Part shown: positions 1-64,000 of the stretch, in pieces
Position numbering within the stretch: position 1 is the first letter of the stretch
Layout of the letters: every line of letters starts with the position of its first letter
Assembly (NCBI RefSeq): GCF_002795845.1
Contig: NZ_CP011797.1
Location: 519,501 to 583,500, forward strand
Direction of reading: 5' to 3'
From: Reinekea forsetii
Lineage (GTDB): Bacteria; Pseudomonadota; Gammaproteobacteria; Pseudomonadales; Natronospirillaceae
Length of the DNA stretch: 64,000 nucleotides
The notes under the pieces: model-generated
What the model saw: only the letters and a program-made list of their open reading frames with translations
What the model was told of the DNA's origin: nothing
The model's database searches: none
Made by a program: the position numbers and the translations under genes

Positions 1-1
1 T

Positions 2-844
2 CTTATCTACGATGAATTGTTGGCGCAAAACTTCAGTCGCAAGGTGGTTTTGGTGGCCCTGGGTGGCGGGGTCGTCGGTGATATGACCGGCTTTGCGGCG
101 GCTAGCTATCAACGCGGTGTTGATTTTGTCCAGATACCGACCACCCTGCTTTCCCAAGTTGACTCATCGGTGGGTGGTAAGACCGGTGTGAATCATCCCT
201 TGGGTAAGAATATGATCGGTGCCTTTAAACAGCCGCTCGCGGTCTTTATTGATCCCAGTACCCTGTCGACGCTGCCGAAGAATGAGTTCGCGGCCGGTTT
301 TGCCGAGGTGATCAAACATGGCGTGATTCAGGGGGCGGACTATTTCGCCATGCTCGAGACCCGACTCGCGGACATTTTCGCGCTCGATATGAGTGCGCTG
401 ATTGAGGTTATTTCCGGCTCCTGTGCGATCAAATCCTCTGTGGTCGCCCAGGATGAAACCGAGCAGGGGCTGCGTGCCATCTTGAATTTTGGTCATACCT
501 TCGGCCATGCCATCGAAACAACCATGGGCTATGGCCAATGGTTGCATGGCGAGGCCGTCGCCGTGGGCATGGTGATGGCGACCGACCTGTCGAGCCGTCT
601 GGGTCTGATCGAACCCGCGCTGGCCGAACGTATTATCCACCTGGTCGAGCAGGCCGGTCTGCCGATACAGGCTCCGGACAAAATGACCGTAGATTCCTTT
701 CTGACCGCCATGTATCGCGATAAGAAGGTCGACGCCGGAACCCTGCGCTTGGTCTTAGTCCGGGCCCTGGGTGATGGTTTTCTGACGGCAGAATTCGACC
801 CCTCCGCATTAAAAGACACTTTAGCCGCTTTTTGTGACGGATAG
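2..844 (+). CDS. aroB: 3-dehydroquinate synthase, 5' end cut off by window
   Basis: AroB converts DAHP to 3-dehydroquinate, the second step of the shikimate pathway, in the cytoplasm using NAD and a divalent metal. The reading frame is open to the first base of the window, so the N-terminal quarter or so (roughly 85 residues by comparison with E. coli AroB) lies outside. Visible family motifs are the NAD-binding GGGVVGD segment, [21 protein letters not shown]-type substrate residues, and the metal ligands in [17 protein letters not shown] and [10 protein letters not shown]. The next gene is damX-like, as in the aroKB-damX order of many gammaproteobacteria. Identification is secure; only the start is missing. 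Confidence 0.97.
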
Positions 845-921
845 TCGTCCAAGCAACTAGACAGCCAGACCTTTTGTCGTTTAAATGAACCGACGTGAAA
901 CTGAGGGCAGAAGCGGTGGAC

Positions 922-2364
922 ATGTCGGAACAAACAGAACGAATGCAGTCAATGTACCATCTTCAACACGACCCCTTTGGTGCGCTGGTGGACGCCATGG
1001 TGTTCAGTGGTGCTGGTGGGCGTTACGAAACGGCTGAAACCATTCGGCATTTACTTACCTACAGTCATCAGGACAGCTTAGTCCTGGGGCAGGCGGGTAC
1101 GGGCAAGCGAATGTTGGCACAACAGGTGCTAAAAATGCTCGAAGAGCATTGGCGTGTTGCCTGGATCGATGGGTCGGAGACCGATTCCCTGGTCGATCTA
1201 CTGCGCGAAATAGTTGGCCAGCTGGGTCTTGGCTTGCGGCTCGACGCCGACGCCGATGAATTGTTGCAACGAATTATTGAGATTACCGCAGCCCGCACCC
1301 ACAACGACGAGTCCTTTCTGATTGTTATCCAATTTGCCGACCGTCTGCCGGTCGATATCTTAGCTAAATTAAAGTTGTTACGCGGTACCGGCGAGGCATT
1401 AGAGTCGCGTGTGCGTCAACTCTGGTTATGTAACAGTCTCGATGATTTCGTCGCACCGCTCGATGAAGACGATTGGTATGCGCATCCGCTCGAAAGGTTC
1501 AATGACACCGCGGCCGAGCAGTACATCAAGGATCGACTGATTGGCGCCGGCAATGTCTCCGGCGTGCCCATCGGTGTTAAGGATATTCACCGTTTGAATC
1601 AGATGGCGGGTGGCTTGCCCGATCGGCTGAATGAATTGGCGCGCGACTACCTGATCAGTACCACCTTTAAGACTGGCGAAAAGGGTCGTTCATTTCCTTT
1701 CACCCATGTGATGGCCGGGTTGGCCGCCGTGGTGCTCGTCGTTATTGCCTATGTCTATAATGAAAGTGTTGGCGAGCGTGAGGTCGTCACCATCGTTCCC
1801 GTCGCTGTGCAGCCGATGTCGGCGGTGGAGAAGAAACTCGCCGAGGCGGTTGCAAGCGTTGAGGCCAAGCAGCAGAACCTGGTCGCAAAGGAGGAGCCGG
1901 TCGCACTGCTCGAAACGCCCATAGCCCTAGCGGACACGACGATACTCGCGCCTGTAGCCCCCGAGGCGCCGCAAGCCGCTAAGATAGTCGAACTGCCCAA
2001 GGCTGTGGTGCCGTCGGCCGAACCCCAGTCGGTTAAAGTACCGGTGAGCGTTACTAAGGTCGCTGCGGCACCGGCCAAGGCGCGGCTTTTAACGAATGGC
2101 GCTCCGGAGGCCTTTACCCAGCAACTGATCGGGGTGCGCGACAGGACCATGCTGGAACAGCTGCTACCCCAGTTTGCTGCGTTAGAGTCAGTCGATATCG
2201 TTGAGTCGGTGCACAAGGGCAAGGCCTGGTTTATCTTAATTCATGGCCAATTTGATACCAAGGAAGCGGCGCTGCAGGCTACAGCAGGGCTGCCCGCGAT
2301 ATTTAAGGATCAAACACCCTGGATTCGGACCTTTAAGTCAATTCGGACCGAAGCGGTTCGCTAG
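922..2364 (+). CDS. damX: DamX-like AAA ATPase / SPOR-domain cell-division protein
   Basis: Predicted 480-residue protein with an ExeA/AAA-type ATPase domain (Walker A GQAGTGKR at about residues 56-63), one membrane segment near 259-279, an Ala/Val/Pro-rich periplasmic linker, and a C-terminal SPOR domain (about 391-476) of the type that binds denuded peptidoglycan at the septum. In E. coli, DamX is a non-essential division protein; there the N-terminal part is shorter and cytoplasmic. I chose ATG 922, which has GGTGG just upstream. A GTG at 895 would add nine residues but has no visible ribosome-binding site. It sits 77 bases after aroB, probably in the same operon. Confidence 0.85.
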   Translation: MSEQTERMQSMYHLQHDPFGALVDAMVFSGAGGRYETAETIRHLLTYSHQDSLVLGQAGTGKRMLAQQVLKMLEEHWRVAWIDGSETDSLVDLLREIVGQLGLGLRLDADADELLQRIIEITAARTHNDESFLIVIQFADRLPVDILAKLKLLRGTGEALESRVRQLWLCNSLDDFVAPLDEDDWYAHPLERFNDTAAEQYIKDRLIGAGNVSGVPIGVKDIHRLNQMAGGLPDRLNELARDYLISTTFKTGEKGRSFPFTHVMAGLAAVVLVVIAYVYNESVGEREVVTIVPVAVQPMSAVEKKLAEAVASVEAKQQNLVAKEEPVALLETPIALADTTILAPVAPEAPQAAKIVELPKAVVPSAEPQSVKVPVSVTKVAAAPAKARLLTNGAPEAFTQQLIGVRDRTMLEQLLPQFAALESVDIVESVHKGKAWFILIHGQFDTKEAALQATAGLPAIFKDQTPWIRTFKSIRTEAVR

Positions 2365-2641
2365 CCCCGCGCAGGTCCCGCGCTCGTTCGGGCAAGCATT
2401 ACTGCCTTGAGGGCTAGCCCAGCATAGCCGGGTTTAGCCCCTCCCTCATCCTGTCAAAACCCTTTCATAGTAGGCCTCAAGATAAAAATACCCTCTTAAT
2501 ATACCGTTATAAATATTTTTCGCGCCAAGTCAATATTAGACTCAATGGTATCAATCTTATGATGTTTAGCGGTTGTGTATGAGTGGCTTGCCCCTCGGAG
2601 CAATGGCCGTAGCTGTCAAATCAGGAAAGAAGAGGGTCGAT

Positions 2642-8523
<5,882 letters not shown>

Positions 8524-8531
8524 GTCGGCCC

Positions 8532-8555
8532 TGACCCGTCCTGAAATAAGTTGAC
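8532..8555 (+). repeat. IS3-type left terminal inverted repeat
   Basis: Twenty-four bases starting TGACCCGTCCT and ending TTGAC. They match the reverse complement of 9804-9827 in the outer 11 and inner 5 bases, with a few differences between. This defines the left end of the IS. Confidence 0.9.
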
Positions 8556-8572
8556 ACCTTGGAGACTTATTT

Positions 8573-8962
8573 ATGGAATCCTGTTCTAACACAGGCCGAA
8601 AGCGCACTCAGCGTGATTACACCCTGGCCTTTAAATTGTCAGTGGTCGACCAAGTTGAAAAAGGCGAACTCACCTACAAACAGGCTCAAAAGCGCTACGG
8701 CATTCAAGGCCGATCAACCGTTTTGGTGTGGCTTCGTAAGCATGGTACCTTGGACTGGACCTCTCAACGTGTAAAACCCCTCATGAATAAAGAAACCCCA
8801 GAACAAAAAATTAAACGGCTCGAGAAAGCCCTCGAAGACAAAGAAGATTACATTTACCTGATGGATGAAACGATCAAGCGAGTCGACCAGATTAAGGGGA
8901 CCTCTTTCCGAAAAAAGTTCTTAGAGTTGTTGCCCGAGAAGCTCAAGCAAGAGGACGAATGA
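8573..8962 (+). CDS. IS3-family transposase subunit OrfA
   Basis: 129 residues. The N-terminal part is a helix-turn-helix of the IS3 OrfA type (YTLAFKLSVVDQVEKGEL, then YKQAQKRYGI). A predicted leucine-zipper/coiled-coil stretch (about residues 75-105) follows, which in this family drives OrfA-OrfB multimerisation. The stop codon overlaps the orfB start as ATGA. OrfB may therefore be made by translational coupling rather than by the slippery-heptamer frameshift of many IS3 members; I see no A-rich slippery run at the junction. Confidence 0.92.
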   Translation: MESCSNTGRKRTQRDYTLAFKLSVVDQVEKGELTYKQAQKRYGIQGRSTVLVWLRKHGTLDWTSQRVKPLMNKETPEQKIKRLEKALEDKEDYIYLMDETIKRVDQIKGTSFRKKFLELLPEKLKQEDE

Positions 8963-9777
8963 CACTGGCTCGAAGCTGTCGTTTGATAGGTATTTCTCGA
9001 CAAGCCATGTATCAAGAGCTTGCTCGAAAACGCCAAAAATCAACGGCGCTATCACCCGTACTGGACTGGGTATATACGATACGTCGTGACTTGCCGCGCT
9101 TAGGTGGCCGGAAGCTCTACCACCTTTTGCAGCCAGAGCTCCAACGGCAACAGATTAAACTGGGGCGGGATGGTTTGTTTACGCTATTAAGGCAGCATCG
9201 TCTCTTAATCATGCCGGCACGTCAGTACCGTAAAACCACGCACAGTAAGCATTGGATGCGAAAATACCCAAACCTATACCAGGGAATGGCCATTGACCGA
9301 CCAGAGCAGGCCTATGTGAGCGATATCACATACTTGGAAAGTCGAGAGGGGGTGCATTACCTCTCGTTGGTGACCGATGCGTATTCTCGAAAGATTGTAG
9401 GTCATCACGTCAGTGATGATCTGTCAGCGAAATCCGTGGTAAAGGCATTAGACCAAATGCTTATCGAACGACAGAGCAGAGAACGGGCCATTCATCATTC
9501 GGACCGAGGACTACAATACTGTTCTGAGCTATATCAATCACGCTTGGCGTCACAAGGTATCACGCCTTCAATGACCACAGGCTACGATTGTTACCAGAAT
9601 GCGTTGGCAGAGAGGATTAACGGCATTCTAAAAAACGAGTTCTTAATCCATCAATACAAAGACAAAGAGGAGCTGGAGCAGGTCGTGAAAGAGTCAATCG
9701 ATGCGTATAATCACAAACGACCGCACAGCAGTTTGGGGATGCTAACCCCAGCAAGCGTGCATGAAAAAGCCAACTGA
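8959..9777 (+). CDS. IS3-family transposase OrfB, DDE integrase domain
   Basis: 272-residue catalytic subunit with an N-terminal HTH_21-type region and an rve integrase core. The catalytic triad is D122 (YVSDITYL), D182 (HHSDRG) and E218 (ALAERINGI), giving the DD(35)E spacing typical of IS3. The C-terminus has the family YNHKRPHSSLGMLTPAS motif. The frame is full-length and undamaged. Confidence 0.95.
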   Translation: MTLARSCRLIGISRQAMYQELARKRQKSTALSPVLDWVYTIRRDLPRLGGRKLYHLLQPELQRQQIKLGRDGLFTLLRQHRLLIMPARQYRKTTHSKHWMRKYPNLYQGMAIDRPEQAYVSDITYLESREGVHYLSLVTDAYSRKIVGHHVSDDLSAKSVVKALDQMLIERQSRERAIHHSDRGLQYCSELYQSRLASQGITPSMTTGYDCYQNALAERINGILKNEFLIHQYKDKEELEQVVKESIDAYNHKRPHSSLGMLTPASVHEKAN

Positions 9778-9803
9778 GATGCTCAGTTGGCTCAATAAAA
9801 ACC

Positions 9804-9827
9804 GTCAACATATATTAGGACGGGTCA
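9804..9827 (-). repeat. IS3-type right terminal inverted repeat
   Basis: The reverse complement begins TGACCCGTCCT and contains TTGAC at the inner end, pairing with 8532-8555. It marks the right end of the element, ending in CA on the plus strand. Confidence 0.9.
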
Positions 9828-9868
9828 CATTAGCGCTTCAGGTGCCGCTTCAGCGACGCCATCAAGAG

Positions 9869-10456
9869 TCACTCCGGCGTCTCGTGCGTGCGCGTCTGGG
9901 TGAGCAAATGTTCGATAAAGAGGTCTAATGTGTCGACAAAAAGATTGGTCTGATGCACGGCCACCAGGCTGTGTTCGACCATTGGATTGTCGAAGCGAAT
10001 GCGTTTGGCCATGCCCGAGAGCGCTTGCTGAATGCCAACCGAACTGGCATAGCTGACAAACCAATCCTGTTGCGTCATCCAAAACAGAGTTCGCTCAAAG
10101 CGTGGCGACCAGGTCAGTTCGTCGAAACGCTGTAATTGGTGATACGCGTTCTCGGCAAAGGCTGGTAGGGCCAAGGCGTGGTAGCGCGCCCAGTGCTGGG
10201 CCAGGTGATGATCCAACATCATGTCGATAACAATCGGCGTGGTCTTGCGAAATACCGGCCGCAGCTCGATCCGCAAGGGCTCCAAGAGCGGGTGATGATC
10301 GGTAGTCTTATCGATCCATTGGTGCCGATCGAAGTGCTGCAAAAACCCCGCTGAGCAAGTCGATGGCTCTGGACGCCGGGCAAAGTCGGGCCACAGGCTG
10401 CCAGCCAGCGCGGCGGGAGTGTCGTCGGAAAACAAGCAATGGCCTAAAAAGTTCAT
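9869..10456 (-). CDS. acpH: acyl carrier protein phosphodiesterase family protein
   Basis: 195 residues, matching the AcpH (DUF479) family in length. The N-terminal MNFLGHCLFSDD, the LWPDFARR segment, H-rich FLQHFDRHQWIDKTTDHHP and IDMMLDHHLAQHW are family features; the conserved His/Asp residues bind metal. AcpH removes 4'-phosphopantetheine from holo-ACP, although the physiological role is debated. It is transcribed divergently from hemE with 74 bases between. The 3' end lies 41 bases from the right end of the IS and looks intact. Confidence 0.8.
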   Translation of the reverse strand: MNFLGHCLFSDDTPAALAGSLWPDFARRPEPSTCSAGFLQHFDRHQWIDKTTDHHPLLEPLRIELRPVFRKTTPIVIDMMLDHHLAQHWARYHALALPAFAENAYHQLQRFDELTWSPRFERTLFWMTQQDWFVSYASSVGIQQALSGMAKRIRFDNPMVEHSLVAVHQTNLFVDTLDLFIEHLLTQTRTHETPE

Positions 10457-10495
10457 CGTAGGTGCAAGATCATCGTAACGAGAGCGAACAGCCAG

Positions 10496-10501
10496 TATAA
10501 T
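10496..10501 (+). promoter_or_regulatory. possible -10 box for hemE
   Basis: A perfect TATAAT lies 29 bases before the hemE start in the short acpH-hemE divergent gap. No good -35 hexamer is seen at 16-18 bases upstream, so this is only a candidate. Confidence 0.35.
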
Positions 10502-10530
10502 GCTTCGATATTGAAATAAGGGGAAAAACA

Positions 10531-11595
10531 GTGACAGAATTGAAAAACGACCGGTTTCTACGCGCGCTGATGCGTCAACCCGTTGACCGCACGCCGGTCT
10601 GGATGATGCGCCAGGCCGGACGTTACTTGCCCGAATACCGTGCCACTCGGGCCCAAGCCGGAGATTTTCTCAGCCTGTGTAAAAATGCTCAGCTGGCCTG
10701 TGATGTCACCCTGCAGCCCTTAGAGCGTTATCCGCTCGACGCGGCGATCCTCTTTTCCGACATTCTCACGGTGCCGGACGCCATGGGCTTGGGACTCTAT
10801 TTCGAAGCGGGCGAGGGGCCGAAATTCCGGCAGACCATCCGCAGTGAGAAAGATCTGGCCTTGCTCTCGACGCCGAAGATGGACGATGAACTCGGCTATG
10901 TTATGAACGCCGTGCGCACCATTCGCCACGAACTCAACGGACGCGCGCCGCTGATCGGCTTTACCGGCAGCCCCTGGACCCTAGCGACCTATATGATCGA
11001 GGGCGGTGGCAGCAAAGACTTCCGCCATTGCAAGGCGATGGCCTATAGCCAGCCCGAGGTGCTGCACGAACTGTTACGGCAACTGGCGCTGGTGGTCACC
11101 GACTATCTTAACGCGCAGATCGAAGCGGGTGCCCAGGTGGTGCAAATTTTTGACTCATGGGGCGGCGCGCTCGGCCATAAGGCCTATGAAGAGTTTTCGC
11201 TCGACTACATGAAACAGATCATCTCTGGCCTTAAGCGTGAACATCAGGGCCGCAAGGTTCCGGTGATCCTTTTTACCAAGGGCGGTGGCCAATGGCTCGA
11301 TGTGATGGCCGACAGTGGTGCCGATGCCCTCGGACTGGATTGGACCACCTCCTTGAGCACGGCGCGCGCTCAGGTCGGTGATCGGGTCGCCTTGCAGGGC
11401 AATATGGATCCGAGCGTGCTCTATGCCAGCCCAGATCGTATCCGCGCTGAAGTGGATCGGATTCTGGCTGAATATGGCAGCGGCAACGGTCATATCTTTA
11501 ATCTTGGCCACGGTATCCATCAGTTTGTTGACCCAGCCCATGCCGGCGCCTTCGTCGAGGCGGTGGTCGAACTCTCGCCCAAGTACCACCGCTAG
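10531..11595 (+). CDS. hemE: uroporphyrinogen decarboxylase
   Basis: 354 residues. HemE decarboxylates the four acetate side chains of uroporphyrinogen III to give coproporphyrinogen III in the cytoplasm, and is cofactor-free. Diagnostic motifs are the substrate-binding [11 protein letters not shown] near residue 28, the catalytic Asp in [13 protein letters not shown], and [13 protein letters not shown]. The start is GTG 10531, preceded by aagggga at good spacing. Its position after gltBD follows the Pseudomonas order, here interrupted by the IS and acpH. Confidence 0.97.
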
Positions 11596-11768
11596 GGTGG
11601 TCAGGCCCTGGGCCCCTTTTGCCGCAGCAGTCGGTAGCGGGCCCAGATACGCCTAAATGCAGCCAAATGCTCCTGTACCGCATTGTCATCTGCGGACGAA
11701 ATTGCGACACTAGCCGCTTGAGCTCGAACTCACCCAGTTAATTGATTGATTTAAAACAGGTTCTTTGC

Positions 11769-14009
11769 ATGTCTGACCAAAGCCCCGATTACCTCGAAAC
11801 CATGTCGCTGAGCAACTTCACCGAAAAGGCTTACCTGGATTATTCCATGTACGTCATTCTGGACCGTGCCTTGCCACACGTCGGTGATGGTCTGAAACCG
11901 GTTCAGCGGCGCATCATCTATGCCATGAGCGAACTCGGGCTTAAGTACACGGCCAAATACAAGAAATCAGCGCGTACGGTCGGCGACGTCTTGGGTAAGT
12001 ATCACCCGCACGGTGACAGTGCCTGTTATGAAGCCATGGTCTTGATGGCACAACCCTTTTCTTACCGTTATCCGCTGGTTGACGGCCAGGGTAATTGGGG
12101 TTCACCCGACGATCCGAAATCCTTTGCCGCGATGCGGTACACCGAGTCTCGACTGCACAAACATGCCCAACTGCTTCTAGAAGAGCTGGGTCAGGGTACC
12201 GTGAATTGGACGCCCAACTTCGATGGCACCATGGACGAGCCGGTGGTGCTGCCAGCCCGCTTGCCGCACGTCTTGCTCAACGGTACCACCGGTATCGCGG
12301 TCGGCATGGCGACCGATATTCCGCCGCACAACCTGCGCGAAATTGCCTCCGCCTGTGTACATCTGATCGATCAACCGGACGCCTCGGTCGCCGACCTGAT
12401 GATGCACATCAAGGGTCCTGATTTCCCGACCGGTGCCGAGCTGATTACGCCGCGCGATGAAGTGCAAAAGCTCTACGAAAGTGGCCGGGGTACCTTGCGG
12501 CTGCGCTCCAAATATATGATGGACGGCACCGATATTATTATCACCGAGCTGCCGCACCAGGTTTCGGGCTCGAAGATACTCGAACAGATCGCCGCGCAGA
12601 TGCAGGCTAAAAAATTGCCGATGGTGGCCGATCTACGCGATGAGTCGGATCATGAAAATCCAACCCGACTGGTGATCGAACCGCGCAGTAATAGAATCGA
12701 TGTTGAGGCACTTATGCAACATCTGTTTGCCAGTACCGATCTGGAAAAAACCATCCGCGTCAATCTCAATATGATTGGCATTAACGGTCGGCCGCAGGTT
12801 AAATCCTTACGCGGTATTCTCAGTGAATGGTTGGAATTCCGAACCGATACGGTGCGCCGTCGCCTGCAGCATCGGCTCGATAAGCTGCTCGCCCGCTTGC
12901 ATATTCTCGACGGTATGCTCATTGCCTATCTCAATATCGATGAAGTGATCGCCATTATTCGCACCGAAGAGAAGCCGAAAGAAGTCTTTATGTCGCGCTT
13001 TGGTTTAAGCGATATTCAAGCCGAGGCGATCCTCGAGATTAAGCTCCGTCAATTGGCCAAGCTGGAAGAAATTAAGATCCGGGCCGAGCAAGATGAATTG
13101 GCTATGGAACGAGACAAACTGGTGAAGATTCTCGGATCCGCGGCCCGCATGCGGACTCTGATCAAGAAAGAAATTCTCGCCGACGCCGAAACCTTCGGCG
13201 ACGAGCGGCGCACTGTCTTGATCAAGCGTCAGGACGCCGCGGCCTTTAGTGAAATGGACATACTGCCCAATGAAGCAGTGACCGTGGTGCTGTCTGAACG
13301 CGGTTGGTTGCGCACCGGCAAAGGGCACGAGCTGGATCCCCTGGGGCTAAGTTATAAGGCCGGTGATGCCTTTGCCTTGCTTGCGCTGGGAAAGAGTAAC
13401 CAAACCACCGTATTACTCGATTCGACCGGTCGCTCCTACGCGCTGCAAACCCACCTCTTGCCGTCGGCGCGAGGCCAGGGAGAACCCTTAACGACCAAGG
13501 TGAACCCACCACCGGGCGCGCAAATGAAGGGTCTGTTGTTGGGTAATCCGGACGATCAATACTTGCTCAGTTCCGATGCCGGCTATGGTTTTATTGCCCG
13601 CATGGCGGATATGATCAGCAAAAACAAGGCCGGCAAAGCCCTGTTGAACCTGCCAACTGGGGCGGAGGTGCTGGCCCCGGTGCCGGTCAAACAACTGGCC
13701 ACCGACTATCTGGCCTCGGTCACTAACGAAGGCCGCATGCTGGTCTTTCCGGTCCGAGACCTGCCCGAGCTGGCCAAAGGCAAGGGCAATAAGATTATTA
13801 ATGTGCCCTCGACCCGAGCGGCACTGCGCGAGGAGTTGATGATCGGTGCCGTGGTGCTGGGCGCGAGCGACACCTTGGTGATCTATGCCGGCAAGCGCAA
13901 ATTGAAACTGCGCAGTGGCGATCTTGAACATTATCTGGGTGAACGCGGCCGTCGGGGCAATAAGCTGCCGCGTGGCTTCCAAAACGTCACCGCGATCGAA
14001 ATCGAATAG
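11769..14009 (+). CDS. parC: DNA topoisomerase IV subunit A
   Basis: 746 residues. ParC is the DNA-cleaving subunit of topoisomerase IV, which decatenates daughter chromosomes with ParE (not in this window). The breakage-reunion domain has catalytic Tyr124 in AMRYTESRL. The quinolone-resistance region reads [12 protein letters not shown] with Ser84 and Glu88 (E. coli 80 and 84), the susceptible-type residues. The C-terminal beta-pinwheel is present but short. ATG 11769 is chosen over an upstream in-frame TTG (11742) because it gives the usual N-terminus. Confidence 0.96.
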
Positions 14010-14248
14010 CACAGCGCGAACGGGTCCGCCTGCCTGAGGTGGCACGGGCTTTTCTCATACGGCTCATGTCAATGCCTTAGCGGTTGGGTTCTATGCCATC
14101 TATCGGCCTGCTGAACGCTTCGCTACAGTCAATCATGCCGTTCCAGGTGCCGAGCTGAGCGGCCCTTTACCAATTAGGCGCAAAGCTCGTCGGCAACCGC
14201 CCTTGAGCGATGTTACACTGGCGGCAAAATCAACCCAAAGACCGAAAC

Positions 14249-15190
14249 ATGACCGAAACGCTGAGAATTGCTACCCGAAAAAGTCCCTTGGCCTTGTGGC
14301 AGGCCGAATTCGTCAAAGCTGAACTGCTCAAATACCATCCCGATCTGGTGGTGGAGTTGGTACTGATCAGCACCAAGGGCGACAAGATATTGGATGTCGC
14401 CCTGTCCAAGGTCGGCGGTAAAGGCCTCTTCGTGAAAGAATTGGAAGTTGCCATCACCGAAGGGCGGGCCGATATTGCCGTGCACTCCATGAAAGACGTG
14501 ACCATGCATCTGCCGGACGGCTTCGAGCTGCCGATTATCTGCGCGCGGGAACAGCCTTTCGATGCCTTTGTCAGTAACGACTTTAAACATCTCGATGACC
14601 TGCCATTGGGGGCCGTTGTCGGCACTTCGAGCCTGCGTCGTCAGGCACAATTATTGGCTCGACGGCCGGACCTGCAGATCAATTTTTTACGCGGTAACGT
14701 TGGTACCCGATTGGCCAAGCTCGATGCCGGTGAGTACCAGGCGATTCTATTGGCCAGTGCCGGTCTTATTCGCTTGGACCTAATGCAGCGCATTCGCCAC
14801 CATATCGATGCCGATTGGCTGCTACCGGCCGTCGGCCAGGGCGCCGTCGGCATCGAAACGCGCGCGCAAGATCATCGCGTGATAAAGCTGCTAGCGCCCC
14901 TGCACCATGCCCCGACGGCCTTGAGAGTGCGCGCCGAACGCGCCATGAACCGTAAACTCAATGGCGGCTGTGAGGTGCCAATCGCCGGCTACGCGACCTT
15001 GGGCAAGCACAGCATGCACCTAGAAGGTCGGGTCGGCTCGGTCGATGGCGTGACCCTGTTAAAAGCCTCGGCAGAGATCCCTTTGGTGGGCAGCGACGAG
15101 GAACAAATGCTGGCGGGCGAGCAGCTCGGTGTCGATATTGCCGACCAGTTGCTGGCCCAGGGCGCGGCGACGATTCTGGCCGCGCTCTAA
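14249..15190 (+). CDS. hemC: hydroxymethylbilane synthase (porphobilinogen deaminase)
   Basis: 313 residues. HemC polymerises four porphobilinogens into hydroxymethylbilane. It has [16 protein letters not shown] at the N-terminus, the VHSMKDV catalytic Asp loop, [12 protein letters not shown] for substrate carboxylates, and Cys241 in [10 protein letters not shown], which carries the dipyrromethane cofactor. ATG 14249 fits the family N-terminus; the open frame to 14210 is likely untranslated. It is the first gene of hemCDXY and hemD starts one base after its stop. Confidence 0.97.
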
Positions 15191-15191
15191 C

Positions 15192-15950
15192 ATGCGGTTG
15201 TTGGTGCCCAAGGCAACGGCCGACCAGGCGCGCTGGCAGTCCATTGTCGAGCAGGCACCCGGATCGCTCCAGTTTGTCGATCCGTGGCGTCTGACGCCCT
15301 TGCCTGAGACGCCGAGCCAGAAGCATACTTGGTTGAATCTCGACCGCTATCAGGCCGTGCTTTGTGTCAGTGCCCAGGCGGCTCAGGCTCTGGTGCAGGC
15401 CATAGATACCTATTGGCCTCAGGCGCCGGCCGAAGTTAGCTGGTTGTGTAATGGTCCCCAGACGGCATCTGTGCTGCGCTCGGCCGGTTTAACGGCGACC
15501 CATCCGGAACGAGGCTATACTGCCGAAGACGTGCTCAGGCTGGACGTTTGCCAAGTGAAAAACGATGACAATTGGCTTATTGTCAAGGGTGTGGGCGGTC
15601 GGTTAATCTACGCCGATACCTTGACCCAACGCGGCGCTCGAGTCGACAGTATCGACGTGTATCAACGCGGGCTAATTCCGGAAGCATTGACAAAATTGGT
15701 TCAACTGGCCCCGCAGCACGATGCGATCTGGGTCAGCTCAGAGTATTTTGGCCAGCAATTATTGGCCTCTGCACCGACCTTCTGGCACGCATGGCCCGGC
15801 CAATGGTGGCTGTCATCGCCGCGTTTGGTGCAGTGGGCCCAGCGCGAAGGCTTGCAAACGATAGTGCCAGGCCAGGGTGCTACACCGGAAGCGCTTTATC
15901 AGTTAATGATGTCCGTTGCGCAGCGCAACGCCGTTCCTAAACACAGGTGA
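15192..15950 (+). CDS. hemD: uroporphyrinogen-III synthase
   Basis: 252 residues. HemD closes and inverts ring D of hydroxymethylbilane to give uroporphyrinogen III. The family is very divergent, so the call rests on size, the two-domain alternating layout with a late GATPEALYQL motif, and position directly after hemC and before hemX. ATG 15192 follows the hemC stop by one base. The longer open frame beginning within hemC (15129) is an artefact of the open frame. Confidence 0.85.
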   Translation: MRLLVPKATADQARWQSIVEQAPGSLQFVDPWRLTPLPETPSQKHTWLNLDRYQAVLCVSAQAAQALVQAIDTYWPQAPAEVSWLCNGPQTASVLRSAGLTATHPERGYTAEDVLRLDVCQVKNDDNWLIVKGVGGRLIYADTLTQRGARVDSIDVYQRGLIPEALTKLVQLAPQHDAIWVSSEYFGQQLLASAPTFWHAWPGQWWLSSPRLVQWAQREGLQTIVPGQGATPEALYQLMMSVAQRNAVPKHR

Positions 15951-15953
15951 GTT

Positions 15954-17126
15954 ATGACTGAGCACGAACAGGATAAATTGCAGACGCCGAGCCCCGCAAA
16001 GGCTGCAGATACAACCAGGGCGCCAACGCAGGACTCTTCAGGCGAGAAGGCGAGCGTCGGTGGCGCAAAAAATACCGGCCAAAGCGCTCAGCCGGCTGGG
16101 GCTGAAAAAGCGAGTAATGCAGGCGGCTCCGTAGCCGGCAAGGCCGAGCATCCGGCCCGCAGACCCGCACTGCGCCGGCTAGCGTGGTTGCTGCTCGTGA
16201 CGGCGGTTGTTGCTGCCGTGGCCGCCGCCGGCTTCAGCTTTTGGCAAATAAATCAGCGTGCCATAGCGGCCTTTGGGCTGCAACAGCAGTCCCTGGAAAC
16301 CCGCCTCGAAGAAAGCCAGCGGCAGATCGCACAACTGCAGGTCGGCAACCAGGAATCCAGTGCGGCTTGGCAGCAGGCCGTGAGTAAGTTGGAAACCCTG
16401 GTGATCGATTCGGCTCAGCGCCTGAATCGGGTTGCCAATCGCAATGAAAATCGCTGGCCGTTGGAGGAAGCCCTGACTCTAACCCGCTTGGCCCAGCAGC
16501 GCTTGCAGCTGGATGCATCGGCCCTGGTCGCAACCGGTCTATTGCGTTCGGCGGACGAGATTCTATCGACCCTAGACCAGGCGGCGGTGTTGCCATTACG
16601 TCGTCAATTGGCGATCGATCTGCTGGCCCTGGACTCGGTTGCGTCGGCCGATGTGAATGGTCTCTACTTTGCGCTCGATGCCCTTGCGGGCCAAATTAAA
16701 GCACTCAGTTGGGTGCCCAAACCCAGTCTGCCAAAGGCTTTACCTGTCAATGACACACCCCTGACCGGTTTCTGGCACAGTCTCAAACAGATTGTGGTGA
16801 TCCAGCGGCTTGATGTTCCGATGCAAGCCCCAGCCCTGATGAACGACTTTGAACGCTGGCGTCAGCATCAGCTGCTGCTCATCGATCAGAGTCAGTTAGC
16901 GCTGCTGGCCCGGAATCAGGATCTGTTCGATGTTGCCCTGAGTCAAACGCGGGACGTCTTGGCGCAAATGGCCAGCCAATTCCCGACCGAGGTTTGGCAG
17001 CAGCAATTGACCGCTATGCAAACGGCGGTGTTGAATCCGCAATGGCCTGATCTCCAGGGCAGTCGCGCGGCCATCGAAATGTATCTGTCGGAACAGACTG
17101 CACCCGTTGTGGAGGTCACCCAATGA
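15954..17126 (+). CDS. hemX: HemX-type inner-membrane protein
   Basis: 390 residues. A polar Ala/Gly/Lys-rich cytoplasmic N-terminus (about 1-75) is followed by one membrane helix near 76-100 (LLLVTAVVAAVAAAGFSFW) and a long periplasmic region. That region starts with a coiled coil (QQQSLETRLEESQRQIAQLQ) and continues as a helical domain. This is the HemX family, sometimes named uroporphyrinogen-III C-methyltransferase by operon context, but no SAM-binding methyltransferase domain is visible. Its stop overlaps the hemY start by ATGA. The biochemical role is unknown. Confidence 0.8.
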   Translation: MTEHEQDKLQTPSPAKAADTTRAPTQDSSGEKASVGGAKNTGQSAQPAGAEKASNAGGSVAGKAEHPARRPALRRLAWLLLVTAVVAAVAAAGFSFWQINQRAIAAFGLQQQSLETRLEESQRQIAQLQVGNQESSAAWQQAVSKLETLVIDSAQRLNRVANRNENRWPLEEALTLTRLAQQRLQLDASALVATGLLRSADEILSTLDQAAVLPLRRQLAIDLLALDSVASADVNGLYFALDALAGQIKALSWVPKPSLPKALPVNDTPLTGFWHSLKQIVVIQRLDVPMQAPALMNDFERWRQHQLLLIDQSQLALLARNQDLFDVALSQTRDVLAQMASQFPTEVWQQQLTAMQTAVLNPQWPDLQGSRAAIEMYLSEQTAPVVEVTQ

Positions 17127-18283
17127 CTCGACTGATGGGGTGGGTTGTGGTCTTGGCCATACTGCTGTTGCTGGGCGGTGCGCTGGCGCAGATGATGATC
17201 GCAGACGCCGGGGTGATTATGGTCGCTTGGCACGGTTGGTTGATCGAAACCACCTTTTGGAGCGGTCTGGCGTTGATCATCAGTCTGCTGATTGCGCTCC
17301 TTGGACTGGTGGCCCTATGGCGCAAACTGGGGCCCACGCGAATGCTCAGTCGCTATCGATTGCGGCGCGATCAGAAGGCCGCTAAGAAGGAAACCGCCAT
17401 TGCCATCACCAGCTGGCTCGATGGCGACGATGATCGCGCCTTGACCGCCTTGCAACGCGTCGCCAATGCCGGCGGCTCCGACCGGTTGCCGCAGGCCATC
17501 GCCTTGGCCATTGGCCTGACACAGGGCGAGTGGCCCGAGCGCTATGCCGCCTTTGTCGCCAATGACCCGGAATTAAAGCTTTTTGCCCAGACCTTGCAGG
17601 CCGAACGCTGCTGGCAGGCCAAGGACTACGGAGCCTTTGTTACCTTATTACAGGCGCATTCGGATCTGGCTCAGGTATCTTGGTTGCGGGAACGTTTTTG
17701 GCAAGCCCTCTACGAGCAGGCGCACTATGCCGCGCTGCTGACCGGTGTCAATGAGGCGGCGCACATCCAACCACAACTTCGCGAACACTGGTTGATCAAG
17801 ACGGTAACCGCGGCGCTGCAGCAAGCCCAGGGCGATGAAACCGCACTGGTGACAATTTTAAAGCCGTTGGCCAAAGCCCAGCGAAACCTGCCGGATATCT
17901 TGGTCGCCGAGATCCGCTATTTGGTCTCGATTGGTCAGCATGCCAATGCTTTTAAACGGGCGAAAAACCTGTTGGAACGACCCGGCCAGAGTGAGCACAG
18001 CGCCCTGCTGATCGACTTGCAGATTGCCAATCTGGACAAGCTGAGCTGGCTCGAGAATCATACCCCAGTGACCTGCGGACCGATTTTTTGCCGTACCCTA
18101 GGCCTGGTAAACTTGCAGCAACAGCTCTGGGGTAGTGCACAAAGTTGGTTGGAGCAGGGTTGGCAACAACAGGATCGCCAGTCTGGTTTGAAATTGGCCG
18201 AGCTCTTTGAGCAGCGCAATATGACCGACCAGGCCCAACGCATCTATAAACAGCTGGCCCAGCGCCCGCACACCAATCCCTAG
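17123..18283 (+). CDS. hemY: HemY-type inner-membrane TPR protein
   Basis: 386 residues with two N-terminal membrane helices (about 5-27 and 43-66) and a HemY_N domain, followed by TPR-like helical repeats. This gammaproteobacterial HemY is not the protoporphyrinogen oxidase of Gram-positives. It is conserved beside hemCDX and thought to scaffold late haem-pathway steps. The start codon overlaps the hemX stop (ATGA), pointing to translational coupling. Confidence 0.82.
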   Translation: MTRLMGWVVVLAILLLLGGALAQMMIADAGVIMVAWHGWLIETTFWSGLALIISLLIALLGLVALWRKLGPTRMLSRYRLRRDQKAAKKETAIAITSWLDGDDDRALTALQRVANAGGSDRLPQAIALAIGLTQGEWPERYAAFVANDPELKLFAQTLQAERCWQAKDYGAFVTLLQAHSDLAQVSWLRERFWQALYEQAHYAALLTGVNEAAHIQPQLREHWLIKTVTAALQQAQGDETALVTILKPLAKAQRNLPDILVAEIRYLVSIGQHANAFKRAKNLLERPGQSEHSALLIDLQIANLDKLSWLENHTPVTCGPIFCRTLGLVNLQQQLWGSAQSWLEQGWQQQDRQSGLKLAELFEQRNMTDQAQRIYKQLAQRPHTNP

Positions 18284-18291
18284 GCGGACCG

Positions 18292-18774
18292 ATGGCTGAA
18301 GAACTGCTCACCAACACCGGCGCCGATCGGCGCAGCCGTTATCAGCAATTGCTGGCGCAGCTGCAAGCCTTGACGGCGGGCGAGCCCAATAGGGTCGCTA
18401 ATCTGGCCAATGTTGCGGCCGCGTTACGCCAGACCTTTGGTTTTTTCTGGGTCGGCTTCTATCTGGTCGATGGCGATGAATTGGTCTTGGGGCCGTTCCA
18501 AGGCGACATCGCTTGTACCCGAATTGGCCTTGGTCGGGGGGTCTGCGGCGTTGCCTGGCAAACCGGCGAGGCCCAGTGGGTACCGGATGTCGATGCCTTT
18601 CCCGGCCATATTGCCTGCAGCAGTGCGTCGCGCTCCGAAGTGGTCGTGCCGCTGATTAAAGATCGGGTTGTGATCGGCGTATTGGATGTCGACAGCGACC
18701 GCTTGGACGACTTTAGCCAGAGCGATGTGGAGGGTTTGACCGCGCTCTGTGCTTGGCTGGTGACTTTGTTGTAA
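18292..18774 (+). CDS. msrC: free methionine-(R)-sulfoxide reductase (GAF domain)
   Basis: 160-residue single GAF domain. Cys75, Cys85 and Cys109 (IACTRI, RGVCGVA, GHIACSS) match the three redox cysteines of E. coli fRMsr (84, 94, 118) with a constant offset of nine, and the family SEVVVPLI follows. It reduces free methionine-R-sulfoxide with thioredoxin. It lies eight bases after hemY, so it is probably the last gene of the hemCDXY transcript. A weak inverted repeat (AACACC / GGTGTT, 18773-18796) overlaps its stop. Confidence 0.87.
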   Translation: MAEELLTNTGADRRSRYQQLLAQLQALTAGEPNRVANLANVAAALRQTFGFFWVGFYLVDGDELVLGPFQGDIACTRIGLGRGVCGVAWQTGEAQWVPDVDAFPGHIACSSASRSEVVVPLIKDRVVIGVLDVDSDRLDDFSQSDVEGLTALCAWLVTLL

Positions 18775-19135
18775 CACCGATGTTACATATGGTGTTGAGA
18801 TCCTGCCGCCCCGTCCTTGAACAATAATAGTCCATTTTCCGGCCCCTTAAGCGCCTAACCCTTGGCTTTTTTGACCCAGTTAACACTCTCCCAGTTCACC
18901 CCTTTGTAATATGGTCAGGCTAATGTTGAGCTTTGTTACATTAGGTTGCTCTTGGAGACGTTACTCCATAGACGCTTCGGACTAGAGTAACGCTGTCTGA
19001 ATCATCCAGACTGCACATCAAACCGGCGGTGCGTGTCACCGGCTCGATAGGGTAAGTAGCAGCGCGGGATAGACCAAGCAATTCTAAAATCAGATTTTAA
19101 TCTGTTGACAACAACAACAAAGAAGGGCGTAAAAG
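18775..19135 (+). promoter_or_regulatory. gts operon leader/promoter region
   Basis: A 361-base gap between msrC and gtsA. It contains a perfect 8-bp inverted repeat CGTTACTC / GAGTAACG (18959-18966 and 18985-18992, 18-base spacer), several GTTACA-like half sites, and an AAGAAGGGCG ribosome-binding stretch directly before gtsA. The long leader suits a regulated sugar operon. No confident -35/-10 pair was found. Confidence 0.4.
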
Positions 19136-20383
19136 ATGTTTAAAAAGACACTACTAGCGTTAGCCTTAGGTGGCACTATCGTATCGGCAGCTCAGGCTGG
19201 CGAAGTTGAAGTTCTGCATTGGTGGACTTCCGGTGGCGAAGCAAAATCAATAGCCGTTTTGAAAGAAATGGTCCAAGACGCAGGTCATACCTGGGTTGAC
19301 TCCGCCATCGCCGGTGGCGGTGGTGATAGCGCAATGACCGTATTGCGTTCGCGTGCCGTGTCGGGCAATCCTCCGGGTTCCGCTCAAATCAAGGGTCCTG
19401 CCATTCAAGAATGGGGCGATCTGGGCTTTCTGGCCGATTTGACTGACGTTGCCAAAGCCAACAACTGGGATGGTGTGTTGCCGCCAGTCGTTTCTGACGT
19501 TATGAAGCACAACGGTGTTTACGTTGCCGCGCCTGTGAACGTTCACCGTGTGAACTGGATGTGGGCCAACAAAAAAGTCTTTGATGACAATGGCCTGACA
19601 CCGCCAACCAGCATGAAAGAATTATGGGCTGTATCCGCCAAGCTTGAAAAAGCCGGCATTATCCCAATCGCTCATGGTGGTCAGCCATGGCAGGATTTAA
19701 CGACCTTTGAAGACATTGTCTTATCTGTTGGTGGTGCTGATTTCTTTAACAAAGCATTCGTAAACTTGGATATGGCCGCCATTCAAAGCAAGACCATGAT
19801 TGAGTCGTTTGAAGAGTTCCGTAAGGTTAAAGCCTATACCGACAAAGGCGCGCCAGGACGTGATTGGAACGTGGCCACCAGTATGGTAATCAAGGGCGAG
19901 GCCGCCATGCAGTTTATGGGCGACTGGGCTAAGGGTGAATTCTCTGCAGCCGGCAAGGTCCCAGGCAAAGATTACTACTGCTTGCCATTCCCAGGTACTG
20001 AGGGTGAATACACCTTCAACATCGACTCGTTGGTGATGTTTGAGCAACGTGATGCCGAAAACCAAAAAGCGCAAATGAAAATGGCTGAATTGGTTCTGTC
20101 ACCTAAGTTCCAAGACGTTTTCAACATGAACAAGGGTTCTATCCCAGTTCGTCTTGATCAAGACATGAGCGGATTCGACAGCTGTGCGCAGGCATCTATG
20201 GATACCTTCAAAGCAACGTCTAAATCTGGCAAAGGTCTGGTCCCGTCTATGGCCCACGGTATGGCAACCTACCCAGCGGTTTCCGGTGCAATGGGTGACG
20301 TCGTGACTAACTTCTTCAACTCAGACATGAGCGCTGATGACGCAGTTGTTAAGTTGGCTAATGCCATCAAAGCAAGCATGTAA
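19136..20383 (+). CDS. gtsA: sugar ABC transporter periplasmic binding protein (glucose type)
   Basis: 415 residues with a signal peptide cleaved after AAQA (about residue 21). The mature start, EVEVLHWWTSGGEAKS, is characteristic of Pseudomonas glucose-binding proteins of the GtsA/CUT1 type, as are IKGPAIQEWGDLGFLADLTD and GDWAKGEF. It captures monosaccharide, probably glucose or mannose, in the periplasm for GtsBCD. Two strong hairpins separate it from the permease genes, as is common where the binding protein is made in excess. The sugar specificity is inferred. Confidence 0.88.
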   Translation: MFKKTLLALALGGTIVSAAQAGEVEVLHWWTSGGEAKSIAVLKEMVQDAGHTWVDSAIAGGGGDSAMTVLRSRAVSGNPPGSAQIKGPAIQEWGDLGFLADLTDVAKANNWDGVLPPVVSDVMKHNGVYVAAPVNVHRVNWMWANKKVFDDNGLTPPTSMKELWAVSAKLEKAGIIPIAHGGQPWQDLTTFEDIVLSVGGADFFNKAFVNLDMAAIQSKTMIESFEEFRKVKAYTDKGAPGRDWNVATSMVIKGEAAMQFMGDWAKGEFSAAGKVPGKDYYCLPFPGTEGEYTFNIDSLVMFEQRDAENQKAQMKMAELVLSPKFQDVFNMNKGSIPVRLDQDMSGFDSCAQASMDTFKATSKSGKGLVPSMAHGMATYPAVSGAMGDVVTNFFNSDMSADDAVVKLANAIKASM

Positions 20384-20393
20384 GCTGCTACCG

Positions 20394-20448
20394 AAGTGTC
20401 CCGGCTTTTAGGGACACTTTACTCTGGAACGAGGGTTCGCCTCGTTCC
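20394..20448 (+). promoter_or_regulatory. double hairpin between gtsA and gtsB
   Basis: Two consecutive perfect stems: AAGTGTCCC / GGGACACTT (20394-20402, 20411-20419) and GGAACGAGG / CCTCGTTCC (20426-20434, 20440-20448). Neither is followed by a proper T-run. Such structures after binding-protein genes commonly protect the upstream mRNA from 3' exonucleases or attenuate transcription. Confidence 0.75.
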
Positions 20449-20614
20449 GTATTCAGAACTTTACCGACCCTCTGTCATGTCTAAACAATTCAGTTAGGCG
20501 TTTGGACGGTGGCCGTTCCTGATAAGCAGGCACTATACTGACGGCAGTTCACCGATGACAACGCACTGAGTGCTGATTCGGACCTTCAACGACAATCAAC
20601 AAAACGGAAATCGC

Positions 20615-21502
20615 ATGTCTCAATCCAAACGACCCAAAGGCATAGATTATTGGCTGCCCAAGCTGGTGCTCTCGCCCACCGTAGCGGTAACCATAGTCTT
20701 TATTTATGGCTTTATTATCTGGACAACCATACTGTCCTTCACCAAGTCGCGTATGTTACCGAGCTATGACTTTGCCGGTTTCTCACAATACGTCAAATTA
20801 TTTCAAAACGAACGATGGATGGTTGCACTGACCAACCTAGCCTTGTTCGGAATTCTCTTTATCGCTATCTGTATGATAGTCGGTTTGGTCTTTGCCATCC
20901 TGCTCGATCAAAATATTCGTGCTGAGGGTGCCCTACGCACCATCTACCTATACCCCATGGCATTGTCCTTTATTGTCACCGGTACCATCTGGAAGTGGAT
21001 TTTAAACCCTTCGGTGGGCATCGAAAAATTTATGCGCGATGCGGGGTGGGAAACGTTCAGCTTCGACTGGATAGTCGACTCAGATATGGCCATCTACACC
21101 GTGGTGATAGCCGGTGTCTGGCAGTCCAGTGGTTTCGTTATGGCGATTTTCTTGGCCGGCCTGCGCGGCATCGATACCTCTATTATCAAAGCCGCCCAAC
21201 TCGACGGCGCGAACCTCTTTTCGGTCTATACCCGGATTATTATTCCGTCCATGCGGCCGGTATTTTTCTCAGCTTTTATTATGTTGTCCCATATCGCGAT
21301 AAAGAGTTTTGACCTGGTAATGGCCCTAACGGGCGGTGGACCCGGTACCGCGACGGATGTGCCGGCGATCTTTATGTACCAAATATCCTTTCAACGCTCC
21401 CAGCTCGGGGTGGGTGCCGCATCGGCGGTCATTATGTTGATGGGCGTGGCGGCCATACTGATTCCGTACCTGTACTCTGAGTTAAGGACGAAAGAACAAT
21501 GA
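20615..21502 (+). CDS. gtsB: sugar ABC transporter permease
   Basis: 295-residue MalF-type CUT1 permease with six predicted membrane helices and the EAA-like loop KAAQLDGANLFSVYTRIIIP near the C-terminus, which contacts the ATPase. ATG 20615 is preferred over the open frame starting at GTG 20570, because MSQSKRPKGIDYWLPKLVLSP is the usual N-terminus. Its last four bases overlap gtsC (ATGA). Confidence 0.93.
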   Translation: MSQSKRPKGIDYWLPKLVLSPTVAVTIVFIYGFIIWTTILSFTKSRMLPSYDFAGFSQYVKLFQNERWMVALTNLALFGILFIAICMIVGLVFAILLDQNIRAEGALRTIYLYPMALSFIVTGTIWKWILNPSVGIEKFMRDAGWETFSFDWIVDSDMAIYTVVIAGVWQSSGFVMAIFLAGLRGIDTSIIKAAQLDGANLFSVYTRIIIPSMRPVFFSAFIMLSHIAIKSFDLVMALTGGGPGTATDVPAIFMYQISFQRSQLGVGAASAVIMLMGVAAILIPYLYSELRTKEQ

Positions 21503-22377
21503 ATAAAGTAAAAGACGCCCGTTATAAAGATATTACCGCACGCAGTATTCTCTATGCCGTGCTGGTTATCGTCGCCCTTTATTATTTGGCCCCGCTGTTC
21601 TTGATGATCCTAACGTCGTTTCGCAGCATGGACGAAATCCGGGTCGGCCAACTGATCGAATGGCCCAAGAGTTTCTCCTTTGACGCCTGGCATGCGGCTT
21701 GGAATCAGGTGCAGATCGGTGCGCGCGATGAATTGGGTTTGCAGCCCTATTTTATGAATTCGATCCGCATGGTGATCCCATCGGTGTTGTTGTCGACGCT
21801 CTTTGGTGCCCTAAACGGCTATGTGATCAGCTTCTGGAAATTTCGCGGCAGTGAATTGTTTTTTGCCCTGTTGCTGGCCGGGTGCTTCTTGCCGTTCCAG
21901 GCCATTCTGTTACCGCACTCGATTGTCCTGGGTAAAATGGGCTTAAGCGGCTCTACCACCGGCCTGGTGTTTACCCACGTTGTATACGGGGTCGCCTTTA
22001 CAACCCTGTTTTTTCGCAACTACTACGTCAACTTACCGGGTGAGCTTATTAAGGCCGCCAAGCTTGATGGTGCCGGTTTTTGGATGATTTTTTATCGGAT
22101 TATCTTGCCTATTTCAACACCCATCTTGGTGGTGTCGATTATTTGGCAATTCACCCAAATCTGGAACGACTTCCTCTTTGGCGTGGTTTTTTCCGATCCC
22201 AGTTCGCAACCCATTACCGTGGGCTTAAACAATATGGTCAACTCAACCACAGGTGACAAACGTTACAATATCGATATGGCGGGTGCCATCATCGCTGCCT
22301 TGCCGACCATCTTTGTCTATGTTGTTGCTGGTAAATATTTTGTTCGCGGCCTCACCGCCGGTTCAGTGAAAGGTTAA
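21499..22377 (+). CDS. gtsC: sugar ABC transporter permease
   Basis: 292-residue MalG-type permease with six helices and the EAA loop KAAKLDGAGFWMIFYRIILP. It pairs with GtsB in the inner membrane. It is translationally coupled to gtsB and followed after 15 bases by the ATPase gene, with a taggag ribosome site. Confidence 0.93.
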   Translation: MNKVKDARYKDITARSILYAVLVIVALYYLAPLFLMILTSFRSMDEIRVGQLIEWPKSFSFDAWHAAWNQVQIGARDELGLQPYFMNSIRMVIPSVLLSTLFGALNGYVISFWKFRGSELFFALLLAGCFLPFQAILLPHSIVLGKMGLSGSTTGLVFTHVVYGVAFTTLFFRNYYVNLPGELIKAAKLDGAGFWMIFYRIILPISTPILVVSIIWQFTQIWNDFLFGVVFSDPSSQPITVGLNNMVNSTTGDKRYNIDMAGAIIAALPTIFVYVVAGKYFVRGLTAGSVKG

Positions 22378-22392
22378 TTAGGAGTTCGATTT

Positions 22393-23505
22393 ATGGCTGG
22401 TTTAACGATTCAAAATGTCCAAAAAAGCTTTGGTCAGACTCACATTCTTAAAGGCATTAACCTTGTTATCCCGGATGGCGAGTTTGTCATCCTAGTAGGA
22501 CCATCCGGTTGCGGTAAGTCGACCTTACTCAACTGTATCGCTGGACTGGAAGAAGTCAGCAGCGGTGAAATCTTGATGGGCGACATCGACATGACCTATG
22601 CCGCCCCGAAAGATCGTGATATTGCTATGGTGTTTCAAAGCTACGCGCTCTACCCGAATATGAACGTGCGCAAAAACATCTCCTTCGGTCTTGAAATTCG
22701 TAAGATGCCCAAAGTCGAGATTGAAGAGATCGTGCAGAAGGTTGCCAAGTTGTTGCAGATTACCGATTTGCTCGAACGGAAGCCGTCCCAGCTCTCCGGC
22801 GGTCAGCGCCAGCGTGTTGCGATGGGTCGGTCTTTGGCTCGTCAACCTCAGGTGTTCCTATTCGACGAACCGCTGTCGAACCTGGATGCCAAATTGCGCG
22901 TCGAGATGCGCACCGAGATTAAGAAGCTGCACCACCGTTTAGGTACCACCATTGTGTACGTGACCCACGATCAGATTGAGGCGATGACACTGGCCGACCG
23001 TATCGCCATTATGAAAGGTGGCGAGGTGCAACAGTTCGGTACGCCGCAAGAAGTGTATGACGAACCGGCCAATATCTTTGTCGCCGGCTTTATGGGTTCG
23101 CCCTCCATGAACTTTATCCGCTGTGAAGTGGGTCAAGAGGGCGAGCAGTGTCATGTTGTGGTCACTTCCGAAGGTCACCGCTACAAGTTGCCATCGCCAC
23201 CGTCGCAGGCCAACTTGGCCAAGTACGTCGGCAAAGAAGTTATCCTGGGTATTCGCCCAGAGCAGCTGACCCATGTTATGCCGCACGTTGAGAGCAATGC
23301 CTTCGTCACCAAGGTGGCGATAAAGGTCGAGGTAACCGAACCCACCGGCGCCGATACCCTAGTGCTCACTCGAATCAATGACGAAGAATGCGAATGCCGT
23401 GTCCACCCAGCAGAGGCCAAGCGTCCCGGCGAAATGATGGATGTTTTGTTTAATATGGAGAAGGCGGTCTTCTTTGACTCGGTCACCGAAGCCCGAATTC
23501 TGTAA
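22393..23505 (+). CDS. gtsD: sugar ABC transporter ATPase (CUT1, MalK/UgpC type)
   Basis: 370 residues. Walker A GPSGCGKS is at 36-43, signature LSGGQRQRV and Walker B VFLFDEP follow, with the D-loop LSNLDAKLR and switch His in YVTHDQIEA. The C-terminal 130 residues form the TOBE/regulatory domain of CUT1 ATPases. It powers GtsABC uptake. A rho-independent terminator (23601-23623) ends the operon. Confidence 0.94.
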   Translation: MAGLTIQNVQKSFGQTHILKGINLVIPDGEFVILVGPSGCGKSTLLNCIAGLEEVSSGEILMGDIDMTYAAPKDRDIAMVFQSYALYPNMNVRKNISFGLEIRKMPKVEIEEIVQKVAKLLQITDLLERKPSQLSGGQRQRVAMGRSLARQPQVFLFDEPLSNLDAKLRVEMRTEIKKLHHRLGTTIVYVTHDQIEAMTLADRIAIMKGGEVQQFGTPQEVYDEPANIFVAGFMGSPSMNFIRCEVGQEGEQCHVVVTSEGHRYKLPSPPSQANLAKYVGKEVILGIRPEQLTHVMPHVESNAFVTKVAIKVEVTEPTGADTLVLTRINDEECECRVHPAEAKRPGEMMDVLFNMEKAVFFDSVTEARIL

Positions 23506-23837
23506 TCCTGGGTTGTTGAGGGAATGCCGGCCTGTAGAGCGATGAGTCGGTCAGCGTAAGCTGAGCCCTAGTCCTGTTTACGTCTGTTGTAGGCTTTTAT
23601 ACGCGGCTTTGCCGCGTTTTTTTATGTCTGGATAAAAGCGCTTACGGACTCGGCAAAGGCGCTATTTATTAACTAGACTGATAGCAGCCTGGCCATCCGT
23701 TATACGCTCCAGCTCAACCCCGTGAATGAATGGTCAATTTGAATTATTTTGACAGTCTGGCGATACCTGCCGTATCGCATGACCCATTGGCAGGCAATGC
23801 ATTATCTGACCAGTGGTACTGACCCGGTGGTGACCGT
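23506..23837 (+). other. intergenic region with gts terminator
   Basis: A 332-base gap. The first part holds the gts terminator at 23601-23623; the remainder should hold the promoter of the following sensory gene, but I see no convincing hexamers or repeats. Confidence 0.5.
23601..23623 (+). terminator. rho-independent terminator of gtsABCD
   Basis: Stem ACGCGGC / GCCGCGT with a TTT loop, followed directly by seven T. Confidence 0.9.
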
Positions 23838-25922
23838 ATGAACCAAGAGGGTATTCAACGCGAGCTCGAAGCGGCACTTCTGTGCGTAAGAGCCAACCCG
23901 GCCAAGGCGTATTCTCTGGGCCAAAAGGCCTTGGTGCGGGCGCAACGCAACGGCTGGATTGGTGCCCTGGCCTTGGCCAATCTGCTCTTGGGCTGGGCCT
24001 GTTGCCTACAAAACAGGAGCGACCCAGCGGTTGAGGCCTTTTATCGAGCCATCAGTCTCTTTGCGGATGCCAAGGATTCCGAGCACCTAGCCCATGGCTA
24101 TTACGGTTTGGGCACGGTCTATGGCCGCATCGGGGAATACTCGCTGGCTATTGCGCAATATCATAAGGCCCTATCTTGGATCGTGCGTTATGAATTGCCC
24201 GCGCCCTGGTCGGTGGCTATCCGCATTGCGCTGACCCGCGCCCTTATGAACCTAGGTTATTGGTCTGACGCGGAACAGGAACTGCTCAAGCTGCAGAGCC
24301 TGTTTGATCTGGCGAACGACGACAGTGTTGAAATTCAACTGCTGGTGTTGCGCTTGGCATTTTATCGCGGTGAGCATAGCCAGGTGCGCTCTCAACTGCA
24401 GGGTTGCCGAGAAACGATTTTGGCGCTAGGCGGCCATTTCCCCGCCTTAACACTGGATTACTATCAAGCGCGCTATACCGCCAAATATAAGCGCTTTAAG
24501 ACCGGCGAAAGCCAGCTTAGCGCCCTCTGGGAAGATGCTGACCGTGACAATGTCGACAGCTATTTTTTAGCCTTCGAGGCGAGCTTGGATTTTTTGCAGT
24601 CCGACCAACCCAAGCGCGGTATCCATTGGTTAAACCTATTGGTAGCGGAAGCCCCGGCACCCTTGTCGCTCAAACGTCAGATTCATTCCACCCTGGCCAA
24701 TTTTTATGTTAGCCACCGTAGCCACGCTTTAGCGTCGAGCCATTTCCAAGCGGCCGAAAAAATGGCCAAACAGATGCGCGACAGTGAAGTTAACTTGCAG
24801 TGGGCACGCTTCCAGGCCGAAGCGATGCACCAGTCATTGCGCAGTCAGGTGGCGCAAACCACCAAAAATAATCAAATCTTGGCCGAAAGCAACGCCCTGC
24901 TGCAGGCGGTGAATCGTATTGCCATGGCGGTCAATGCCGCGCTCGACCCAAATGCCTTAGCGCGCCGTCTGCGCGAACAGTTGGTGGGTTGGATCGATGC
25001 CGAGGTGATCGGCATTGCCGAGGTTGAGCACGAGCAACTGGTATTCGACTGCTTACTGGACGCAGATCAATGTCTGCCCCCGAGCAGCTTATTGCTGACC
25101 GAGGACTGCTCTTGGTCGGTCCGGGCCGTGCAGCAAGGCCGGATCCTGTTTCACAATGACCGAGTCCAGGGCGAAGCACTAGTGCCCGCCGAGTCACCGG
25201 TCCCAGTTCGGTCGGCGTCCTTTACGCCGCTAAAATGCGAAAACCGGGTGATCGGCCTGCTCAGCCTACAATCTCGCCGAGCCAATGTCTTCGACGCCCG
25301 AGCGCTCAGCCTACTGGAGTATATTGCCCCGGTCATCGGTATCGCCTTGGCCAATCTGTTAAATGTGCGCGGTCGGCATGAGCTGCGCGGGGCCTTGACT
25401 AAGCAGCAGCAAGAGCTCGATGATGTTCGCAAGCTAATTGCGCATCTGGCCGACCACGATGATCTCACCGGGTTGCCTAATCGAACCAGCTTGCCGGAGC
25501 ACTTTACGCGTTGGCGTCGCGCTGGCGCCTTCAGCTGCCTGCTGTTACGCATTACCAATCTCGACGCGGTGAACAACAGCACCGGCTATGGCATGGATGA
25601 GGAAATATTGAAGGTGATCGGTCAGCGCTTGCGCAATCGGGTTCGGCCCGACGATCTGCTTATGCGGGTCAGCCACGATCAGTTTCTGCTTTTCGTACAG
25701 CTGATGAATTCATTGTCGACGCTGCGCGATTTTGCCGGCCAATTGCGGCAAATGATCGAACAGCCCTTGCGTGCTCGGGATCAGACGGTAGCGGCGGAAG
25801 GGCAGATCGGTGTGGTGCAGTGCCCCGATCATGGCGAAACGCTCGAGGAGTTGATGTCGATGGCCGGCCTTGCCCTAGGTCATTCGGTACACGACGACAC
25901 CGGTGTGTTCTGCGTGGAGTGA
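23838..25922 (+). CDS. TPR-GAF-GGDEF sensory protein with degenerate GGDEF motif
   Basis: 694 residues. Residues about 1-340 are TPR-like helical repeats (for example YYGLGTVYGRIGEYSLAIAQ), a GAF-like sensor follows (about 350-510), then a coiled linker and a GGDEF-family domain from about 530. The family HDDLTGLPNR is kept, but the active-site GG(D/E)EF is SHDQF (612-616). Diguanylate cyclase activity is therefore unlikely, and it may act as a c-di-GMP/GTP sensor or a protein-interaction module. No EAL domain and no membrane helix are seen. It is convergent with argH. Confidence 0.8.
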   Translation: MNQEGIQRELEAALLCVRANPAKAYSLGQKALVRAQRNGWIGALALANLLLGWACCLQNRSDPAVEAFYRAISLFADAKDSEHLAHGYYGLGTVYGRIGEYSLAIAQYHKALSWIVRYELPAPWSVAIRIALTRALMNLGYWSDAEQELLKLQSLFDLANDDSVEIQLLVLRLAFYRGEHSQVRSQLQGCRETILALGGHFPALTLDYYQARYTAKYKRFKTGESQLSALWEDADRDNVDSYFLAFEASLDFLQSDQPKRGIHWLNLLVAEAPAPLSLKRQIHSTLANFYVSHRSHALASSHFQAAEKMAKQMRDSEVNLQWARFQAEAMHQSLRSQVAQTTKNNQILAESNALLQAVNRIAMAVNAALDPNALARRLREQLVGWIDAEVIGIAEVEHEQLVFDCLLDADQCLPPSSLLLTEDCSWSVRAVQQGRILFHNDRVQGEALVPAESPVPVRSASFTPLKCENRVIGLLSLQSRRANVFDARALSLLEYIAPVIGIALANLLNVRGRHELRGALTKQQQELDDVRKLIAHLADHDDLTGLPNRTSLPEHFTRWRRAGAFSCLLLRITNLDAVNNSTGYGMDEEILKVIGQRLRNRVRPDDLLMRVSHDQFLLFVQLMNSLSTLRDFAGQLRQMIEQPLRARDQTVAAEGQIGVVQCPDHGETLEELMSMAGLALGHSVHDDTGVFCVE

Positions 25923-26002
25923 CCGGCTCGGCTGCACGAAGTAAAAGCCGTACCGGTCAGTTCCAGGGCAAGACCCAGCGTGACTGCCCGGGCGCTTGAG
26001 TT

Positions 26003-27391
26003 CTATCTCTGGGCTAAAAAGACTTGCGCGCGCAGGCAGGCGGCGCGCACCTGATTGGGCGCAGTGCCGCCGAAATGATCGCGTGCCGCGACCGAACCTT
26101 CCACCGTGAGTACCTCAAAGACATCCGCCTCGATCAGGCTTGAGAACTGCTGTAGTTGCTCCAGGCTCAACTCCGATAAGTCCTTACGTTCGACGATGCC
26201 AAATGCTACCGACGCGCCGACCACCTCATGGGCGTCGCGAAACGGCAGGCCGCGCTTGACCAGATAATCGGCCAGATCGGTCGCGGTGGAATAGCCACCG
26301 GCCGCGGCGGTATGCATCTGCTCACGTTGGGCTTCGATATGCGGGATCATATCGGCGAAAGCGCGCAGGCAACCGGCTACTGTATCGATGGTATCGAAGA
26401 TGGGTTCCTTATCTTCCTGGTTATCCTTGTTGTACGCCAGGGGTTGCGACTTCATCAAGGTCAGCAGGCTAAACAGGTTGCCATAGACGCGGCCGGTTTT
26501 GCCGCGCACCAATTCGGGTACATCCGGATTCTTCTTTTGCGGCATGATCGACGAGCCGGTACAGAAGCGATCGGGCAGATCGATAAAGTTGAACTGGGCC
26601 GAGGCCCAAAGCACCAGCTCTTCCGACATGCGTGACAGATGCATCATAATCAGCGCGCCATCATGGTTAAACTCGATCGCAAAGTCTCGATCCGAGACCG
26701 AATCGAGAGAGTTCTCGCTGGCGCGGTCGAAACCGAGCAGTTCGGCCGTGCGCGCACGATCGATTGGATAGGTGGTGCCGGCCAAGGCCGCGGCACCGAG
26801 CGGAAGGATATTGACGCGTTTGCGGCAATCGATCATCCGTTCATAGTCACGCTGCAACATCTCGTTCCAGGCCAGCAGATGATGCCCGAAGGTAACCGGT
26901 TGAGCCGTTTGCAAGTGAGTAAAGCCGGGCATAATGGTGTCGGCTTCGGCGCCCGCCAGGTCGATCAATGCATGCTGCAGACGGGTCAATTCGCCATTGA
27001 GGTGATCGATGGCATCACGCAGATACAGGCGGATATCGGTTGCGATCTGATCATTACGCGATCGACCGGTATGCAGCTTCTTGCCAACGGTACCGATCTT
27101 GTCAGTTAGGGCGGCTTCAATATTCATATGCACATCTTCCAGCGCGACCGACCAAACCAGGGTGCCGGCCTCTATATCGGCCTGCACGGCCAATAGGCCC
27201 TGAACAATGGTGTCCTTCTCGGCGACGGTGAGTACTGCGCATTCGGCCAGCATTGTGGCGTGCGCTATGGATCCCTGTATATCGTGCCGGTATAGGCGTT
27301 GGTCAAAACCGATGGACGCGGTAAATTCAGCGACAAAAGCATCGGTGGCTTCAGCAAAACGGCCACCCCAGGACGAGTTAGTTTGATTCAT
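26003..27391 (-). CDS. argH: argininosuccinate lyase
   Basis: 462 residues. ArgH splits argininosuccinate into arginine and fumarate, the last arginine-synthesis step. The fumarase-superfamily signature [12 protein letters not shown] and [19 protein letters not shown] are present, with the SSW/GGRF N-terminus. ATG 27391 gives the normal start [12 protein letters not shown]; a TTG four codons upstream is possible. It is divergent from the algZ-like gene, the arrangement also known in Pseudomonas. Confidence 0.97.
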
Positions 27392-27552
27392 GAATTGGTC
27401 CAAGCGGTTTAGAAGAATGGTCTATTATAAAGAAATGGCGTTAAACATCACCCGAAAATGCTGCAAGACAGCATTTAGCCGCTGGCGCAGCCGTTTAGCC
27501 CGGCTCAAACACTCCAGGGACAGAGCATAATGCAGCGATATAGGCGCAACGC

Positions 27553-28566
27553 GTGACTAGGGCAGAGCAGGGCGCAGGCCATCAACGCTTGGTGTTTCCG
27601 GACATCTGTACCAGTTCGGCGCTGTTCTTCTTGGTCCTAGTGTCCGAACTCTGCGTCGTGGCGTGGGAATTGGCCGGGCAGTCCTTTCGCTGGGCCGAGC
27701 TGGGCTATCGAAGTTTGGCGGTGCAGTGGATTGTTCTGCTCAGCGCCGCCGCCCTGTGCCGGTTGCGGGCGTTGTTGCCCTATTGGTCCTTGCGCACCGG
27801 CTGGCTGGTTTGTTTTGCGACGGTGCAGTTGATTGGTTTGGCGGTGTTGCTGGTTAGTCAGCGGCAGGTCGATGCTGCCGCGTGGAACTGGGCCGGTGTC
27901 GCGCAACAGAGTCTGGCCATTGGTATCGTCTCGGCCATGGTCTTGCGGTTTTTTCAGTTGCAGCAGCGCGTGATCGATCAAAGCCAGGCCGAGATCAGCT
28001 CGCAGATGGATGCGCTGCAGGCGCGCATTAAGCCGCATTTTTTATTTAACAGTCTCAATACTATTGCCGAGCTGGTGGTGACTCGACCCGTTGCGGCGGA
28101 ACAGGCGGTCGAAAATTTATCGGCGTTGTTCCGCGCCAACCTGAAAACCACCTCCAGCTTCAGCCCATTGGCGCAAGAGCTCGAGCTGGTGCGCGGTTAC
28201 CTGCAACTGGAACAATGGCGTTTGACCGATCGGCTCAGCGTGCTTTGGCAGGAATCGGTGCACGATCCGGACTGGCCGGTGCCGGTCCTATGCCTGCAAC
28301 CGCTGGTTGAAAATGCCGTAGTGCATGGCGTGGCGGCACAGGCGGCCGGTGGGCAGATTCACATCGCGGTGCTGCAAACGCCGCGAGTCACCACCCTGAG
28401 CGTGACCAATGCGATCGGCGCGGACGGCTCCGGTCATGTTGGGCATGGTGTTGGCTTGGACAATGTGCAACGTCGGCTCGGGGTGCTCTATGGCGATCGT
28501 GCGCGCTGTCGCATCGAACGCACGCAAGACCAATATCGGGTGACCCTGACCTTACCCAAACCCTGA
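27553..28566 (+). CDS. algZ: AlgZ/LytS-type sensor histidine kinase
   Basis: 337 residues with four predicted N-terminal membrane helices (about 20-140), then a His_kinase domain. The phospho-acceptor is H162 in IKPHFLFNSLNTIAE, and the ATPase part has LQPLVENAVVHG (N box) and GHGVGLDNVQRRL. It is the unorthodox histidine kinase family of AlgZ/FimS, partner of the LytTR regulator 24 bases downstream. GTG 27553 is the likely start. The signal is unknown. Confidence 0.85.
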   Translation: MTRAEQGAGHQRLVFPDICTSSALFFLVLVSELCVVAWELAGQSFRWAELGYRSLAVQWIVLLSAAALCRLRALLPYWSLRTGWLVCFATVQLIGLAVLLVSQRQVDAAAWNWAGVAQQSLAIGIVSAMVLRFFQLQQRVIDQSQAEISSQMDALQARIKPHFLFNSLNTIAELVVTRPVAAEQAVENLSALFRANLKTTSSFSPLAQELELVRGYLQLEQWRLTDRLSVLWQESVHDPDWPVPVLCLQPLVENAVVHGVAAQAAGGQIHIAVLQTPRVTTLSVTNAIGADGSGHVGHGVGLDNVQRRLGVLYGDRARCRIERTQDQYRVTLTLPKP

Positions 28567-28590
28567 CGCGAACCCCGGAGGAAAGAGCCC

Positions 28591-29334
28591 ATGCAGGTAC
28601 TGGTAGTGGATGATGAACCGCTCGCGCGCGATCGGCTGATACGGTTTTTGCAGGACTTGGACCAGGTCACCGGAACGGCCGTGGCTCACAATGGCTTCGA
28701 CGCGCTGCAAAAATTGCAGGCCCAAACCTTCGATGTGGTGCTCTTGGATATGCGCATGCCCGGCCAGAGTGGTTTGGAGGTGGCGGAACAGCTTAAGATT
28801 CTGCCCGAGCCGCCAGCCATTATCTTTTGCACCGCCTACGACGACTACGCCTTGGCGGCCTTTCAGGTTAAGGCGCAGGCCTACCTGCTTAAGCCGATAC
28901 AACGGCAGATGTTGGTCGACGCCCTAGACGATTGCCGCCAACTCAATCGAGCCCACCTGCTCGCCTTGACGGACCAGGAGCAGGTGCCCAGTATTGCCGT
29001 CCAGACCGGACGAGAAATGGAACGTCTGCCTTTGACCGAGGTCTATTATTTTCGCGCCGAGCAGAAGTATGTCTCGCTCTTTAGTCGTCGAGGCGAGCGG
29101 ATTGTGGATGAGAGTTTAAATTCCCTTGAACAACGTTTTCCCGATCAATTGATTCGGGTGCATCGTAATACCCTGGTGTATCGACCGCGCGTCGTAAAAT
29201 TAACCCGGGATATAAAGGGTGGATTTTGGCTGACGGTCGAATCTGTATGCGATCCGCTCCGGGTCAGCCGCCGCCATGCTATGGTGCTTAGACGGTTGCT
29301 CGAGGGTCACAGCCGCGTCGCTCCTGATAAATAG
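28591..29334 (+). CDS. algR: AlgR-type LytTR response regulator
   Basis: 247 residues. The receiver domain has VVDDEP near the N-terminus, the phosphorylation site D53 in VVLLDMRMPG and the conserved Lys in YLLKPIQ. A LytTR DNA-binding domain follows from about residue 140 (EVYYFRAEQKYVSLFS, LIRVHRNTLVYRPRV). GGAGGAAAG gives a strong ribosome site. AlgR homologues control exopolysaccharide, type IV pili or virulence genes in Pseudomonas; targets here are not known. Confidence 0.87.
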   Translation: MQVLVVDDEPLARDRLIRFLQDLDQVTGTAVAHNGFDALQKLQAQTFDVVLLDMRMPGQSGLEVAEQLKILPEPPAIIFCTAYDDYALAAFQVKAQAYLLKPIQRQMLVDALDDCRQLNRAHLLALTDQEQVPSIAVQTGREMERLPLTEVYYFRAEQKYVSLFSRRGERIVDESLNSLEQRFPDQLIRVHRNTLVYRPRVVKLTRDIKGGFWLTVESVCDPLRVSRRHAMVLRRLLEGHSRVAPDK

Positions 29335-29436
29335 TGTGTGGCACTACTGGAGAATTGCCCAAGCCCGGCTATAGTTTTGGTTCGAATTCAGAAACAGTCG
29401 TACCGAAACCGTTTGACGCATTAGGGAGTTAGAAAT

Positions 29437-29646
29437 ATGACCGCACAGAAAAAAACCACCGATGGACCGATCACCACCGAAGAGTTGGCCCGCACCCCAG
29501 AATACAACGATATGATCCGTCAGCAAATGGCCGATGAAATAAGCGCCTATTTGCAACTCGGCGGCGCCGTCACCGAAGTCAAACAAGGTCATCGTGCCGA
29601 TCCACCGCGCAAGCCAGAAAACCGTTACGGATCTCGCCCGCTGTAG
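29437..29646 (+). CDS. small SutA-like RNA polymerase-associated protein
   Basis: 69 residues, charged and without membrane segments. The C-terminal block ADPPRKPENRYGSRPL resembles the conserved tail of SutA, a small RNAP-binding protein described in Pseudomonas aeruginosa slow growth, as does ISAYLQLGGAVTEV before it. The acidic N-terminal tail of P. aeruginosa SutA is shorter here. The start has a gggag ribosome site and a terminator follows. The SutA link is from remembered sequence similarity. Confidence 0.6.
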   Translation: MTAQKKTTDGPITTEELARTPEYNDMIRQQMADEISAYLQLGGAVTEVKQGHRADPPRKPENRYGSRPL

Positions 29647-29697
29647 TCGAGCGGCTGTACTGTTATGTTTTATATTTTTATTTTTTACTAATTCGTA

Positions 29698-29722
29698 AAG
29701 CGCCAACTGGGCGCTTTTTTTT
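29698..29722 (+). terminator. rho-independent terminator after the SutA-like gene
   Basis: Stem AAGCGCC / GGCGCTT with a five-base loop and eight T. It lies between converging transcripts (SutA-like gene and menE). Confidence 0.9.
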
Positions 29723-29767
29723 GCCTCGAACAATGGCCGTTTCTGGCAGAATATAAGGCCCGTTAGC

Positions 29768-31213
29768 TTAGGCCAAGGGTGTCAATCGATGTGCCTGTTG
29801 GTCGACCCAAGTTTGTACCGCAGTGCGGTTTATTTTCAAGCCAGTGCCGGTAAATTCCGGTCGATTAGGGAGCTGCCACCACTGTTGCGGCAATTTAAAG
29901 CGCGGTAAGTTGGCCGCCAACCATCGGTTTAATTCGCTGCTGGAAACGCGGCTGCCGCTGTGCAACTCGACCAGTGCGATCGGCCGACGACCAAATTTAA
30001 CGTCGGCCACCGAACACACCAGTACCCGTTCGACCGCCGGATGGCGGAGCAGTTCAAGCTCAATTTCTTCCGGCTGAATATTTTCGCCGCCGCTGATAAA
30101 GAGGTTATCCAAACGGCCATGAATCGACAGTACAGCGTCGTGCCAAGTGCCGAGGTCTTTGGTGGCAAACCAGCCGCTAGGCAAAAAACAGCTTCGGTCC
30201 AAGCGGCCATTGCGCCAATAGCCGAGAAAGCTCGTGGCGCCACGCACTAGGATGGCACCGTCGGCATCGAGACGCAGTTCATTGCCGGGCAACACCTGCC
30301 AATAACCCGCGGGACTGCCGGTGGCGACCTGACTCGACATCTCGGTGAGACCATAGCTTTGCCAGCCTTCGATGCCGGCGCGCTGCGCCGATTCAAGCAG
30401 CGCCGGATCGATGGGTCCGCCGCCGACTAGGGCATAGGGTATGCGTAACCCCTGTGGTTTTTGCGCTATCAGGGCACGCAGTTGAGCGCTGACAAAGGAC
30501 AGATGACTGATCTGCTGTTGGTGTAAAAAACTGGCGTCATCGGCGCGGCCCCCGAAGACCATTGTGCTGCCGGCCAATAGATTGCGAAACACCGGTGCCA
30601 GGCCGCCGATATGAAACAGTGGCAAACTCATCAGATTGCGATCACCGGGTCGAAGTGGCAGGCGTTGGCGGCTCGCCGCGGCGCTGGCCCGATGGGCCGA
30701 GTAGCTGTGTAACGCCAGTTTGGGCGTGCCGTTGCTGCCCGAGGTGAAGAATCCGGTGACCGGTTGGTCGGCGTCGAAGGTATGCTGGTTCGCTGCCCGG
30801 CCTAGGGCCGGACCCTGTTCCAGCGCCACAGGGTGGCAGAGCCGACAGCCAACCGCCAGCGGTCGCTCGCTCACCAGCAGAGCCGGGCGCAATGTGCGCA
30901 CCAGCGTCTGCAATTGCCGGTCGGTATGGCGAAAGCTGGTCGGCACACAGATCCAACCGGCGCGGATAAGGGCCAAAATCACTACCAGATCGGATACGCG
31001 GGTGTGACACTCGAGTAGTACCAGGCGATTCTGAGCGGCGTGCGGATCGATCGCCTGATTCAAGCCCGGCCACGCGAGTCGATCGCAGAGCGCCTGCACA
31101 CGTTCATCCAGGGCTCGAAAACTGAGTGAATGAGACGCGCCGGCATCGATCAGGGCCGGGGCCTCGGGCCAGAGTCGGGCTGCTTCACTGAGTAGGCACT
31201 GCACTGAGGTCAA
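29768..31213 (-). CDS. menE: o-succinylbenzoate-CoA ligase
   Basis: 481 residues. MenE activates o-succinylbenzoate with CoA and ATP in menaquinone synthesis. The ANL-superfamily phosphate loop GFFTSGSNGTPK, the SYGLTEMSSQ region, the hinge HGRLDNLFISGGENIQPEEIE and the late Lys in TGTGLKINR are present. No ATG fits: the frame runs upstream into menC. TTG 31213, overlapping the menC stop as TTGA and preceded by GGCGGA, is the best start; GTG 31204 is the alternative. It is the last gene of the men operon. Confidence 0.87.
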   Translation of the reverse strand: MTSVQCLLSEAARLWPEAPALIDAGASHSLSFRALDERVQALCDRLAWPGLNQAIDPHAAQNRLVLLECHTRVSDLVVILALIRAGWICVPTSFRHTDRQLQTLVRTLRPALLVSERPLAVGCRLCHPVALEQGPALGRAANQHTFDADQPVTGFFTSGSNGTPKLALHSYSAHRASAAASRQRLPLRPGDRNLMSLPLFHIGGLAPVFRNLLAGSTMVFGGRADDASFLHQQQISHLSFVSAQLRALIAQKPQGLRIPYALVGGGPIDPALLESAQRAGIEGWQSYGLTEMSSQVATGSPAGYWQVLPGNELRLDADGAILVRGATSFLGYWRNGRLDRSCFLPSGWFATKDLGTWHDAVLSIHGRLDNLFISGGENIQPEEIELELLRHPAVERVLVCSVADVKFGRRPIALVELHSGSRVSSSELNRWLAANLPRFKLPQQWWQLPNRPEFTGTGLKINRTAVQTWVDQQAHRLTPLA

Positions 31214-32238
31214 AACAAATCCGCCACATGGGTGAGGCCCGGCGGTAACACTAAGGTGCCGAGCGGATCCGGCTCTGCGTCGGCAAAGAAACACGCCGTG
31301 GCCAAACCTTGGGCCGCGCTCAGACGGTATAGCCGGGCCAGTTGCCAGTAGTGGTTAAGCGCCACCGAGCTCTCAAAGGCCGAACTTAAAACAGCCTGTA
31401 ACGGCCGCCGCGTGCACAGTTCGAGCAGCGCCTGGGTGGTCCTAAAGCCGGTTAACATGGGTTTAATTACCAGCGCGCGGACGCCGCAGGCGCACAATTG
31501 CTCGGGGCTGAGTCGGTCGAGTGCGCTGCCGGTTAGGTCACCCTTGGCCACCCGCAAACTCTCATCGAGCGCCAAGGGCAGGCCGGTGGCCCGGTGCAGC
31601 GCTCGGCATTGGCGCAGGCTCATCGCCTCTAAGGGCTCCTCCACATAGTCGATCTGGGCCACGGGCAGGGGCGACAGAGCCTGAATTGCTTGCGCCAAGG
31701 ACCAGCTTCGATTGCAGTCGATACGCAGTCGCTGGCCGGGACTCAATTGGGCCACAGCGGTGATCAGGCGTTGGCAGTCCTGGTTAAAATCGACCCCGTC
31801 TATCTTCTGTTTGACCACCCGAAAGGCCGAGGTTTGTGCCGTGCCGGGTAAGGCCAAGCCACAGAGTTGGGGGCTGAACTCGAACTTGTCCTTGGGTTGG
31901 GTTGTGGGCGTGCTGAGCCAGGCCAGCCCGGTTTCGAGGCCATACCGTACCGAGGCCGGCAGACCCGTTGCATGGTCTGGGTAGCGCAGGGCCAGTTGGC
32001 CGACATCTAGGATGTCTGCGCTGCGCATCAGAGCTAATAGAGCAGCTTGAGCGTCGGCCAGCGACTCCTGGCTAAACAGTGGTAGCGGCGCGACCTCGGT
32101 CCAAAGCTGTCGATCTGCGACCCGCCATGCCAGGAGCAATCCGTCGCGTGCCGGCAAGAGCAGAGCCTGTCGGCGAGATCGCAGCGGCATCGGCGCCCGG
32201 AATGGACGCCGGTAGTGCCATAGGGCAAGTGACTGCAT
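31210..32238 (-). CDS. menC: o-succinylbenzoate synthase
   Basis: 342 residues of the enolase superfamily. MenC dehydrates SHCHC to o-succinylbenzoate. Catalytic residues are visible: the acid/base pair in RVVKQKIDG, metal ligands in RIDCNRSWS, DYVEEPLE and LALDESL, and the second Lys in ALVIKPML. It follows menB after 36 bases and its stop overlaps menE. Confidence 0.88.
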   Translation of the reverse strand: MQSLALWHYRRPFRAPMPLRSRRQALLLPARDGLLLAWRVADRQLWTEVAPLPLFSQESLADAQAALLALMRSADILDVGQLALRYPDHATGLPASVRYGLETGLAWLSTPTTQPKDKFEFSPQLCGLALPGTAQTSAFRVVKQKIDGVDFNQDCQRLITAVAQLSPGQRLRIDCNRSWSLAQAIQALSPLPVAQIDYVEEPLEAMSLRQCRALHRATGLPLALDESLRVAKGDLTGSALDRLSPEQLCACGVRALVIKPMLTGFRTTQALLELCTRRPLQAVLSSAFESSVALNHYWQLARLYRLSAAQGLATACFFADAEPDPLGTLVLPPGLTHVADLF

Positions 32239-32274
32239 CGGTCGTGGCCTCTCTAGTATAGGGAGTATTGGGCG

Positions 32275-33132
32275 TTATGGACGGCGTTTAAATTTACTGA
32301 AATCCGGGTCCCGTTTTTGCAGATAGGCGTCCCGGCCTTCCTGGCCCTCTTCGGTCATATAGAACAGCATGGTGGCATTACCGGCCAGCTCTTGAATGCC
32401 GGCCTGACCATCGATACCGGCATTAAAGGCCGATTTTAGTGTGCGCAGCGCCATGGGCGAATGCTGCAGGATTTGGCGACACCAGCTGACCGACTCGCGT
32501 TCGAGCTCGACCAATGGTACGACCTTATTGACCAGGCCCATGGTCGCAGCTTCCTGAGCGTCGTACTGGCGACACAGGAGCCAAATTTCGCGTGCTTTTT
32601 TTTGCCCGACCACACTGGCCATATAGCTGGCGCCAAAGCCGCCATCGAACGAGCCGACCTTCGGCCCGGTCTGACCAAAGCGGGCGTTATCGGCGGCAAT
32701 GGTCAGGTCGCATACTAGATGCAGGACATGGCCACCGCCGATGGCAAAGCCGGCCACCATGGCGATAACCGGCTTGGGGCACGAACGGATCATGCGTTGC
32801 AGGTCGAGCACATTGAGGTGAAAGACGCCGCTGTCATCGGCATAGCCGGCATCACCGCGCACCCGTTGATCGCCGCCGGAACAGAACGCCAGATCGCCCT
32901 GGCCGGTCAATAGAATTACCCCGACCGACTCATCATAGCGCGCCAGATGCAGGGCCTGGATCATCTCCTGAACAGTTTGGGGCCGAAAGGCATTGCGGAC
33001 CTCGGGTCGGTTGATGGTGATCTTGGCGATGCCGTCGGTCCGATGAAAATAAATATCGTTAAAGTCGGCCGAACAATCCTGCCAGGCGGCGCCGGGCTTA
33101 ATGGTGCTAAGAGACGAATCTGTTTTAGTCAT
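32275..33132 (-). CDS. menB: 1,4-dihydroxy-2-naphthoyl-CoA synthase
   Basis: 285-residue crotonase-fold enzyme that cyclises o-succinylbenzoyl-CoA to 1,4-dihydroxy-2-naphthoyl-CoA. Strong MenB motifs are [30 protein letters not shown] and [17 protein letters not shown], with the Asp/Gly oxyanion-site residues. Its start overlaps the end of menH by eight bases. Confidence 0.96.
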
Positions 33133-33895
33133 GGAGTACCTGCGTTAAGAAAGAGCTGAGAAAGTCGGCATAGACCTGGGGCGATTGGTGATGGCAGTTA
33201 TGACCACTATTGGGCATCTGCTGCCAGATTAAATTGGCGCGCCGGGCTGCCAGCTGTTGGGCCAGGGCGCCGTATTTGGCATCTTGGGCACCACTGATAT
33301 AGAGCAGTGGCCGAGGCAGTTGCGCCGCCTGGGTCCAGTAATCGGGTTGGCCTGCCAAGCTGGCGGCGCTCAGCAGATCGGCCAACCGATCGGGCTGCTG
33401 TGCTGAGCGTAAATCGATTAGCTCAGCCCGCTCTGACTCACTGAGGTGGGCGAAAACCGCTTGCCGGTACCAGCGATCCAGCGTCTGGGCGAGCGGTTTG
33501 GTGCGCAAAGCGTCGGACCATTGGCGGTCGTGCTGCCGACGCTGGTGGCGGGCCGAAGCGGTACTGAGACCCGGATGGACGCTTTCCAGCACCAGGGCCT
33601 CCAACCGGGTTAGCCAGGTCTGGCTCAGCGCCAAAGCAATACGACCGCCGAGCGAATAGCCGATCAGGGTAAAGCGGTGCGGTAGCAGGGCGGTCCAGTG
33701 GTGCTCACAGGCCCGAAGCAGGCCTTGCCAATCGCCTAAGGGTTGACCCTGTTCGTCTCGATCGGGCACCGTCAGCAACAGACATTGATAGCGCTCCGAC
33801 AGTTGCTCGACCACCCTATGCCAGTCAGCGGGGCGGCCGAGGAAGCCGTGAATAAAGACCAAGGTCGGCTTGGAAGTTGCACCCCGCACACTCAT
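33125..33895 (-). CDS. menH: SHCHC synthase, alpha/beta hydrolase
   Basis: 256 residues. MenH eliminates pyruvate from SEPHCHC to give SHCHC. The oxyanion [10 protein letters not shown], nucleophile Ser in [11 protein letters not shown], acid Asp in [11 protein letters not shown] and His in [11 protein letters not shown] form the usual triad. It directly abuts menD (one base after its stop) and overlaps menB. Confidence 0.87.
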
Positions 33896-35617
33896 CTAAG
33901 CCCCCCCCGCCGTGAGTTGCGCGAAGTGCCGATTGATCTGACGAATCTGTTCCGTACTTTGCGCGGCCGGGACCGATATTTCGAGCAGGGTCGCGGTGCC
34001 CGGATGCATCGCCCGATCGATCTGTTCGTCCAATTCGCTTAAGTTCGTCGGGCGAGCATAGGCCAGATGAAACTGGGCCGCCGCCGCGGCAAAGTCGAGA
34101 TCGTGTGGACATTGAAAAAAGTCTCGATGAAGCGCGCCCAATTGGGCCGCCGGCAGCAGGTTAAAGATGGCACCGCCATTGTTGTTTAACACCAACACCA
34201 GAATGGCCTGGCCGGTTCGGGCTGCAACTCGGTTCACCAGGGCCAGACTATTTAGGTCATAGAGCGTCGAGGTATCGCCGATTACCAAGACCAGCGGCTC
34301 GACCGCGGTCGCAGCGACGCCAGCGGCCGTGGCCACTAGACCGTCGATACCACTGGCCCCCCTGTTGCTGAACACCGGGTAGGCGAGCGCCGGCTCGGCA
34401 TACATATCGAGCAAGCGGATACTCAGACTGTTGCCGGCGAACAGCCGACAAGTGGCGGGCAGTTGTTGCACCAGTCGGGTCACCGCGCTGATTTCGCTCA
34501 GCTCACTGCCGATCAGAGCCGGCAGCTGCGCCGCGGCACGTTTATTCCAGCTCTGCAGGGCCGCCACGACTTCTGCACACGGTGGCCAGCCGAGTGGCAG
34601 TGCGGCCAACTCGCGCAGGAAGTCGGGTAAGCTCTGCTGCCGCTGCTGGGCCCGGTGGTTGGGATCGAGATAGTCGCGCTGGCCATCGACTATGAGATGC
34701 TCGCCGTTAAAGGTTCCGAGCCAGGCCAATAGGCGCTTACTGATGAGCTGGCCGGAGAATTGAATGACCCGCTCGAATCGGTTTAGCGTTTGCACGAAAT
34801 GCGCGTTATTCAATAGCAGATCGGCATAGTGAATAACCCACTCGGACGGGTGCAGGCGAAGCTGACTGTTTAGATCGGCCAGGATCGGTAGCCGATAATG
34901 TTGGCAATATTCCAGCAAGCGGGCCGCCTCACTTGGACTGAGCCGACCGGCGACAATCAGGGTTTGGTGGGGCGTCGCCAAGTCCACGTCGGCTTGGGCC
35001 CTGCGCGGCATGGATCTGCTGAGCGTAAAGGCCGGTAAGGCCGGTAAAGCCATGACGCAGTCTTGCGGTGCCTCGCTCGGATACAGCGGCGCACGAAACG
35101 GGCAGTTTAGATGCACCGGGCCCGCTTGATTCAACAACCGATCCAAGGCGGGTAGCCAATGCTCAAAAGCGCTATCGGCATCAGGGGTTGGCAGCGACAG
35201 TTGCTCGAGCACCTGGCTGCCAAACAGCTGGCGTTGGTCGATGGCCTGATTGGCGCCGCACCCGAGCAGCTCATCGGGGCGATCAGCACTGATCACAATC
35301 AGTGCTGTATGGCAGTGCCGGGCCTCGACCACGGCGGGCAGTAAATTGGCCACCGCCGTGCCTGAAGTGGTCAGGATGGCCACCGGTTGGGTAAGGGCTT
35401 TACTTAGACCGAGCGCGAAGAAGCCCAGGCCGCGTTCATCGAAATGCGAGTGCACAACCAGATCTGGATGCGCCTGAGTCAGTTCAACCAGGGCCAGCAC
35501 CAGTGGTGCACTGCGCGAGCCCGGTGCCAGACACACCTGGCGTACGCCACGGGCATAGAGCCGACTCAGAATTAGCTGGCTCCAGACCTGGTTGAGCGTG
35601 CGCAGTGGTCGACTCAT
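33896..35617 (-). CDS. menD: SEPHCHC synthase (MenD)
   Basis: 573 residues. This ThDP-dependent enzyme adds the succinyl semialdehyde unit from 2-oxoglutarate to isochorismate. The N-terminal CLAPGSRSAPL, HFDERGLGFFALG with the ThDP-activating Glu, TSGTAVANLLPAVVEA, and the cofactor motif VIGDTSTLYDLNSLAL are visible. ATG 35617 overlaps the menF stop (ATGA). The frame continues 33 codons further into menF without need. Confidence 0.95.
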   Translation of the reverse strand: MSRPLRTLNQVWSQLILSRLYARGVRQVCLAPGSRSAPLVLALVELTQAHPDLVVHSHFDERGLGFFALGLSKALTQPVAILTTSGTAVANLLPAVVEARHCHTALIVISADRPDELLGCGANQAIDQRQLFGSQVLEQLSLPTPDADSAFEHWLPALDRLLNQAGPVHLNCPFRAPLYPSEAPQDCVMALPALPAFTLSRSMPRRAQADVDLATPHQTLIVAGRLSPSEAARLLEYCQHYRLPILADLNSQLRLHPSEWVIHYADLLLNNAHFVQTLNRFERVIQFSGQLISKRLLAWLGTFNGEHLIVDGQRDYLDPNHRAQQRQQSLPDFLRELAALPLGWPPCAEVVAALQSWNKRAAAQLPALIGSELSEISAVTRLVQQLPATCRLFAGNSLSIRLLDMYAEPALAYPVFSNRGASGIDGLVATAAGVAATAVEPLVLVIGDTSTLYDLNSLALVNRVAARTGQAILVLVLNNNGGAIFNLLPAAQLGALHRDFFQCPHDLDFAAAAAQFHLAYARPTNLSELDEQIDRAMHPGTATLLEISVPAAQSTEQIRQINRHFAQLTAGGA

Positions 35618-37035
35618 TGCTCGATTAGCTCCAGCAGCGTCTGCAGCTTGGACTCGAGTTCGTACCACTCCTGTTCGGCAACCGAGCCGTCGACGATGCC
35701 GACCCCGGAGTAGCAAAAGAGCCGATTGTCACGGCACAGGGCCGAGCGAATGGCGACAGCAAATTCTGCCCCAGCGTCCGATACAACCCCCACCGCGCCG
35801 CTATACCAGCCGCGTTCAACCGGTTCCAATCGATCGATCAGGTCTTTGGCTGCCTGACGTGGATAACCGCATACCGCCGGGGTTGGATGCAAGGCCTGCA
35901 CCAGTTGGTGATTGGCCACGCCAGGCTGTAGGTTGGCCTGAATCGGCTGACAAAGGTGTTGAATCGCCGACAATTTAAGAACATGGGCTTTATGCTCGGT
36001 ATCGATCTCGGTACAGAAGGGCGCCAGCTGCTGGCCGATAAAATCACTCACCAGCCGGTGCTCGCGACGCAGCTTTGGATCGGTCAATAATTGTCGACCG
36101 TAGAATAAGTCGTCGGCACGATTGCGCCCGCGCGGCAGGGTGCCGGCAATGGCCTCGGTATCGAGCCGTTGATGGCGGCGGACAAAAAGCCGTTCGGGTG
36201 AACAGCCCAAGAAGCGGGTGCCGGACTGACTCAGTAGGAAGCTGAAACTGGCGGGGTTGAGGTCGCGCCAGCGGCTTAAGAGGTCGGGTAAGTTGGCCGC
36301 ATGGGCCAAGCGCAGGTCGACCCGGCGCGCCAACACGGCCTTTTGAATCTGGCCGTTCGCAATCGCGCTGAGGGTTTGCGCCACCCGATCACGCCAGGCC
36401 GCCAGACTCAGGCTGTCCTGACGATGGACAATGGCATTTTTTGCGACCGGTTTGGGTGGGGTATCGAAGCACAGACCGGCCAACAGTTGGGTCAGCCTTT
36501 TGGTCTGCTGGTGCCAACTGCTGCGCGTCGCGCTGTAGAGATTAAAGCCGAGCTCGAATTGACCGTGCCGTTGCTGCACAAAGCACAGTGGTGCTTGAAA
36601 GCTGACGGCCTTAAAAGCCTGCCAAGGCCCTGTCATGCCGCTGTCAAAGCCTATCCCGCCTAAAAAAACGGCACCCGTTCCGATGCTACTGGCCTGCTCA
36701 AGTGCCGTCTTGATGTCGGCCATAACTCGGTCGACCTGGCTGAACTCGGTGGCCTCAATCACCAATGCCCGATCCAAGCCGGCCAGAGCAAACTGACTGT
36801 CCCGATTTTGCCAATAGGATTGCTCCGGGTGCGGGTTGTCGGCCAACCATCCGAGCAGATCGATAGCGGGTATGTCGATCGAGATATGAATCAGTTGATT
36901 TAGACTGGGGGTTAATTGGGCTAGGCGACTTGTCAATTGGTGCACTGCCCGTTGAAAGGCGTTCTTTGGCCCGTTGGTCAGTGCAGGCTTGGGCCGGAGC
37001 TGAGGCCGACCCGACTCTAAATATTGTTCAGACAT
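35614..37035 (-). CDS. menF: isochorismate synthase
   Basis: 473 residues of the chorismate-binding family (MenF/EntC). It isomerises chorismate to isochorismate, the first committed step to menaquinone. The family core has KAVLARRVDLR, PERLFVRR, ETEAIAGTLPRG, EHRLVSDFI and HPTPAVCGYPRQAA. It is the first gene of menFDHBCE, with an AAGGG ribosome site before ATG 37035. No menA is present in the window. Confidence 0.93.
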   Translation of the reverse strand: MSEQYLESGRPQLRPKPALTNGPKNAFQRAVHQLTSRLAQLTPSLNQLIHISIDIPAIDLLGWLADNPHPEQSYWQNRDSQFALAGLDRALVIEATEFSQVDRVMADIKTALEQASSIGTGAVFLGGIGFDSGMTGPWQAFKAVSFQAPLCFVQQRHGQFELGFNLYSATRSSWHQQTKRLTQLLAGLCFDTPPKPVAKNAIVHRQDSLSLAAWRDRVAQTLSAIANGQIQKAVLARRVDLRLAHAANLPDLLSRWRDLNPASFSFLLSQSGTRFLGCSPERLFVRRHQRLDTEAIAGTLPRGRNRADDLFYGRQLLTDPKLRREHRLVSDFIGQQLAPFCTEIDTEHKAHVLKLSAIQHLCQPIQANLQPGVANHQLVQALHPTPAVCGYPRQAAKDLIDRLEPVERGWYSGAVGVVSDAGAEFAVAIRSALCRDNRLFCYSGVGIVDGSVAEQEWYELESKLQTLLELIEQ

Positions 37036-37778
37036 ATATCCCTTGCCCTATTTCAATAAGTCAATAAGCGTTACAGCCTAACCACTCGCTCAGATGATTG
37101 CCCTGATCACAGTCAAACCAAGGCTAATCGGTTCTAGCCAGCGCGGTTGTCTTGGTTGCCGCAGCGCTCGGAGGTCAAAACGAATTAAATTTTGCAGGAG
37201 GCCGCAGACAATTCGCACAGCGCAGGTCTAATAGGGCGCATCCGCCGCCCCTATTTTATAAGTATAGTGATTATTTCGAAAAAAAATGAGTCTGTAATTA
37301 AGTTACTGAATTGGGGTTAAACCGGTACTTTATTTCGTAATATCACCACATGGATTTATACCAAGTGGAAATTTTTTTATGACAAGTTGAACTCTATAGT
37401 GGGTTCATGCAAGGGAACTATTATTAAGGAATAACTGTCAATAAGTTTATAAACAAAGGTGCTCAAGACTGTATCGGCATCTGATCCTAGTCAATTAGTG
37501 CCAGTCTTTTAGGCTCATAAACGGTCTATAATTAAAGCACTGTCAGGATGCAAGCGAGCATCTGTGGCTGTTAGAGGGTATCGGCTAATGTAGTTTTGTT
37601 TCAGCGAGGTGGACTGCCAGGCGGTTTGTCAGTAATTAATTGACGATTTTTGGTTATGAGGGATGGCCGCCACCCTATAGACTGCGCCTACTGAATTCGT
37701 GTTAAAAATCAACGAACAATAGCTGTGGAAACCCAATGCCTGGCTCAGTAATAGTTTACTCAATCATGGAGAATCATT
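37036..37778 (+). promoter_or_regulatory. long divergent regulatory gap between menF and pckA
   Basis: 743 bases without a gene between divergent menF and pckA. The middle (about 37250-37460) is clearly AT-rich. A perfect TATAAT lies at 37527-37532 on the plus strand, but without a good -35 box and far from pckA. I see no RNA gene, no strong hairpin and no repeat. The length suggests multiple regulatory inputs to both operons. Confidence 0.4.
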
Positions 37779-39320
37779 ATGAATGCCAACACACAATTTG
37801 TTCACGTTGACTTACCGACCACCAAGTTGCTTGAAATTGCCGTGCGCAAAGAAGAGGGTCAATTTGCCGCCAATGGCGCCTTTGTTGCCGTAACCGGTGA
37901 GCGAACCGGTCGTTCGCCTAAAGATCGCTTTATCGTTGACGATGCTGAGATCCGTGACCAGGTGCAATGGGGTCCCATCAACCAGCCCTTTGCGGTCAAC
38001 AAATTTGATGCCCTATGGCACCGAGTGACGCAATACCTGGCAGACAAAGAGCAGTTTGTCGGTCACCTGGAAGTGGGTTCCGCCGCTGAACACATGCTGC
38101 CGTTGCGCGTTACCACCGAGCGGGCTTGGCATCAAATTTTTGCTCGCAATCTCTTTATTGTCCCAGAGCAGTGGAACAGCAACGACAAGCCGGCTTGGGA
38201 AGTACTCAATGTCCCGGGTTTTGTCTGCGATCCGGAACGCGATGGTACGCACAGCGATGGCGTCGTAATTGTCTGTTTCGCCCAGCGCAAAGTGTTGGTC
38301 GCGGGCCTGCAGTACGCCGGTGAAATGAAGAAGTCGTTGTTTTCGGTACAAAACTTTCTCTTACCCGCCAAAGATGTATTACCCATGCATTGTTCGGCCA
38401 ACGTCGGCGAAGATGGCAAAACCTCGCTGTTCTTTGGCCTGTCGGGCACCGGCAAGACCACGCTTAGCGCGGACCCAGAACGCTTTTTGATTGGCGATGA
38501 CGAGCACGGCTGGGGTCCGGGTATCGTGTTTAATATCGAAGGCGGCTGCTATGCCAAGACCATCGATCTGAGTCAAAAGAACGAACCGATGATCTGGGAC
38601 GCCATTCACTTCGGCACTATCCTGGAAAACGTCGTTTTGGACGAGCAGCGGGTACCGGACTACACCGATGTATCCTTGAGCCAGAACGGCCGTGCGGCCT
38701 ATCCGCTCAGCCATATCGGCAAGCGTCAGCTGTCCAACCAGGGGGCTGAGCCGAACGCGGTGGTGTTTTTAACCTGCGATCTCAATGGCGTCTTGCCACC
38801 GGTTTCCAAGCTGACCAAAGAAGCGGCGGCCTATTACTTCCTCAGCGGCTACACCGCGCTGGTGGGTTCAACCGAAGTGGGCATGGGCACAGGGATCAAG
38901 TCGACCTTTTCGACCTGTTTCGGCGCACCGTTCTTTCCGCGTCCGGCCGGCGTATATGCCGAGCTGCTGATGAAGCGCATCGTCGCTAGCGGCGCGGCCG
39001 TCTATATGGTCAATACCGGCTGGACCGGCGGACCGTTCGGTGTCGGCAAACGCTTCGATATCCCGACCACTCGGGCGCTGATTTCGGCGATCACCAGCGG
39101 TGCGCTTCAAGACGCCCCAACCGAGCATGTGGCGGAATTGAATCTGGATATTCCACTTTCCGTTCCGGGCGTTGACAGCGGACTGCTCAATCCGAGACTC
39201 ACTTGGTCCGATCCAGCGGCCTTCGATGAGCGAGCCAAACTGCTGGCCCAGGAGTTTCACGCGAACTTCGCCAAATACCAAGTCAGCGATGCCATTGTGC
39301 AGGCCGGGCCGAAAGTTTAG
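37779..39320 (+). CDS. pckA: phosphoenolpyruvate carboxykinase (ATP)
   Basis: 513 residues. PckA converts oxaloacetate plus ATP to PEP, CO2 and ADP, the entry to gluconeogenesis. It has the N-terminal [13 protein letters not shown], the P-loop [14 protein letters not shown], the metal site IGDDEHGWG and [15 protein letters not shown]. The preceding aatcatggagaatcattATG has GGAG at good spacing. A terminator follows at once. Oxaloacetate made by the aromatic pathway encoded downstream could be one of its substrates. Confidence 0.97.
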
Positions 39321-39335
39321 CCGCTCGCAGCCAGC

Positions 39336-39362
39336 AAAAGTCCGCCTCGTGCGGGCTTTTTT
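39336..39362 (+). terminator. rho-independent terminator of pckA
   Basis: Ten-base stem (AAAAGTCCGC with GCGGGCTTTT, one G-U pair), a five-base loop and a T-run. It sits between converging pckA and the LysR gene. Confidence 0.85.
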
Positions 39363-39366
39363 GGCT

Positions 39367-40602
39367 CTAGGATTCGCTATCGGTCAAGGCGCTGCTAAGA
39401 TTGCGGACTATTGCTAAAAACAGTTTCTGAGTGGTGCTTGGATGCCAGTCTTTACGGGTGGTAATGCCAATCGGCCGATCGGTGTTAGCCAAATCGAAAT
39501 CGATGACCGTCATTAACCCAAATTCCTCCTCTTGCTTAATTTGGTGGCGGGAAATAAAGGTTAATCGATTGCTGTCTAGCAGCAGTTGGCGAATCACAAT
39601 TTGCGAGCTGCATTCGATCAGCCCCTTGTACACAGCTGGTTGTTGGGCGGCAATGAGTTGATCGAACATGGCGCGTGCCGGCGTACCCTGGCGCGGTACG
39701 ACCCAGCCATACTGGCCTAACTCGGCCAGGCTCGGTTGAGTACTTTGCGTCAAGGGGTGTTGGGCTCGGCCAACAATCGACAGGGGCGTTAAAAATAGCG
39801 TTTCCTGCTCGATGTCGGTACTCGGTAGGGGTATGCGCAGCGCGCCGATTAATAGATCGAGTTCACCGCGTAACAGTCGCTGAAGTTGATCGTCATAGTG
39901 GCCTTCGACAATCTCAATGCGGATTTCGGGCTTCAGTTGTGCCAGTCGGTTGATCGCCGCAGGCAATATATAGGTGCGTGCCAGCGGCATGGATCCGACG
40001 GTGATCTTGGTGGTGTCGGTACCGTTCAATTCACCTAGCTCATATTGAGCCAAATCCAGCTCACGCAGTGCTAACTGGGCAAAACGGGTGAGGCGCCGCG
40101 CCGCCTTGGTCAGTGAGATGCCAATACTGGTTTTTTCAAACAGCCTGAGGTTGAGTAGATCTTCCAGGTCGCCGGCGGCGCGATACACTGACGGCTGTGA
40201 CACGCCTAGGTGGCGCGCCGCGGTGCTGTAGCTGGTGGTCTGCAGTAAGGCGAGCAGGGTCCGTACTTGGACGTGTGAGAGCTGGTCTTCGATGGCGATT
40301 TTCGAGCGCGCCTGCGGATGGATCCGTTCGCCACTGCGTAACGCTTCGCGCACGCCCTGTTTTAAATAGTTCAGCGCGCGGGTCACGCGGATTAGATACA
40401 GGTCACCGGCGTCGGTCAGAAACATACCGTTATGGCGGCGTAAAAAAAGTGGCATGCCGAGGTAGGTCTCCAGCCGGGCGATGGCCTGAGTCACGGCCGA
40501 CTGGGTGAGGAAGATGTTTTCTGCAGCCGCCTTGACGCTATGCAATTGGGCGGTTTCTTTGAAAGCCCGTAAGTGCCTGAAATTCAAAGAAATTATTTTC
40601 AT
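39367..40602 (-). CDS. LysR-family regulator with two tandem HTH domains
   Basis: 411 residues, about 100 more than a usual LysR regulator. Two winged-HTH LysR domains are visible: residues 9-67 (FKETAQLHSVKAAAENIF, QSAVTQAIARLE) and 108-167 (LLALLQTTSYSTAARHLG, QPSVYRAAGDLE). A periplasmic-binding-protein-like effector domain follows (about 190-400). ATG 40602 is the conventional start; an open 50-codon extension to 40752 is AT-rich and probably not translated. It is divergent from the TRAP transporter and aromatic genes, which it likely controls in response to a pathway compound. Confidence 0.85.
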   Translation of the reverse strand: MKIISLNFRHLRAFKETAQLHSVKAAAENIFLTQSAVTQAIARLETYLGMPLFLRRHNGMFLTDAGDLYLIRVTRALNYLKQGVREALRSGERIHPQARSKIAIEDQLSHVQVRTLLALLQTTSYSTAARHLGVSQPSVYRAAGDLEDLLNLRLFEKTSIGISLTKAARRLTRFAQLALRELDLAQYELGELNGTDTTKITVGSMPLARTYILPAAINRLAQLKPEIRIEIVEGHYDDQLQRLLRGELDLLIGALRIPLPSTDIEQETLFLTPLSIVGRAQHPLTQSTQPSLAELGQYGWVVPRQGTPARAMFDQLIAAQQPAVYKGLIECSSQIVIRQLLLDSNRLTFISRHQIKQEEEFGLMTVIDFDLANTDRPIGITTRKDWHPSTTQKLFLAIVRNLSSALTDSES

Positions 40603-40877
40603 GACGCCCCTGTTTGAAGTCTGCAATAAAATAAACTTATAACATAAACTAATACCTTGTAAAGAAAATATGAATGGTATTGCGGTCTGGGAGCACAGAT
40701 ACTTAATAGGTGAATAAAGGCCGGGTTTAAACCGGCCATTCGAGGAGTTCACTTAAATCGAGATCCTAGCCGCCCCACACGGCGTCCAGAGTTCTGGCGC
40801 GTAAGGTCTATCGGTCTGGAAAGCCTAAAATCACTCTTATATTAGGGTGCTATAACAAAAATTATGAGGTACTCACG

Positions 40878-41900
40878 ATGAAGAAGCTGTTTTCAACCAC
40901 CCTATTAGTTTGCGCTCTGAGCGGCGCTAGTATCGCCGTCCAGGCCGCTGATGTGACCTTGCGTGTCGGACATTTGTGGCCCGCAGTCGCCGGTCCCCAT
41001 ACTCAATTGATGGATGTTTGGGCGAAAACTATCGAGCTGGAATCCAAAGGCCGCATCAAGGTTGAGGTTTATCCGAGCGGCACGTTGGCCGCGCCACCGG
41101 CTCAATACGATGCGGTTAAGAATCGCATCATGGACGTGACTGCAACGGTACTGGGCTACACCGCAAACCGTTTTCCGCTGACCCAGGTCGTTGAATTGCC
41201 GGGCGTCGTTGAAAATGGCAAGCAGGGTTCTTGTGTGGTCCAGAAGCTATTTGACGAGGGCACCTTGGCCAGTGAATTTACCGATACCCATCCCGTCTTT
41301 ATGTTCACCCACGGTGCCGGTCTGTTCCATGTTAAGGGCGCTTCAATCAAGGAACCAAGCGATCTGAAAGGTCTACGCATTCGCCGTCCGACCACCGTGG
41401 TCGCCGGTATCCTCGAAGAACTGGGTGCTCAGCCAGTTGGTATGGCCGCGCCGGAAAGTTACACCGCTATGCAACGCGGTGTGATCGATGGTGTCGCCTT
41501 GCCGTGGGAAGGCGCCTTGTCGTTCCGCTTGAATGAACTGTCTGATAGCCATACCGAAGTTGGCGGTATGTACACGCTCACCTTTATCGTCACCATGAAC
41601 AATAGCGTCTACGATAGCCTGTCTGCTGAAAACAAAGCAGTGATTGATGCCAATAGCGGCATGGATTGGGCCGTCAAGGCCGGTATGGTATTTGATGATC
41701 TTGATGTGAAGGGTCGTGCTCAAGCCGTAGCGGCCGGTCACGAAATCATTCAGATCGAAGGCGGCACCAATAACCCGGCCTGGAAAGGTCCAGTTGAACG
41801 CGCCAGCAAAGCCTACTTAGACGATCTTGAATCCCGTGGCATCCCCGGTCGTGAGGTCTACGACCGCGCCATCGAACTGAGCGGTGAATGTAAGGCCTAA
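40878..41900 (+). CDS. TRAP transporter substrate-binding protein (DctP family)
   Basis: 340 residues with a signal peptide ending near VQAAD (about 23). The DctP fold shows the family Arg that binds the substrate carboxylate in GLRIRRPTTVVAGILEELGAQPV. It delivers an organic acid to the DctQM permeases. Given the neighbours, an aromatic acid or a pathway dicarboxylate is a reasonable guess. Two hairpins separate it from the small permease gene. Confidence 0.9.
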   Translation: MKKLFSTTLLVCALSGASIAVQAADVTLRVGHLWPAVAGPHTQLMDVWAKTIELESKGRIKVEVYPSGTLAAPPAQYDAVKNRIMDVTATVLGYTANRFPLTQVVELPGVVENGKQGSCVVQKLFDEGTLASEFTDTHPVFMFTHGAGLFHVKGASIKEPSDLKGLRIRRPTTVVAGILEELGAQPVGMAAPESYTAMQRGVIDGVALPWEGALSFRLNELSDSHTEVGGMYTLTFIVTMNNSVYDSLSAENKAVIDANSGMDWAVKAGMVFDDLDVKGRAQAVAAGHEIIQIEGGTNNPAWKGPVERASKAYLDDLESRGIPGREVYDRAIELSGECKA

Positions 41901-41912
41901 GGCCAGCCAGCT

Positions 41913-41981
41913 GAACGATCGCTAGATCGTTCTCAAATACCCTGTCAGCGCAGTGCTTTAATTTAGCCGCTGACAGGTTTT
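41913..41981 (+). promoter_or_regulatory. hairpins between TRAP binding protein and permease genes
   Basis: First stem GAACGATC / GATCGTTC with a GCTA loop (41913-41932). The second stem is ten bases, CCTGTCAGCG / CGCTGACAGG (41941-41950, 41968-41977), followed by TTTTC. The second may act as a partial terminator that lowers permease expression. Confidence 0.7.
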
Positions 41982-42002
41982 CAGTATCACAGGAGTCTTA
42001 CT

Positions 42003-42515
42003 GTGCGTCAGTTGATCGCTACTGTTCGTCTATTATCCTTCTATTTAAACGTGCTGGGTGGTATCTGCCTGGTTTCAATGATGGTGTCGGTGTTAGCCGA
42101 TATCAGCACTCGGACCCTCTTTGGTATGACCGATGGGGCTGTCGATCTGACCTTTACCGGCAGTTTTGAATTGGTGCGCTATGGTCTGTTATTCGCCATG
42201 GTGTTCAGCATGCCCTATTGCCTCGACCGCGGCCAGGTAGTCGTGGAGCTCTTTACCGAAGGCTTATCGGTGGCCACCAAGGCCCGAATAGCAGCCTTTT
42301 TTACCCTGTTTTTTGGCATCTTTGGTGCTCTGATGTGTTATCGATTGTTGCACTCAGCCAGTGCCGCACGGCTGACCGGCGAAACTACCCAGGATTTGCT
42401 GGTGCCGATGAGCTCGATCTACACCGTGGCCGCCGTTGGCATGGCCATGCTCGCCCTGCGCGGTCTATCTCTGGCCTATTCGCTGTGGTACCAACGTGAT
42501 GGAGATGTGGTATGA
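42003..42515 (+). CDS. TRAP transporter small permease (DctQ family)
   Basis: 170 residues with four predicted membrane helices, as in DctQ proteins. The start is GTG 42003, eight bases after AGGAGTC. The last four bases overlap the large permease gene as ATGA. It bridges the binding protein and DctM in the inner membrane. Confidence 0.9.
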   Translation: MRQLIATVRLLSFYLNVLGGICLVSMMVSVLADISTRTLFGMTDGAVDLTFTGSFELVRYGLLFAMVFSMPYCLDRGQVVVELFTEGLSVATKARIAAFFTLFFGIFGALMCYRLLHSASAARLTGETTQDLLVPMSSIYTVAAVGMAMLALRGLSLAYSLWYQRDGDVV

Positions 42516-43801
42516 GTTCCCAATTGATAGGCCTGCTCTGTATGGCCGGTATGCTCGGAGCGATCGCGCTGCGTATGCCCATTGCCCTGGCCATGGCACT
42601 AACCGGTTTTATCGGGTTTGGCTGGGTGGTGGCCTTTGGTCCGGCCGTTTCGATTCTTGAAAGCGGTGCTATGGATACCTTAACCAACTACAGCTTTAGT
42701 CCGATCCCGATGTTTATTTTGATGGGGGTGTTCGCCTCTAAAGCGCGCATGTCGAGCGAGTTGTTTAATGGCGCAAAAACGCTCTTTGGTGCCTGGCGCG
42801 GTGGCATGGCTTTAGCCGCTGTAACCTCTTGTGGCATCTTTTCTGCCATCTCCGGGTCCAGTTTGGCCACCGCCGCCAGCATGGCCAAGGTGGCACTGCC
42901 GGAAATGAAAAAGAATGGCTACGCCTCGTCATTGGCCACGGGCACCTTGGCCGCCGGCGGCACCCTAGGCATTATGATTCCGCCCTCGATCGCGTTGCTG
43001 CTCTATGCCCTGCTGACCGAGCAGTCGGTCGGCGATATGTTTATCGCCGGGGTGATGCCGGGTCTCTTGGGTTTGCTGCTCTATATGGTGGCCATTGCGG
43101 TCACCGTGTGGCTTAAGCCTGAACTGGCGCAGCCAGGTGAAGCAACCACGCTGCGCCAAAAGATTATGGGCCTAAAGGGAGTCTTGCCTTTCGGTCTGGT
43201 CTTCGCGCTGATTATCGGTGGTATTTATGGTGGCATCTTTACGCCCACCGAAGCGGCCGCTGTGGGCGCCTTTGGTACGCTGTTGATTGCTTTGTACCGC
43301 GGTTTATCCTTTCAGGATTTCACTGACGCGGTACAGGAAACCCTGATTATGGCCACACTGATCTTCTTTATGGTGATCGGTGCCAATATCTTCGGCTACT
43401 TTCTGTCCGTGTCGCGGGTGTCCTTTGCCCTAGTCGAACTGGTCGGATCCATGGATCTCAGTCCGGCGCTGATTCTGCTCTGTATCCTGACCCTCTATAT
43501 AGTGCTCGGTATGGTCATGGACAGCATTGCCATGTTGCTGCTTACCGTGCCGGTGGTCTTCCCCCTGGCGATGCAGGCTGGGTTCGACCCGATCTGGTTT
43601 GGTATTATTACGGTGATCACCGTAGAGCTGGGGCTGATTACGCCGCCGATTGGCATGAATGTGTTTGTGATTAAATCGGTCGCAGAGGATGTCAGTATCG
43701 TCGAAATTTTCAAGGGCGTCGTGCCCTTCGTTATATCAGACATAGTGCGCCTCGGACTGATTATCGGCTTTCCATTCCTGGCCCTGGGCCTAGTGAATTA
43801 A
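42512..43801 (+). CDS. TRAP transporter large permease (DctM family)
   Basis: 429 residues with about 12 membrane helices. DctM hallmarks include [49 protein letters not shown]-type text, and [14 protein letters not shown] near the C-terminus. It forms the sodium-driven channel. The aldolase gene follows after 40 bases with an AGGAGG ribosome site, so transport and catabolism are probably co-transcribed. Confidence 0.93.
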
Positions 43802-43841
43802 CAACAGACGGGTTGCCGAGCGGCCACCCGAGGAGGCAATT

Positions 43842-44513
43842 ATGCATAAAGTCGTACAGAATATTCTGCGTGCCGATCCGGCGGTCATCGCCGGCTTAGC
43901 CGAATGCGGCGTGGCCACCGTGCACGAGGCCCAGGGCCGGATTGGCCTATTGGCCGACTATATGAGGCCGATTTACCGCGGTGCCAAGCTGGCCGGTTCC
44001 GCCGTGACCATCTCGGCGCCGCCGGCAGACAACTGGATGGTGCACGTCGCCATCGAACAGGTGCAGCCCGGCGACTTGCTGGTGCTGGCGTCCACTTCGC
44101 CGTCCAATGCCGGTTACTTTGGTGACCTGCTGGCCACGTCGTTGATGGCCCACGGTGGCGTGGGCCTGATCATCGACGCCGGGGTACGCGATATTGCCGA
44201 CCTGACCGAGATGGGTTTTCCGGTCTGGTCACGTTCGGTGTTTGCCCAAGGGACCGTTAAGGAGACCCTGGGTTCGGTCAACGTGCCGGTGGTCTGTGCC
44301 GGGGCACATATCTACCCAGGCGATGTGATCGTCGCCGATGATGATGGTGTTTGTGTGGTCCGCCGCGAAGATGCCGCAGCCGTCCTTGTCAAGGCGCAGC
44401 AGCGGGTGCGTGAGGAGACGGCCAAACGCGAACGGATGGCCAGCGGCGAGCTGGGGCTCGATATCTATTCGATGCGCGAGCGTCTAGCCGCAAAGGGTCT
44501 AATCTATGAGTAA
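43842..44513 (+). CDS. galC: 4-carboxy-4-hydroxy-2-oxoadipate aldolase / oxaloacetate decarboxylase
   Basis: 223 residues of the RraA-like class II aldolase family (LigK/ProA/GalC). It splits CHA into pyruvate and oxaloacetate, the last pathway step. Family residues include [31 protein letters not shown], the [13 protein letters not shown] active-site strand and [10 protein letters not shown], with Arg and Asp for pyruvate and metal binding. Its end overlaps the next gene by eight bases. Confidence 0.9.
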
Positions 44514-45552
44514 TGCGACCGCCTGCATGTGGATGCGCGGCGGGACTTCCAAAGGCGGTTACTTCTTAGCACAAGATCTGCCAGCCGATCCGGCACAGCG
44601 CGATGCGTTCTTGTTGCGCATTATGGGCTCGCCAGATCGTCGCCAGATCGATGGCATGGGCGGCGCAGACCCATTGACCTCGAAGGTTGCAGTCATTCAG
44701 CGCTCGAATCGGCCCGGTATCGACATCGACTATTTGTTTTTGCAAGTATATGTGGACCAGGCCTTGGTAAGCGATGCTCAGAACTGCGGTAATATATTAG
44801 CCGGCGTCGGGCCTTTCGCTATTGAACGTGGTCTGGTCACAGCGGGCGATGGCCTGACCCACTTGACCATCTACATGGAAAACACCGGGCAGATTGCCAT
44901 CGCAGAGGTCCAAACCCCTGAAGGTCAGGTGAATTATCAGGGCAATACCCAACTCGATGGGGTGCCAGGTTCCAGTGCACCGGTCTTGATCAGTTTTTCC
45001 GACACCGCCGGGTCCAGCTGCGGGGCACTCTTGCCCACCGGTAATGCCTTCGATACGGTCGACGGTCATCGTGTGACCCTAATCGACAATGGCATGCCCT
45101 GTGTCCTGTTGCGCGCCAAAGATTTTGGCCTCACCGGGGCTGAAGGCCGGAGCGAACTGGATGCCAACAGTGGTCTAAAAGCGCGCTTGGAAGCCATTCG
45201 CCTGCAGGCTGGTTATCTGATGAATCTGGGCGATGTAACCGATAAGACGGTGCCAAAGATGACACTAATCAGCGCGGCCCAAGCTGGCGGGGCGGTGCGC
45301 ACCCAAACCTTTATTCCCCATCGTGCCCACGCTTCAATTGGCGTGCTCGGGGCCGTCTCGGTTGCCACAGCCTGCGCCATCGTCGATTCGGTTGCCCATG
45401 AACTTGCCCAAGAGCAGGGTGATCAGATTGCCATCGAACATCCAAGTGGCAGCACCCAAGTGGTTTTAACCCGAGATGCCGAGCAGCAGGTCAGCCAGGT
45501 CGCCATGGTGTTGAGCGCCCGCAAGTTGATGGACGGCCAGGTATTTAGTTAA
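44506..45552 (+). CDS. galD: 4-oxalomesaconate tautomerase (PrpF family)
   Basis: 348 residues. The PrpF/DapF-like isomerase fold shows [13 protein letters not shown] at the N-terminus and [15 protein letters not shown] with the catalytic Cys. GalD/LigU interconverts the tautomers of 4-oxalomesaconate so the hydratase can act. The call over PrpF itself (2-methylaconitate isomerase) rests on the adjoining galC, ligI and ligC and the lack of prpBCD neighbours. Confidence 0.87.
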
Positions 45553-45668
45553 GGTGTAACCTTTTTTAAAGGGCCTCATGCTAAAAGTAAACACTTACTA
45601 ACAAGCGAAAGCCTGCAACGCCTATCGCGTATCAGGGGCCACCCCAGGCTAATGATTTGGAGCACTGA

Positions 45669-46559
45669 ATGAGTACCGATCTATTAAACTATCACCCCGC
45701 GCCGCGCACACCTGCCTTTGTTGCCCCGGTGGGCGCAGTCGATGCCCATTGCCATGTCTTTGGCCCCGCTGCCGAATTCCCATTCGCCGGGGAGCGTAAA
45801 TACACTCCGAACGATGCCGGCAAGGCTGCGCTGTTTGCGCTACGGGATCATTTAGGCTTTAGCCGCAATGTGATCGTTCAGGCCTCATGCCATGGCAAGG
45901 ATAACGCGGCCATGGTCGACGCCTTGGCGTCGGCCGGCGAACTAGCACGCGGAGTCGCGGTGGTCGATAAGTCGATCAGCGTGACAGAACTGCAGTCAAT
46001 GGATCGAGCGGGTGTGCGCGCGGTGCGCTTTAACTTTGTCAAGCGCTTGGTCGACACCACGCCCTGGGCCGATTTTCTAGCCATTGCAGCCAAGATCGAA
46101 CCGCTCGGCTGGCACATAGTGGTCTATTTTGAGGCGCCAGATCTGGCCGAGCTAACCCCGTTGCTACAACAATTTAACTGCCCGGTGGTGATCGACCACA
46201 TGGGCCGACCCGATATAGCGGCCGGAGTCGACGCCGACGGTTTTCAGGCCTTTATTGCCTTGTTGCAAGACCACCCCAATATGTGGACCAAGGTCAGTTG
46301 CCCAGAACGCCTAAGTGACCTAGGACCCGCAGCCGACTACGCCGATGTGGTGCCCTTTGCCCGTACCCTGGTAGAGCGCTTCCCGGATCGGGTTTTGTGG
46401 GGTACTGATTGGCCGCACCCCAATATGACCAGCCATATGCCCGATGACGGTCAGCTGGTCGATGTCATTCCACAGATTGCGCCGACGGCCGATCTGCAGC
46501 AGCAGCTCTTGGTCGACAATCCGATGCGCCTCTATTGGTCCGATGGCGCAAGTCGATAA
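45669..46559 (+). CDS. ligI: 2-pyrone-4,6-dicarboxylate hydrolase
   Basis: 296-residue amidohydrolase matching LigI. It opens the lactone of 2-pyrone-4,6-dicarboxylate to oxalomesaconate. Visible are DAHCHVFGP (H27, H29), NVIVQASCHGKDN, VRAVRFNFVKRL, PVVIDHMGRPD, and the active-site Asp in LWGTDWPHPN. It follows galD after 116 bases, with a ggagcac ribosome site. Confidence 0.93.
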   Translation: MSTDLLNYHPAPRTPAFVAPVGAVDAHCHVFGPAAEFPFAGERKYTPNDAGKAALFALRDHLGFSRNVIVQASCHGKDNAAMVDALASAGELARGVAVVDKSISVTELQSMDRAGVRAVRFNFVKRLVDTTPWADFLAIAAKIEPLGWHIVVYFEAPDLAELTPLLQQFNCPVVIDHMGRPDIAAGVDADGFQAFIALLQDHPNMWTKVSCPERLSDLGPAADYADVVPFARTLVERFPDRVLWGTDWPHPNMTSHMPDDGQLVDVIPQIAPTADLQQQLLVDNPMRLYWSDGASR

Positions 46560-46600
46560 CCGCAGCCTGAGGCCAAAAAGAGGTCAGGATCGAAACCACT

Positions 46601-46638
46601 CGAATGCAACCAATCGAATGCAACCAATCGAATGAAAC
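46601..46638 (+). repeat. 14-bp direct repeats between ligI and ligC
   Basis: Two exact copies of CGAATGCAACCAAT (46601-46614, 46615-46628) and a partial third (CGAATG). They lie in the 130-base noncoding gap. Confidence 0.85.
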
Positions 46639-46689
46639 ATCGGTGAGCGGTAAGCTCACTTGTGTTAAAGCTTACTAGGAGAACTGATT

Positions 46690-47637
46690 ATGAACGTCTG
46701 TATTGCCGGCGCCGCTGGTGCCTTTGGCATCAAACATCTGGACGCTGTGGCGCAAATCCTCGACGTCACCGTTACGTCCGTGGTCGGCGCCGATCGCGCC
46801 GAGATGCTCGCCTTCGCGGCCGAGCGGGGCATTGCTCACGCCACCGATGACCTGGCCGAAGCCCTCGCACGCACCGATGTCGATGCCGTGATCCTGGCAA
46901 CGCCGACCCCTATGCATGCCGCCCAAGCGATGCAGTGTTTGCGTGCCGGCAAGCATGTGATGGTCGAAATTCCGATGGCTGACAATTTAGCCGATGCCCA
47001 GGCCCTGGTGCAGTTGCAGCAGGAGACCGGTCTAGTGGCCATGGCCGGGCACACCCGGCGTTTTAATCCGAGTCATCAATGGATGCACCAACGCATCGAG
47101 GCGGGCGAATTAACGCTGCAGCAATTGGACGTGCAGACCTATTTCTTCCGTCGCAGTAACACCAATGCCCTGGGCCAAGCGCGCAGCTGGACCGACCATC
47201 TGCTTTGGCACCACGCTTGCCACACCGTGGACCTATTTCAATATCAGACCGGTGCCGCGGCCAGCCAGGTGCAGGCCATGCAGGGCCCGATCCATCCAAC
47301 ATTGGGCATCGCCATGGATATGAGCATTGGCCTGAAAAGCCCAGGCGGCGCCCTGTGTACCCTGAGTTTGTCGTTCAATAACAACGGCCCGTTTGGCACC
47401 ACTTTCCGTTATATCTGTGACCAAGGCACGTACGTGGCGCGCTACGATGACTTGTTTGATGGCAACGACCAGCCCATCGACCTGAGCGACGTGGCGGTAT
47501 CGATGAATGGTATTGAATTGCAGGATCGGGAGTTTTTTGCTGCCATCCGTGAAGGGCGTGATGCCAACGCCAGTGTCGCTCAAAGTCTGCCCGCAATGGC
47601 GACATTGCATCGGTTGGAAGCGCTGTTGCAGGACTAG
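46690..47637 (+). CDS. ligC: 4-carboxy-2-hydroxymuconate-6-semialdehyde dehydrogenase
   Basis: 315-residue Gfo/Idh/MocA oxidoreductase. The NAD(P)-binding N-terminus is IAGAAGAFGIKH, followed by AVILATPTPMHAAQAM and the EIPMADN segment in place of the classical EKP. LigC oxidises the hemiacetal of the LigAB product to 2-pyrone-4,6-dicarboxylate. AGGAG precedes ATG 46690 and a terminator lies downstream, making it the last gene of this cluster. Confidence 0.9.
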   Translation: MNVCIAGAAGAFGIKHLDAVAQILDVTVTSVVGADRAEMLAFAAERGIAHATDDLAEALARTDVDAVILATPTPMHAAQAMQCLRAGKHVMVEIPMADNLADAQALVQLQQETGLVAMAGHTRRFNPSHQWMHQRIEAGELTLQQLDVQTYFFRRSNTNALGQARSWTDHLLWHHACHTVDLFQYQTGAAASQVQAMQGPIHPTLGIAMDMSIGLKSPGGALCTLSLSFNNNGPFGTTFRYICDQGTYVARYDDLFDGNDQPIDLSDVAVSMNGIELQDREFFAAIREGRDANASVAQSLPAMATLHRLEALLQD

Positions 47638-48245
47638 GGCAAGATGAGCTGAGCGCGCCCGAAGCAGGGTCAGCGCTCCATATTTATAGCCTCTAACCGG
47701 CACTGAGCGTTCAGACCGCCGTTCAACAAACCTACATGCCCCCTCGCGGGCATTTTTCTTGTGTCGTCACATCAACCAATCTGGCTCATTTAAGCCGTAT
47801 TAGAGGCGAAAGACCAGTTGTTGCAGAGGCTGTGGGCCGATAACGCGGCAGGGCCGAATATGGCAATTGGCGGTATAATAGCCAAGCTGCAGTGTGAAAA
47901 TGAACACTCGTTGTGCATGTTTTTGTGACACCAGCAGATGTAAAAACCACTTCGAAGAAGAAATCAGGCAATTAACAGCATTATTCCCGGTTTATTTGCC
48001 CTAAATAAGTCCTTTTATCTGTATAAATGTTAAAATCAGTGCCATGTCCTCTTGATTGTGAACCATTATTGACTCAAGGAGCGAATTGTATTGATGGTAA
48101 CTTACGTAGGTGAATACTAATTCAAGTCATTGGAATCGTTCACCTGCTAATGGGTAGGCTTTTTTCAAGTCACCGAGCAAAAAGGATGATTCGGATTTAA
48201 CTCATAACAATAATCAAAACTACAAAAATATTTGGAGATTAATCA
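47638..48245 (+). other. intergenic region between ligC and amino acid ABC operon
   Basis: 608 bases without a gene. It contains the ligC terminator (47736-47759) and a TATAAT at 47874-47879 without a partner -35. It becomes strongly AT-rich toward 48245. The promoter of the ABC operon presumably lies in the last 300 bases; I see no clear operator. Confidence 0.45.
47736..47759 (+). terminator. rho-independent terminator after ligC
   Basis: Stem ATGCCC / GGGCAT with a six-base loop, followed by TTTTCTT. Confidence 0.7.
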
Positions 48246-49103
48246 ATGATCAAAACAAAAGACTTCGCCACATTCAAGAGCGCAAAGATGCTTAAATCCG
48301 TTGCCGTCATCGTTGGCGCAGCGTCCTTAATGTTAACAACCGTCCATGCCGACCAGCTGGATACGGTAATTAAGCGTGGAACACTAAACTGTGGTGTTGT
48401 TCTGGATTTCCCTCCGATGGGTTACTTCGACCAAGATAATAACGCAGCCGGTTTCGACGTTGATTACTGTAATGATTTAGCAGCAGCCTTAGGTGTTAAA
48501 TCCAACGTACTTAACCTGACTTGGGGCGATCGAATTCCTTCCCTAATTTCAGGTAAGACCGATGTTGTTGTGGGTTCCACATCTGATACCTTAGAGCGAG
48601 CTAAATCCGTAGGTTTCAGCAGCCCTTACTTCGTGTTCAAATTCCAAGTATTCTCTAAGTCTGGCTCCAACATAAACTCTTTTGATGACCTCAAAGACGT
48701 CAAGGTCGGTGCTGCACTCGGAACTACTTATGAGACTGAATACTTAGCCTATGCCAAAGCACAAGGTTGGGGTGACAGCAACTACACCGCCTTTAAATCT
48801 GAAAACGATGCTTTCTTAGGTTTATATCAGGGTAAAGTTGACGCAATCATCAGTACTAATACCAACATTGCGACAAAACTGCAGACTGCCGAGTTTAAAG
48901 ACTATGCTGCGGGCCCATTCGTGCCAAACTATGACGATGTTGTTGGCCTGATTGCCAAGCGCAGTGAATTGGCTTGGATCAACTACCTAAACTTATTCCT
49001 GGTTCATCAGATCCGTGATGGCAAATTGAATGAGCATTACAACCAGCATTTTGGCTCTGACGCGCCTGCCGATCTTATTCAGTCGCTACGTGACAACAAG
49101 TAA
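48246..49103 (+). CDS. polar amino acid ABC transporter binding protein
   Basis: 285 residues of SBP family 3. The signal sequence is preceded by an unusually long hydrophilic stretch (residues 1-17) and ends near TVHAD (about 36). The ligand motif DTLERAKSVGFSSPY carries the Arg that binds the alpha-carboxylate, and GAALGTTYETEY forms the second domain hinge region. It is AT-richer than the flanking lig genes. The amino acid transported cannot be read from the sequence. A strong hairpin follows. Confidence 0.88.
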   Translation: MIKTKDFATFKSAKMLKSVAVIVGAASLMLTTVHADQLDTVIKRGTLNCGVVLDFPPMGYFDQDNNAAGFDVDYCNDLAAALGVKSNVLNLTWGDRIPSLISGKTDVVVGSTSDTLERAKSVGFSSPYFVFKFQVFSKSGSNINSFDDLKDVKVGAALGTTYETEYLAYAKAQGWGDSNYTAFKSENDAFLGLYQGKVDAIISTNTNIATKLQTAEFKDYAAGPFVPNYDDVVGLIAKRSELAWINYLNLFLVHQIRDGKLNEHYNQHFGSDAPADLIQSLRDNK

Positions 49104-49165
49104 AAACTTAAAAAACTGCTGGCCATATTTTTTATATGGTTAACCTAATACGCAGTTAGCTCAAA

Positions 49166-49191
49166 CGAACCTCTGTGTATGCAGAGGTTCG
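49166..49191 (+). promoter_or_regulatory. strong hairpin between binding protein and permease genes
   Basis: Perfect ten-base stem CGAACCTCTG / CAGAGGTTCG with a six-base loop and no T-run. It fits an mRNA 3' stabiliser that raises binding-protein output over the permeases. Confidence 0.75.
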
Positions 49192-49333
49192 CATTAACAA
49201 ACCCTGCCCATATGCTAGTAAAGCACCGTATAGTTCGATACAACGCCATATTAAGAATCGTCAATAATATGCTGGCGACGTAACGTGAACAGTCAACCAA
49301 TAGCACTCCGGTAATTAGATAGAGTTTTCAACT

Positions 49334-49999
49334 ATGGATTATGAATTTCATTGGAATACCGTGCTGCAAAAATTGCCCGAGATGTTAAGCGGCGCTTTTG
49401 TTACCTTGCATGTGTCCGTACTATCGATGCTGATCGGTATCGTGTTTGCGGTGTTGTTGGCAATTGTCAAAATGAACAATATCAAGCCTTTTTCATACGT
49501 GGCCGTGGCCTGGGTTGAAGTTGCCCGTAATACGCCCGCTTTGTTTCAAATTTACATGGCCTATTTTGGTTTAGGCGCTTTCGGTATTCATCTAAGCCCC
49601 TATACCGCAGTATTGTCGGCACTGATATTTATCAATGCCGGTTATTTGGTTGAAACATTTCGAGGGGGGTTTGACTCCATTCCCAAAACCCAATACAGCG
49701 CCTCAAAATCATTGGGTATGACCGGTTTCCAAATTTATCGCTACATCCTATTGCCACAAATGTTCAGGCGAATTTATCACCCAATGACCAACCAATTTGT
49801 GTGGTCTATTCTTATGAGTTCGTTGGGCATATTAGTGGGCATGGGTGAGCTTTCGGGTGAAACACAGCGCCTACAATCGCTTTCTTTCCGTACCCTTGAG
49901 TTTTTCATGGTTGCAGCTTGCATGTACTACGTCATTACCAAATTAGTGTTGCTGGCGGCATCGCTAGCGGCCAGAAAGCTGTTTCGGGGAGAAATCTAA
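49334..49999 (+). CDS. polar amino acid ABC transporter permease 1
   Basis: 221-residue HisM/GlnP-type permease with about five membrane helices. The ATPase-contact loop is KSLGMTGFQIYRYILLPQMF. The stop codon shares a base with the next start (TAATG). It forms the heterodimeric channel with the next product. Confidence 0.92.
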   Translation: MDYEFHWNTVLQKLPEMLSGAFVTLHVSVLSMLIGIVFAVLLAIVKMNNIKPFSYVAVAWVEVARNTPALFQIYMAYFGLGAFGIHLSPYTAVLSALIFINAGYLVETFRGGFDSIPKTQYSASKSLGMTGFQIYRYILLPQMFRRIYHPMTNQFVWSILMSSLGILVGMGELSGETQRLQSLSFRTLEFFMVAACMYYVITKLVLLAASLAARKLFRGEI

Positions 50000-50652
50000 T
50001 GGGGTCATTATTTACACCTTTATCCTGGAACGATACTGGCTTCATACTCATCGGTATCTGGAACACCATCATAATTTCCGTGGTGGCGATTGTTATTGGT
50101 ACCTTGCTGGGCATAGTGATCGGTTTTATTCGCTCTGAAAGCAGTAAAGTGACCAATACCCTGTTGGGCGCACTGTTGGATATCCTGCGCAGTGTCCCAT
50201 TAATTATACAACTTGTTTTGTTTTCAACCTTTGTCGGGGTGATGGGCCATCCAATGAATCCATTTATTACCGGCTCCATTATTCTATCGCTCTACACCAT
50301 GGCGTTTATGAGTGAAGTATTTCGCGGTGGCTTCGACAGCGTACCTGCTTCGATGAAGACGGCGGGCCGATCATTAGGCATGACCTATTGGCAAACAGTC
50401 TTTTATGTGAGTTTCCCCATTGGCATACGCACCGTCTTCCCGTCGTGGTTGGGCGTGGCGCTCAGTGTCATCAAAGATTCGGCATTGGTGTCTGTTATTG
50501 GTTATATGGAATTGCTGCGCACATCCGACCAGCTCATATCACGTACACAACAACCGTTGGAAATTCTACTCGGTGTGGGTCTCTTTTATTTTGTTATTTC
50601 TTACCCTCTATCGTTTTACGGTAAGAAGATTGAAAGGAAAATGGCATTATGA
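49999..50652 (+). CDS. polar amino acid ABC transporter permease 2
   Basis: 217-residue HisM/GlnP-type permease. The loop is RSLGMTYWQTVFYVSFPIGI and VIKDSALVSVIGYMEL is a family hallmark. The start is ATG 49999, overlapping the previous stop. A longer frame beginning at 49918 inside permease 1 is not needed. It overlaps the ATPase gene by ATGA. Confidence 0.92.
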   Translation: MGSLFTPLSWNDTGFILIGIWNTIIISVVAIVIGTLLGIVIGFIRSESSKVTNTLLGALLDILRSVPLIIQLVLFSTFVGVMGHPMNPFITGSIILSLYTMAFMSEVFRGGFDSVPASMKTAGRSLGMTYWQTVFYVSFPIGIRTVFPSWLGVALSVIKDSALVSVIGYMELLRTSDQLISRTQQPLEILLGVGLFYFVISYPLSFYGKKIERKMAL

Positions 50653-51374
50653 TTAATATCCAGAACGTTCATAAATCATTCGGTGATTTGGAGGTCCTTA
50701 AGGGCATTGATCTGGATGTCAAAAAAGGCGAAGTGCTGAGTATCATTGGCAGTTCCGGCAGTGGTAAGTCGACCTTGCTCTACTGCATTAATGCCATTGA
50801 GAAGATTCAAAAGGGCAAAATCATTGTTGATGATATTGATGTGCACCATCCCGATACCAATCAAGATCAGCTTCGACAGAGGCTGGGCATGGTATTTCAG
50901 CAATGGAATTCATTTCCGCATTTAACCGTGCTTGAAAATGCCGCTCTTGCGCCTAGGGTTGTAAAGAAAATGAGTAAAGACGAAGCTATGGCAATAGCTG
51001 AAAAAGAACTCATTCACGTTGGCTTAGGTGACAAGTTTGACGTCTACCCAACCAAATTGTCGGGCGGTCAACAGCAGCGGTTGGCCATTGCACGCGCCCT
51101 GGCCATGAAGCCAAACTATATGCTCTTCGATGAAATTACATCAGCGCTAGACCCGGAGCTGGTCGGCGAGGTGTTAGACACATTGCGAATTCTGCGTGAA
51201 GATGGCATGACCATGATTTGTGTCACCCATGAGATCGCATTCGCCCGTGATGTGTCCGACACGGTTGCCTACTTTCAACACGGCGTGATCGAAGAAATGG
51301 GACCGCCGGATCAAGTGATCTCAAACCCGCAAAAAGAAACGACTCAAAAATTCTTGAGTAAGGTTTTGAGTTAA
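50649..51374 (+). CDS. polar amino acid ABC transporter ATPase
   Basis: 241 residues, GlnQ/HisP type. Walker A GSSGSGKS is near 36-43, the Q-loop in MVFQQWNSFPHLT, signature LSGGQQQRLAIARAL, Walker B YMLFDEITSALDPE (Ile replaces the more usual Pro or Ala after DE) and switch His in CVTHEIAFA. It drives the uptake system encoded just upstream. Confidence 0.94.
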   Translation: MINIQNVHKSFGDLEVLKGIDLDVKKGEVLSIIGSSGSGKSTLLYCINAIEKIQKGKIIVDDIDVHHPDTNQDQLRQRLGMVFQQWNSFPHLTVLENAALAPRVVKKMSKDEAMAIAEKELIHVGLGDKFDVYPTKLSGGQQQRLAIARALAMKPNYMLFDEITSALDPELVGEVLDTLRILREDGMTMICVTHEIAFARDVSDTVAYFQHGVIEEMGPPDQVISNPQKETTQKFLSKVLS

Positions 51375-51383
51375 TAGAGTGGC

Positions 51384-51416
51384 AATTCGGGTCAGCGCCA
51401 CCTGGCCCGAATTTTT
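51384..51416 (+). terminator. terminator of the amino acid ABC operon
   Basis: Twelve-base stem AATTCGGGTCAG / CTGGCCCGAATT (one G-U), a six-base loop and TTT(G)TT. It overlaps the region just after the ATPase stop. Confidence 0.85.
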
Positions 51417-51550
51417 GTTAGCTGGGTGAAGTAAATTACACCTTGCAAAAAAACTCCCCCACCGAAGGCCGTCAAAATATCAAAATAAAATTAATAAAGT
51501 GGAATTGGCAGCGCATGGGCTGTATCGGTTAGCCTTAATTTTGTATTTAG

Positions 51551-51673
51551 ATGCTTCACCTCAGGAAGCGCCGCCAAAAAGAGCTATGTCGGGCCCTGTT
51601 CGGTAAACTACAACCAATCTACCTGCCAATCTATCTGCCAATCTATCTGCCAATCTACCTGGCAATCTATTAG
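51551..51673 (+). CDS. possible 40-residue peptide with PIYL repeats
   Basis: ATG 51551 opens a 40-codon frame. It has a basic N-terminal half (LRKRRQKELCRALFGKLQ) followed by four exact PIYL units and AIY before TAG. The repeat units differ only by TAC/TAT, a synonymous change. No ribosome-binding site is visible, and the frame may be accidental because a 12-bp repeat always yields a four-residue repeat. It could be a small membrane-active peptide. It resembles no family I can name. Confidence 0.3.
   Translation: MLHLRKRRQKELCRALFGKLQPIYLPIYLPIYLPIYLAIY
51614..51673 (+). repeat. 12-bp tandem repeat, five units
   Basis: Units CCAATCTACCTG, CCAATCTATCTG (twice), CCAATCTACCTG and the degenerate GCAATCTATTAG, head to tail without spacers. 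Confidence 0.95.
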
Positions 51674-51728
51674 TTACGTCTAATCGTCTAATCGTCTAAT
51701 CGTCTTATAGTCTTATAGTCTTATAGCA
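51673..51728 (+). repeat. 8-bp tandem repeat, seven units
   Basis: Units GTTACGTC, TAATCGTC (three), TTATAGTC (two) and TTATAGCA, head to tail. It starts on the last base of the 12-bp array. Confidence 0.93.
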
Positions 51729-51863
51729 GACCCCTCGTTAATAATCCACTCTGCCTCTAAACCCCACTACCCACCTGTGGACGTCAACTGTATAAGGTTA
51801 TTAGTAACGGGCTTCACATCAGAGTCAGTGCGCTCAGTTGATGGCGCCGGATAAATCAAAGGA

Positions 51864-52160
51864 ATGATGCAAATGGACATATTAAAGGGCTATCCGATCG
51901 GGTCATCCAAATTTTCATTCGGATTTTGGCTGGGGGTTTTGTTGTTTTATGTCCTGAAAACATATGGTAATTTCTGTGAAGATAGAGCCATAGAGATAAA
52001 TCAGCTGGTAATGCTTTCTATTCCTGTCTTTATGTTGCTATCTCATAAGATAGTCTGGGAGCTTATGCCGAATGCTACTCTAAGAAGATCAGTGGCAGCC
52101 CTACGATATATTATATTATTTTTTTGCCTGATCGGATTTATCGAATTGTTTATATGGTAA
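51864..52160 (+). CDS. small hypothetical membrane protein
   Basis: 98 residues with three predicted membrane helices (about 19-36, 45-62 and 78-97), including FGFWLGVLLFYVL and YIILFFCLIGFIELFIW. An aaaggaatg ribosome site precedes the start. AT-rich compared with the neighbouring operons. No family recognised. Confidence 0.55.
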   Translation: MMQMDILKGYPIGSSKFSFGFWLGVLLFYVLKTYGNFCEDRAIEINQLVMLSIPVFMLLSHKIVWELMPNATLRRSVAALRYIILFFCLIGFIELFIW

Positions 52161-52215
52161 TTTATTAGGGTAACTAAAATATGGTGATTTTACCATTTAA
52201 AGTCAATGGCATTCC

Positions 52216-52554
52216 ATGCGCCCAAACATCATGAGTGCTAGGCCTGCTAAACCTAAAAACTATCATCGAGACCAGTGCATAATAGTGATTTCAGCCTGCG
52301 TCCCGGTACCCATAATAATTGGACTGGAACTAAACTATCTAAATCCTATCGTATCGATTTTTATTCTTGCTGTGGCAACAGAATATTGGTTTAAGGATTA
52401 TAATCAGCAACTCGCTATGTATGAAAAAGCGTTAATTGATGCCAGAGTAAAGGAAGCGCAAGTGGCCAGTAGGGTTAATGAGAATATTGAACGCTATCAG
52501 CGAAAACAGCGAGAACGGAAAATGCAGGCGAAATCATGGCAGTTTTGGATATAG
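52216..52554 (+). CDS. small hypothetical membrane protein
   Basis: 112 residues: a basic N-terminus, two closely spaced hydrophobic segments (about 23-40 and 46-60), then a charged Glu/Lys/Arg-rich coiled-coil tail (about 65-105, ALIDARVKEAQVASRVNE). No close ribosome site is seen. Same AT-rich block as its neighbours; function unknown. Confidence 0.5.
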   Translation: MRPNIMSARPAKPKNYHRDQCIIVISACVPVPIIIGLELNYLNPIVSIFILAVATEYWFKDYNQQLAMYEKALIDARVKEAQVASRVNENIERYQRKQRERKMQAKSWQFWI

Positions 52555-52684
52555 TTTTTTAGGGTATCGATCCAGGCGTGACCGCCTCAGGCTGGGTTTG
52601 GTTTATACAGTTTATTTGCCGCTTCTAGATCAGTAGGCAGCTGCTGTTAAAAGCAAAGCATCAAAAAAAATTAAGCAGAATTTA

Positions 52685-52906
52685 GTGGTTTTAGTTCTGG
52701 CAATATTCATCGCCGAACTGGGTCTGATCATATTCGGAATTACTATTCCCTATGAGAGTCTTCTCTTGGGCGCTCCGCTCGTCGGTGGCACCCTTATAGC
52801 CGGTGAATTATTTGGTGTAACCAAGAATCAGCTGATTTCTGAGTTAGAGAAAGCCATACATAATAACTCTGAAGCCAGTCAATCGACAGAACCTGTAGAG
52901 CGATAG
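52685..52906 (+). CDS. small hypothetical membrane protein, possibly 5' truncated
   Basis: 73 residues from GTG 52685, with one or two hydrophobic segments (VLAIFIAELGLIIFGI, LLLGAPLVGGTLIAG) and a charged tail. The frame continues upstream without a start codon to a TAG at 52634, through a basic stretch (VKSKASKKIKQNL) that looks like a natural N-terminus. The original start may thus have been lost, or a rare start is used. Confidence 0.4.
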   Translation: MVLVLAIFIAELGLIIFGITIPYESLLLGAPLVGGTLIAGELFGVTKNQLISELEKAIHNNSEASQSTEPVER

Positions 52907-53297
52907 CGAATACTTCTATAAGCGCTATGTTTTTTGCACCACGATATGACCTTTACGGAGGAACTCGGCCGGCGACTCGTAGATTGTCGATTTAGCCAGC
53001 GCTCAGTCACCCAAAGGCCTCTTACCCTAGCACAACATCACGAAAATGGATTACACCTCTGCCAATAGTCGCTATAGTCGAGGCGCCGATGTTGCTTGAA
53101 CATCGTCATGGCACGGTATAAGGCGATCAGCCTATTTCTGTGTTAGAATCTAACTATTCTCCCCCCGCTTCAATAAGGCCGTCAATTTGACCGCCATAGA
53201 CTGCACTTCAGTCAACCCAGACCACTGGTTTCGCTTCGCTTGATTGCTGTAAGCGGAATCGACATTACTTAATTTTCTAGAGCTGAAAATCGATACT
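52907..53297 (+). other. intergenic region upstream of the Rho-like gene
   Basis: 391 bases, no recognisable gene. On the minus strand a 25-codon frame ending FLRKGHIVVQKT has no start and no match I know. A TTAGAAT near 53143 could be a -10 box. No leader ORF resembling rhoL is visible. Confidence 0.4.
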
Positions 53298-54260
53298 ATG
53301 ACGCGAGAAACATTACGTTTTAAAGTTAAACGAAAGACCGAGCCTAAACCAGACGATGCGCTAGCCAATGAGGTCTCCCATGACGACCCCAAAAAACGCT
53401 TTTTGAACGGCGTTGCCATCCATCCTTCCGAATGTATTCGCTTAGAAGCAGGCTCTGCGGAGTTCACCGCTAGAGCAATAGACCTCATCTCGCCCATCGG
53501 TATGGGCCAGCGCGGTTTAGTTGTTGCCTCGCCGGGCTGTGGTAAAACCACCATGCTAAAGCATATTTGCCAGGCGGTCGGGAACGCTTATCCGGAGATA
53601 AAGCTCTATGCATTGCTCATCGACGAGCGCCCGGAAGAAGTAACAGATTTCAAGCGCAGTGTGCCGGCAGAGGTCCATGCTTCATCCTCGGACGATAGCT
53701 ACGATCAACACGCCCGCGTGGCCAATGACCTGCTTAATATTGCCATCCGCGAAGCGGGTGAAGGTCATAATGTGATGATTGTTATCGACTCGCTCACTCG
53801 TTTGGCACGGGTCCACAATGCCAAACGTAAGAGCAGCGGCCGGACCATGTCAGGCGGCCTGGACGCTAACGCGATGGAAATACCGCGCAAGATGTTCGGT
53901 GCAGCACGAAATATTGAGAACGGCGGCTCGCTTACCATACTCGCCACCATACTGGTTGATACCGGTAGCCAGATGGATCAGGTCATCTTCGAGGAGTTTA
54001 AAGGCACGGGCAATATGGAAATTGTGCTCTCGCGGGATGTTGCCAGTCTGCGGATCTTCCCCGCGCTGGATATAGCGAAAAGTAGCACGCGGCGCGAGGA
54101 ACTGCTGATCAAGGCGAGCGATATCGGCAACGTGCGAATGTTACGCCGGTCTCTGAGCAATCTTAAGCCGGAAGAGAGCGCCAGCAAACTGGTAGACTTG
54201 CTGCAGATGCACCCAACCAATGCTGATCTATTAAAAGCTGTTCAGAGCGAGCAATCTTAA
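53298..54260 (+). CDS. Rho-like transcription termination ATPase lacking the N-terminal RNA-binding domain
   Basis: 320 residues, against about 420 for Rho. After a basic 33-residue tail it aligns with Rho from about E. coli residue 134 to the end, so the N-terminal helix bundle and the OB/cold-shock primary RNA site are missing. Kept are Walker A SPGCGKT with K83, catalytic E110 in LIDERPEEV, Walker B D164 in VIDSLTRLAR, and arginine finger R265 in SSTRREELL. Changed relative to E. coli are K181 to G80 in the P-loop and K326 to Q225 in the R-loop; Q-loop K283 is R182. ATPase activity and ring assembly are plausible; autonomous rut-site binding is not. Upstream stop codons in the frame rule out a simple missed longer start. 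Confidence 0.88.
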   Translation: MTRETLRFKVKRKTEPKPDDALANEVSHDDPKKRFLNGVAIHPSECIRLEAGSAEFTARAIDLISPIGMGQRGLVVASPGCGKTTMLKHICQAVGNAYPEIKLYALLIDERPEEVTDFKRSVPAEVHASSSDDSYDQHARVANDLLNIAIREAGEGHNVMIVIDSLTRLARVHNAKRKSSGRTMSGGLDANAMEIPRKMFGAARNIENGGSLTILATILVDTGSQMDQVIFEEFKGTGNMEIVLSRDVASLRIFPALDIAKSSTRREELLIKASDIGNVRMLRRSLSNLKPEESASKLVDLLQMHPTNADLLKAVQSEQS

Positions 54261-54438
54261 AAAATAAGGCAATAGGCATTGCTTCGCACGGGTGACTGAG
54301 TACTGCGGTTCGTTATTCAGGTTTTGTATACCCAAGCTCCCAGCGTCGTCTGCAGTAACATGCAGAATACCGGTTACCCGCTTGGGCTATTCACCTTACA
54401 GAGCCTAGGTGTCCCAAGCGGCGTAACGAGAAGCGGAA

Positions 54439-55206
54439 TCATCCCGCCAGCCAATCCAGTAGGATCCGACTGACCGCGTTGGGCTGCTCCATCGTCGTCA
54501 TATGGCCAGACTGTTCAATGGCTACCAATCGGCTACCCGATACCAGATCGGCCATTGCCTGATGCCGCGCCAATGGGCTCCAGCTGTCTTGTCGACCCGA
54601 GGCGAACAGGGTGGGGCAGGCTAAGGCCGCGAGCACCGGCGTGGCGTCGGGCCGTGTGATCAGCGCAGTCAATTGGGCTTCAAAGCGTTCAACCGAAAAA
54701 CCTTCAATCATATCTAAGATGGCATTGCACAGGCGGGTATCGTCCAGTCGCTCTGGGTGGACCATGCCTTGCAACCAGTCCAGGCCCATCACACGCATAC
54801 CGTGCTGGCGGGCGATGTTCAGCAGGCGCATGCGCCCGGCCACTTCCTTCTCGCCCGGAGCGCCGGCCGCGAGGCCCTGGTAACCGGTATCGAGCAGCGC
54901 CAGTCGGCTAACCCGCTGCGGTGCTTGGCGGACTAGTTCGAGCGCTACACGGCCGCCCATCGAATGGCCGGCCAGGGCGAACGGGCCGGTTACCTGGGCC
55001 AGCGCCATATGGGCCATCTTAGCGATCGAATCCGATGCCTCATAGTGCGCCACAATGCATTGAATACCGCGTTCAGCCAGGGCGGGTATCTGGTCTTGCC
55101 AGACGGTGCCATCACAGAGCAAGCCCGGTAGTAGCAGAACAGTGTCCGCCCGGTCGTGCAGATTGGCCTCGTTAGAGAGCTGTTCAGAACGTTCGACCCG
55201 GCTCAT
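54439..55206 (-). CDS. alpha/beta hydrolase of unknown substrate
   Basis: 255 residues. The nucleophile elbow is GHSMGG, the acid Asp lies in SGRQDSWSP and the His in EQSGHMTTMEQP; LLLPGLLCDGTVW holds the oxyanion residues. Related families include 3-oxoadipate enol-lactonases and esterases. ATG 55206 overlaps the stop of the NTF2-like gene (ATGA), so the two are coupled; the open extension to 55284 is inside that gene. The location near ligABJ suggests an aromatic-ester or lactone substrate, but this is only inference. Confidence 0.8.
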   Translation of the reverse strand: MSRVERSEQLSNEANLHDRADTVLLLPGLLCDGTVWQDQIPALAERGIQCIVAHYEASDSIAKMAHMALAQVTGPFALAGHSMGGRVALELVRQAPQRVSRLALLDTGYQGLAAGAPGEKEVAGRMRLLNIARQHGMRVMGLDWLQGMVHPERLDDTRLCNAILDMIEGFSVERFEAQLTALITRPDATPVLAALACPTLFASGRQDSWSPLARHQAMADLVSGSRLVAIEQSGHMTTMEQPNAVSRILLDWLAG

Positions 55207-55667
55207 CGTACTAGCCCTTGTGGCGTGGCATTGAGTGCAAAGGCGGCTCGGCGCTCCTGCAACCACCAACGACCATCTTGCCAAATCAGTCGGTCGTGAA
55301 AGGCGCCGATCAGGCAGCGCTGTACCGTAGCACCAAAGATGGGGTCAGCCGACTCGGCTGCGTCACTCGAATAGAGGGTGACGTAAGCGCTGCTGGTGGC
55401 TTCGGTGGCGGACTGGCAGGCGATACGAAGATTAGAGATTAGATGGCGATTAATCCGCGTTGCCGGTGTGGCGCTATAGGATAGGGCGATAGCCGCCGGC
55501 CCCACCAAGGGCTCCGGGGTGGTCGGGCGGTACAGGGCGCCATCCGCGGTAAATAGGGCCGCAAAGGCAGTAAAATCGCGTTGATCGACCAGATGGCTGG
55601 CTTCAATAATCAGCTGGCTGATGGCACCGTGCTGGTGCCAGAATTCTGCTTCGGCGATGTTTTGCAT
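55203..55667 (-). CDS. NTF2/SnoaL-like protein
   Basis: 154 residues with an alpha+beta-barrel layout of the SnoaL type: LIIEASHLVDQRDFTAFAALF helix, FTADGALYRP strand, and WQDGRWWLQERRA at the end. Members include ring-hydroxylating oxygenase beta subunits, dehydratases and isomerases. No oxygenase alpha subunit is nearby. It is translationally coupled to the hydrolase, pointing to a joint pathway step. Confidence 0.7.
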   Translation of the reverse strand: MQNIAEAEFWHQHGAISQLIIEASHLVDQRDFTAFAALFTADGALYRPTTPEPLVGPAAIALSYSATPATRINRHLISNLRIACQSATEATSSAYVTLYSSDAAESADPIFGATVQRCLIGAFHDRLIWQDGRWWLQERRAAFALNATPQGLVR

Positions 55668-55776
55668 AGGGCTCTCTCATTTTTTTATCAGCCCCTAGCA
55701 TACGGTTATCAACGCGTTACGGGCCGGTGGAACACACCGTTCCAGTTTGTATCCTGCTGCGGCCCAACCCGGCACC

Positions 55777-56274
55777 TTAACCCAAGATCAGCGGATTCAA
55801 CTGCCACATGGCAAAATTTAACGCGCTGGCAAAGCTCACCCAGAGGAAGTAGGGCACCAAGAGCAGACCGGCCCAGGCTGAGACGCGCCAAAACAGCACG
55901 ATGTTGACGGCAATCAGCACCAACAATAGGACTATATCGACGAACGCCAGCGCACCCAGATACCAGGCGAAAAACAGCCAGCTCCACAGGGCATTAATGA
56001 TCAGTTGGACCAGAAAGACTGCGAACGCAGGACGATTATTTTGCAGCCCACCCACGCGCCAAACCAGCCAGGCGGCAATGCCCATAAAGGTATAGAGCAA
56101 GGTCCAGACCGGTCCGAATAACCAGGCCGCCGGCGCCCAGGCCGGTTGGATCAGCTCGCCATAAAAGTCACTCGCTTGCACCGCGGCCGCGGCGCCAATG
56201 CCCGAGGCCAGGTAGCATAGAACCAACCAGCCCACTAAGGCCAGGATGGGTCGGTATTTTGATTGTGTAGTCAT
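55777..56274 (-). CDS. tspO: TspO/MBR family tryptophan-rich sensory protein
   Basis: 165 residues with five predicted membrane helices. The hallmark WAPAAWLFGPVWTLLYTFMG is present, as is a Trp/Ala-rich WSWLFFAWYLGALAFVD segment. Bacterial TspO binds porphyrins and affects tetrapyrrole or stress responses. It is separated by 109 bases from the NTF2-like gene. Confidence 0.88.
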   Translation of the reverse strand: MTTQSKYRPILALVGWLVLCYLASGIGAAAAVQASDFYGELIQPAWAPAAWLFGPVWTLLYTFMGIAAWLVWRVGGLQNNRPAFAVFLVQLIINALWSWLFFAWYLGALAFVDIVLLLVLIAVNIVLFWRVSAWAGLLLVPYFLWVSFASALNFAMWQLNPLILG

Positions 56275-56459
56275 TTAGATTCCCTCTATGTAGACGCTTG
56301 GTTTACTGCTGGGGGTATGGTACGCCGGGCTTGGAATGAGCGCTATGGACTAGATTGCGCGCCAACGAAATTTTGTCGAGAAGTCTCTGGTACGCCCTAG
56401 CCAAACCAAAAAAGCTGACCCGCAGAGCCAGCTAGCCTGAGGTAGAAACGGAGCAATGG

Positions 56460-57422
56460 TTAAAAGGGCGGTAACGCTCCCTCAGGCTCCTGCGCGCTTA
56501 GGCTCGGCGTGGCCCGGGAGTAGCTGGCGGGGGTATTGTTGGTGCAGAGTTCTCGCAAAAAGTCGATAAACAGACGAGTACGGGCATTGAGCATGCGCTT
56601 GCTGGTGTACACCGCCGACGCCTTGGCGGTGGTCTGCAAGAGCACCTCGGGGGCCACCTGGACCAGAGACCCAGCCTGGATTTCACCGTAGCAATAGAGC
56701 GCCGGCAAGAGGGCAATGCCAAAGCCGTTGAGCACGGTGTCGCGCACCATGATAGGGTCGGTGGTCTCGAGCGCGGCATTTAGGGTCAGGCTGTGTAGGT
56801 CACCGCGAATACGCACCTTTAAGGGTGTGCGATTGTAACGTTGCTCGCAAATTTTCACCTGACTCACCAATCGGTCCAAGTCATCAAGCTGACTCAGATT
56901 GCGCGCCACCGCTGGGGTGGCGACCCAGAGCAGCGGCGACTCGACTAAGGGCACGCCAATCAGATCCGAGTCGGGCAGGTCGCCGACCTGCACCGCCACA
57001 TCGATATTGTCACCAATCAGATCCACCGCTACCGGGCTGATGCTCACGCGCACGGTGATACCCGGATAGCGGCTGTGGAAGCGGTGCAGATGGCCGGCCA
57101 CCACTAGGCGACTGAAGGCCATCGGCAAGGACACCATGAGCTCGCCGCTCGGTTCTTTGGTTAGACCATTCATATGGGCATCGGCCGATTGAATCTGCTC
57201 CATAATCAGCTGGCAATGCTTGTGGAAGATCTCGCCTTCCTGGGTCATGCGCATCTGGCGTGAGTTGCGTTCGAAGAGTCGAACCTGCAGCTCCTCTTCC
57301 AACCGATGAATAAACCGACTGACGCTCGACTTGGGCATGCGCAGCGCGCGCGCGGCGGCTGAGATGCCGCCGTGCTCAACCACGGCGACAAAGATGGGTA
57401 GATCGGCTATGTTCCACTGCAT
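56460..57422 (-). CDS. LysR-family regulator, divergent from ligABJ
   Basis: 320 residues. HTH at about 3-62 (FVAVVEHGGISAAARALRM, KSSVSRFIHRLEEE), effector domain from about 90. It belongs to the AaeR/DsdC-like group judging by VDIAVQVGDLPDSDL. The ligA coding start is 154 bases away in the opposite direction, so it probably activates ligABJ with protocatechuate or a derivative. It is unrelated in detail to the tandem-HTH LysR at 39.4 kb. Confidence 0.88.
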   Translation of the reverse strand: MQWNIADLPIFVAVVEHGGISAAARALRMPKSSVSRFIHRLEEELQVRLFERNSRQMRMTQEGEIFHKHCQLIMEQIQSADAHMNGLTKEPSGELMVSLPMAFSRLVVAGHLHRFHSRYPGITVRVSISPVAVDLIGDNIDVAVQVGDLPDSDLIGVPLVESPLLWVATPAVARNLSQLDDLDRLVSQVKICEQRYNRTPLKVRIRGDLHSLTLNAALETTDPIMVRDTVLNGFGIALLPALYCYGEIQAGSLVQVAPEVLLQTTAKASAVYTSKRMLNARTRLFIDFLRELCTNNTPASYSRATPSLSAQEPEGALPPF

Positions 57423-57576
57423 GAACGATTCGTCCTAAACACTTAACTTGTTCCAGATTCTGCCTTTAACTATGCTGCTTGTCATCCATTCTGGGGCTCT
57501 ATCCAAAAAAAAATACAACACTGTAAGTCACAAGAGCGATAGACCCCGCCCGAATACCACCGCCATGGAGACACAC

Positions 57577-57966
57577 ATGCCGAAAGATTACGAAGACATA
57601 CCCGGTACCTATGTAATGGACGGCCGTCATTGCCGTTTGGGTTACCAGCTCAATATGTTTTGCCTGTCATTAAACGAGGCCGCCAATCGCGAGGCCTTCC
57701 GTGCCGATGAAGGCGCCTACCTGGCACAGTATCCGGTGACCCCAGCCCAACGCACCGCGGTGTTAGAGCGCGACTGGCTCGGTATGCTGCAACTGGGCGG
57801 TAATATCTATTACACCTTTAAGTTGGCGATCTTCGATGGTCGCTCGATGCAATACGTTGGCGCGGCCATGTCTGGCGTCACCGAAGACAGTTTTCGCGAG
57901 ATGATGATCGCTGGCGGCCGTTCGGTCGAAGGCAACCGCAGTAAGAAGGAGCAGGCCCGTGGCTAA
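57577..57966 (+). CDS. ligA: protocatechuate 4,5-dioxygenase alpha subunit
   Basis: 129 residues. The all-helical LigA domain caps the active site of LigB; together they open protocatechuate between C4 and C5. It has YEDIPGTYVMDG, GYQLNMFCLSL and the family TPAQRTAVLERDW, GGNIYY. ATG 57577 is chosen because GGAG lies six bases upstream and it gives the normal length; the open frame from 57448 would add 43 AT-rich-coded residues. It overlaps ligB by eight bases. Confidence 0.92.
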   Translation: MPKDYEDIPGTYVMDGRHCRLGYQLNMFCLSLNEAANREAFRADEGAYLAQYPVTPAQRTAVLERDWLGMLQLGGNIYYTFKLAIFDGRSMQYVGAAMSGVTEDSFREMMIAGGRSVEGNRSKKEQARG

Positions 57967-58795
57967 ACTGATTTGTGGTGTGGGCACATCCCATGTGCCG
58001 GCCATTGGCGCGGCGATTGATAACGGCAAGACCCAGGATGCCTACTGGAAGCCCTTGTTCGATGGCTATCAGCCGGCACGGGATTGGATCCAGGACAACA
58101 AGCCCGATGTGGTGATCGTGGTCTTTAACGATCACGCCTCGGCCTTTAGCCTCAAACTGATTCCGACCTTTATAATCGGCGTCGCGCCGGAGTTTAAGCC
58201 GGCCGATGAAGGCTATGGCCCGCGTAAGGTACCGTCCGCCGAAGGCGATCCGGATTTTGCCTGGCACCTGGCCGAACATCTGATCCTCAATGAATTTGAT
58301 ATGACCATCGCCAATGAGATGGATATCGACCACGGCTGTACCGTGCCGCTGTCCATTATGTTCGGTGAGCCCGAGCAATGGCCGTGCAAGATCGTGCCGC
58401 TGTGCGTTAATGTAATCCAGTATCCGGCGCCGACCGCGAAACGCTGTTACGATCTGGGTCGGGAAATCCGCGCCGCAGTCGAGGCCTATGGCCCCGATAC
58501 CAAGGTGGCGATTTTCGGCACCGGCGGCATGTCGCATCAGTTGCAGGGCGAACGCGCCGGACTGGTCAACGCCGACTACGATCAGAACTTCCTGCGCATG
58601 CTCACCAGCGACCCGGAGCAGCTGAAGACCCTGAGCCATGTCGAGCTAATGCGCGAAGCCGGTACCGAGGGCATTGAACTGGTGATGTGGCTGATTATGC
58701 GCGGCACCATGAGCCTGGATGCAAAGGAAATCTATTCCTTCTACCATGTGCCGGCCTCAAACACCGGCGCGGGACTGATCATACTGGAAGATTGA
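57959..58795 (+). CDS. ligB: protocatechuate 4,5-dioxygenase beta subunit
   Basis: 278-residue class III extradiol dioxygenase catalytic subunit. The Fe(II) ligands are H12 (GTSHVPAI), H59 (FNDHASAF) and E240 (TEGIELVMW), with the base H193 in GGMSHQLQG. These sit two residues from the Sphingobium LigB numbering. GTG start with AAGGAG upstream, inside the end of ligA. Confidence 0.95.
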   Translation: MAKLICGVGTSHVPAIGAAIDNGKTQDAYWKPLFDGYQPARDWIQDNKPDVVIVVFNDHASAFSLKLIPTFIIGVAPEFKPADEGYGPRKVPSAEGDPDFAWHLAEHLILNEFDMTIANEMDIDHGCTVPLSIMFGEPEQWPCKIVPLCVNVIQYPAPTAKRCYDLGREIRAAVEAYGPDTKVAIFGTGGMSHQLQGERAGLVNADYDQNFLRMLTSDPEQLKTLSHVELMREAGTEGIELVMWLIMRGTMSLDAKEIYSFYHVPASNTGAGLIILED

Positions 58796-58912
58796 ACCGG
58801 AGCGCGCGGCCCCACTGCCTCGAGCAGGGCCGCGTATCCCTTACCCACTAATAAGTGTGGCGTTCAACCCGATTGCGCAGACAGCCGACGGGTGAACGCA
58901 CTGGAGAGCATT

Positions 58913-59923
58913 ATGATTATCGATTGCCACGGCCACTACACCACCGCACCGGACGAGTTGGGTCACTATCGCGACCAGCAGAAAGCCGACCTCAAGCAGA
59001 ACGCCGATCACCTAGCCCAAAAGGGCACATTGGCGATCAGCGATGAGCAGATCCGCGCGACCATTGAAAATAACCAATTGAAGCTGCAGCAAGAACGCGG
59101 CACCGACCTGACCATCTTCTCGCCCCGCGCCAGCTGGATGGGTCACGACCTGGGCAATGAAAGCACCAGCGTGGCCTGGACCGAACACAGCAATGACCTG
59201 ATTCGTCGCGTCTGCGATCTGTTCCCGAGCAACTTCGCACCGGTCGCCCAGCTGCCCCAGAGCCCGAATGTTGCGCCTAAGGCCGTGGTTCGCGAGCTGG
59301 AGCGTACCGTCAATGAGATGGGCTTTATCGGCTGTAACCTGAACCCGGACCCGTCCGGTGGTTTCTGGAAAGACAAGCCGCTGCACGACCGTTTCTGGTA
59401 CCCGATCTACGAGAAGATGTCTGAACTGGATATCCCCGCCATGATCCACGTATCGGGCGCCTGTCACCCCAGCCTGCACACCACCACCTCCTATTACCTG
59501 GGTGCCGATACCACCGCCTTTGTGCAACTGATGATGTCGGATCTGTTCAAAGACTTTCCCCAGCTGAAGTTTATTATTCCGCACGGCGGTGGCGCAGTGC
59601 CCTACCATTGGGGCCGGTTCCGCGGTATCGCGCAGGATCAGGGCTTGGGGGATTTGGCTGAGCGAGTGCTCAACAATATCTACTTCGACACCTGTGTGTA
59701 CCATCAGGAAGGCATCGACCTGTTACTGGATGTAATTCCAACCAAAAACATCCTCTTCGCCTCGGAAATGATCGGCGCAGTGCGCAGCATCGACCCGACC
59801 ACCGGGCATTACTTTGATGACACCAAACGTTATATCGATGGCAATAAGAAGCTCTCGGCAGCGCAAAAGCAGGCCATCTTCGAAGACAATATCCGCACCG
59901 TCTTCCCGCGTCTGCAGGCCTGA
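58913..59923 (+). CDS. ligJ: 4-oxalomesaconate hydratase
   Basis: 336-residue amidohydrolase-superfamily protein matching LigJ. It adds water to oxalomesaconate giving 4-carboxy-4-hydroxy-2-oxoadipate. Visible are IIDCHGHYT (H6, H8), TIFSPRASWMGHDLGN, MGFIGCNLNPDPSGG, IPHGGGAVPYHWGRF and GAVRSIDPTTGHYFDDTKR. ATG 58913 has GGAG at seven bases and a normal N-terminus; a GTG seven codons earlier is less likely. It is 117 bases after ligB. Confidence 0.94.
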   Translation: MIIDCHGHYTTAPDELGHYRDQQKADLKQNADHLAQKGTLAISDEQIRATIENNQLKLQQERGTDLTIFSPRASWMGHDLGNESTSVAWTEHSNDLIRRVCDLFPSNFAPVAQLPQSPNVAPKAVVRELERTVNEMGFIGCNLNPDPSGGFWKDKPLHDRFWYPIYEKMSELDIPAMIHVSGACHPSLHTTTSYYLGADTTAFVQLMMSDLFKDFPQLKFIIPHGGGAVPYHWGRFRGIAQDQGLGDLAERVLNNIYFDTCVYHQEGIDLLLDVIPTKNILFASEMIGAVRSIDPTTGHYFDDTKRYIDGNKKLSAAQKQAIFEDNIRTVFPRLQA

Positions 59924-59932
59924 TCGGGGCAT

Positions 59933-59967
59933 AAAAAAACCGGCGCTGCGGATACCCGAGCGCCGGT
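59933..59967 (-). terminator. terminator of lipA (also between ligJ and lipA)
   Basis: Nine-base perfect stem ACCGGCGCT / AGCGCCGGT. Read on the minus strand it is followed by seven T. It lies between the converging ligJ and lipA. Confidence 0.87.
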
Positions 59968-59992
59968 CTATATATTGAGTAATGTCCGGCTG

Positions 59993-60988
59993 CTAGCTAG
60001 TGGCCAGCCCGACGTTATTCTTCGCCAACACCTGCTCGGCACGATAGCTGGAACGTACCAGTACGCCCGACACCACTTCCAAGAAGCCCATATCCAGACC
60101 CCATTGACGATACTCCTCGAACTCGGCCGGCGTGACATAGCGGTCTATCGGGTAATGGTTCACCGTGGGCTGCAGATACTGACCAAAGGTCACAATATCG
60201 ACATTAGCGGCGCGCAAGTCGGTCAGAGTTTCGCGAATCTCCGCCTCCGTCTCACCCAAACCGAGCATGACACTGGTTTTGGTCAGCACGTCTGGCCGGT
60301 AGGCCTTGGCATGGGCGAGCACGGTCAGGGTCTGATCATAGGACGCGCGTGGGTCGCGCACCGGATGGGTTAAGCGGCGTACCGTCTCAATATTCTGGGC
60401 AAAGACCACTACGCCGGAATCGACCACCGTTTCAATATCGGCCAAGACGCCGAGAAAATCGGGCGTGAGCGCCTCAACGGCGACATCCGGATTGAGTTCC
60501 TTGACCTTTTGGACACAGGCCGCATAGTGACCGGCACCGCCATCGGGCAGATCGTCCCGGTTGACCGAGGTCAGCACTATATACTTCAACTTCATCAACT
60601 GAACCGAGCGGGCGGTGTTTTCCGCCTCATCGGCGTCCAGCCAACCCTTGGGGTTGCCGGTGTTCACCGCACAGAAACGGCAGGCACGGGTACAGATATC
60701 GCCCATCAGCATGATGGTCGCGGTACCGGAGCTCCAGCACTCACCCATATTGGGGCACTTGGCCTCTTCGCACACGGTGGCCAGCTTGTGTTCGTGCACA
60801 ATAGTCTTGGTACGCTCAAAGGCCGCACCGCCCTGCAACTTGACCCGCAACCACGAGGGCTTCGGCAAGCGCTCGGCCTGCTTGGGCGTGGCCTTAATGC
60901 CATCTTTGATGGCGGTAATGCCCTTGGCATTGACGAATTTAGCGCCACTGGGGATGTTGATGGCAGGTATAAGCTTGTTGTCAGACAT
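59993..60988 (-). CDS. lipA: lipoyl synthase
   Basis: 331 residues, a radical-SAM enzyme that inserts two sulfurs into octanoyl-protein. The auxiliary cluster has [13 protein letters not shown] and the radical-SAM cluster [10 protein letters not shown]; the late Arg-Ser-Ser-Tyr (VRSSYRAE) supplies the serine ligand. ATG 60988 gives the normal start; an open 40-codon extension is unneeded. No lipB adjoins it, unlike the usual lipB-lipA pairing. Confidence 0.96.
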
Positions 60989-61268
60989 AGTAGCGTTCCG
61001 CACCGCGGCCCTTGGTTGAGATATGGCCACTATGATAAACACTCGGGCCCGGTATTGCATTTTTCTTGGGCAAATTTTGGCAAGCTTGACAAAGTTCACC
61101 CGGAACATGGGCCCTGGGCGGGGTGGAGCGCCGCCGCCATGGTCGCTGAGCGCTTAGTTTAGGTGTATTCGAATTCCACCCGACCTGGTCAGGATTTAAC
61201 TGAGATGCCATGCTGTATATTGTTATTTTTGGGGCATTGGGTTGAATCGGCGGATAGGGGGTAATGGG

Positions 61269-62230
61269 ATGAACCTGCATGGAAGGCCTGCTCTGATAAT
61301 CGGCTTTGTACTGGCCATCTCGGCCTGCGGCGGTGGCTTAGTCGGCATAAAAATAAAGGTCGTCGATGAAAATAATGTACCTATTGAGGATGCAGCAGTA
61401 GCCCTTGAATTTATGTTATCGGAAGGTAGCAACAGCTGTAGAGGGCACACCGACAAAAAAGGCAAAGATAGTGCGATTCGGTTCGGCACGTTTGGTACTT
61501 GGTATTTGGTTACAAAAGAAGGGTATTACGATACTAAAGGTGATTTCGGCTATGGCAATCACGATGCGACGGTAATTTTACGGGAAAAGAAAAACCCAAT
61601 TCCAATGTATGCTAGGAAAACTCATCTACGTGCTGATAGGAAAGATCTTAAAGGCCATTGGGTTGGCTATGATTTTATGGCAGGGGACTATGTTCCGCCT
61701 CACGGGAATGGCTTGCATAAAGATTTTGAGTTTTTCTATACCTTTGACGAAGTGGATTTTTTAATAATCAATATAATTTAGCTATTCGATTTCCAAATGA
61801 GGGGAGCGGGCTTATTGGGTTTAAAGTGAAGGGTTCTACAAGTAAGTTAAAATCAGATTATTTGGCGCCTGAGGTCGGATACAAAAGTGAATCTAAATAT
61901 TATGAATATAGGTCCAGTGATGATCCGATGGAATCTAATTTCAATAGGTTTAGAATGTACTACTTTCGAATAAGAAGTCAGGTGGATGAGGATGGCAAGG
62001 TGGTTTCAGCCCTATATGGAAAAATGTCCAGCGAATTTCCAAAGCTACATTATTACCTAAACCCAAACGACAACGACCGAAACGTAGAGTTTGACCCAAA
62101 GAAGAATCTATTCATGAACTTACCCAAAGAAGAGCGACAAATTGGATTAACAGTGCACAGCACTTTGAACGCTCATTTTAGTTATTTGCAGGAAAAGTGG
62201 CTTCAGTCAAAGCAGCTGGTGAGTCTTTAG
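61269..62230 (+). pseudogene. lipoprotein gene interrupted by one frameshift
   Basis: Two frames read as one protein. The first starts at ATG 61269 with lipobox I-S-A-C (C20) and ends at TAG 61779. The second is open from before 61751 to 62230. They join smoothly at a six-T run (61757-61762): one extra T gives FEFFYTFDEVDF then FNNQYNLAIRFP. The restored protein would be about 320 residues, with an N-terminal Ig-like/carboxypeptidase-regulatory-like segment (VVDENNVPIEDAAVALEF). It may be a true pseudogene, a phase-variable gene or a sequencing error. Confidence 0.75.
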
Positions 62231-62371
62231 GTTGCTGGCGCATTCCGACAGTCGGGGCCCTGCTGACTTAGGATGTGATTGAATATTTCAAATCTCAATT
62301 CAATTCGTCTGAATGAAAGCCTTGCCAATCAATCATCATTCCACTGTATCTAAATATTTTAATATTAGAAC

Positions 62372-62397
62372 GGCGGCGTGACTGCGTCGCCTTTTCT
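62372..62397 (+). terminator. rho-independent terminator after the lipoprotein gene
   Basis: Seven-base stem GGCGGCG / CGTCGCC (one G-U) with loop TGACTG, then TTTTCTT. Confidence 0.7.
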
Positions 62398-62521
62398 TAG
62401 ACGGACCGATATTCGCTATGAGTACTAAAGTGGATGTTCCTCTAAGGCTCGCGCTCAGGCTCCCTGTCAGGACAGAGTTCATCCGATATGACTATTAAAA
62501 TATACATTAATATTAACTGGG

Positions 62522-62801
62522 CATGTCTATACATCCGAGTTTATCGCCATGCGTCTTGCCGCATTGGCGGGTCTTAAGGTTGCACCGGTAAAGATGATCC
62601 AGGCAGCCAATTAGAAACCTGTCTTGCAACAGCGAATAATTTCTCTGTCAAAAGATGATGCGCGTAACATTTTTGAAAAAAATATCCGTGACAAAGGGAA
62701 GCCGGCCCTCCGTCTGCGCTGAGGCCGATGTTAGCGAAGTTGATCGTAAACTACTTTTGGGGCGGTAGTTTTTAAATGCGTTTTCAATCGAGATGAACTG
62801 A
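62522..62801 (+). pseudogene. remnant of a HipA-family toxin kinase
   Basis: Three fragments resemble HipA in order. The first, frame 2, reads TSEFIAMRLAALAGLKVAPV and then hits TAG 62612. The second, same frame, is LSKDDARNIFEKNI from 62645. The third, shifted to frame 0, reads VCAEADVSEVDRKLLLGR, then an in-frame stop and FLNAFS. The central kinase region between fragments one and two is deleted. No hipB-like antitoxin is seen. The family call is from remembered HipA consensus. Confidence 0.55.
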
Positions 62802-63075
62802 TAAGTCGGGCCATATTATTTAGAGAGGCTTAATGTGAGACCCACTTCAATACTGGTTATCTCCCTATGCCAGCAAGCGGTAGGTCCCACGATATTTTCG
62901 CAATGAGCCGATGTGTGATGCAAAATACATGAAATTACGGAAATGTGTGAACGATGTCCCTCGGTTAAATGTGCTGGGCCGCGCTGGGGCTTGGCGTAAC
63001 CTATGTTGAATTTCAACAATTCAACAATCGGAGAGCAGGGGAGTCAAAGCCATTGATGTTTGGCGACATCCCCGG

Positions 63076-64000
63076 TCACCGGCGCGGCTGACTCAGAATG
63101 CTGCGCACATAGGCTGTGCCGTACTGGGCAAAATCACCCAATAGGTCGGCCACAACTGTTTCCATACGCTGATAGGCCTCTAGGCCAGATTCCTGCAAGA
63201 CAATATCCGGTAATTGGCTTTTCACGCCAAGATCGGAGTATTCAATGGCCGAATCGTTAATGAACTTTGCCGGCATGGCTTGCTGCAGAACCCGATCGAC
63301 TTGCTCAGCCTTATCGTAAGCGGTTTTTGCGATCAGCCCGATTACCTGTTCATTGGTAAATGGGACGCTGGTTTCCGGTGGCACCAAAGCGCTGATCAAT
63401 GGGCTGGTTTGGTGCGCAATATAGGCACGGTCCATCACTTCCTGTTGGAAGTCTTCCAGTGCCGTATGGCGGTTCGAGGTCAATTGAGTCGCCTTTTGCT
63501 GCGCACTCGGTAGGCCGATCACGCCCAACACGCCGGGTATTAGAATATCTAAGGTGCTGGCCCCGGGTAAGGGGGTGACATGGTATGGGTTGGAGAAGTC
63601 GCCGACATAGTGCAAACCCCAGCCCATAAACCGCCAGCCCCAGTAATCATGGCCTTGGGCAAAAGCAAACTCGGCTAATTGCTTAAAGAGTAAGATGCGG
63701 TATTCCGGATAGGTGCGTTTGAGGAAGCCGCCGGCGGCATAGATAATCTTTGGCTCATGATAGAAGCCCATGTGAAACGGGGCCTGCGTGCCATAGGGCA
63801 GGGCCGGATTGCCAAAGGGTTGAGCACCAAAACCATACTCTAGGCCATAGTCGGTATTGCTGTCGGTGAACAGGCCAATGTCTAAGCCGTGGTCGGGTTC
63901 ATCATTAGCCGTGGTGACCACGTCCAGTGGCGCCACACGGCGTCCTTCAGTCAACTGTATTAATTGGACCTCTTCCAGGTGAACTGGGTCGGTTAGGGTT
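63076..64000 (-). CDS. phospholipase C / P1 nuclease-fold protein, 5' end off window
   Basis: At least 307 residues visible; the frame is open to the window edge. The zinc-site motif HYVGDFSNPYH in GWGLHYVGDFSNPYHVTP and the surrounding helices match the phospholipase C/P1 nuclease-like fold, along with HDYWGWRFMGWG. A signal peptide would be upstream. Likely secreted or periplasmic; substrate unknown. Confidence 0.6.
   Translation of the reverse strand, partial: TLTDPVHLEEVQLIQLTEGRRVAPLDVVTTANDEPDHGLDIGLFTDSNTDYGLEYGFGAQPFGNPALPYGTQAPFHMGFYHEPKIIYAAGGFLKRTYPEYRILLFKQLAEFAFAQGHDYWGWRFMGWGLHYVGDFSNPYHVTPLPGASTLDILIPGVLGVIGLPSAQQKATQLTSNRHTALEDFQQEVMDRAYIAHQTSPLISALVPPETSVPFTNEQVIGLIAKTAYDKAEQVDRVLQQAMPAKFINDSAIEYSDLGVKSQLPDIVLQESGLEAYQRMETVVADLLGDFAQYGTAYVRSILSQPRR

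Follow-up and report, generated by a model that had tools for sequence, protein, structure and literature searches.

A Rho-type protein reduced to its motor domain in Reinekea forsetii, and the conserved clade to which it belongs

Rho is generally regarded as the product of one gene per genome, in which an N-terminal domain picks the transcript and a motor pulls it. In Reinekea forsetii, a window of 64,000 nt (the whole stretch of DNA that was analysed) contains a further rho-type gene that encodes the motor without this N-terminal domain, and the questions that it raises are what such a motor could do, how it could find a substrate, and where the gene came from. The reading that we prefer, with a confidence somewhat short of even, is that the short Rho is a member of a distinct clade of Rho-type ring ATPases that spreads horizontally, and that it would serve as a second RNA-moving ring, recruited by its own tail and regulated in cis through a conserved leader.

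The short rho gene is a clean ORF of 320 aa with an ATG start (Table 1). In a profile search, the Rho model TIGR00767 covers the protein with model positions 125–414 of 415 only, at 344.5 bits, which is below the cut-off of this model (509.45 bits); the protein does exceed the cut-off of NF006886, a second model with the name Rho (372.8 bits; cut-off 315). Among solved structures, those nearest in sequence are of Rho proteins (chain 8hsj_A first, then 1pv4_A). The genome, a single contig of 3.66 Mb (99.99% complete), contains one full-length rho at another place (701.2 bits with TIGR00767), for which the first-pass annotation had advised a search. Residues 133–417 of this own full-length Rho align to the short gene at 47.7% identity (tblastn against the window, E 4.6e-81). 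K83, E110, D164, and R265 correspond to E. coli K184, E211, D265, and R366, and G80 and Q225 to K181 and K326, all with an offset of 101. The match from model position 125 and the alignment thus bear out what had been claimed at the outset, a motor-only Rho that follows a short basic tail and has ATPase residues at a constant offset from those of E. coli. At the level of sequence, a motor-only protein that has kept its ATPase residues is evident. The AlphaFold monomer model of the protein is poor (pLDDT 60.4).

Table 1. Features of the short rho locus, in positions of the window
Feature	Positions	Strand	Basis or remark
Short rho gene, stop codon included	53298..54260	+	320-aa ORF; TIGR00767 positions 125-414; NF006886 above cut-off
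Conserved 36-nt leader immediately 5' of the ATG, proposed cis-element	53262..53297	+	Information profile of 37 representatives; sequence-only model R1
N-terminal basic peptide, residues 1-12, MTRETLRFKVKR; clade consensus MTRKTLSLKxKR	53298..53333	+	
Rho motor domain	53400..54245	+	tblastn with residues 133-417 of the own full-length Rho
P-loop A77-T85 (ASPGCGKTT); G80 = E. coli K181, K83 = K184	53526..53552	+	
Catalytic Glu E110 = E. coli E211	53625..53627	+	100% in 95 short and 48 ordinary sequences
Walker B Asp D164 = E. coli D265	53787..53789	+	100% in both sets (95 short, 48 ordinary)
R-loop Q225 = E. coli K326	53970..53972	+	Clade: R 85%, Q 12%, K 3%
Arginine finger R265 = E. coli R366	54090..54092	+	100% in both sets (95 short, 48 ordinary)

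Ordinary transcription termination factor Rho (TIGR00767/NF006886) resembles the short Rho over about 280 residues at 45–50% identity, with all ATPase residues and the Q- and R-loops in common, whereas the short Rho lacks the N-terminal domain, has clade-wide changes in the connector (L136-T137-P138 to G-V-A), at K181 (to G) and at E255 (to G), has a private tail and leader, and lies on a separate branch. A further clade-wide change is A273 to V. The NCBIfam model NF041509, 'Rho, short form' (paralog_Rho2), also describes a Rho of less than the usual length (360 positions), but the short Rho scores far below its cut-off (321.7 against 628 bits); at E ≤ 1e-165, this model matches none of 143 genomes of the class, and among 14 control genomes Corynebacterium glutamicum alone responds, below the cut-off. 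FliI, type III secretion, and F1 ATPases belong to the same ATPase superfamily and have the P-loop glycine at the place of K181, but are related to the short Rho at about 23–33% identity and 28–66 bits, compared with about 247–284 bits for near-complete motors of full-length Rho. A search of the open-access literature (PMC) found no description of a Rho in these bacteria that lacks the N-terminal domain. The single annotated clade record examined bears just the name 'transcription termination factor Rho', which has kept the clade hidden. The motor is of a known kind; what is new is a natural lack of the primary RNA-binding domain, together with the tail, the leader, and the solitary mobility of the gene.

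A frameshifted full-length rho and an upstream domain split off from the motor were considered as causes of the shortness and rejected. When the N-terminal 130 residues of the own Rho of R. forsetii were compared with the window, the best match had an E value of 2.8 and was located elsewhere than beside the short gene; in the regions of up to 1.5 kb upstream of 105 short-rho loci, some of which end sooner, no match was found at E ≤ 1. Because no N-terminal domain matches upstream in the window or at these loci, neither explanation accounts for the shortness. The first-pass annotation was therefore right that the whole domain is absent, and the exon-like domain across an upstream frameshift, which it had named as contrary evidence, was not found. 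By sequence, the clade has kept the secondary RNA-binding site of Rho (Q-loop and R-loop) and is devoid of the N-terminal domain with the primary site. As a separate observation, the Rho proteins of three Puniceicoccales MAGs (L133, L134, and L136; 381–385 aa) have only 67–85 residues ahead of the matched motor, as against about 115–139 in most proteobacterial Rho, and are perhaps another case of a shortened N-terminal domain.

Short rho occurs in 42 of 390 sampled genomes of the order and in 17 of 142 genera, R. forsetii included (E cut-off 1e-92, which excludes ordinary Rho). In a sample of the phylum, the eight genomes with a short rho (among 398) all belong to the same order as R. forsetii, and within the family of R. 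forsetii none of 21 other genomes searched, 6 of them of its genus, has one. A scan of named genomes retained 80 loci, 70 of which belong to the clade (70–78% identity) and 10 of which are ordinary Rho (44–50%). The hosts, some of them marine bacteria, comprise Halomonas/Vreelandella, Marinomonas, Marinobacterium, Amphritea, Neptuniibacter, Microbulbifer, Aestuariicella, Paraglaciecola, Colwellia, Kangiella, and many MAGs. L129, a MAG labelled Rhodobacteraceae, shares its leader stretch with a gammaproteobacterial MAG (L121) and may be mis-binned.

The 105 loci yield 99 distinct proteins, of which 95 were kept (≥300 aa and free of X); these full-length proteins have 312–334 aa. The dN/dS of short rho is about 0.02–0.2 among the unsaturated pairs listed, which shows purifying selection. 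The conserved short clade expected from a tree and the maintenance of the motor by selection, both proposed at first pass, are confirmed by these 95 proteins, which form one branch, by the invariant ATPase residues and by the low dN/dS; the short forms are conserved and do not have the character of scattered decayed copies. That they are truncated rho copies decaying without function, or products of a sequencing frameshift, is accordingly extremely improbable: 95 full-length copies have invariant active sites, leader and tail are conserved, and no N-terminal domain lies upstream. A few broken copies would fit such decay. The frame is broken in L132 and L143 (records of Halomonas sulfidaeris and Halomonas olivaria) by either decay or sequencing error, and the G092 copy has an in-frame TGA. 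In G041, which has an intact copy elsewhere, contig C2 carries at about 202386–202713 two remnant pieces of a second short-rho-like copy, the middle of which is gone; they have 55% and 52% identity to residues 1–65 and 276–317.

Residues of the motor were compared between the 95 short sequences and 48 ordinary Rho sequences, the latter mostly gammaproteobacterial. K184, E211, R212, D265, S266, T323, R353, and R366 (E. coli numbering) are present in 95 of 95 short Rho proteins, and the residues at 283–288 and 323–326 (Q-loop and R-loop) are within the range of the ordinary set. Position 181 is Gly in 99% of the clade and Lys or Arg in 48 of 48 ordinary proteins; the clade P-loop, PPG(S/C)GK(T/S), has the same glycine as the FliI- and AtpD-type proteins of the R. 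forsetii genome. In E. coli Rho, K181 contacts the γ phosphate (PMC11718236), and nucleotide handling or kinetics may therefore differ in the clade. Position 326 is Arg in 85%, Gln in 12%, and Lys in 3% of the short proteins (n = 95), and Lys in 69%, Arg in 25%, and Gln in 6% of the ordinary ones (n = 48). Because all three residues occur in ordinary Rho, the Gln of R. forsetii is unremarkable. A study of Mycobacterium tuberculosis Rho describes a natural Rho with a changed R-loop residue, Thr at position 326, that still terminates with slightly weakened activity; unlike the short Rho, this protein retains its N-terminal domain and has Met at position 320, where the clade has Leu (PMC8828861). 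The proposal of altered translocation residues thus stands in part: K181G is a trait of the clade, though as the P-loop glycine of F1 and FliI and not a defect as such, and K326Q falls within the normal range. A role in bicyclomycin resistance was considered and has no support, the cavity residue L320 being Leu in 95 of 95 short Rho proteins; L320 to Met gives this resistance in M. tuberculosis (PMC8828861). The R. forsetii copy itself deviates from near-invariant clade positions (K4E, P78S, and R191N) and could be drifting.

With motor and pore under strong selection, the short Rho most likely burns ATP and moves RNA. The loss of the primary site and the alteration of P-loop and connector residues would also suit a motor that has turned to a different polymer (single-stranded DNA or protein-bound RNA, for example) in a process unrelated to termination. 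We consider this improbable, given that the Q- and R-loop residues of the central pore stay within the range of ordinary Rho.

Concerning origin, the short-Rho clade forms one side of a branch in both trees, with support of 100/100 in the careful tree. With long branches present, grouping the clade with proteobacterial Rho is rejected (AU p 0.00021), as is grouping it with the gammaproteobacterial rows alone (AU p 0.00044). Subject to the caution that long branches call for, the sequence trees show the short Rho as a lineage separate from host Rho, and the first of these tests rejects a paralog that arose by copying of the host rho. Nearness to Phycisphaerales Rho in the tree is distrusted because it joins long branches.

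This separate descent bears on whether the short protein could be a regulatory subunit that enters rings with full-length host Rho, leaves each ring with fewer primary RNA-binding sites, and thereby tunes or damps termination. A full rho above the family cut-off is present in 42 of 42 short-rho carriers of the order, and the short Rho retains the two halves of the ATPase site between subunits; both observations speak for such mixed rings. Nevertheless, the clade is a separate lineage, 45–50% identical to Rho motors and passed between hosts, and a damping role would not require every catalytic residue; we therefore regard this possibility as unlikely. Its foreignness to host Rho and its solitary spread favour a separate ring for the short Rho, and mixed rings are possible.

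Distances among short Rho and among full Rho are correlated over 26 genomes (Mantel r 0.58, with 0 of 2000 permutations as high), so that much of the history of short rho follows its hosts. In several of the pairs listed, the dS of the short gene is smaller than that of rho (G364–G039, 0.30 and 2.10; G118–G145, 0.25 and 0.72; G331–G079, 0.14 and 0.66; G118–G361, 0.49 and saturated), which is not given by vertical descent alone; others of the pairs listed have the opposite direction (G118–G054, 0.38 and 0.17; G284–G335, 0.62 and 0.50). In 17 chosen pairs of loci, the end of homology is never farther than 27 nt from the stop codon; its beginning is inside the gene or at most 90 nt ahead of the ATG in 15 pairs. 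Together with the dS values, such boundaries show transfer between genomes as a solitary gene. Among 48 genomes listed for the genus of G046, which is Marinomonas as judged by the identity of the G166 protein with that of L079, 23 have a short rho, in some beside the same FAD-binding-type gene and in some elsewhere. In three genomes of one genus, including Spartinivicinus ruber, the short rho is on the main contig in one and on a plasmid with phage genes in another; little is common to these loci beyond the gene and about 100 nt on each side, with a further 460-nt block in common to two. The plasmid, pB of S. ruber (L147, 102 kb), has capsid, terminase, and holin genes, with the short rho on the opposite strand to the phage genes, and looks like a phage-plasmid with an added gene.

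The patchy distribution, the solitary transfer, and the position on this plasmid beside holin, terminase, and capsid genes raise the alternative of an accessory gene of mobile elements, that is, an anti-Rho or defence factor that alters termination for the element, or for the host against phage. We consider this alternative rather improbable. The 22 matching phage records match only as ordinary Rho-type proteins with less than 60% identity, IMG/VR has no match to the short-Rho peptide patterns, and 1 of 455 matching plasmid records belongs to the clade. Single neighbour matches to defence models exist, but the 25 most frequent neighbour families listed (142 proteins, 27 loci) include no recurring phage or defence system. 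In these searches, support for an origin from phage is confined to the one phage-like plasmid.

Because the rut-reading domain is missing, another route to the substrate is needed, and the conserved tail most obviously offers a candidate. About 38 residues occupy the place of the lost domain, with a basic start, M(T/A)RK(T/I)LSLKxKR, followed by a variable linker and then DPxKRFLNG. The strict start motif is present in 84 of the 95 short Rho proteins; the other 11, among them R. forsetii, have mostly close variants, and one of these (L121) has an undetermined base near the start. Among 2919 ORFs from the fetched loci and the window, 62 have the motif near the start, and all are short Rho (51 assigned by filter and 11 by eye); none was found outside short Rho. 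In the R. forsetii genome, a degenerate peptide pattern has one chance-like match with an internal stop, a weak test given that the variant of R. forsetii itself misfits the pattern. These alignments show a conserved basic N-terminal peptide where the domain was lost.

The second private element lies immediately upstream. In 37 representatives with less than 85% protein identity, drawn from 89 loci, positions -36 to -1 carry 0.16–1.40 bits each, whereas the stretch from -150 to -90 averages 0.08 bits and peaks at 0.28. Codon choice is above the expectation from the own usage of each gene, most at codons 3–5 (first 12 codons versus those after 30, Mann–Whitney p 0.014). A start-codon hairpin suspected by eye was not upheld by RNAalifold, which found no conserved RNA hairpin in the leader in the 37 sequences or in a 30-sequence subset. 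A sequence-only model of the leader (R1) was built from 32 chosen leaders, with the Halomonas form and one other divergent form omitted. It finds a single strong site per genome in five of five genomes (E between 5e-9 and 5e-7, no second match being better than E 0.31), where four of the five are hits by construction, their own leaders having been in the model. In R. forsetii the match is at G000:C1:572762-572800 (E 4.6e-7; next best in the genome E 1.3). No further sites indicative of a leader regulon were seen in the five genomes. The comparison shows a conserved 36-nt leader with one copy per genome in the five tested. We read it as a private cis-element, probably one that acts at the RNA level, since it reaches the coding start and continues beyond it; it could instead be a DNA operator.

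In the mechanism that we infer for the preferred reading, the short Rho would assemble a ring of its own, and RNA would be threaded through the kept central pore along the Q- and R-loops. The N-terminal peptide would bring the ring to its substrate, via a partner protein or by touching RNA, and action might be confined to a subset of transcripts or ribonucleoproteins instead of general termination. The leader, which continues into the first codons and is without a second site, would provide cis-acting control of translation, possibly autogenous. More tentatively still, the protein may be an orthogonal second Rho that occurs in nature: a motor-only ring, mobile between genomes, that acts on RNA with no need of rut recognition, takes its aim from a 12-residue peptide, and regulates its own synthesis through the 36-nt leader; if this is true, the Rho motor is separable from the choice of transcript and can be re-aimed. 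Counted against the preferred reading are the clade-wide K181G, the absence of a partner gene among the neighbours examined, a possible operator role of the leader, the Mantel correlation, the pairs in which short rho has the larger dS, the few broken copies, and the deviations of the R. forsetii copy. The existence of a conserved, selected motor-only clade beside normal Rho makes the capability of the motor without the primary site directly testable, as are natural mixed Rho rings and the tuning of termination by a horizontally acquired motor.

Around the gene, an operon with the small proteins encoded upstream was considered and rejected. The three small ORFs at 51864–52906 of the window (GC 0.40, compared with 0.546 for the window) have no family match in Pfam, NCBIfam, or PHROG and no match at any other fetched short-rho locus, so that the suggested co-occurrence of small membrane neighbours with short rho is not borne out. 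An operon or defence island of any other kind was also rejected: for 142 of 163 neighbour proteins listed, from 27 loci, no family is found in more than three proteins among the 25 most frequent listed per library, and no partner gene adjoining short rho was found among the neighbours examined. In the L081 MAG, short and full rho are 3.8 kb apart, and a linkage of the two was dismissed as unrelated genes lie between. In 33 of 68 loci (for example, L093:11012-12298), a gene for a DEAD-box RNA helicase follows on the other strand, a median of 72 nt downstream of short rho. It is found in Halomonas, Marinomonas, and one MAG, and not in the R. forsetii window, and possibly reflects a shared ancestral site or a functional relationship.
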